Source: Accumulibacter sp. (lineage in GTDB: Bacteria; Pseudomonadota; Gammaproteobacteria; Burkholderiales; Rhodocyclaceae). From it: a stretch of DNA of 32,671 nt. Of this stretch, positions 1-32,671 are shown piece by piece (within the stretch, counting starts at the first letter, position 1; the number at the start of each line of letters is the position of its first letter). The stretch is taken from assembly GCA_020049495.1 (NCBI GenBank), contig JAIFKU010000129.1, forward strand, positions 1 to 32,671. The letters are read 5' to 3'. Position numbers and translations under genes: made by a program. The notes under the pieces were generated by a model that saw only the letters and a program-made list of their open reading frames with translations, was not told the DNA's origin and ran no database searches.

Positions 1-82
1 GTATCCCCCGTTCCATGGCCTGGGCAACGCCCAGTGCCGATACGCTTCCCTTGTATGAATCCGGTGCGACAACGATACGCAA
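1..82 (-). CDS. Glycerate kinase, N-terminal part (gene runs off the window)
   Basis: The reverse strand reads MRIVVAPDSYKGSVSALGVA and continues AQAMERGI to the window edge, which matches the start of the GarK/GlxK glycerate kinase family (typical beginning M-K-I-V-I-A-P-D-S-F-K). These enzymes phosphorylate D-glycerate, the last step of glucarate/galactarate and glyoxylate routes. The start codon is TTG at 82-80, supported by a GGAGGG ribosome binding site seven bases upstream on the minus strand; no ATG alternative is visible nearby. Only 27 codons are in the window. The gene diverges from a cdaR-type regulator gene, whose family activates sugar-diacid genes including glycerate kinase in Escherichia coli, so co-regulation is a reasonable inference. 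Confidence 0.85.
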   Translation of the reverse strand, partial: MRIVVAPDSYKGSVSALGVAQAMERGI

Positions 83-240
83 GATAAATCCCTCCAACAT
101 ATTTGTTTAATGGCGAGTCAGGAGAGTAAGGATGGAATAAGATATAAACATCACGCAGGTGCACAGGATTCAATAATTATTTCGGCTTATTCATGTGCAT
201 TTGCCTAACATAATTGTGTGGCTATCTTTATCGAGGTGGC

Positions 241-1392
241 ATGATTACCATTGAAACAAGGTTGGCGCAGGAAATTGTTGAGCGGACGATGAGAATCATC
301 CCGTTCAATGTGAACGTAATGGATGTTCGCGGCATCATTATCGGTAGCGGCGAAGCTTCCAGAATCGGGGATCTGCATGCCGGAGCCCAACTGGCAATCG
401 CTCAGCAGCGTACCGTGGAGATCGATAGCGCAACTACGCGTAACCTGCCTGGCGTAAAGCCAGGAGTCAATCTTCCTTTAACAGTGCGCGGGACGATATG
501 CGGTGTCGTCGGGCTGACCGGAGACCCGGATGCCGTGCGTCAGTTTGGAGAACTGGTGCGCGTTACCGCCGAAATGATCCTCGAGCAGGCACAATTGATC
601 GGTGAGTTGCAACGCGAAAAGCGTTATCGGGAAGAGTTCGTGTTTCATCTGGTCAAGCAGGAGAACACGTCCCGCGCTGATCTTGAAGCCTGGGCGGTCA
701 GACTTGGTGTCGATTTCCTGTCTCCGCGTGCGGTTGTCGTGCTTGATCTGACTGATGAAACCCTGCGTCCCGATCTGGCGCTGATCGAGCTGCAGCGTTG
801 CCAGCTCCGCCTTGCTGTGCAGCAACCTGAAATTCTGACGGCGGCGATTTCCCCCCGCGAACTGGTCATTCTTGAGGCTTTCGACCTTATTGGCAGCCGG
901 GTACCCGGATCCGCGCTGGCGCGCCAGCGTTTATTGGCCCTGGATTCGATCGTGCGCAAAGAGCCGGGAACACCCTCGGCTCTCTCCATGGGCGTTGCCC
1001 TGAAGGGAGTTGAAGGGGTGGCCTTGTCCTATCAGAGTGCGCGCAAAACCTTCCGCGTGGGGCAGTTGCGCAACCCAGAGAACAATCTGTTTTCATTCTA
1101 TGAACTCAGTTTGCCGGTCTTGCTTTCCGGCCTTGATTCAGGCTGGCAGGCCGAACAGTTACGCCGACCGCTGCAGCGTCTTGATGCTTCTGGCAAACAC
1201 AAGAGCTTGCTGCGGCGGACGATTGATGCATGGTTTGCCCATAATGGCCATCCTGTCGCTACCGCCAAGGCACTGCATATTCATCGCAATACCCTCGACT
1301 ATCGACTGCGCCAGATTGGTGAACTCACCGGACTCGATCTGGCCAATACTGATGACCGCCTGTTGCTTTATGTTGCCCTGCAGCTCGAATGA
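241..1392 (+). CDS. cdaR: CdaR-family sugar diacid regulator
   Basis: A 383-residue transcription regulator, close to the usual ~385 residues of CdaR. The N-terminus (LAQEIVERTMRIIPFNVNV, then MDVRG and IIGSG) is typical of the putative sugar-diacid recognition domain, roughly residues 5-137. The C-terminus (about 320-380) has the PucR/CdaR helix-turn-helix, including HIHRNTLDYRLRQI. In E. coli CdaR activates glucarate, galactarate and glycerate genes in response to diacids or glycerate. The start at 241 is chosen because GAGG lies just upstream (233-236) and the protein then begins as CdaR does; an in-frame ATG at 214 would add nine residues with no family match. It diverges from a glycerate kinase gene across a 158-bp intergenic region that probably holds both promoters. 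Confidence 0.9.
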   Translation: MITIETRLAQEIVERTMRIIPFNVNVMDVRGIIIGSGEASRIGDLHAGAQLAIAQQRTVEIDSATTRNLPGVKPGVNLPLTVRGTICGVVGLTGDPDAVRQFGELVRVTAEMILEQAQLIGELQREKRYREEFVFHLVKQENTSRADLEAWAVRLGVDFLSPRAVVVLDLTDETLRPDLALIELQRCQLRLAVQQPEILTAAISPRELVILEAFDLIGSRVPGSALARQRLLALDSIVRKEPGTPSALSMGVALKGVEGVALSYQSARKTFRVGQLRNPENNLFSFYELSLPVLLSGLDSGWQAEQLRRPLQRLDASGKHKSLLRRTIDAWFAHNGHPVATAKALHIHRNTLDYRLRQIGELTGLDLANTDDRLLLYVALQLE

Positions 1393-1532
1393 GCAAATAG
1401 TTCCTCGTGTGCGGTGAGCCGGCATGGGGTGAGGAATCGATGTCTTCACCTTTTGCTTTTTCAGACCGTAGAAAGGTTTGTCCTTCGGACTTGAACTCGC
1501 TGTAGTCGCTCTCGTTACCGATCGGGTTTTCC

Positions 1533-3863
1533 ATGCGCCTCTCAATCCTTGCTTTCGCCTGCGGTATCGCGCTCCTGCAAATACAGAGCGAGTTACCCGC
1601 CATGAGCCTCATGGTCGGGCTGGGGATGCCGGGATTGCTCGGTGTGAGCCTTTGTGTGCGGCGTGTGCATTGGCTGCCGCAAATGATCATGCTCTTTTGC
1701 TGTTCTTTGCTCGGTTTTGTCTGGGCAGGATGGATGGCGCAGCAGCGCCTGGCCGAACAGTTGCCCCTGGCATGGGAGACGAAGGATATTCAGCTCTCCG
1801 GCGTCATCGCCTCGTTGCCACAACGCTTCGAACGCGGCGAGCGTTTCGAGTTCGATGTCGAATCGGTTCAAAGCAAAGGGGCGACCGTACCCGGCCGGAT
1901 CATGCTGGCCTGGTACCACAGTTGGGATGATCTTGGCGATGTCGATGAATTCGTCGAACCGCGGGCGGTTCGTCCGGGTGAGCGCTGGCGTTTTACGGTC
2001 AAACTCAGGCGTCCGCATGGCAACGCCAACCCGCACAGCTTTGATTACGAGGCCTGGTTGCTGGAACGCAACATCCGGGCAACAGGGACGATCCGCCAGC
2101 GCGCTGAAATCGAGCGGCTTGAAACCTTCGTTCCGCGTCCCGGGTATGCGGTGGAACGACTGCGCGATTTCATCCGTAGTCGCTTCGTTTCCGTATTGCC
2201 CGATGCGCCTTACCTTGGCGTGCTGATTGCCTTGACGGTTGGCGATCAAAGGTCAATACCCAATACGCAGTGGCAGGTCTTCAATCGCACGGGTATTACC
2301 CATCTGGTCAGCATTTCCGGGCTTCATGTGACGATGGTCGCGGCGCTGTTTGCAGCCTTGATCAACGGGTTGTGGCGGCGCAGCGAGCGGCTGATGCTGT
2401 TCTTGCCTGCACAGCAGGCTGCGGTTGTGGCGGGCTGGCTGGCCGCCTTTGCCTATTCGCTGCTGGCCGGGTTCGAGGTGCCTGCACAGCGTACCCTGTA
2501 CATGCTGAGCGTTGTTGCATTGGCGCTCTGGTCGGGGCGCAACTTCGGCGTCAGCCGTACACTGCTGCTGGCTTTGCTGGTGGTGCTGGTGCTCGACCCG
2601 TGGGCGGTACTGGCCACCGGCTTCTGGCTCTCCTTTGGTGCCGTGGCCTTGCTCTTCTATGTCAGTACCGCGCGCGTCGGCGAGCAACGCGGATGGCGCG
2701 CTGCACTTGCCCGCTGGGGCGTCACGCAATGGGCGGTAACGGTCGGTAGCCTGCCGCTGTTGCTGCTTTTTTTCCAGCAGTTTTCATTGGTCTCGCCACT
2801 GGCCAATGCGCTGGCGATTCCGTTCGTGAGCTTCATCATTACGCCCCTGGCGCTGGTTTTTGCCGTACTGCCGTGGCCACCCTTGCTGCATCTTGATCAC
2901 TGGCTCATGGCGCAACTGATGGCGCTGCTCGAATGGCTGGCGGGCTGGCCGGTGTGGCAGCAGGCCGCGCCGCCACTGTGGGCGTCGCTGGTGGCTGTGG
3001 TCGGGGTGGTCTGGCTGCTCTTGCCGCGCGGTTTTCCGGCGCGCTGGCTCGGCCTGTGTCTGCTCATGCCAGCACTCGTCTGGCCGCCACCGCGTCCGGA
3101 TCCGGGCGCGGCGTGGGTCGATGTACTCGATGTCGGCCAGGGGCTGGCGGTGCTGGTGCGCACGGCCGGACACACGCTACTGTACGATACCGGCCCACTT
3201 TACAGTACCGAGTCGAACGCCGGCTTACGCGTCGTTGTGCCCTATCTGCGGGCAACGGGCGTCAGTCAACTGGACACGCTGGTGGTTTCGCATCGCGACA
3301 AGGATCATTCCGGAGGGGTGACGGCCGTGCAGGCGTATCTGCCGGTGAGCCGGCTGCTGACCTCGATTCCCGAACTGGGTGGTGAGCCTTGCATCGCGGG
3401 ACAACAGTGGGCATGGGATGGTGTGCGTTTCGCCATCCTGCATCCGGATGCCGCCGATTACGCGCTCAGGTCGAAAAAGACGAATAGCATGAGTTGCGTG
3501 CTGCGCATCAGCAATGCCGGCGGTAGCGTCCTGTTCACCGGAGATATCGAAGCGGCTGACGAGAAGGCTCTGATCGCCCGCTCGCCGGACGTGTTGCGCA
3601 GCACGATGCTGGTCGTTCCGCACCATGGCGGCAATGCTTCGTCGACAGCCGAATTCATCGCTGCCGTCGCTGCGCGCGAGGCAGTTTTCTCTGCGGGTTA
3701 CCGTAATGCCTTTAATCATCCGCGCCCTGATGTGCTCGAACGTTACGCCGCCAGCCGCCAGTGGCGAACGGATCGCGATGGCGCGGTAAGCATTACCATC
3801 GCCGAATCGACCGAAGTTTCGGCGTGGCGAAAGGAACGGCAACGCTACTGGTATGGGCAGTAA
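1533..3863 (+). CDS. comEC: ComEC/Rec2 DNA uptake channel protein
   Basis: A 776-residue polytopic membrane protein with the full ComEC layout: N-terminal membrane helices with an OB-like (DUF4131) region, a central Competence domain with many helices containing THLVSISGLHVTM near residues 255-267, and a C-terminal metallo-beta-lactamase-like domain from about 525. The latter shows DVGQG, DTGP, SHRDKDHSGG (about 585), FTGDIE (about 667) and VPHHGG (about 694). ComEC carries single-stranded DNA across the inner membrane during natural transformation, and the C-terminal domain is proposed to degrade the non-transported strand. The gene stands alone with no competence pilus genes nearby. The ATG at 1533 has no strong ribosome binding site, so the start is less certain than the identity. 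Confidence 0.93.
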   Translation: MRLSILAFACGIALLQIQSELPAMSLMVGLGMPGLLGVSLCVRRVHWLPQMIMLFCCSLLGFVWAGWMAQQRLAEQLPLAWETKDIQLSGVIASLPQRFERGERFEFDVESVQSKGATVPGRIMLAWYHSWDDLGDVDEFVEPRAVRPGERWRFTVKLRRPHGNANPHSFDYEAWLLERNIRATGTIRQRAEIERLETFVPRPGYAVERLRDFIRSRFVSVLPDAPYLGVLIALTVGDQRSIPNTQWQVFNRTGITHLVSISGLHVTMVAALFAALINGLWRRSERLMLFLPAQQAAVVAGWLAAFAYSLLAGFEVPAQRTLYMLSVVALALWSGRNFGVSRTLLLALLVVLVLDPWAVLATGFWLSFGAVALLFYVSTARVGEQRGWRAALARWGVTQWAVTVGSLPLLLLFFQQFSLVSPLANALAIPFVSFIITPLALVFAVLPWPPLLHLDHWLMAQLMALLEWLAGWPVWQQAAPPLWASLVAVVGVVWLLLPRGFPARWLGLCLLMPALVWPPPRPDPGAAWVDVLDVGQGLAVLVRTAGHTLLYDTGPLYSTESNAGLRVVVPYLRATGVSQLDTLVVSHRDKDHSGGVTAVQAYLPVSRLLTSIPELGGEPCIAGQQWAWDGVRFAILHPDAADYALRSKKTNSMSCVLRISNAGGSVLFTGDIEAADEKALIARSPDVLRSTMLVVPHHGGNASSTAEFIAAVAAREAVFSAGYRNAFNHPRPDVLERYAASRQWRTDRDGAVSITIAESTEVSAWRKERQRYWYGQ

Positions 3864-4077
3864 GGCCGGACAGTGATAAGTGCGGACACGGTTTCCAAAC
3901 TGCCTTTTCGTGACACTCGGGCAGAAATTTTCGCCGTTCCCCAAGTGAAATTCCGGCATTGACTGGGGCGCAGAAGACAAGGATACTTTGGCTTGTGCGC
4001 TTGAGATTCCTCATCCTTCGCGCATGCCGTCTTCCAACGCTGTTCGACTGGTCGATTTCTAGGGATTATTTTCCAGC

Positions 4078-5073
4078 ATGAGTATCACGATCAAAGATAT
4101 CGCACGCATTGCCGGAGTCAGTTACTCGACGGTATCGAAGGCGCTGAACGACAGTCCTCTCGTTAAACCAAAAACCAAGGCGCACATCATCGCGGTTGCC
4201 CGTCAGATGGGTTACCAGCCCAATATGGTGGCAAAAAGCCTGGTCTCGAAACGAAGCAATATCATCGGTGTTGTCTGGCCCCGTGTAGAACGCTTTACAT
4301 GGTCTAGCCTGGTCACGGAAGTCAATAACAAACTTACCGCCCATTCCTATAATCTTCTTCTATCGATCAACCCTGTCGAATCAGCAATTGCCGTTTTCAA
4401 TCAGTTCCGGGTCGATGCCATTCTGATCTTCCGCGAATACCTGTTGGATGGCATGAAGGTCAAACCTTCGTCGACTGTTCCGATTCTGCATTACGGAAGC
4501 CCGATTATCCCCAAAACTCCAACCATCAACGTCAATCGCAGGAAAGCCATGTCGTTGGCCGTAGAACACCTGGCCCGACTTGGACATTCACGGATCTCGT
4601 ATATCGGGGATCTTTCGCCAGCGGATCCAACGCAACGGGAAAAAGTAGCTGGCTATAAGGACGCGGCGAATCGATTCCATCTTGCGCAGCACGCCGACAT
4701 TATGATCGATTCAATCGACAATTCGCCGGATTCGGGTTATCTCGTGGGAAAAAAACTGTTGTCTTCGCCCTTCAGGCCTACGGCAATCGTCATCGGCAGT
4801 TACGGGTTAAGCCTTGGGGTTTTCAGGGCACTGAACGAAGAAAAAGTAAGGGTTCCGGACGATTTGTCGATCGTCAGCTACGACAATATTCCGCAGATGG
4901 TTAACTTTGCTGTCCCCTTGACGGTTGTAGGCGCCAGCGTGGAAGCCGTTGCCAACGCCATCGTAGGTGCCTTGATCAATCTGGTGGAATGCGGTGACGG
5001 TGTGGCGGACTACACGGAAATTGATGTTGAACTGGTTGCGCGAAAGTCCTGTGCCTCGCCCAGAGCGGATTGA
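4078..5073 (+). CDS. LacI-family transcriptional regulator
   Basis: A 331-residue protein with a classical LacI-type helix-turn-helix at the extreme N-terminus (ITIKDIARIAGVSYSTVSKA) and the hinge-region pattern GYQPNMVAKSLVSKRSN, followed by a periplasmic-binding-protein-like effector domain ending in ELVARKSC. Such proteins usually repress nearby catabolic operons and release DNA on binding a sugar or sugar acid. The gene is convergent with the six-gene tct operon and its last 64 bp overlap the 3' end of that operon's final gene. A perfect 18-bp palindrome with a central CG, the usual geometry of LacI-family operators, lies at the operon promoter (12366-12383), so I infer that this protein controls that operon. 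The effector is unknown. Confidence 0.92.
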   Translation: MSITIKDIARIAGVSYSTVSKALNDSPLVKPKTKAHIIAVARQMGYQPNMVAKSLVSKRSNIIGVVWPRVERFTWSSLVTEVNNKLTAHSYNLLLSINPVESAIAVFNQFRVDAILIFREYLLDGMKVKPSSTVPILHYGSPIIPKTPTINVNRRKAMSLAVEHLARLGHSRISYIGDLSPADPTQREKVAGYKDAANRFHLAQHADIMIDSIDNSPDSGYLVGKKLLSSPFRPTAIVIGSYGLSLGVFRALNEEKVRVPDDLSIVSYDNIPQMVNFAVPLTVVGASVEAVANAIVGALINLVECGDGVADYTEIDVELVARKSCASPRAD

Positions 5074-6770
5074 GTGATCTTCATGCTGAGGTTGGCGTAG
5101 AGCGCTTTGAGACGATCGGCATCGAGCAGGGTATAGACTCGATGGATGAACGAAGTCTCAACGAATAGCAGTTCAAACCTGTGAATAATCAATTTCAGAT
5201 CCTGCATGCTCACCTGCAAAGTTACTCGTGTTGTTGTCGTGTCGTTTCCTTGTTCCGGGCTCGCATTCTCGATCAGGATTCTGGTCAGGAAGATGCAATG
5301 CGTCGCAATCCGGAACGCCTCAACATAAAGAACAAAGATGTCGAACGACTCGCTCAGGAAGCGAGTGGCCGCCGTGGTTAATCCGCTATTCCCAAGCGCA
5401 ATTGCTTTTGCCAATTGTTTGACAAGAAGAAGAGCGCGATCTTTTTCATCAATGATGCGTCGAAAATTATCAGCGTCTGAACTCAATGCGCTTGCTTTTT
5501 CCGGCAACCACTCTTTCAGGCTGTTTTTTTCTTCGGCCAGCCAGAACGCATGTTCAAGGCTAACCGGTAGATGACTTGAGTCGGAGAATACGCAGTCATT
5601 CACGAAACACGTCTGCTTTACCACCGCCCAGGTCTGATCCAGTATTGAACCCAGCCATTGTGCTGCCGCATCTTTTTCTACTTCGCTGCAATCCTTACGG
5701 AAGTATTCGGACTCTTCCAGCCAGCCTGCATAGATCCCGGTGCTTCCGGAAGACAAGTCATTGGCTAGAGCAGCCCCCGCATGGAGATTGATCTGGTTTA
5801 GCGTATCCCAGGAACTGTGTCCGTCTAGACTCTCCCAATCGACGCGAAACATCACCCCCTTTGCTTTCCTTGCCTTGGCATATTCCATACGGTCGCGAAG
5901 ATCATTGATCATGATGCTGGGTGCAATACCCCAGCCGAAGTATTGACCCCAGACATCAAACTCGATCCACTGATCCCGGTTGCCGACAGCGCCGATGCGC
6001 GCATTGTTCGGGAAGGTGGGGTAATAGTCATGCGGGGTATTCTTCAGAGAGACTCCGATGGACTCAGGAAGTTGCTCCATCGTTGAACTTATCTGATTAT
6101 GAGCTTTTGATGAAAACACGAAATCCCGAATAATCAGTTTCCGTCCTGCGGCGGAGATCGGCTCGTACATGGCCGCAATCAGTTCGCCGTACCAATCTTC
6201 CGGCTTTGTGGCACGGCATCTTTCACAAGTACACCGGTTTGAGGCGATGGATACCCTGCTTTCCCCCGTAGCCAGTGCGCTAATGATTCCACCTGCCTCG
6301 GGAAATTCATCGAAGAACTCCGTGTATTTTGCGCGGGTAAATTCCCACCAGAACGGATCGCTGGCACACACCTTCCCTTCTTTGACCAGATGCGGAAAGA
6401 ACTCAAGAATGATGTCCGGAAAGTACAGTTCCTTGTTTTCGATAAAAACCGTGATGCCGGCTCGACGTGCCTCCTCAAGTACGCGTTTGAAGTAGGCGCG
6501 GCGCTGATACGGTCCGCTTCGGCGTGTCGGCGTAAATTTGTAAAGCGTCCGGAAAATCTCCTGATAACGTTCAAAAATACTGTTGTATTTATCGTTTCGG
6601 CAACCAAAATATTTTCCCGGATAAACGATGAGTTCAAGAAAATCATTGCGGTGCAAAACCAGTGTATTCAACGAATGAGCCTTCATGAACCGGATCGCCT
6701 TGCTGACCCAGTCAAAATTCCATGCGTACTGGCTGTGAATTTCCAGAGCGCGGATGTCAAAGTCGGCCAT
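5010..6770 (-). CDS. Glycoside-hydrolase-like protein of unknown function, paralogue 2
   Basis: I cannot assign a named family. The 586-residue protein is a clear paralogue of the product of 7569-9239: both share an N-terminal (A/G)LE(I/F)HSQ segment, CASDPFWWEF, a C-x-C-x2-C-R motif (here C180, C182, C185), SLKNTPHDYYPTFPNN (241-256), WGQ(Y/F)FG and R-x-DWE (311-313). Alternating strand/helix pattern, a conserved E-x-K-E (111-114) and E-S-R (170-172) resemble TIM-barrel glycosidase-like proteins (alpha-glucuronidase or DUF4838 type), which is an inference. No signal peptide is seen, so it is probably cytoplasmic. The ATG at 6770 is preceded by GGAGAA, 22 bp after the dehydrogenase gene. The C-terminus runs about 15 residues past the paralogue's end, into the oppositely oriented LacI-family gene. 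Confidence 0.75.
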   Translation of the reverse strand: MADFDIRALEIHSQYAWNFDWVSKAIRFMKAHSLNTLVLHRNDFLELIVYPGKYFGCRNDKYNSIFERYQEIFRTLYKFTPTRRSGPYQRRAYFKRVLEEARRAGITVFIENKELYFPDIILEFFPHLVKEGKVCASDPFWWEFTRAKYTEFFDEFPEAGGIISALATGESRVSIASNRCTCERCRATKPEDWYGELIAAMYEPISAAGRKLIIRDFVFSSKAHNQISSTMEQLPESIGVSLKNTPHDYYPTFPNNARIGAVGNRDQWIEFDVWGQYFGWGIAPSIMINDLRDRMEYAKARKAKGVMFRVDWESLDGHSSWDTLNQINLHAGAALANDLSSGSTGIYAGWLEESEYFRKDCSEVEKDAAAQWLGSILDQTWAVVKQTCFVNDCVFSDSSHLPVSLEHAFWLAEEKNSLKEWLPEKASALSSDADNFRRIIDEKDRALLLVKQLAKAIALGNSGLTTAATRFLSESFDIFVLYVEAFRIATHCIFLTRILIENASPEQGNDTTTTRVTLQVSMQDLKLIIHRFELLFVETSFIHRVYTLLDADRLKALYANLSMKITQSALGEAQDFRATSSTSISV

Positions 6771-6792
6771 CAATAATTCTCCGGGTGCCGGG

Positions 6793-7557
6793 TTAAACCG
6801 TTTTTCCGCTATCGATGACAATCACTTCGCCATTGACAAAGTCGGCGGCTGAAGACGCCAGATATACTGCAGCACCGGCATAGTCGGACGGTTGTCCAAG
6901 CCGTTTGAATGGGTGATTGGCGATGACCTGCGCCTTTTTTTCCGGGTGCTGGGCGTAATATTCTGCCGTAAAGTTTGTTTCGCTAGCGGTCGGTGCAATG
7001 GCATTTACGTTGATCCGATACGGCGCCCATTCCAGTGCAAGCGTTTTGACCAGTTGAATCAGCCCGGCCTTGCTGGCGCCGTAGGCCGCATAATTGGCGC
7101 CGCCGCGCAAGCCGCCGGTCGAGGCGATTTGGATCACTTTTCCCTTTCCGTTCTTGATGAATTCCTTGCCGACAATCTGACACAGGAAAAATGCCGACGT
7201 CAGATTGACGCTGAATACGCGATTCCATTCTTCAACTGTCGTCTCAAGCAATGGCTTTCTTACGGTCGTTGCCACGTTGTTCAGCAAAATGTCGATTCGT
7301 CCGAATTCATTGATCACCGTCTGTGTCGCTGTCTCGATGGCGGAGTAATCGGTGATGTCAAGCGTCAGAGCTAACGCCTTTCCCCCTTTGGCGTTGATGT
7401 CATCGGCAAGGGCGCTTGCGCTGGTGGAATTGCAATCGGCAATGGCCAGATGCGCGCCAAACTCGGCCATGGCTCGGGCACAGGCACTTCCAATTCCACC
7501 GGCACCACCCGTAATCAAGGCCACTTGCCCGGTCAAATCAAAGATGTTTTTCGGCAC
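6793..7557 (-). CDS. SDR-family NAD(P)-dependent oxidoreductase
   Basis: A 254-residue classical short-chain dehydrogenase with the nucleotide-binding TGGAGGIG motif near residue 16, LLNNVA in place of the usual NNAG, the catalytic serine in IASTGG and the YxxxK motif in AAYGASKAG. The length and the tail VNGEVIVIDSGKTV fit gluconate 5-dehydrogenase or KduD-like sugar-acid dehydrogenases, but the sequence alone does not fix the substrate. The start is GTG at 7557, with an AAGGA-type ribosome binding site overlapping the stop of the upstream gene (7569), so translation is likely coupled. Lying between two paralogous hydrolase-like genes behind a TctABC transporter, it probably oxidises or reduces an intermediate of the imported compound. 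Confidence 0.9.
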   Translation of the reverse strand: MPKNIFDLTGQVALITGGAGGIGSACARAMAEFGAHLAIADCNSTSASALADDINAKGGKALALTLDITDYSAIETATQTVINEFGRIDILLNNVATTVRKPLLETTVEEWNRVFSVNLTSAFFLCQIVGKEFIKNGKGKVIQIASTGGLRGGANYAAYGASKAGLIQLVKTLALEWAPYRINVNAIAPTASETNFTAEYYAQHPEKKAQVIANHPFKRLGQPSDYAGAAVYLASSAADFVNGEVIVIDSGKTV

Positions 7558-7568
7558 GGTCCTTTTCC

Positions 7569-9239
7569 TTAAGCGGCATTCAGATTGTTCAGATGATTCC
7601 CGATGTCCTGAGCCAGTCCGCGCACGCGTTCATGATCGAGCAGCCATGAAACATGATGTGGATAGTTTTTTCCCTGCACCTTGGTTTCAATGTTTACGGC
7701 ATATTCACGCAGCAAATCCAATGAACCCAAAGCCTTCGTCAGGTCTGAAGCATTACGGGTTTGTTGCGCATGTTTTGCCTCGTAGCAGACCCTGGTACAG
7801 AGATCGAAACCGCGAACGTAGCACTCGAACAATTCCAGAACTTCCAGCAGATCATCTTTCATTCGCTCATCGATACCCAGACGGTCGACATCGAGAAGCG
7901 TTTTCAACTGGCCGACTTTCTCCATGGCTTCCTGTTTTTCACGGAAGATGATGGGGATATTTTCCGCAGTGACTTCAACCAGTTTCGAGGCTCCGGGTCG
8001 CCAATCGTCCATCCCGTGAATTTTTGTCATCATTGAAAAAGCGCGGTCGAGCGTATCGGGGAACATGCAGTCCTCATGAAAGACATGTCCGCGAATGAAT
8101 ATGGATTTCTCGATGACCTCCCACGAAGCCTTCATGAAATCACGCAGTTGGGCATAGCTCTTCTTGTTTGCGACTTGCACCGGCAACTGATCGAACGAGG
8201 CTGGCCTCATCGGATTGAAAAGCCCGTAATCGACCCAGGCCTTGTAGATTGCATCCGCTTCAACTGAAAGATCGGAGGACAGCATGCCTCCGGCAAACAC
8301 GTTAACAAAATTCAAGGAATTGAATGCACACGCCTCGGTCATGTTCTCCCAGTCCGTACGCAGAGTGATCCCGGTAACTCCGTTTTCATGGCAATGGTTC
8401 ATCCGGTATTTCATGTCTTCCACGACACTGGCCGGAAAGAATCCGATGCCGAAGAACTGGCCCCAGGTATCAAATTCCGCCCATTGCGGATGTCTGCCGG
8501 CATGCCCGATCTCCGGGTTGTTCGGGAAAGTCGGGTAGTAATCGTGAGGCGTATTCTTGAGTGAAATGACGATATCGTCCGACACCTTCGTTGCCGCTTT
8601 CATGATGTTGCTTTGTTGCACTGCCGAATACGCAAAATCCCTGACTGCCAGAATTTTTCCCGCCTCATGCAGCGGGCGATACATGGCCTGAAGCAGGCTG
8701 TAGTACCAGTCAAGAGGTGATGTATTCCGGCAGCGTTCGCAGCGGCACGTGTTGGTCGAGATGGAGACCTTGCTTTCCCGCGTACCAGGACTGACCGAGA
8801 TGCCTGTAATGTCAGGAACGGCTTGCAGAAACTCATGTACCTTCTGCTCGACGAATTCCCACCAGAAAGGATCGGAGGCGCAGAGACTTCCATCGGCATT
8901 ACGCAGATGTGGATACAGTTCGATCAGCCATTCGTCGAACCACACCTCCTTCACTTCGGCGACAAAGCCGATTCCCCGTTGTTTGGCCATCCTGACGATA
9001 TTGCGAATGTATTGCCGATTGTTCATCACCCGGTGATAGCGAACCGGCCAGCGTTTCCACATCAATTCCGACGGGAAATACTTGTCCGGCAAAACCACGT
9101 GGTCCAGCAAATCGTTCTGATGAAAAATCAGTGTATTCAGGTTGAGCCGGTTCATTACATCAAGGGCCGTTTCAACCTGTCGTTGTTCCCACATTCTCTG
9201 GCTGTGAAACTCCAGTCCTCTGACGGCAAAGTTCTTCAT
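7569..9239 (-). CDS. Glycoside-hydrolase-like protein of unknown function, paralogue 1
   Basis: A 556-residue protein without an assignable name, paralogous along its whole length to the product of 5010-6770. Conserved blocks are RGLEFHSQ (7-14), N-T-L-I-F-H-Q-N-D, EVKE (95-98), CASDPFWWEF (120-129), RESKVSI, C165/C167/C170 (C-x-C-x2-C), ISLKNTPHDYYPTFPNN (225-241), TWGQFFG and RTDWE (294-298). Conserved acidic residues in EVKE, RES and DWE are candidate catalytic groups if the TIM-barrel glycosidase-like reading is right; the Cys motif resembles those of DUF4838-like proteins and may bind metal. No signal peptide is visible. The start at 9239 begins the homology with the paralogue; upstream in-frame codons to 9335 look non-coding. 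It lies 115 bp behind tctC, the largest gap in this operon. Confidence 0.78.
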   Translation of the reverse strand: MKNFAVRGLEFHSQRMWEQRQVETALDVMNRLNLNTLIFHQNDLLDHVVLPDKYFPSELMWKRWPVRYHRVMNNRQYIRNIVRMAKQRGIGFVAEVKEVWFDEWLIELYPHLRNADGSLCASDPFWWEFVEQKVHEFLQAVPDITGISVSPGTRESKVSISTNTCRCERCRNTSPLDWYYSLLQAMYRPLHEAGKILAVRDFAYSAVQQSNIMKAATKVSDDIVISLKNTPHDYYPTFPNNPEIGHAGRHPQWAEFDTWGQFFGIGFFPASVVEDMKYRMNHCHENGVTGITLRTDWENMTEACAFNSLNFVNVFAGGMLSSDLSVEADAIYKAWVDYGLFNPMRPASFDQLPVQVANKKSYAQLRDFMKASWEVIEKSIFIRGHVFHEDCMFPDTLDRAFSMMTKIHGMDDWRPGASKLVEVTAENIPIIFREKQEAMEKVGQLKTLLDVDRLGIDERMKDDLLEVLELFECYVRGFDLCTRVCYEAKHAQQTRNASDLTKALGSLDLLREYAVNIETKVQGKNYPHHVSWLLDHERVRGLAQDIGNHLNNLNAA

Positions 9240-9354
9240 ACTGCGATCTCGATAATTGTGAATAGTTGATTCGGGCGTAAAAAAACCGCCTTTCGGCTCT
9301 CTCCGGAACCGGCAAGCGCTTGATGACCGGAGCAAAGACGAAGGCGATCTGCGG

Positions 9355-10368
9355 CTAGTTTTTCTGTTCTTTTAAAACTTTCATGATTCCGGTGTCCTCA
9401 AGGGTCTTGTTGATGCTTTTCTGTTCGGAGACCCAGTAGGCGGCAAGATCTTTCCCGTTCATATATTTTGGAACGAGTCCCATCGCCTTGACGGCCTGCA
9501 CGGTCTCCGGATCTTTGGCAATCTTCTCGACACCTTCGCGGAGCTGCATCAATACATCCTCGGGAATCCCTTTGGGTGCGGCCAGCCCTTGCCACAGAAT
9601 GGTGATGACGTTAAAGCCTTTTTCCTTGAAAGTCGGCACGTCCTTGTACATCGGGTCATCAATCCGGGTCTCACCCGCCACGGCAAGCACACGGATTTTT
9701 CCGGCCTTGAAATGCGCCTGCAAATCAACCGGATTATTCATGACGGCCTGAATATGCCCTCCCAGCAGGGACGCAATCAACGGAGCGCCACCGTCATATG
9801 GCACCGGTTCGATTTTCAATCCGGCCAATAGCGAGAGTTGTTCCGGAGCCGTGTGTGCCATGTTGCCGACACCGGTATGTCCATACTTTATTTTCCCGGG
9901 ATTGGCTTTGGCAAAACTGATGAATTCCTCGAGCGTGGTATACGGCGCATCGGTTCGCACGGCCAGGACAAAGGGAATTTGCCCGATCATGGCAATGGCT
10001 TCCAGATCTGTCGCGTAATTGTATTTTGTCTTGCCAACGAGAGGCTGTAGCAACATGCCGCTGTTGGCAATTCCGATGGTATAGCCGTCCGGTTTGGAAT
10101 CACCCAGTTCATTCAGCCCGATCTGGGCCGCCGCCCCAGGTTTATTGACGACAATCATGGGCTGGCCGATATGCTTGGCCGAAACCTTTGCCAGCGCCCT
10201 AGCCACCAGGTCGGAGCTGCCTCCCGGAGCATATGGAACGATGACCGTGATCGGCTTGATCGGGTATTTTGCCTCGGCAGCCGTTGCCGCCGTAATGCCT
10301 GAACCGGCAATGAATAACAGAGAAACGAATGCGAAAGATAAGCTAAAAAACCGGGAATCAAATTTCAT
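9355..10368 (-). CDS. tctC: TctC/Bug-family periplasmic solute-binding protein
   Basis: A 337-residue secreted binding protein. Residues 1-31 form a signal peptide (hydrophobic run LSFAFVSLLFIAGSG, Ala-rich cleavage region ATAAEA). The mature part starts with YPIKPITVIVPYAPGGSSDL, the signature of the Bug/TctC family, and continues with NKPGAAAQIG, GYTIGIANSG and the ALAA-type tail region. These proteins deliver carboxylated ligands (citrate, tartrate, glutamate, aromatic acids and others) to TctAB; the ligand cannot be told from sequence here. The start at 10368 has a very strong GGAGGAG site inside the end of tctA, with one base between tctA's stop and this ATG, so translation is coupled. 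Gene order tctB-tctA-tctC differs from the classical tctCBA order. Confidence 0.93.
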   Translation of the reverse strand: MKFDSRFFSLSFAFVSLLFIAGSGITAATAAEAKYPIKPITVIVPYAPGGSSDLVARALAKVSAKHIGQPMIVVNKPGAAAQIGLNELGDSKPDGYTIGIANSGMLLQPLVGKTKYNYATDLEAIAMIGQIPFVLAVRTDAPYTTLEEFISFAKANPGKIKYGHTGVGNMAHTAPEQLSLLAGLKIEPVPYDGGAPLIASLLGGHIQAVMNNPVDLQAHFKAGKIRVLAVAGETRIDDPMYKDVPTFKEKGFNVITILWQGLAAPKGIPEDVLMQLREGVEKIAKDPETVQAVKAMGLVPKYMNGKDLAAYWVSEQKSINKTLEDTGIMKVLKEQKN

Positions 10369-10369
10369 T

Positions 10370-11878
10370 TCAATCTCCTCCTTGTTTACGCCAGATCAAA
10401 GAAACCACCTTCTTCAGGATGACACCGACTATCAGTATCACCGTCAGCCACAACATGACGCCGGCGAGTGGTCGCGTCATCATGTTCCACAGGCTGCCAT
10501 CACAGATCACCATGGCCTGCATCAACCCCTGTTCAAGCTGCGGACCGAGAAATGCCCCGATCGCCAGAGGGGCAGGCTCAAATCCCGACTTTTGCATCAG
10601 ATAACCCAGCAGCCCGAATGCCATAAGGATATATAGGTCAAAGAGGCTAAAATTCAATACATAAGCCCCTGAAAGCGTGATCACGGCGACTATGGGCATC
10701 AGATAATTCATCGGTACGCGCAACAGGGATGCAAATACGCCAACCATTGGCAAATTCAGGACCAAACACATCAGGTTCCCGATATACATGCTGGCAATCA
10801 AGCCCCAGAAAATTATCGGCTGGGTCGATACCAGCATGGGTCCGGGCTGTATGCCGTGAATCATGAAACCGCTTAACAAAAGTGCCGCCGACGAGGTGAA
10901 AGGTATTCCCAGGGACAGCAACGGGATCATCTGTGAGGCGCTTGCCGCATTGTTCGCCGCCTCGGGGCCGGCAACGCCTTCAACCGCGCCTACGTTTCCC
11001 CATTCATCCGGATTCTTGCTCAGTTTCTTTTCAACGGCATAGGAAATGAACGTTGAAATCGTCGCGGAAGGACCGGGGATCAGTCCCATGAAAAAACCAA
11101 TAAACCCGCCTCTGAAAATTGGTGAAATTGACCGTTTAATCTCTTTCATTGTCGGATACAGATCGCGAGATTTGACTTTCTCGACTCTTACATTTGTCTG
11201 TTTCTCGCACATGGTGGCAATGACTTCGCCTAATCCGAACATGCCCATCACGATGATGATGAAATCAAGACCTTTCGCAAGATTTGTCGAACCAAAAGTA
11301 AATCGGCTGATGGCCGTCATTGGATCGATCCCAACCGTGCCGATCATCAAGCCAACCAGAGCCATGATGAATGACTGCAAGGGTGATTTGCCCGACAAGT
11401 TGGTCAGAACAACCAGGCCAAGGAGTGCTATTGAAAAGTATTCCGGGGGCCCGAAAGCCAAAGCCGCTTCTGCAAGCAGTGGGGCAAATAGAGTGATTCC
11501 GACGACTCCCAAGGTTCCGGCGATGAACGAGCCAATGGCTGAGACAGCCAGAGCCGCTCCAGCCCTGCCTCGTTTGGCCATCAGATGCCCTTCCAGGCAG
11601 GTCACCACGGAAGCACCTTCACCAGGCACATTGACGAGAATCGAGGTTATCGAACCACCGTACATTGCCCCGTAGTAGATCCCCGAGAACATGATGAGCG
11701 CCGTAAGCGTATTCATTCCATAACTGATCGGAAGGAGCAAGGCGATGGTTCCCGAAATGCCGATTCCTGGAAGAACACCCGCCACAGTCCCCAAAGTTAC
11801 GCCAATCAGCGCTGCCAGAAGGTTCTGAAACTCAAGGCTGGTGGCAAACCCCTGAAAGAGCATTGTCATTGAGTCCAC
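10370..11878 (-). CDS. tctA: TctA-family large membrane subunit of tripartite tricarboxylate transporter
   Basis: A ~502-residue inner-membrane protein with about 12 hydrophobic segments and the TctA signatures VAGVLPGIGISGTIALLLP near the N-terminus, IYYGAMYGGSITSILVNVPG, EGASVVTCLEGHLMAKRG, LIPGPSAT and EAANNAASASQMIPLLSLGI. TctA is the translocating subunit working with TctB and the periplasmic TctC. I place the start at the GTG at 11878, which has AGGAA at suitable spacing and yields MDSMTMLFQGF; an ATG at 11869 and a TTG at 11884 are alternatives. It follows tctB by 20 bp. Confidence 0.92.
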   Translation of the reverse strand: MDSMTMLFQGFATSLEFQNLLAALIGVTLGTVAGVLPGIGISGTIALLLPISYGMNTLTALIMFSGIYYGAMYGGSITSILVNVPGEGASVVTCLEGHLMAKRGRAGAALAVSAIGSFIAGTLGVVGITLFAPLLAEAALAFGPPEYFSIALLGLVVLTNLSGKSPLQSFIMALVGLMIGTVGIDPMTAISRFTFGSTNLAKGLDFIIIVMGMFGLGEVIATMCEKQTNVRVEKVKSRDLYPTMKEIKRSISPIFRGGFIGFFMGLIPGPSATISTFISYAVEKKLSKNPDEWGNVGAVEGVAGPEAANNAASASQMIPLLSLGIPFTSSAALLLSGFMIHGIQPGPMLVSTQPIIFWGLIASMYIGNLMCLVLNLPMVGVFASLLRVPMNYLMPIVAVITLSGAYVLNFSLFDLYILMAFGLLGYLMQKSGFEPAPLAIGAFLGPQLEQGLMQAMVICDGSLWNMMTRPLAGVMLWLTVILIVGVILKKVVSLIWRKQGGD

Positions 11879-11898
11879 TCTCAATTTCCTCTTCAGGT

Positions 11899-12330
11899 TC
11901 AGGGCAAGACAACGCCCAGCAGGACTTCAAAACAAACATAGAATGCAGAGACGACTGACAAGGACACAATGGCCGGCTTGAGGTATCCCGAGGTCTTGGT
12001 GACCTTGAGCAGATAGAAGAGGTACAAGGTGGTGGCGATGAAATACCCTGTTTTGTCCAGCGCAAAGATATATATCGCCGTTCCAGCGAGAAACAGCAGA
12101 ATATTGAATGCGGTAGAAGAATCAATTCCGTCTTCTTTCCCGGACTCGGATTTTTTCTTCAACGTCACAAACAAGTTGATGCTGCAAAGAATTACAGCCA
12201 GCGTGCCGACAATGTTGGGCATGAATCCGGCTTTCGGCTTGGCCAGAATTCCGAAATTGAGATCCGTTGCAAAATAGGCGTAACACAGGCTGACCAGTAA
12301 AAATCCCCCGGATAACCATTTTTCTACCAT
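11899..12330 (-). CDS. tctB: TctB-family small membrane subunit of tripartite tricarboxylate transporter
   Basis: A 143-residue protein with four to five membrane segments, the size and profile of TctB. It contains FGILAKPKAGFMPNIVGTLA, matching the family's usual G-x-G-F-x-P pattern after the first helix, and ends with LLGVVLP. TctB is poorly conserved, so identification rests on size, topology, this motif and its position directly before tctA. It is the first gene of the operon: the ATG at 12330 is preceded by AAGGA, and a sigma70-type promoter with a palindromic candidate operator lies 36-85 bp further upstream. Confidence 0.88.
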   Translation of the reverse strand: MVEKWLSGGFLLVSLCYAYFATDLNFGILAKPKAGFMPNIVGTLAVILCSINLFVTLKKKSESGKEDGIDSSTAFNILLFLAGTAIYIFALDKTGYFIATTLYLFYLLKVTKTSGYLKPAIVSLSVVSAFYVCFEVLLGVVLP

Positions 12331-12365
12331 GCCATATTCCTTTTCATTCGCCAGCAGAAAGAAAT

Positions 12366-12383
12366 AATAACAACGTTGTTATT
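12366..12383. promoter_or_regulatory. Candidate LacI-family operator (perfect palindrome)
   Basis: AATAACAACGTTGTTATT is a perfect 18-bp inverted repeat with a central CG, the usual geometry for LacI/GalR-family repressors. It lies immediately downstream of the -10 box of the tctB promoter, covering the expected transcription start, where a bound repressor would block initiation. The only LacI-family gene in the window (4078-5073) is at the far end of this operon. I saw no second copy elsewhere in the window. Confidence 0.7.
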
Positions 12384-12387
12384 TTTT

Positions 12388-12415
12388 ATTATAAACATCG
12401 AATCATAAATTGCAA
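12388..12415 (-). promoter_or_regulatory. Sigma70-type promoter of the tctBAC operon
   Basis: On the minus strand TTGCAA (12415-12410) and a perfect TATAAT (12393-12388) are separated by 16 bp in an AT-rich stretch. The start of transcription should fall inside the adjacent palindrome, about 50 bases ahead of the tctB start codon. Confidence 0.65.
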
Positions 12416-12632
12416 GCGAAATAATCTGGCGGAAACTGACCCTTATAGCTCTTGCTCATATGATTCGTTTCGTTGCCGGTAATAGCATTGCCTGAATCCA
12501 ATTAAGGCTGTACCAAACCGATATTCATCGCAACTGGCTTATCAGCTATCAGCATGGCGAAACTACTCAGGAGATGCCTGTACGGTCAGTGATGCTAGAC
12601 TCTGTGCCATGGAAAATGAAGGTATGACGAGT

Positions 12633-13496
12633 ATGACTGCCGCCACATCTGTCGAGCGCAAGGTCTGGTGTACCTCACCGTCGGGGCTGCACCGCATGGC
12701 CTACAGCGAATGGGGAACGCGTGAAAATCCGCAGGTGCTCATCTGCGTGCATGGCCTGGCGCGTAATGGTCGCGATTTTGACGATTTGGCACGGGTCATG
12801 GCTACCGACTATCGGGTGATCTGTCCCGATGTGGTCGGGCGCGGACGCAGCGACTGGCTGCGCGATCCGCTGGGCTACGGCGTCCAGCAGTATGTGGCCG
12901 ACATGATGGTGCTGCTGGCCCGGCTTGATGTCGAGACGGTGCACTGGCTTGGTACCTCGATGGGCGGATTGATCGGCATGGTGCTGGCGAGCCTTGAAAA
13001 TACGCCGGTCAAGCGGCTGCTGCTGAACGATGTCGGGCCAGTCATTTCAGCCGAAGCTATCCGTCGTATCGGCGACTACATTGGCCGAGCCCCGAAGTTC
13101 GATAGTCTTGACGACGCGGAACAATATATCCGGCTGGTCAGCGCTCCCTTTGGCATCCTGAGCGATGCACAGTGGCGCCGCCTGACTGAAACCAGTTTGC
13201 GTCAGGCTGCGGAAGGGCGTCTGGAGATGCGCTACGATCCCGCTATCGCAGAATCCTTCCGCCGTGCCACGGCCAGCGGCGAAATTGACCTGTGGCCGAT
13301 GTACGAGCGTATCCGTTGTCCGACACTGGTACTGCGTGGTGCGCATTCCGATTTGCTCACGCCCGAAACGGCGCAGGCGATGGCGGTACGCGGGCCCCGT
13401 CCAGAGGTTGTCGAAGTGCCTGGCGTCGGCCATGCGCCAATGTTCATGGACGATATGCAGATCGGCATCGTTCGTGATTTTCTGCTGGCGGTTTGA
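12633..13496 (+). CDS. Alpha/beta hydrolase
   Basis: An alpha/beta-hydrolase-fold protein of about 287 residues. Visible catalytic elements are the oxyanion-hole region CVHGLARNGRDFDDLA, the nucleophile elbow LGTSMGG (G-x-S-x-G), an acidic residue in LRGAHSDLLTPE and the histidine in VPGVGHAPMF. It has no signal peptide and is probably a cytoplasmic esterase or C-C bond hydrolase; the substrate is unknown. The start is uncertain: an ATG at 12609 lacks a ribosome binding site, one at 12624 is too close to the only GAAGG (12618-12622), and 12633 has that site 10 bases upstream. Its TGA overlaps by one base the ATG of the following methyltransferase gene (TGATG), so the two are translated together. 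Confidence 0.88.
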   Translation: MTAATSVERKVWCTSPSGLHRMAYSEWGTRENPQVLICVHGLARNGRDFDDLARVMATDYRVICPDVVGRGRSDWLRDPLGYGVQQYVADMMVLLARLDVETVHWLGTSMGGLIGMVLASLENTPVKRLLLNDVGPVISAEAIRRIGDYIGRAPKFDSLDDAEQYIRLVSAPFGILSDAQWRRLTETSLRQAAEGRLEMRYDPAIAESFRRATASGEIDLWPMYERIRCPTLVLRGAHSDLLTPETAQAMAVRGPRPEVVEVPGVGHAPMFMDDMQIGIVRDFLLAV

Positions 13497-14668
13497 TGAC
13501 TGGGGATGTCTTGAACAGAACTGTCACCCCGCTCCCCCTCATCAACTGGACTGAAGCGGATCAATCGTGCTCCGCTCGCTGGTTCTCCGAGGCCGGTATG
13601 GCGCCGCCCAGACGCGTCCAGGTCGCCGACGATACACTGAGCGCCGATGCCGCGTATCGTCTGGCCTGCGAAGGGACGGCGCTGCTCTGGCGCGGTGATT
13701 TCCAGAATGCGCGGCAGTTGCTGCAGGCCATGGCGCGGCGCGTTGAGCGCAAGCCGCGCAAGACCCCTACCGTGTCACGTGCGCCGTCGGAAAGCTTTCA
13801 TCTGCAGCGCATGGCGCAGGCGCAACGGGCACGCACGCTCGGCATGCTGCTGATTCCCTTCCTGGCGGATCACCTCATCCCGCTGCGCCGCGCGCCCGAA
13901 GTGCGGCAAGCCTGTGAGGAAGTCTATGGTGCGGCCGATACGTCCTACGTAATCTCGTTACGTGAGCTGCTCGGTCTGATCGGTGCTCACGAGTGGCGCC
14001 GGAATGGCGTCGAGATTCCTGCGCTGGGCGATCGCATCCATGCGCATTACGGCGTGTTTTCCCCGGTGCGCGGCGAGTACGTGGCGCTGGTCGCCGATGC
14101 GCCGCTGCCTGCGGCGCTATCGACCAGCAGCGTAGCCTTCGACATTGGCACGGGAACCGGGGTGCTTGCCGCCGTGCTGGCCAGACGTGGCGTCAAGCGC
14201 ATTGTGGCCACCGATCAGGATGAGCGGGCACTGGCCTGTGCCCGCGAGAATATCGCCCGGCTCGGATGGCACGATCAGGTCGACGTGGTACAGGCCGATC
14301 TTTTTCCTCCCGGACGTGCTCCGCTGGTGGTGTGCAATCCGCCCTGGGTCCCCGCTCGCCCGAGTTCTCCCCTCGAATATGCGGTGTACGACCCGGACAG
14401 CCGCATGCTGCGCGGTTTTCTCGATGGTCTGGCAGCGCATCTGGAGCCGGGAGGCGAGGGCTGGCTGATCCTCTCCGATCTGGCCGAGCATCTGCAATTG
14501 CGTTCGCGCAGCGAATTGATGTCACTGGTTGAAGCCGCCGGTCTGAAGGTATCGGGCCGGCTGGACGTGCGGCCTACGCATCCACGCGCTTCCGATACGA
14601 GCGATCCGTTGTATGCTGCACGTGCCGCCGAAATTACTTCGCTCTGGCGGCTCCGGACAAGGGAGTAG
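13496..14668 (+). CDS. Class I SAM-dependent methyltransferase (HemK/RsmC-like)
   Basis: A 390-residue protein whose C-terminal half is a Rossmann-fold methyltransferase: motif I AFDIGTGTGVLAAVLAR, the acidic residue of ATDQDERALACARENI, QADLF, and the NPPW catalytic motif in VVCNPPWVPA. NPPY/NPPW motifs are typical of enzymes that methylate exocyclic or side-chain nitrogens in rRNA, release factors or ribosomal proteins. The N-terminal ~200 residues are not recognised and may select the substrate. The start at 13496 overlaps the upstream hydrolase stop (TGATG). An HDOD gene follows after 9 bp, so the three genes form one transcription unit. Confidence 0.87.
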   Translation: MTGDVLNRTVTPLPLINWTEADQSCSARWFSEAGMAPPRRVQVADDTLSADAAYRLACEGTALLWRGDFQNARQLLQAMARRVERKPRKTPTVSRAPSESFHLQRMAQAQRARTLGMLLIPFLADHLIPLRRAPEVRQACEEVYGAADTSYVISLRELLGLIGAHEWRRNGVEIPALGDRIHAHYGVFSPVRGEYVALVADAPLPAALSTSSVAFDIGTGTGVLAAVLARRGVKRIVATDQDERALACARENIARLGWHDQVDVVQADLFPPGRAPLVVCNPPWVPARPSSPLEYAVYDPDSRMLRGFLDGLAAHLEPGGEGWLILSDLAEHLQLRSRSELMSLVEAAGLKVSGRLDVRPTHPRASDTSDPLYAARAAEITSLWRLRTRE

Positions 14669-14677
14669 CAGGCGAAC

Positions 14678-15544
14678 ATGGATTCATGGAAAAGCCGCTG
14701 GGGTGTCGGGCAGTGGGCCGCCTATTTTGAACATCAGGCGCTGCCCGTCATGCGCCGCTCCAAACTGTTGATGGTGCAGCTCGAGTCGGCAGAAGGCGAA
14801 CTGCTTTCGCCCAGGGATCTCTCGGATATCGTTCTGCAGGATCCGCTGCTTTGCCTGTGTCTGCTGCGCGAAGCCGAGCGCAGAAAATCGCACCGGCTTG
14901 ACCATGAAACAACGACGGCGCTGGCGGCCATCATGCAGCTCGGGGTCGATGAGTTTCGTACCTTGTTGCTTTCCAGTCCGGAAATCGAAGACGACAACCG
15001 CGGCCTGCTCAAGGTGGAGGCGCGCGCACGGGCTTCCGCGCAGATCGCTCAGGCCTGGGCCACCGGGCGTATGGATCTCAATCCGGAAGAAGTCGCGGTC
15101 GCTGCACTGCTGGCCGGCGCTGGCGATTTGCTGCTGTGGGTCTATGCCGATGAGATTCCGCGCAAGGCCGAGGTGGAGTTATCCTCGGGTCGGGCTCAGC
15201 GCAGTGCGCAGGCGCAAATGCAGGCCTGTGGATTCACCTTCAAGCAACTGACCCTGCTATGCGCCGAGCGCTGGAAACTGCCCGCTCTGGTGATCCAGCT
15301 CTTGCGTGGCTCCGAATCGCTGCGCGCTCAACTGACGCGGACCTGCTCGAACGCCGCACGCCACGTTTTGGATGATTCCGAAAGCTCAATACTGGCCCTG
15401 GCCAGCGATCTGGTTGAAGCCATCAAGCTGATTCCCAATGTCAACCTTGAATGGCTCGTTGATGGTCTGGTCATGCTCCCGGAAGATCGCCGTCCCGCGC
15501 TTCTGGCTGCGGCTCACGAGCTGCTGGGTGCGTCGCAGCCGTAA
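14678..15544 (+). CDS. HDOD-domain protein
   Basis: A 288-residue protein resembling HDOD proteins (an HD-phosphohydrolase-like fold without catalytic residues), with LPVMRRSKLLMVQLESA near the N-terminus, LSDIVLQDPLLCLCLLREAE, and the helix AAIMQLGVDEFRTLLLS. HDOD proteins usually act as scaffolds in signalling, motility or stress responses; no output domain is fused here. It is the last intact gene of the hydrolase-methyltransferase cluster. Its stop codon lies only 16 bp ahead of the truncated jetC remnant, so the upstream edge of the lost Wadjet locus is directly behind it. Confidence 0.78.
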   Translation: MDSWKSRWGVGQWAAYFEHQALPVMRRSKLLMVQLESAEGELLSPRDLSDIVLQDPLLCLCLLREAERRKSHRLDHETTTALAAIMQLGVDEFRTLLLSSPEIEDDNRGLLKVEARARASAQIAQAWATGRMDLNPEEVAVAALLAGAGDLLLWVYADEIPRKAEVELSSGRAQRSAQAQMQACGFTFKQLTLLCAERWKLPALVIQLLRGSESLRAQLTRTCSNAARHVLDDSESSILALASDLVEAIKLIPNVNLEWLVDGLVMLPEDRRPALLAAAHELLGASQP

Positions 15545-15560
15545 TCATCGCCAACGCTGA

Positions 15561-15908
15561 AGCTTCACTGGTGGCCAGAAGGAGAAGCTGGCCTACACGA
15601 TTCTGGCGGCCAATCTGGCCTATCAGTTCGGCCTGGAGTGGGGCGCTGTGCGCTCGCGCTCCTTCCGTTTCGTGGTCATCGACGAAGCTTTCGGGCGCGG
15701 CTCGGACGAGTCGGCGCAATATGGCCTGCGGCTGTTCGCCCAGCTCAACCTGCAAATCTTGATCGTCACGCCCTTGCAGAAAATCCACATCATCGAACCG
15801 TTTGTCTCCAACGTCGGCTTTGTGCACAACGAGGAAGGCAAGGCCTCGATGCTGCGCAATCTCTCGATTGAGGAATATCGCGAGGAGAAAGCGAGAAAGG
15901 GCACATGA
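15561..15908 (+). pseudogene. jetC: JetC (Wadjet SMC-like ATPase), C-terminal remnant
   Basis: Reading from just after an in-frame TGA (15558-15560), the frame encodes SFTGGQKEKLAYTILAANLA, then YQFGLEW, SRSFRFVVIDEAFGRGSDES (Walker B and D-loop), LQILIVTPLQKIHIIEP and NVGFVHNEEG, and ends in EEYREEKARKGT. This is the conserved C-terminal head of the SbcC/MukB-like ATPase of Wadjet systems. The usual protein is over 1,000 residues; Walker A, the coiled coils and the hinge are absent, and the fragment begins exactly at the ABC signature motif. No start codon with a ribosome binding site is visible, so it is not expected to function. The TGA overlaps the ATG of jetD by four bases (ATGA), preserving the original operon junction. 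Confidence 0.85.
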
Positions 15909-17103
15909 GCTGGACGACCCCGGCTGATCTGTGCGCACAGGTGCTAAAGCTCTGGGATCGAGGGGAGATCCTGGCCAGCCTGGTCACTGGCGAATCGCCA
16001 TTCCCCAAGCGTCTGGTGCTCAAAGGCCCGACGTCGGCCGAGATGGCCGAATGCTTTGATGAGGTCCGCGCCTGGATCGCCGAACTGCGTGCAACGACGC
16101 ATTGCCGGATTGAAATGCGCGAATTCAGACATCGGGTCTTTGGCGCCAATGTGGTGCCGCAGGAGGCCTGGGTCGATACGGTCGAAATCGCCCTGGCGCT
16201 TATCGGCAAGCAGCGCGATGCCAAACGCTTTTCAGCTTTGGTCGAGATGACTGCCCATCACCAGCCGCCATTGCTGAGCTGGCTGGCCAAACGACCGCTT
16301 CGTGCGCTGGAACTGGTCGACGCGTGGAGTCGGTTGCTGGACATCGTCGCCTGGTTGCAGGGGCATCCGCGACCGGGCGTGTACCTCAGGCAGGTCGATA
16401 TTCCTGGGGTTCACAGCAAGTTCATCGAAGCCAATCGTGGCGTGCTCATGGAGTTGCTTGATGGCGTTTTGCCGCCAGAATTTATCGATTCGACGGCGTC
16501 CGGTATCAACCAGTTTGCCGCGCGTTACGGGTTTCTCGATAAGCCGGAGCGCATCCGTTTCCGCGCCCTCGATCCGGAACACGCCCTGTTGCAGGGGCCG
16601 ACATCAACCTTGATGCAGCGAGCTTCGCCCTGCTCGATTACAAGGTTTCGCGGGTTTTTGTCACCGAGAACGAGATCAACTTCCTCTCTTTTCCACCGGC
16701 CAAAAACAGCCTGCTCATCTCCGGCGGCGGCTATGGGTTCGAGATGTTGCACAACGTGTTCTGGCTCTCGCGTTGCCGTATTCACTATTGGGGCGACATT
16801 GACACCCACGGTTTCGCCATCCTCGACCAACTGCGCAGCCAGTTTGAGCACGTCGAATCCTTCCTGATGGACCGACGTACCCTACTGGCTTTTGAACCGC
16901 TGTGGGGCGAGGAGGAAAAGCCAGCGCGGCGCGATTTATCCCGGCTGACGGCAGCTGAAAGCGTTCTCTACGATGAGTTGCGCGATAATCGGATACGCAA
17001 GAATCTGCGGCTTGAACAGGAAAGGATCGGCTTTGACTGGGTGAAAGAGGCGGTTTTAGCTATCAACCCAAAACCGCCTTTACGAAATCTGGTAAGTAAT
17101 TGA
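15905..17103 (+). pseudogene. jetD: JetD (Wadjet nuclease subunit, DUF3322/DUF2220), single-base frameshift
   Basis: Codons 1-230 read MSWTTPADLCAQVLKLWDRG onward through RFRALDPEHALLQG, the DUF3322 half of JetD. The reading frame then shifts at 16594-16597 inside a run of four G; one additional G would continue it as ADINLDAASFALLDYKVSR, VTENEINFLSF, ISGGGYGFEMLHNVFWL and IHYWGDIDTHGFAILDQL, the DUF2220/Toprim-like half with its acidic E and D-x-D residues, down to the TGA at 17101-17103. The restored product would be 399 residues, normal for JetD. JetD cleaves DNA after the JetABC loop-extrusion complex detects small circular plasmids. As sequenced, the protein would end with about 90 out-of-frame residues (stop at 16867), losing the catalytic half. 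Confidence 0.87.
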
Positions 17104-17210
17104 ATTTGTTTAGAGAAAAAACGACGCGCCATTCGGTGCGAGATAGCTCGAGATATCCTGTAGATCGGCCTGACAGAGTGTCGGAGTGTCTATTTTCACG
17201 ATGTCAATTA

Positions 17211-17266
17211 CCAATTGGACGAAATTATATTCCCAATTGGACGAATACTTGCTAAGCTTTGGACGA
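17211..17266. repeat. Three direct repeats with exact 22-bp period
   Basis: TTGGACGA occurs at 17215-17222, 17237-17244 and 17259-17266, each 22 bp apart. The first two copies are extended to CCAATTGGACGAA (17211-17223 and 17233-17245), which contains the self-complementary CCAATTGG. A 22-bp period places all copies on about the same face of the helix, as in operator arrays or iterons. They lie 31-86 bp upstream of the DUF4143 ATPase start and overlap a candidate promoter. Confidence 0.8.
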
Positions 17267-17276
17267 TACCCATAAT
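17249..17276 (+). promoter_or_regulatory. Candidate promoter of the DUF4143 ATPase gene
   Basis: TTGCTA (17249-17254) and CATAAT (17271-17276) are separated by 16 bp, about 20 bases ahead of the gene start at 17297. The third 22-bp-period repeat lies inside the spacer, which would fit repression. The boxes are imperfect, so confidence is modest, and the short leader suggests few bases before the start codon. Confidence 0.4.
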
Positions 17277-17296
17277 CCTGTTACGCTAGGTCTAAT

Positions 17297-18532
17297 ATGT
17301 CAATGTCTCCGTTGATCAAACGTCACTTGCAGCCTCTGATTACAGCGGCTCTTGCCGACACGCCGGTGGTTCTGGTCAATGGACCGCGTCAGTGTGGGAA
17401 GACCACGCTGGTACGCCAGTTCGCGGACAGAATGGCTTACTTTTCGCTCGACGATCCGGCGTTGCTGGCGGCCATTCGGGCAGATCCGGTGGGCTTCGTC
17501 AGGCGACAGGATCAGGCTATCATTGATGAAGTCCAGCGTGCCCCCGAACTGTTGATGGCCGTCAAGCTGGCAATCGATCAGGATCGCCGACCCGGCCGAT
17601 TCCTGTTGACCGGCTCGGCAAACCTGATGGCTCTGCCAACGGTTGCCGAGAGTCTGGCTGGACGGGTGGAGATTCATACCTTGCTGCCCCTTTCCAATGC
17701 CGAGTTGTCGGCTAGATCAGCAGATTTTCTGCTGCGGGCGAGTACTCAGCAATGGCCTGCACACGTCGTGAGCTCCAATGTCCAGGGTGAGCAGGAGATA
17801 AGTGGGCGCGTGCTGGCTGGTGGCTATCCTGAAATGCGCCTACGTGCCAATGCGTTGCGCCGTCAGGCATGGGCTCGTGCCTATATGACGACACTGATTG
17901 AGCGCGATATTCAGGACATCGCCCAAATTGATCAACTGGCCCGGGTTCCTCAACTACTGAGTATCTTGGCTGCGTTGAGTGGTCAATTGCTGAATCTGAG
18001 CCAAGTGGGTGGCCAGATCGGACTCAACTGGAAAACCGCTGAGAAATACATCGACATTCTGGAGAAGCTGTTTCTCGTGCGCCGTCTACCGGCATGGAGT
18101 CGAAACGAACTCAAGCGCCTGGTGAAAACTCCAAAAATTCATTTTCTTGATGCAGGTCTGCAAGCGACACTGACCCGGCTAACACCCGAGTTGGTCCTGA
18201 CCGAGCGAACACGCTTTGGGACGACTCTTGAAACGTGGGTGTATGGCGAACTGCTGAAGGTGTTGAGTGTGACCCCGGAAGCCTGGTTTTTATCGCATTA
18301 TCGCGACAAGGATCAGGTGGAGGTCGATTTCGTTCTCGAATCGCCGTTGCGCGAGGTGATCGGTATCGAGGTCAAAGCCGCCGCGAGTGTCAGTTTGACG
18401 GACTTCAAAGGCTTACGCCGACTGCGCGATGTCTGTGAGCGCGGATTCCTGACCGGGATTGTCTTGTATGACGGAAGACAGGCCTTGTCCTTCGGTGAAG
18501 GCTTGTGGGCCGTGCCGCTGGCTTGGCTTTGA
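17297..18532 (+). CDS. AAA ATPase with DUF4143 domain
   Basis: A 411-residue protein of the widespread AAA_14/DUF4143 family. Walker A is GPRQCGKTTL (residues 29-38), Walker B is AIIDEVQRAPEL, and the sensor-like segment is FLLTGSANLMAL. The DUF4143 region covers about residues 200-350 (ERDIQDIAQID, LSGQLLNLSQVGGQIGLNWK, KIHFLDAGLQATL). The C-terminus contains EVDFVLES followed by VIGIEVKAAA, the layout of a PD-(D/E)xK nuclease-like core. The cellular role of the family is not well established; members are scattered among prokaryotes and often occur in variable regions. An ATG at 17303 is an alternative start. The gene stands alone, behind the broken Wadjet remnant, with its own repeat-decorated upstream region. 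Confidence 0.88.
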   Translation: MSMSPLIKRHLQPLITAALADTPVVLVNGPRQCGKTTLVRQFADRMAYFSLDDPALLAAIRADPVGFVRRQDQAIIDEVQRAPELLMAVKLAIDQDRRPGRFLLTGSANLMALPTVAESLAGRVEIHTLLPLSNAELSARSADFLLRASTQQWPAHVVSSNVQGEQEISGRVLAGGYPEMRLRANALRRQAWARAYMTTLIERDIQDIAQIDQLARVPQLLSILAALSGQLLNLSQVGGQIGLNWKTAEKYIDILEKLFLVRRLPAWSRNELKRLVKTPKIHFLDAGLQATLTRLTPELVLTERTRFGTTLETWVYGELLKVLSVTPEAWFLSHYRDKDQVEVDFVLESPLREVIGIEVKAAASVSLTDFKGLRRLRDVCERGFLTGIVLYDGRQALSFGEGLWAVPLAWL

Positions 18533-18563
18533 GCGTTCCGGGAACATTCTTGCAGGCGGCCGT

Positions 18564-19430
18564 TCAATGCACCGTCGGCGGGGTCTCGGGCGTGTTGCTG
18601 AACAATTCGTCGATGGCCGCCTTGTCGAAGCGGTATTCGTGGTTGCCCAGGTCATCGCGGATGATGATCGTGCCGTGCTCCTTGAGCGCAGCATAAACTT
18701 CCTCGCGGCCAAGCGTGCGCAGCATGTTGCGCACTTTTTCCCAGTCTTCCGGACAGTCGTTGGTGACGGTCTGCGCGGCGAACACGCGCACGGTTTCCTC
18801 ATGGAACAGTCGCGTGAGCAGTTCTTCGCTCGACAGGCCGAGCAGTTCTTCGGGCCTGGCGGTGCTGGCCAGCGCTTCGATGCGTGCCCAGCCATCGGCA
18901 TCGCGCTGGTCGGTGGATGGCATCTTCTGCAGGAAGAGGCCTGCCGCACCGGCGGGCGAGGCGGTAAGGAAGAAGCGCGAGGCGAGTTGTTCGGACTGTT
19001 TGAGATAGTGCTCGAAGATTTCGGCGATGCTGTTTCCGCTGAGCGGAACAATGCTCTGGAAGGGCTCGCGCATGGAAGCCATGTCAAGCGAGAGCAGAAG
19101 CTGGCCCTGGCCCAGCAAATCGACGAGCGACGCCGCTTTGATCTTTTCGCCATGCTGCGCCATGCAGCGGATATTGAGCTTTTCGTTGCAATCGATCACC
19201 AGTAGCGGTATAGGGCCGTTACCGCGCAACTGGATGGTGAGTCGCCCGGCCTGCTTGAGGTTGTCGGCCAGGAGCAGGGTGGTAGCGCTCATCTGGCCGA
19301 GCAGCTCGATCACCGGTTCGGGGTAGTCGCGATTGGTCAGCAGCTTCTTCCAGACCGAGTCGAGGCGAACGACGGCGCCCCGGATGTCGAGATCGTCGAA
19401 CAGGAAACGTTGAAGGGTATTTCCAGTCAT
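18564..19430 (-). CDS. hslO: Hsp33-family chaperone lacking most redox cysteines
   Basis: A 288-residue HslO/Hsp33 protein. The N-terminal core is typical (LQRFLFDDLDIRGAVVRLDS, then MSATTLLLADNLKQAGRLTIQ), and the C-terminal linker and switch region is collinear with the family. Hsp33 is a cytoplasmic holdase normally activated when four zinc-bound cysteines (C-x-C and C-x2-C) are oxidised. Here the first pair reads C226-P-E and the second D-D-L-G (259-262), so only one cysteine remains and zinc binding by the usual site is not expected. The ATG at 19430 is chosen because homology begins there and GGGAG lies upstream; it overlaps the stop of the preceding ArsC/Spx-like gene (ATGA). It is the third gene of tex-arsC-like-hslO. 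Confidence 0.9.
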   Translation of the reverse strand: MTGNTLQRFLFDDLDIRGAVVRLDSVWKKLLTNRDYPEPVIELLGQMSATTLLLADNLKQAGRLTIQLRGNGPIPLLVIDCNEKLNIRCMAQHGEKIKAASLVDLLGQGQLLLSLDMASMREPFQSIVPLSGNSIAEIFEHYLKQSEQLASRFFLTASPAGAAGLFLQKMPSTDQRDADGWARIEALASTARPEELLGLSSEELLTRLFHEETVRVFAAQTVTNDCPEDWEKVRNMLRTLGREEVYAALKEHGTIIIRDDLGNHEYRFDKAAIDELFSNTPETPPTVH

Positions 19431-19771
19431 TTGAGCTCCCTTGTGTAGCGTTCCGGGTCGAAGCCGACAAGCAGGGTCTTGCCGCAATCCAGGATCGGGC
19501 GTTTGATCAGGGTCGGATAGTCGGCCATCAGTGCCAGCGCCTTGGCTTCATCGACATCGGCGCGTTCCTCGTCACTGAGCCGTTTCCACATCATGCCGCG
19601 CGTGTTGAGCAGGGCCTCCCAACCGGCGCGCCAGTTCCACTCCGGCAGATGACTGTGCACGACCCCATTCTTCTTGTAGTCGACGAATTCGTAGGCCACG
19701 CCGTTGGCTTCAAGCCACGCGAAAGCTTTCGTCATGGTGTCGCAGTTCTTGATGCCGTAGACCTTGAGCAT
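19427..19771 (-). CDS. ArsC/Spx-family protein (YffB type)
   Basis: A 114-residue thioredoxin-fold protein beginning MLKVYGIKNCDTMTKAFAWL, which is the YffB/ArsC-like pattern with a single N-terminal cysteine (C10), followed by YEFVDYKKNGV, NTRGMMWKRL and the conserved TLIKRPILDCGKTLLVGF, whose KRP motif is typical of the family. Members reduce arsenate or act as glutathione-dependent thiol reductases; YffB-type proteins have no proven role, so the reaction is open. The start has an AGAGGT site six bases away, 14 bp behind the tex stop. The stop overlaps the hslO ATG by four bases, so it is translated together with the Hsp33-like protein. Confidence 0.88.
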   Translation of the reverse strand: MLKVYGIKNCDTMTKAFAWLEANGVAYEFVDYKKNGVVHSHLPEWNWRAGWEALLNTRGMMWKRLSDEERADVDEAKALALMADYPTLIKRPILDCGKTLLVGFDPERYTRELK

Positions 19772-19785
19772 GGCGTACCTCTGTT

Positions 19786-22200
19786 TCAGTGCTTGAGTTT
19801 GGCGAAGGCGGAGGCCATTGCACCGGCCGGTTCGGCCTGTCGCGTCTGCTGCTGGCGCGCCTTGTTCGACATCGGCACGCCGCCCATCTTCGGCGCGGCG
19901 GGTGCGTCGTCAGTGAGACGCATGGTGAGCGCAATGCGCTGGCGCGGCAAGTCGACTTCGACGACCTTGACCCTGACCACATCGCCAGCCTTGACGACTT
20001 CGCGCGGATCCTTAACGAATTTGCTGGAAAGCACCGAGATATGGACCAGGCCGTCCTGATGCACGCCGATGTCGACGAAGGCGCCGAAATTGGCCACGTT
20101 GGTGACGACGCCTTCGAGGATCATCCCCGGCTGCAAGTCCTTGACGTCCTCGATGCCGTCCCTGAACACGGCGGTCTTGAACTCGGGGCGCGGGTCGCGG
20201 CCGGGCTTTTCGAGTTCCCTGAGAATGTCCTGAACGGTCGGCAGACCGAATTTGTCATCGATGTATTTGCTCGCTTGCAGCGACTTCGCCAGGCGTGAAT
20301 CGCCGATCACCTCACGGATGCCTTTCTTGATGTCGGCGAGGATGCGCTCGACCAGCGGGTAGGCTTCCGGGTGTACCGACGAGGCATCGAGCGGATTGTC
20401 GCTACCGTTGATGCGCAGGAAGCCGGCCGACTGTTCGAAGGTTTTTTCACCCATGCGCGGGACGTCAAGCAGCGCCTTGCGGTTGGGGAAAGCGCCATGC
20501 TTGTCGCGGTAGCTGACGATATTGGCGGCGAGCGTGCTGTTGAGGCCGGAAACGCGCGTTAGCAACGGTGCCGAAGCGGTATTCACATCGACGCCAACAG
20601 CGTTCACACAGTCTTCAACGACGGCGTCGAGCGCTCGCGCCAGTTTGGTCTGGCTGACGTCGTGCTGGTACTGACCGACGCCGATCGATTTGGGGTCGAT
20701 CTTGACCAGTTCGGCGAGCGGATCCTGCAGGCGGCGGGCTATCGAAACCGCACCGCGCAGGCTGACGTCGAGTTCCGGGAATTCACGCGAGGCGTATTCG
20801 GAGGCCGAATAGACCGAGGCGCCGGCTTCGGAAACGACGATCTTGCTCATGTGCAGATCGGGCACCCTCTTGATCAGGTCGGCGGCCAGCTTGTCGGTTT
20901 CGCGCGAGGCGGTGCCGTTGCCGATGCTGATCAGATCGACATGGTGTTTCTGCGCCAGCAGCGCCAGCGTGTGCAGCGCGCCGTCCCAGTCGCGCCGCGG
21001 TTCGTGCGGGTAGATGGTGGCCGTATCAAGCAGCTTGCCAGTGGCATCAACGACGGCGACCTTGCAGCCGGTGCGGATGCCGGGGTCGAGACCCATGGTG
21101 GTGTGCTGGCCGGCCGGTGCGGCCAGCAGCAGATCGTGCAGGTTGGAGCCGAAAACGCGGATCGCTTCTTCTTCGGCACGCTCGCGCAGGGCGCTCATCA
21201 GGTCGAGTTCAAGGTGCAGGAAGATCTTGATGCGCCAGGTCCAGCGCACGGTGTCGGACAGCCACTTGTCGGCCGGGCGTCCCTGGTCGCTGATTCCGAA
21301 GCGTTTGGCAATGCGACCCTCGCAGGGGTTCGTTACCCTCCCTTGCAGGGCGCATTCCGGCTTGCAAGCCGGAATCGCTCGATTGGCACGGAGCATGCTC
21401 CGTGAATTCCCAATCTCGCCCCCTGACCTCTCTCCCGCGGGGAGAGGGGAGTTTTCCAATTCGCTATCGAGCAGCAGCGCGATTTGCAGCATGCCCTCGT
21501 TGCGTCCGCGCAGCAGCGCCAGCGCCCGGTGCGAAGGAATGGCCTTGATCGGTTCGGAGTAGTCGAAGTAGTCGCGGAACTTGGCGCCGTCGCTTTCCTT
21601 GCCTTCAACGACGCTTGATTTCACGACCCCGTGCGCTTCGAGGTATTCGCGCAGCGCACCGAGGAGTTGTGCGTCTTCGGAGAATTGTTCCATGAGAATC
21701 TGGCGTGCGCCGTCGAGCACGGCCTTGACGTCGGCAAAACCCGCATCGGCGTTGATGAAGCGCTCGGCTTCGCTCTCGGGTTTCAGTGTCGGGTCGCTGT
21801 GCAGGGCTTCGGCGAGCGGCGCCAGACCGGCCTCGCGGGCAATCTGCGCCTTGCTGCGCCGCTTGGGCTTGTACGGCAGATAGAGATCCTCGAGGTTTTG
21901 TTTGGTCTCGGCGTCGTTGATCAGGGCGGCGAGTTCGGGCGTCAGTTTGCCCTGTTCGTTGATCGAGGCCAGGATGGCGGTGCGGCGCTCTTCGAGTTCG
22001 CGCAGGTAGGAGAGGCGTTCGTCGAGCAGGCGCAACTGGATGTCGTCCAGTCCGCCGGTGACTTCCTTGCGGTAGCGGGCGATGAAGGGCACGGTCGCGC
22101 CTTCGTCGAGCAGGGCAACGGCGGCGATGACCTGCTCGCGCCGGGCGCCGATTTCCTCGGCGATTTTCAGGATGATGCGTTGTTCAACAGGAGAGGCCAT
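19786..22200 (-). CDS. tex: Tex, S1 RNA-binding transcription accessory protein, with a 41-residue insertion
   Basis: An 804-residue Tex protein. The N-terminal helical domain ([19 protein letters not shown], then [20 protein letters not shown]) is followed by a YqgF/RuvC-like domain starting at [19 protein letters not shown] (about 367), helix-hairpin-helix motifs around 530-600, and an S1 domain near 690-760 ([20 protein letters not shown]). Tex is a conserved cytoplasmic nucleic-acid-binding factor linked to transcription and toxin expression. Residues 251-291, between SELEN and [12 protein letters not shown], are foreign to the family and are encoded by a palindrome-rich repeat (21328-21450). 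The frame stays open through it, so the protein is probably made. It is the first gene of the tex-arsC-like-hslO group. Confidence 0.93.
21328..21450. repeat. Palindromic repeat element inserted in frame in tex
   Basis: This 123-bp segment interrupts tex without breaking the frame. It contains a perfect 22-bp palindrome at 21354-21375 (arms ATTCCGGCTTG / CAAGCCGGAAT), a perfect 18-bp palindrome CACGGAGCATGCTCCGTG at 21387-21404, and a 7-bp-stem hairpin CTCTCCC-GCG-GGGAGAG at 21430-21446. The last part is the familiar proteobacterial intergenic repeat style that translates as [11 protein letters not shown]. Arm-like CCCTGC/GCAGGG stretches occur at the far end (21317-21350). No transposase gene is present, so it would be a non-autonomous element. 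Boundaries are set by where Tex family homology stops and resumes. Confidence 0.75.
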
Positions 22201-22361
22201 CAGCGTCCAGGTTCTCGAAAAAAGGGCGAACTATGCGCAATCGCGAGCGAAAACTCAAGCCCGACCTGCCGTATTACCGGTCAAATGTTGCAGGGGTCTA
22301 GCGATTCGGGTTAAATGGGCTTGTCGCCAATCTGGCGTTTACGTCTGTCAGGGAAGAGTAT

Positions 22362-22799
22362 ATGAAAATTGATATCGAACGCCTCGGTTTGAAGAATGTT
22401 CCGGTTGATCCGGAGACATTATTTACCTTCCCCGAAGGCATTGCCGGTTTTGAAGACTGCAAACGCTTCAAGCTTTTTCATGAAGAAGGCAAAGCCACCG
22501 CAGCCAAAGTGTTCTGGCTGCAATCCGTGGACGATGCGGCGCTCATGTTCCCGATCGTGGCGCCCGATTCGCTTGATATCGAGTACCAGATCGAACTCTC
22601 GGACGCCGACTGCGCACTGATCAGTCTTCAGGACGCCGTCGATGTGGCGGTGGTGGTCATTGTTTATCGCGATCAGGCTGAAGGTGGAAAGATCGCCGCC
22701 AATACCCGCTCACCGGTCATTTTGAATCTGAAGAGTCGCAAGGGGATGCAGAAAGTGCTGCAGGAGCTTCATCCGACCTTGCTCTATCGTGCCCGCTGA
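22362..22799 (+). CDS. fliW: FliW-family flagellar assembly factor
   Basis: A 145-residue protein with the FliW profile: an N-terminal TLFTFPEGIAGFEDCKRFKL, FWLQSVDDAALMFPIVAPDS, and a C-terminal NTRSPVILNLKSRKGMQKVL matching the family's typical 'N-x-x-x-P-I-x-I-N' segment. In Bacillus and Campylobacter FliW binds flagellin and antagonises the translational repressor CsrA. The ATG at 22362 has GGAAGAG just upstream. No csrA, flagellin or other flagellar gene is in the window, which is unusual for FliW. A T7 run after a GC-rich stretch (22836-22850) may serve as its terminator, though no convincing hairpin can be drawn. Confidence 0.85.
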   Translation: MKIDIERLGLKNVPVDPETLFTFPEGIAGFEDCKRFKLFHEEGKATAAKVFWLQSVDDAALMFPIVAPDSLDIEYQIELSDADCALISLQDAVDVAVVVIVYRDQAEGGKIAANTRSPVILNLKSRKGMQKVLQELHPTLLYRAR

Positions 22800-22856
22800 T
22801 TGCCTGCTGGACCAATCCCCACCGAGGTTTCCGGCCGGAGCGGGTTTTTTTGCCGC

Positions 22857-23414
22857 TCAGTATGACGAAGCGGCGCGTGCCGCCTGGTCGTAACGACCCG
22901 ACAGGGTGCGCAGAAGCTGAGCGATCTCGCCGAGTTTCAGGTTTTCCTCGTCCAGTCCGGTAAAGCCGGGGAGCAGGCAGGCTTCACGCACGTCACGATA
23001 TTGCCCGCACAGGGCAGCCCCTTTCTCGCTGACGGTTAGAAAGACCTCCTTGCCGCGCTTCGTGCTGTTGACCAGTTGCATTCCCGCCAGCTTCTTGACT
23101 GAATACGACACGACATGGGTGTCCTCGATGTTAAGCACGAAACAGATGTCGGCCAGCCGCTTCTCGGAACTCCGGTGGTTGATGTGATGCAATACCAGGA
23201 CGTCGACAGGTGTCATGTCCTTGACCCCGGCCGCGGTCATGCAACGGATCAGCCAGCGGTTGAAGGCGTGGGTGGCAATGATCAGTCCGAATTCGAACTC
23301 GGACAGTTCGGGTGACTTCGCCGAAACGAGATGCGAGGAGGAAACGATGCGCTGCGTCTTGTCCCTGGGCCGGACTGGTTTTTCGGGCGCAGACGGATTG
23401 ATTTTTGCATTCAT
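22857..23414 (-). CDS. MarR-type winged-helix regulator
   Basis: A 185-residue protein resembling the predicted MarR-like regulators of COG5631. It contains LSEFEFGLIIATHAFNRWLI, MTPVDVLVLHHINHRSSEKR, and a winged-helix core DTHVVSYSVKKLAGMQLVNS followed by the wing TKRGKEVFLTVSEKG. Such proteins bind palindromic operators as dimers. It diverges from the TRAP-oxoprolinase operon; the 185-bp region between them holds two perfect palindromes, so control of that operon and of itself is the natural inference. A TATAAT sequence on the minus strand (23448-23443) lies about 30 bases ahead of its ATG. A GGAGA on the minus strand serves as a weak ribosome binding site. Confidence 0.85.
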   Translation of the reverse strand: MNAKINPSAPEKPVRPRDKTQRIVSSSHLVSAKSPELSEFEFGLIIATHAFNRWLIRCMTAAGVKDMTPVDVLVLHHINHRSSEKRLADICFVLNIEDTHVVSYSVKKLAGMQLVNSTKRGKEVFLTVSEKGAALCGQYRDVREACLLPGFTGLDEENLKLGEIAQLLRTLSGRYDQAARAASSY

Positions 23415-23464
23415 GGGGAGACATCTCCGGATATCCGCTGGTATTATACGAAGCTTTCATTGAC

Positions 23465-23480
23465 AAAACGTCGACGTTTT
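23465..23480. promoter_or_regulatory. 16-bp perfect palindrome, candidate MarR operator
   Basis: AAAACGTCGACGTTTT is a perfect inverted repeat in the divergent region between the MarR-type gene and dctP. Its first base is the last base of a TTGACA hexamer on the plus strand (23460-23465), a possible -35 box of the dctP operon, although no good -10 follows at standard spacing. Confidence 0.6.
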
Positions 23481-23491
23481 ATTAGCGTTCT

Positions 23492-23503
23492 GACTACGTA
23501 GTC
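23492..23503. promoter_or_regulatory. 12-bp perfect palindrome, second candidate regulator site
   Basis: GACTACGTAGTC is perfectly self-complementary. It is centred 25 bp from the 16-bp palindrome, and both precede dctP. It could be a second site for the same dimeric regulator, but its sequence differs from the first. Confidence 0.4.
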
Positions 23504-23599
23504 GCCCTGTTGGTGTTCTGCCAGATCTTTGGTTTTCGTCATGCTGCTCATCCGGCCTGTCGTCGGCACGTCGGTTCCCGTCCTTATCAGGAGGTATAT

Positions 23600-24574
23600 A
23601 TGTTGAAGAAGCTTGTCGCCGTTGGCTCCGCCTCGGCAATGCTGGTTTTCGCGTCCGTGGCTCTGGCGCAGACAAAATGGGATATGCCCACCGGTTACCC
23701 GGGCAGCAATTTCCACACCGAAAACATTCGCCAGTTTGCTGGTGATGTGGATAAGGCCACCAATGGCAAACTGAAGATCACCGTGCATGACAGCGGGTCG
23801 CTGTACAAGGCCAACGAAATCAAGCGGGCGGTACAGGGCGGGCAGGCTGATATCGGCGAAATCATCATTTCCGGTTATGCCAACGAAGACCCGATGTTCG
23901 GGCTCGATTCCATCCCGTTTCTCGCGACGGGTTATGAAAACGCTCTGAAGCTCTGGAAGGTCTCCAAAGCCGCGACAGAAGAACGCCTGGCCAAGCAGGG
24001 CATGAAGATCCTGTTTTCAGTGCCATGGCCACCACAGGGCATTTTCAGCGCCAAGCCGATCAATTCGGCTGCTGACCTGAAAGGCGTCAAATGGCGTGCT
24101 TACAACCCGGGGACCAGCCGTATCGCACAACTGGTCGGCGCCCAGGGGGTGACCATCCAGGCCGCTGAACTGGCGCAGGCCCTGGCCACCGGCGCAGTAA
24201 CAGCATTCATGACTTCTGGCGCGACCGGTTACGACAGCAAGGTCTGGGAACAGGTCAAGTACTACTATCAGGTGGATGCCTGGCTGCCGAAAAATATGGT
24301 TCTTGTCTCACAGAAGGCTTTTGACAAGCTTGAGAAACCGGTACAGGACGCCGTGCTCAAAGTCGCAGCGGCTGCCGAGGCGCGTGGCTGGAAGACCAGT
24401 GCAGAAAAGACGATCTGGTACACGGAACAACTGGTCAAGAATGGCATGAAGGTCGAGAAGCCTTCCGAACAGCTCAAGTCCGATCTCAAGAAAGTCGGAC
24501 TGACGATGATTGCCGACTGGACGACGCAGACCGGCGCCGAAGGGCAAGCCATCATCGACGCCTATCGCAAGTAA
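23600..24574 (+). CDS. dctP: DctP-family TRAP transporter substrate-binding protein
   Basis: A 324-residue periplasmic binding protein. Residues 1-23 are a signal peptide (MLKKLVAVGSASAMLVFASV, then ALA before Q24). The mature protein shows the DctP pattern, with ADLKGVKWRAYNPGT containing the conserved substrate-carboxylate arginine (R166) and AELAQALATGAVTAFMTSG. TRAP receptors bind organic acids; adjacency to pxpBCA points to 5-oxoproline (pyroglutamate), and related Bordetella pertussis receptors DctP6/DctP7 are known to bind pyroglutamate. The start at 23600 has a perfect AGGAGG (23589-23594); upstream in-frame codons from 23510 are non-coding. A strong terminator follows before dctQ, so this protein is likely made in excess of the membrane subunits. 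Confidence 0.93.
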   Translation: MLKKLVAVGSASAMLVFASVALAQTKWDMPTGYPGSNFHTENIRQFAGDVDKATNGKLKITVHDSGSLYKANEIKRAVQGGQADIGEIIISGYANEDPMFGLDSIPFLATGYENALKLWKVSKAATEERLAKQGMKILFSVPWPPQGIFSAKPINSAADLKGVKWRAYNPGTSRIAQLVGAQGVTIQAAELAQALATGAVTAFMTSGATGYDSKVWEQVKYYYQVDAWLPKNMVLVSQKAFDKLEKPVQDAVLKVAAAAEARGWKTSAEKTIWYTEQLVKNGMKVEKPSEQLKSDLKKVGLTMIADWTTQTGAEGQAIIDAYRK

Positions 24575-24585
24575 TCCAACCATCA

Positions 24586-24614
24586 CGGACGCCCCGTCGG
24601 GGCGTCCGGTTTTT
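24586..24614 (+). terminator. Intra-operon hairpin terminator between dctP and dctQ
   Basis: CGGACGCCCC (24586-24595) and GGGGCGTCCG (24599-24608) form a 10-bp perfect stem with a GTC loop, followed by a short T run (24610-24614). It would let only part of transcription proceed into dctQM-pxpBCA, and would also protect dctP mRNA 3' ends, as is common behind binding-protein genes. Confidence 0.85.
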
Positions 24615-24628
24615 CCGGGGTACTGTTT

Positions 24629-25141
24629 GTGCGCAGTTTTCTTGACCGTCTTTTCGAGGCCACGGGCTGGTTGGCTGGCCTGTTCATGGTGGCCACGCTG
24701 CTGGCTGTTCTTTCCAGTATCCTTGGACGCTTGATGCCCTTCTTTGAGCTGCACGGGACCGATGCCTATGCTGGTTACTGCATGGCGGCTTCGGCCTTTC
24801 TCGCCCTGGCAACGACCTTGCGGCGTGGCGAGCATATCCGCGTGACGCTGATCATCAACCGCCTTTCCGATCGGGCGCACCGCTGGCTCGATACGATTTG
24901 CCATGTATTTGCGTTGCTGGTGGCCTCGACACTTGCCTTCTACTCAATCCGGCTCGTGCATCAGTCGTTGATGTTCAAGGATATCTCGACCGGTCTGGAT
25001 GCAACACCGCTCTGGATTCCGCAGTTGGGCATGGCGGTTGGTACTTGCATATTGGCCTTGGCCTTTGCCGTTGAACTGGCTGACCTGTTAACTGGCCGGA
25101 AAGTCCGCGAAGACGCGGGTGAATTGGCGCGTACCGAATAA
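24629..25141 (+). CDS. dctQ: DctQ-family TRAP transporter small permease
   Basis: A 170-residue inner-membrane protein with four hydrophobic segments, the standard DctQ topology. It contains the family-typical CMAASAFLALATTLRRGEHI followed by RVTLIINRLSDRAHRWLD, and TPLWIPQLGMAVGTCILALA near the C-terminus. It pairs with DctM to couple sodium-driven import. The GTG at 24629 is the best start: GGGG lies about eight bases upstream and the protein then begins MRSFLDRLFEATGWLAG. It sits 15 bp behind the intra-operon terminator and 13 bp ahead of dctM. Confidence 0.9.
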   Translation: MRSFLDRLFEATGWLAGLFMVATLLAVLSSILGRLMPFFELHGTDAYAGYCMAASAFLALATTLRRGEHIRVTLIINRLSDRAHRWLDTICHVFALLVASTLAFYSIRLVHQSLMFKDISTGLDATPLWIPQLGMAVGTCILALAFAVELADLLTGRKVREDAGELARTE

Positions 25142-25154
25142 GGGCGCAAGCGTT

Positions 25155-26453
25155 ATGGAACTCTATATCACCGCATTTCTCATCCTGGCACTGTTTGCCA
25201 TTCTCGGCAGCGGCGTCTGGATCGGGCTGGCTCTGGCCGGTGCGGCCTGGATCGGCATGGCGCTGTTCACCAACCGGCCGGTCGGCGACAGCATGGTCAT
25301 TACCATCTGGGGCTCGGCGTCGTCATGGACACTGACTGCCTTGCCGCTGTTCATCTGGATGGGCGAAATTCTTTTCCGTACCAAGCTCTCCGAAGACATG
25401 TTCAAGGGTCTGGCGCCCTGGCTTGAAAACCTGCCGGGACGGCTGCTGCATACCAACATCATCGGCTGCACGATCTTCGCGGCGGTTTCCGGCTCGTCGG
25501 CGGCAACCTGCGCGACGATCGGCAAAATGACCCTGCCCGAGCTCAAGAAGCGGGGTTACCCGGATGGTATTTCGATCGGCACGCTGGCCGGGGCAGGAAC
25601 ACTTGGCCTGCTCATTCCGCCGTCGATCATCATGATCGTCTACGGGGTGATGGCCAATGTCTCGATCGCCAAACTGTTCATTGCCGGCGTGCTGCCCGGG
25701 ATCATTCTGGCCAGTCTGTTCATGGGCTATACCATCGTCTGGGCTTTGTTGAATCCGGAAAAGATTCCGCCAGCCGATCAGTACATGACGTTTACGCAAA
25801 AAGTCTATCAATCCCGCCATCTGATTCCGGTGGTCTCGCTGATTATCGCCGTGCTCGGTTCGATCTATACCGGCATCGCGACGGCGACTGAGGCTGCGGC
25901 GCTTGGTGTGGTTGGTTCCTTGATCATTGCTGCCGTACAGGGCGATCTCACCAGGAAGACCTTCAGCGAGAGCCTGATGGGCGGTACGCGTTTGTACTGC
26001 ATGATTGCCCTGATTCTTTTCGGCGCCTCCTTCCTGACCTTGTCCATGGGCTATATCGGTTTGCCCAGGCATCTGGCCGAGTGGATCATTGGCTTGCATC
26101 TTTCCCCGCTATCGCTGATCGTGGCCTTGATGGTTTTTTTCGTTATCCTTGGTTGCTTCCTTGACGGCATTTCCATGGTGGTGCTGACCATGGGTGTATT
26201 GCTGCCGACCATTGAGGGCATGGGTTTTGACCTCATCTGGTTCGGCATTTTCATCGTGCTGGTTGTCGAGATGGCGCAGGTGACACCGCCGGTCGGTTTC
26301 AATCTCTTTGTCCTGCAGGGGATGACCAAGAAAGACATCGGGTTTATTGCAAAACATGCATTCCCGCTGTTTCTCCTGATGATCGTGATGGTGCTGCTGA
26401 TGTACTTTGTGCCTGAAATCACCTCGTGGCTGCCGCAGCACATGGAGGGTTGA
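25155..26453 (+). CDS. dctM: DctM-family TRAP transporter large permease
   Basis: A 432-residue membrane protein with about 12 hydrophobic segments, the translocation subunit of a TRAP transporter. Family features include LPLFIWMGEILFRT, IFAAVSGSSAATCATIGKMT, LPELKKRGYPDGISIGTLAG, AGTLGLLIPPSIIMIVYGVM and EMAQVTPPVGFNLFVLQGMT. The start at 25155 (MELYITAFLILALF) is preceded by AAGGG; a longer frame from 25119 would add residues translated from the end of dctQ. Its stop is 27 bp ahead of pxpB, so transport and oxoprolinase genes appear to be one unit. Confidence 0.93.
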   Translation: MELYITAFLILALFAILGSGVWIGLALAGAAWIGMALFTNRPVGDSMVITIWGSASSWTLTALPLFIWMGEILFRTKLSEDMFKGLAPWLENLPGRLLHTNIIGCTIFAAVSGSSAATCATIGKMTLPELKKRGYPDGISIGTLAGAGTLGLLIPPSIIMIVYGVMANVSIAKLFIAGVLPGIILASLFMGYTIVWALLNPEKIPPADQYMTFTQKVYQSRHLIPVVSLIIAVLGSIYTGIATATEAAALGVVGSLIIAAVQGDLTRKTFSESLMGGTRLYCMIALILFGASFLTLSMGYIGLPRHLAEWIIGLHLSPLSLIVALMVFFVILGCFLDGISMVVLTMGVLLPTIEGMGFDLIWFGIFIVLVVEMAQVTPPVGFNLFVLQGMTKKDIGFIAKHAFPLFLLMIVMVLLMYFVPEITSWLPQHMEG

Positions 26454-26480
26454 GTCAGCCGACTGGATGGAGTCTTGAGT

Positions 26481-27263
26481 ATGGAAACCAGTGCAAGCAC
26501 TGTGTCCGGAGCGGTGCGCCTGCTGCCGCTGGGTGATGCGGCATGGACGGTCGAGTTCGGTGACAGCATCGATGCGGCACTCCACGCCCGGGTCCTCGGC
26601 CTGGCCGGTGTGCTTGAGCAGGCGCGCAAGGCAGATGACACACCGGATTTTTCCGGCATTGTCGATGTGGTGCCTACCTTCAGGTCGCTTACCGTACATT
26701 ACAATCCGCTGGTCAGTAACGGAGAACGCCTCGGCGAGGTGCTTGTGCATCTGGCCCAATCGTCGGGTAGCACGAGCAGACAGGGCCGGCAATGGCGAAT
26801 TCCGGTGTGCTTCGACGAAGAATTTGCGCCGGATCTGAACGACCTGGCCGAGGCCAAGGGTTTGAGCCGTGATGCGGTGATTGCCTTGATGACCGGTGCG
26901 ACCTTCCAGGTTTACATGATCGGCTTCATGCCCGGTTTCCCGTATATGGGCGGCTTGCCTGCCGTGCTCGAAATGCCGCGCCTGTCTTCGCCGCGCAAGG
27001 CCGTGCCGGCGCGTTCGCTGGCCATTGCCGGGGCGATGTGCGCGGTCTATCCGTGGGAAAGCCCCGGCGGCTGGCGGCTGCTCGGGCGGACGCCGGTACC
27101 GATGTTCTCAGCCGCAGAGACGGCAGCGCCCTCGCTGCTCGCTTCCGGCGACCGTGTCTGCTGGCAGTCCGTCGAACGCGCGACTTATCTGGAAATGGAA
27201 GCGGCGGCACAGTCCGGTTCCCTGAATCGCCACAGTCTGCTCCTGGCGCAAGGAGAACCATGA
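26481..27263 (+). CDS. pxpB: 5-oxoprolinase subunit PxpB (KipI family)
   Basis: A 260-residue KipI-family protein with LPLGDAAWTVEFGDSIDAAL near the N-terminus, the family signature GFMPGFPYMGGLP, SSPRKAVPARSLAIAGAMCA and VYPWESPGGWRLLGRTPVPM. PxpA, PxpB and PxpC together form the ATP-dependent bacterial 5-oxoprolinase, which opens pyroglutamate to L-glutamate. The ATG at 26481 follows GGAG by eight bases; a TTG at 26475 is an alternative. The stop overlaps the pxpC start (ATGA), giving coupled, equimolar synthesis of the two partners. Confidence 0.92.
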   Translation: METSASTVSGAVRLLPLGDAAWTVEFGDSIDAALHARVLGLAGVLEQARKADDTPDFSGIVDVVPTFRSLTVHYNPLVSNGERLGEVLVHLAQSSGSTSRQGRQWRIPVCFDEEFAPDLNDLAEAKGLSRDAVIALMTGATFQVYMIGFMPGFPYMGGLPAVLEMPRLSSPRKAVPARSLAIAGAMCAVYPWESPGGWRLLGRTPVPMFSAAETAAPSLLASGDRVCWQSVERATYLEMEAAAQSGSLNRHSLLLAQGEP

Positions 27264-28282
27264 TGCCGGGACTGATCGAAGTCATTGATGGCAAAATCGG
27301 CAACAGCATCCAGGACACCGGCCGGCTCGGCTATCGTCATATGGGGATTACCGTATCCGGTTGCCTGGATTCCGTACTCGCCCGTTGTGCCAATGCGCTG
27401 GTCGGGAATCCTCCGGAGTGCGCCTGCATCGAGATCCGGGTGCTCGGTCCGACGCTTCAGGTCAGGCGCGGGCGGGTGCGTGTGGCACTTGCCGGCGACA
27501 TTTCAGCCACGCTGCAGCGTGCGGATGTCCGTCCGCAGCCGATAGAACCTTGGACGAGCATCACGCTCGATGCAGGAGAAACCCTGGAGATCGGTTCAGT
27601 AAAGGGAGGAGCCGCCTATCTGGCGTTGTTCGGCGGGATTGACTCGCTGCTGCAACTGGGCAGCCGCTCGACCTACCAGCGGGCGTTGTTCGGCGGGATT
27701 GATGGACGACCCCTGATGACCGGCAACATGCTGCCCTGCGCAAGCCAGGAGCCGCGCGAGTATCGTGAACACAAGGCCGAGCCGTGGAGCCATGATGAAG
27801 GCGCCATTCGCGTTATGCTTGGGCCGCAGGACGGGCATTTCAAGCCTGAATCCGTCGCCCAGTTTCTCGACTCGCATTATCAGGTGACATCGCAGATGGA
27901 TCGCATGGGCGTGCGTCTGGAAGGCATCCCGCTTGTGCATCTCACACCGGAGGCCGCCGACATTGTTTCGGATGGCGTCACGCCGGGTGCCATCCAGGTG
28001 CCGGGTAACGGCCAGCCGATTGTCCTGCTCGCCGACTGTCAGACCGTGGGCGGCTATCCGAAGATCGCCACGGTGATCAGCGCCGATCTGCCCCGTCTGG
28101 GGCAGTTGAAGCCGGGGCAGAGTATCCGTTTCCGTGCGCTCAGCGCGGCAGAAGCCCATCAGGCACTTCTCGCAAGGGAAGCCCGATGGACTGCCTGGGC
28201 GGGCGGTATCGTTTCCTATATGCCGGATGTCACTTCGCTGTACAACGACCTGACCAGTAACTGGGTTGCTCCCGACTGGTAG
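27260..28282 (+). CDS. pxpC: 5-oxoprolinase subunit PxpC (KipA family)
   Basis: A 340-residue KipA/urea-amidolyase-like protein with NSIQDTGRLGYRHMGITVSG, GGAAYLALFGGID, LGSRSTYQRALFGGIDGRPL, VRVMLGPQ-like IRVMLGPQDGHF, SQMDRMGVRLEGIPL, VTPGAIQVPGNGQPIVLLAD and GGYPKIATVISADL, all typical. It forms the oxoprolinase with PxpB and PxpA. The ATG at 27260 follows AAGGAG and overlaps the pxpB stop. An oddity is an exact 21-bp direct repeat (27622-27642 and 27682-27702) that makes ALFGGID occur twice, 20 residues apart; the second copy replaces the usual GGFGG-x-x-GR-type motif. Confidence 0.92.
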   Translation: MMPGLIEVIDGKIGNSIQDTGRLGYRHMGITVSGCLDSVLARCANALVGNPPECACIEIRVLGPTLQVRRGRVRVALAGDISATLQRADVRPQPIEPWTSITLDAGETLEIGSVKGGAAYLALFGGIDSLLQLGSRSTYQRALFGGIDGRPLMTGNMLPCASQEPREYREHKAEPWSHDEGAIRVMLGPQDGHFKPESVAQFLDSHYQVTSQMDRMGVRLEGIPLVHLTPEAADIVSDGVTPGAIQVPGNGQPIVLLADCQTVGGYPKIATVISADLPRLGQLKPGQSIRFRALSAAEAHQALLAREARWTAWAGGIVSYMPDVTSLYNDLTSNWVAPDW

Positions 28283-28304
28283 CCAACCGTGGATGATGAG
28301 AGAA

Positions 28305-29078
28305 ATGACTCGACTGCTTAATCTGAACGCCGACCTTGGCGAGAGTTTTGGTGCGTGGTCCATTGGCAGCGATGATGCCATGCTGCGCATCGTCAATTCG
28401 GCCAATGTAGCCTGTGGCTTTCATGCCGGCGATCCGCTGGTGATGTTCAGGACGGTGGCTCTGGCCAGGGAAGGCGGCGTGAGTGTCGGCGCCCACCCGG
28501 GCTACCCGGACCTGCAGGGTTTCGGTCGGCGGCGCATGGATATCCCGCTGCCGGAACTCGAGGCCATGCTGACGTACCAGATCGGTGCCCTCGAGGCCTG
28601 CGCACGCGCGCAGGGACTATGCGTTACGCACGTCAAACCGCACGGTGCGCTCAGCAACGTCGCCTGCGCCGAGCGCAAGGTCGCGGATGCAGTGGCGCGC
28701 GCCGTGCATCGCCTCGACCCGTCGCTGATTCTGCTTGCCCCCGCCGCATCGCAGCTGATTGCCGCCGGACGGGAGCAGGGGCTGCCGGTGGTCGAGGAAA
28801 TCTTTGCCGACCGGGCCTACCTTGATGATGGCAATCTGGTGCCGCGCAGCCAGCCAGGGGCGATGATACACGGTGCCGAGGCCAGCCTTCGGCACGTCAT
28901 GCGCATGGTCGAGGAAAGCGCGCTCATTTCAATCACCGGCAAGCACATCCCGATCAATCCGCAGAGCATCTGCGTCCATGGCGACAATGCCGATGCGGTG
29001 GCCACGGCGCAGGCCATCAGGGATGGACTGAGTACGGCCGGGTACAAACTCGTCACCATTCCGGAACTGGCCGTCTAA
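28305..29078 (+). CDS. pxpA: 5-oxoprolinase subunit PxpA (LamB/YcsF family)
   Basis: A protein of about 257 residues with the complete LamB/YcsF pattern: LNLNADLGESFGAW, VNSANVACGFHAGDPLVMF, GVSVGAHPGYPDLQGFGRR, VTHVKPHGALSNVA, EIFADRAYLDDGNLVPRS and SICVHGDNADAVATAQAIR. It completes the ATP-dependent 5-oxoprolinase with PxpB and PxpC. The start is uncertain: in-frame ATGs at 28293, 28296 and 28305 all lie 11-23 bp behind pxpC, and none has a strong ribosome binding site; 28305 gives the N-terminus most like the family. It is the last gene of the TRAP-pxp operon and converges on dctD with 66 bp between stops. Confidence 0.91.
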   Translation: MTRLLNLNADLGESFGAWSIGSDDAMLRIVNSANVACGFHAGDPLVMFRTVALAREGGVSVGAHPGYPDLQGFGRRRMDIPLPELEAMLTYQIGALEACARAQGLCVTHVKPHGALSNVACAERKVADAVARAVHRLDPSLILLAPAASQLIAAGREQGLPVVEEIFADRAYLDDGNLVPRSQPGAMIHGAEASLRHVMRMVEESALISITGKHIPINPQSICVHGDNADAVATAQAIRDGLSTAGYKLVTIPELAV

Positions 29079-29144
29079 CGCCCGTTTCCGCTCAGCTCAA
29101 AGCTGTCTTGATCTTGGCCCTGCGCCGCAGGCCAGGTCCTGATT

Positions 29145-30488
29145 TCAGCCTGGGCCCGTGTCGGACAGACCGTATTTCCTGATCTTGTCGTGCAATGTGG
29201 TTTTGGCGATGCCTAGCGCCTCGGCGCTGCGCGCCAGGCTGTTCTTGTGGCGACGCAGGGCATCGGCAATCAGGGCGCGCTCAAAGGCGTCGACGGTTTC
29301 TGCCAGGGGTAGGGGACGACCGTCAGTTTCGTCGCCGAAGGGAGGCGCGCTGCATTCGATGCCGAGGATGCGACGATCGGCGACATTGCCCAACTCGCGT
29401 ACGTTGCCGGGCCAATGGTAGCCGACCAGTTGGCGGATGCAGGCGGCATCGCTGGCCGGTTCCGGGCGGCCGTGGCGGGCGGCAGCCTGGAGCAGGAAGT
29501 GCTGGAACAGCAGCGGGATGTCCTCGCGGCGTTCGCGTAGCGGCGGCAGAGTGACGGTAGCGACGCTGAGGCGGTAGTAGAGGTCGGCGCGGAAACGGCC
29601 CTGCTCAACCAGCGCATGCAGGTCCTCCTTGGTCGCAGCAACAATGCGGCAGTCAATCGCAATCGAGGCATTGGAACCCAGGCGTTCCAGCGTGCGTTCC
29701 TGCAACACGCGCAGCAGCTTGATTTGCATCGGGATGGGCATGGTCTCAATTTCGTCGAGGAAGAGGGTGCCGCCGTTGGCGTACTCGATTTTGCCGATGC
29801 GCCGCTTGCTGGCGCCGGTGTAGGCACCGGCCTCATGGCCGAAAATTTCGCTTTCGAAGAGGGTTTCGGGCAGGCCGCCGCAGTTAATGGCGACAAAATT
29901 GCCATTGCGCCGTGAACTGGCCTCGTGCAGGCAGCGGGCTACGAGTTCTTTGCCGGTGCCGGTTTCGCCCTGGATCAGGACATCGGCCGCGCTGTCAGCC
30001 AGTCCGCCGATCAGCGTGCGCACCCGGGTCATGCCCGGAGCATTGCCGATCAGCCGCGCCTCGATCTGGTCGCGGCCGGCGAGGCGATGGCGCAGATCGC
30101 GCACTTCGAGAATCAGCCGGCGTTTCTCCAGGGCGCGGCGGACGACTTCCACCAGATACTCCGAGGAGAAAGGTTTCTGGATGAAATCGTGGGCACCGTC
30201 TTTCATCGCCTGGACAGCCATCGAAACATCGCCGTGGCCGGTGATCAGTACCACCGGCAGTTCCGCATCGACGCCCAGGACTTCGCGCAGGAAACTCATG
30301 CCGTCCATGCGCGGCAGGCGGATATCGCTGACGATGATGCCGCGGAAATCCTTGCCCACGCGACGTCTGGCGTCTTCGGCGCTGGTCGCGCTCTCGGTCG
30401 GGATGCCTTCGAGTTGCAGCGCCTGTTCGCAGCCCAGACGGACATCCGGGTCGTCTTCGATGATCAGGACTTTTAGCGATTCGGTCAT
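29145..30488 (-). CDS. dctD: DctD-type sigma54-dependent response regulator
   Basis: A 447-residue NtrC-family activator. The receiver domain (5-120) has EDD, the phosphorylation site D55 in IIVSDIRLPRMDG and K105. The AAA domain has Walker A GETGTGKE (174-181), a GAYTGA loop (221-226, Y for the usual F in the sigma54-contacting motif) and LFLDEIE (242-248). The C-terminal Fis-type helix-turn-helix reads NSLARSAEALGIAKTTLHDK. It resembles DctD, which activates C4-dicarboxylate transport genes. Its ATG overlaps the stop of the sensor-kinase gene by four bases (ATGA). Likely targets are the symporter gene upstream and possibly the TRAP operon, but I found no convincing sigma54 promoter in the window. 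Confidence 0.93.
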   Translation of the reverse strand: MTESLKVLIIEDDPDVRLGCEQALQLEGIPTESATSAEDARRRVGKDFRGIIVSDIRLPRMDGMSFLREVLGVDAELPVVLITGHGDVSMAVQAMKDGAHDFIQKPFSSEYLVEVVRRALEKRRLILEVRDLRHRLAGRDQIEARLIGNAPGMTRVRTLIGGLADSAADVLIQGETGTGKELVARCLHEASSRRNGNFVAINCGGLPETLFESEIFGHEAGAYTGASKRRIGKIEYANGGTLFLDEIETMPIPMQIKLLRVLQERTLERLGSNASIAIDCRIVAATKEDLHALVEQGRFRADLYYRLSVATVTLPPLRERREDIPLLFQHFLLQAAARHGRPEPASDAACIRQLVGYHWPGNVRELGNVADRRILGIECSAPPFGDETDGRPLPLAETVDAFERALIADALRRHKNSLARSAEALGIAKTTLHDKIRKYGLSDTGPG

Positions 30489-32410
30489 GGTACAGGCGTT
30501 TCCGCGGCGAGGGGGATTTCCAGGGTGAATAGGGCACCTCCTTCAGGGTGATTGGCCCCGTTAAGAGTACCACCGAAATCACTGACGATACCCGCCGAAA
30601 TCGCGAGGCCGAGTCCGAGTCCGACCCCGGCTTCCTTGGTCGTGAAGAAGGGCTCGAACAGCCGGGATTGGGCTTCGGGACTCAGCCCCTCACCGTGGTC
30701 GCGCACCTCCAGGCGTGCCATTTGGCCGCATACCGCGCCACTGATGTTCACGCTGGGGCATGCCTGGTCGCTCATGGCATCGAGGGCGTTGCCGATCAGG
30801 TTGACCACGACCTGCTCAAGCCGGTTGGCATCGCACAGCGCGGAAAGGGCTTGCTCGGGAAAGACCGTGGTGATCCGGGCGTTCGTGGTACCCAGCCGCT
30901 GGTCGAGGAGGGCGGTGGCATTGGCCACCACCTGGCGGAGGTCGACCGGCTTCGGCAGGCCGCTGGATTTGTGGGCGAAAGCCTTGAGCTGGCCGGTGAT
31001 CAATCCCATGCGATCGACGAGTTGGGCGATGCGTTCGAGGTTGGAACGGGCGGTCGGTTCGTCGCCGCGGTCGAGAAAGCGGGTGGCATTGTCGGAAAGC
31101 GTACGCAAAGCCGCCAAAGGTTGGTTGAGTTCGTGCGCGATGCCGGCTGAAAGCCGTCCGATCACCGCCAGTTTCCCGGCCTGAATCAGTTCATCCTGGG
31201 CGGCGCGCAGGGTGCGTTCGGCACGGACCCGTTCGGCAACCTCGTCCTGAAGCTTCTGATTGGTCGCAGAGAGATCGACGGTACGCGCCTCGACCTTACG
31301 TTCGAGTTCGTCATGAGCTTTCTGCAGAGCCTCACGCGCCATCAGGCGGTCACTCAGGTGACGCCGGCGTTGCTTGATCATCATCGCCAGGATGCACAGC
31401 AGTATGGTGGTGATGCCGGCCACGGCAGCCCGGCTGATGCTCAGATCATCAACCTGATCGAGGTGTGAAAAGACGGTCAGGGACCACGGTGTACCTAGGA
31501 GCGGTTGGGATTGAGCCATGAATTGTCCGGCTACCGGGTAGGGCGAGACCATTTCCTGTTTTTCCTTGGCCAGCCGAACTAGGCGGGCACCGTGGTTGAG
31601 GCTGGCGATTTCTATCACACCCAAGGGTTGCAAGGCGCGGCGGTTATATTGCTGTGTACGGTCGAAGACAGACCGGGTTTTCTCGTCGAGTGGGCGCAGG
31701 GAGGTGAATTTCCAGTCAGGAACCGAACTCAGGATGACTACCCCGTTTTCGTCAGCGACCAGGACGGGCGCTTCGACGGTGCTCCAGGATTTTTCCAGTT
31801 GTTCGAGGCTGACCTTGACAATGGCCACGCCAAGAATGTGGCCTTCGGCGGCCAGTGCCGAAGACAGGTAGTAACCAGGCTCGCTGCGGGTCGTGCCGAT
31901 ACCAAAGAAGCGGCCGCTGCCGGTTTCCATGGCCTCGCGGAAGTAGGGGCGGAAAGAAAGGTCTTCGCCGACATAACTGTCGGTCCGTCGCCAGTTGCTC
32001 GAGGCCAAAACCTGGCCCTTGTTGTCCATGACGTAAATGGCCAGGGTTCCGGCACGTTCGTTGAGTTGCTCCAGATAGTTGTTTGATTTTCCGATCAATT
32101 TGCTATCGCTGCCGTGGGCGAGGAGGTCAAGCACATCGCGTTCAAGCCCCAGGGTGGCCGGGAAGTAAGCGTATTTACCGATTTCCCGTTCTAGACTGGC
32201 CGCGTAAAGATCCAGACGATGCCGACCGGTGGCCTGGAGTTCGGCGAGCGCCATGCGCTGGCTGATCCGGTATGCGGAGAAGGATACTCCGCTAACCAGG
32301 ATTACCAGGCTCACTAACAGCAGAGCAAGGCGCAGTGGATGGCGAATGAACATGCTGGAGGTATGAAAGGATTGTTGGAAGCGTGGCGATGAAAACTCAC
32401 CGGAAGTCAT
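30485..32410 (-). CDS. dctB: DctB-type sensor histidine kinase
   Basis: A 641-residue membrane sensor kinase. A first membrane helix (about 26-46) and a second (about 327-346) bracket a ~280-residue periplasmic double-Cache-like domain (YAYFPATLGLERDVLDLLAH, then RPYFREAMETGSGRFFGIGT and GYYLSSAL). A coiled coil (about 355-405) leads to the dimerisation domain with the phosphorylated H426 in GRLSAGIAHELNQPLAALRT, and an HATPase domain with NLIGNALDAM and GLGLGLAIS. This is the DctB layout for sensing C4-dicarboxylates. The chosen start at 32410 lies directly behind a terminator hairpin without a clear ribosome binding site; M20 at 32353 is an alternative, so the first residues are uncertain. 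Confidence 0.92.
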   Translation of the reverse strand: MTSGEFSSPRFQQSFHTSSMFIRHPLRLALLLVSLVILVSGVSFSAYRISQRMALAELQATGRHRLDLYAASLEREIGKYAYFPATLGLERDVLDLLAHGSDSKLIGKSNNYLEQLNERAGTLAIYVMDNKGQVLASSNWRRTDSYVGEDLSFRPYFREAMETGSGRFFGIGTTRSEPGYYLSSALAAEGHILGVAIVKVSLEQLEKSWSTVEAPVLVADENGVVILSSVPDWKFTSLRPLDEKTRSVFDRTQQYNRRALQPLGVIEIASLNHGARLVRLAKEKQEMVSPYPVAGQFMAQSQPLLGTPWSLTVFSHLDQVDDLSISRAAVAGITTILLCILAMMIKQRRRHLSDRLMAREALQKAHDELERKVEARTVDLSATNQKLQDEVAERVRAERTLRAAQDELIQAGKLAVIGRLSAGIAHELNQPLAALRTLSDNATRFLDRGDEPTARSNLERIAQLVDRMGLITGQLKAFAHKSSGLPKPVDLRQVVANATALLDQRLGTTNARITTVFPEQALSALCDANRLEQVVVNLIGNALDAMSDQACPSVNISGAVCGQMARLEVRDHGEGLSPEAQSRLFEPFFTTKEAGVGLGLGLAISAGIVSDFGGTLNGANHPEGGALFTLEIPLAAETPVP

Positions 32411-32419
32411 GGCTTGAAA

Positions 32420-32448
32420 AAAACAGCCTCGAATTCCGAGGCTGTTTT
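32420..32448 (-). terminator. Hairpin terminator between the symporter gene and dctB
   Basis: AAAACAGCCTCG (32420-32431) pairs with CGAGGCTGTTTT (32437-32448) around a five-base loop, with runs of A and T at the stem ends, so it can end transcription in either direction. On the minus strand its U tract ends only about seven bases before the dctB start codon, leaving no room for a separate promoter between them. Confidence 0.8.
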
Positions 32449-32466
32449 CCTGCTTTGCGGAGAGTT

Positions 32467-32513
32467 GTTCAGCACTTATTTGACGCCAGGTGCTTATTAC
32501 GGGAGTGCTGAAC
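32467..32513. repeat. 10-bp inverted repeat downstream of the symporter gene
   Basis: GTTCAGCACT (32467-32476) and AGTGCTGAAC (32504-32513) are perfect inverted copies separated by 27 bp, between the symporter stop and the terminator. It may form an mRNA stem-loop or be a split regulator site such as a DctD upstream element; sequence alone cannot decide. Confidence 0.6.
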
Positions 32514-32524
32514 CCAGATAAAGC

Positions 32525-32671
32525 TTACTTCCACAGCTCAAGATCGAGTTCACCCTCGGTCTTGGCAACAATCGCGCTACCGGCGATGTCACCCGTGACG
32601 TTCAGGGAGGTACGGCCCATGTCGAGCAGTGCATCGATACCCAGAATCATGGCATAGGCCGCAGCCACGGC
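32525..32671 (-). CDS. Dicarboxylate/amino acid:cation symporter, C-terminal part
   Basis: The last 48 codons of a gene entering from the right edge. The reverse strand reads [20 protein letters not shown], then [20 protein letters not shown] and ELDLELWK before TAA. The segment D-x-L-L-D-M-G-R-T-x-x-N-V-T-G-D is the C-terminal signature of the DAACS family (GltP, GltT, DctA), inner-membrane carriers that take up glutamate, aspartate or C4-dicarboxylates with protons or sodium. It lies upstream of dctB-dctD on the same strand, the expected place for a DctA-like carrier regulated by that system. The subfamily cannot be fixed from this fragment. Confidence 0.88.

Follow-up and report, generated by a model that had tools for sequence, protein, structure and literature searches.

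Rickettsia palindromic elements are palindromic repeats with a length of ∼150 bp whose insertion into genes preserves the reading frame (PMC10969869). In-frame insertion has likewise been described for REPs tagged with GTAG or CGTC, which are found within proteins of several species, for example, with 43–82 residues in Thauera, and whose hosts include repair genes and tRNA synthetases (PMC3733652). The Thauera cases are at variance with a first-pass annotation of the DNA discussed here, which had considered in-frame elements to be rarely reported in betaproteobacteria. The genes of RAYT transposases are themselves flanked by two inverted REPs (PMC2817692), an arrangement for which the term REPtron is in use (PMC3733652). 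The Vsr-like nucleases of the DUF559 family, which are of the PD-(D/E)XK type, have been studied in a different context. The SOS response of Caulobacter cells without the methyltransferase ScmA depends on the DUF559 protein VsrA, which is discussed as a mismatch repair enzyme, and passages on VsrA in that report make no mention of repeats or mobility (PMC12907096). A description linking DUF559 to hairpin arms, or of DUF559 in frame in the gene MetG, was not found in aimed searches of the open-access PMC literature.

The window analyzed here, a stretch of 32,671 nucleotides from Accumulibacter sp., contains a tex gene with a palindromic repeat in its reading frame. In-frame palindromes are already known, so the Tex insert joins a known kind and, taken alone, is one more betaproteobacterial case of a known phenomenon. 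It resembles the Rickettsia elements in being palindromic and in frame, a likeness in kind; the host group differs, and the family of its left hairpin also flanks nuclease genes. With the tagged REPs it shares that a hairpin repeat lies in frame in a protein, a betaproteobacterium included (PMC3733652). In contrast to these REPs, it is associated with a different enzyme, and the ends of its core, CTCCCC and GGG(A/T)AACG, carry no GTAG or CGTC tag by eye, a reading that concerns the core of the longer element described below. The earlier reading of this locus had not connected the left hairpin with hairpins that bracket nuclease genes.

The palindromic repeat in the tex gene

The tex gene occupies positions 19786–22200 on the minus strand and was identified by its reading frame, by Pfam and by a structure–sequence match. 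Its frame of 804 amino acids is intact and contains the Tex_N, central, YqgF, HHH, and S1 domains in the Pfam scan. Residues 250–290 (positions 21331–21453, minus strand) constitute an in-frame insert of exactly 41 residues, flanked by SELE and NPCEGRIA, at a place where the loop of most congeners has ∼8 EANKPVGH-like residues instead. As these usual residues are replaced, either the insertion was not clean or the site was remodelled later. The first-pass annotation had recognized the insert and had placed it three bases off, at 21328–21450. It had also called the 41 residues foreign to the Tex family, and in fact they are absent from the 99 other rows of an alignment of 100 Tex sequences. The alignment to the Pseudomonas Tex structure 2oce consists of two stretches, query 20–247 on chain 22–249 and query 290–803 on chain 254–775. 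It breaks at the insert, so that 2oce has four residues where the Tex protein of the window has more than 40. The insert contains no gene, and no intein or Hint domain was detected in Tex (Pfam, E ≤ 0.001).

The 100 rows comprise the window, 19 sequences from a genome search and 80 named loci; the pairs L010/L103 and L016/L102 look like duplicate records. Measured from GRNEG to PCE, the loop has 20–28 residues in 95 rows and 32–36 in four (L010/L103, apparently one record, 36; L144, 34; L027, 32), and only in the window does it reach 58. The loop is variable in length over these rows (20–58 residues), as had been claimed; the surface position claimed along with it is putative and suggested by this length variation and by the gap against the solved Tex structure. 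In the 28 genomes of the genus the tex matches break at the insert site wherever both halves were found, with the exception of genome G024, whose Tex has a different and shorter extension at this site.

The strand from 21320 to 21460 folds with –67.7 kcal/mol as compared to –52.7 ± 4.5 kcal/mol for shuffled sequences (z –3.4). On the minus strand the insert has a left hairpin of the SPLP type, CTCTCCC-CGC-GGGAGAG (21430–21446), a member of the hairpin family that also supplies the arms of DUF559 cassettes (see below), and a double hairpin recognized by palindrome search and by folding. The first hairpin of the latter, GATTGG...CGGAGCATGCTCCG...CCAATC (21381–21415, minus strand), contains a perfect 18-mer palindrome at 21387–21404, and the second is a perfect 22-mer palindrome, ATTCCGGCTTGCAAGCCGGAAT (21354–21375, minus strand). 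In spite of these palindromes the 123 bp remain open, as had been pointed out before: four of the six frames, among them the coding frame, are free of stop codons. For the covariance model, which was derived from 11 copies, the effective number of sequences is 1.31 and the covariation term is unfavourable; with such a weakly informative model we make no claim of a selected RNA structure. An Rfam search of four loci (L001, L039, L040, L043) gave a single sub-threshold match lying off the element.

A core of 124 nt (21331–21454, minus strand) is common to ten copies in the congener G007 and to eight copies found in the genus g19. Using a 146-base query, BLAST detected the G007 copies with 81–91% identity (E ≤ 1e-6; three of the ten matches span 88–102 bases only) and at the same threshold no copy in the other 26 congeners. 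All ten G007 copies match the whole 124-position covariance model, and this model additionally gave weaker relatives in G006, G009, G015, and G018 as well as one extra weak match in G007. When a 281-base G007 query was compared with 297 genomes of the family, relatives spanning the double hairpin were found in five g19 genomes (eight matches) and in the window; as at most two candidates were scored per genome, the copy numbers are lower bounds. The aligned copies of g19 and G007 form a longer element of which Tex retains the central 124 nt without the outer parts, and the outer blocks common to the longer copies include GTGAAAGTCGC and ACTTTCAT. Several G007 copies are crossed by long open frames. 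Three of these frames (L039, L041, L045) gave no Pfam match, so the G007 open-frame copies were not counted as in-frame. Separately, the frame of a group II intron maturase in G006 (L050, 1501–1624) matches the element model with 54 bits next to the RT/maturase domain boundary and is possibly a further in-frame insert.

The source genome is a draft in 178 contigs that is 85% complete, and a search of it with the insert, as the first-pass annotation had envisaged, yielded no second full-length copy. Besides the Tex copy, the BLAST matches in this genome measure 19–36 nt only, and the longer G007 query gave one 61-nt piece. The covariance model gave four weak matches, in which the left hairpin and the outer blocks are present and the double hairpin is absent. 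The lack of another copy in the genome had been named beforehand as speaking against a mobile repeat, and formally half of this applies: full copies occur in G007 and in the genus g19, and none was found in the own genome. Nevertheless, the insert DNA is a dispersed palindromic repeat in frame, and it is like the Rickettsia elements in kind, as proposed before, being palindromic (fold z –3.4), dispersed (ten G007 copies), in frame and absent from orthologues. We regard its identity as a repeat element as very probable. The word domesticated, which had been applied to it, implies a function, and nothing in our analysis shows one.

The age of the insertion had been expected to follow from an alignment of Tex sequences, and the alignment does confine the full insert to the window. 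The loop of the G007 Tex (L027) contains ENSPLPTVGGAGARAV, and the tex DNA of G007 and of the window share TGGAAAACTCCCCTCT, where uninserted relatives differ. The shorter loop of G007 is thus probably a remnant of the insert, and the simplest reading of these sequences is one old insertion that was shortened afterwards in G007. Alternatively, the site may have received insertions twice, or a transfer may have taken place. The identity of window and G007 Tex is 86% at the protein level and 83.6% at the DNA level outside the insert, and the Tex of L014, which has no insert, is nearer to the window by identity (90%) than that of G007. Resolution in the Tex protein tree is poor; the window and G007 are not sisters in it, and a sister grouping is not rejected (AU p = 0.23). 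The same loop carries a different in-frame hairpin repeat (CCCCCCTTTGAAAAAGGGGGG; NPPQPPFEKGG) in the ∼65% identical Tex of an uncultured Pseudomonadota bacterium (L144).

DUF559 genes between inverted hairpin arms

Hairpins like the left one of the insert are found repeatedly in the own genome, which contains 15 perfect palindromes of the form CCTCTCCC-N-GGGAGAGG, not counting the slightly different Tex copy. Two of them, in inverted orientation, flank a DUF559 domain that lies within the MetG linker. In this locus (L279, contig C129 of the own genome, ORF 2207–4714) MetG and DUF559 share one open frame of 836 amino acids, and the cassette precedes the tRNA-binding domain. The left hairpin of the Tex insert is 89% identical to an arm of this MetG cassette over 36–37 nt. 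Another hairpin of the SPLP type lies in frame in a GDP-mannose dehydratase gene of the own genome (L071, 621–1778), at a place where Gmd of E. coli has another loop. The 12 other palindromes are located between ORFs, at ORF ends, or within other ORFs. A MetG match was obtained in 25 congeners. In 22 of these, both halves are on one contig with no more than 72 nt between them and DUF559 is absent; the linker was unreadable in G001, G007, and G009.

The arrangement in MetG recurs at DUF559 genes of the family, for which a set of 80 loci was assembled, 14 of them from the genus of the window. SPLP hairpins within 130 nt of DUF559 are found on both sides in 24 of the 80 loci and on one side in nine. 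When only loci with enough flank are considered, 24 of 75 have the hairpins on both sides as compared to none of 431 shifted positions. For an arm test without a fixed motif, the 130 nt to the left were aligned locally with the reverse complement of the 130 nt to the right, and a locus passed if its score exceeded the maximum of the shifted controls, which was 31 (431 controls for the family, 352 for the phylum). The test was passed by 54 of 77 family loci (L232, L240, and L251 have flanks too short for a score) and by 55 of 89 loci of the phylum outside the family; in the genus alone the figure is 5 of 14. Few control ORFs reach the passing score, namely 2 of 421 in Tex loci and 2 of 215 that neighbour DUF559 in the family loci, so the arms are not simply a property of gene ends. 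Against these control ORFs the Fisher p values are 9.8e-38 for the family set and 1.9e-47 for the phylum set and are indicative only, as related loci are not independent. Stems of at least eight on both sides occur in 45 of 89 phylum loci, 2 of 352 controls and 36 of 80 family loci. The arm sequences vary by locus (for example, CTCCCTCCCCTTCAAGGGGAGGGCTGGGGTGGGGATGGG), and in many of them a G-rich tail comes after the hairpin.

Four DUF559 rows above 75 bits lie outside the family set of 80 (G010:C82, G024:C126, G082:C345, G110:C246). The first two (L090, L098), both from the genus of the window, have arm scores of 12 and 14 and fail the test, so that with them the family count would be 54 of 79. 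The phylum set is formed by the best 89 rows among the matches listed, down to ∼119 bits, without G046 and G000, which belong to the family set, and without G439:C10:208137, G462:C29, G459:C26, and G538:C4. Seven of the 89 translate with stops under the assumed strand and were kept because the arm test is identical on either strand.

Of 21 DUF559 ORFs that were read, ten were scanned against Pfam. Eight domains of the family set are in frame in host genes: MetG in three cases, PrmC, AsnB, HsdM, and two methyltransferases. Host domains were found on both sides of DUF559 in the three MetG proteins (L275, L277, L279), in PrmC (L221), in AsnB (L235, with the amidotransferase domain in two stretches), and in the MmeI-type methyltransferase (L228). 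For HsdM (L278) and the Eco57I-type methyltransferase (L249) they were found on one side. L250 and L217, the other two of the ten, do not belong to this group. The arm test is passed by seven of the eight hosts, PrmC failing with a score of 18. All three MetG proteins, each from a different genus, have the insertion in the same linker; L275 and L277 have similar arms, and those of the genome of the window differ. Homing endonucleases in inteins are nucleases in frame within conserved proteins, and in this respect the DUF559 inserts are similar to them. They differ in that no Hint or intein splicing domain is found in the eight host ORFs (Pfam, E ≤ 1e-5) and in being mostly flanked by DNA hairpins. 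With the RAYT genes and their REPs (PMC2817692; PMC3733652) the DUF559 cassettes have in common that the gene of an enzyme lies between inverted hairpin repeats with solo repeats elsewhere; here, however, the enzyme is a nuclease instead of an HUH transposase, and some copies are in frame in host genes.

Origin and spread of the Tex insert

A link between the Tex insert and the cassettes is given by three of the 80 family loci that match the covariance model of the Tex composite (L248, L231, L239). L248 has a left arm, ending 51 nt ahead of DUF559, in which the double hairpin stands between the hairpin and the tail, as in the architecture of the Tex insert, and its right arm is plain. L239 has three matches at distances of 0.2–0.6 kb, and the phylum set gave one weak match in 89 loci. 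The small number of such matches speaks against the explanation given next. We suggest that the Tex insert is a solo mobile palindromic element, a composite of a DUF559-arm hairpin and a double hairpin, and consider this probable and, as a whole, the best explanation of the locus. In such a composite the CTCCC...GGGAG hairpin of the family bracketing DUF559 would be followed by the double hairpin. The element would have landed in a turn of the central region of Tex, where it now replaces ∼8 usual loop residues, and it may have been retained because the frame remained open and the loop tolerates added length. Lacking a DUF559 gene, the insert is at most a non-autonomous relative of the hairpin-bracketed cassettes.

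How such elements spread might be explained by the nuclease. DUF559 would cut DNA and repair would copy the segment flanked by hairpins into the cut, in cis for the cassettes and in trans for the solo arms, and the in-frame copies would be what selection leaves. The class of mobile elements proposed here consists of a nuclease gene between inverted hairpin arms, the solo arms being repeats of the SPLPAGER type. Generalized in this way, the proposal is that the Vsr-like DUF559 nucleases across Pseudomonadota are the engines of widespread, undescribed mobile elements whose arms spread solo and whose copies settle in frame within loops and linkers of important host proteins, which we put forward tentatively, as a conjecture with somewhat less than even prospects. 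For the Tex copy itself, spread driven by the nuclease is doubtful. G007 has ten copies of the repeat and yet no DUF559 match in a genome that is 99% complete, and within the genus the presence of strict hairpins and of DUF559 is unrelated (7/7/7/7 genomes, p = 1). The nuclease could have disappeared, could work from another location, or could play no part. These two observations keep our confidence in the engine low, while that in the identity of the element is high. Also counted against the explanation are the arm test in the genus of the window (5 of 14 loci, with both genus loci outside the set failing), the failure of PrmC in this test, the Tex tree, and the lack of the outer parts in the Tex copy. 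Movement of an element of the Tex type was not observed in this analysis, which relied on a draft assembly. If the proposal is true, host proteins gain from DUF559 elements either a nuclease domain, as in MetG, AsnB, HsdM, and others, or a peptide, as in Tex and Gmd. A nuclease acting as the engine would be a candidate source of movement for common GC-rich hairpin repeats, and an example of a mobile nuclease that lodges in conserved proteins and is not spliced out of them.

The Tex repeat might instead be an ordinary palindrome of the REP or RPE type, moved by a tyrosine transposase (HUH, RAYT) and unrelated to DUF559. In-frame REPs are known, Thauera included (PMC3733652), and four Y1_Tnp matches each were found in G000 and G007; the latter genome, with its multiple copies of the element, combines these matches with a lack of DUF559. 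In a scan of the eight Y1_Tnp loci with seven motifs, however, the motifs of the Tex-type element were absent, unlike what is known of the tagged REPs, apart from one 8-mer in two loci; three of the eight loci lie at contig ends, so that one flank is mostly unseen. The missing end tags and the enrichment of the arm family at DUF559 genes also argue against a transposase of this type, and we consider this explanation a serious minority option. It is rather improbable that the repeat is a MITE, that is, a longer element with outer blocks belonging to a transposon still to be found, of which Tex kept the core. The outer blocks shared by the longer g19 and G007 copies would fit, but the Tex copy does not have them and a target duplication is not established.

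Two further explanations deny the insertion of a mobile element into tex. An assembler could have joined a repeat into the gene, as the source assembly is a draft in many contigs. Such a chimera is highly improbable: the same left junction occurs in the Tex of another congener's assembly, the frame is open, both halves of Tex are intact, and to either side of the insert the contig continues for 11 kb or more. An adaptive extension of the Tex loop that resembles the repeat by chance only has nothing but its retention in its favour; at 81–91% DNA identity with dispersed copies outside tex its probability is close to nil. Thus, the reading of the Tex insert as a solo composite of a DUF559-arm hairpin and a double hairpin remains the one we prefer.

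Other repeats in the window

On the minus strand the window has two ORFs of 603 and 588 amino acids (5010–6821 and 7569–9335) that share repeated DNA with a spacing of 2.5 kb. They gave no Pfam match at E ≤ 1e-8 and are probably tandem paralogues. Within a carboxyltransferase-like ORF an exact direct repeat of 21 nt is found at 27622–27642 and 27682–27702, 60 nt from start to start.
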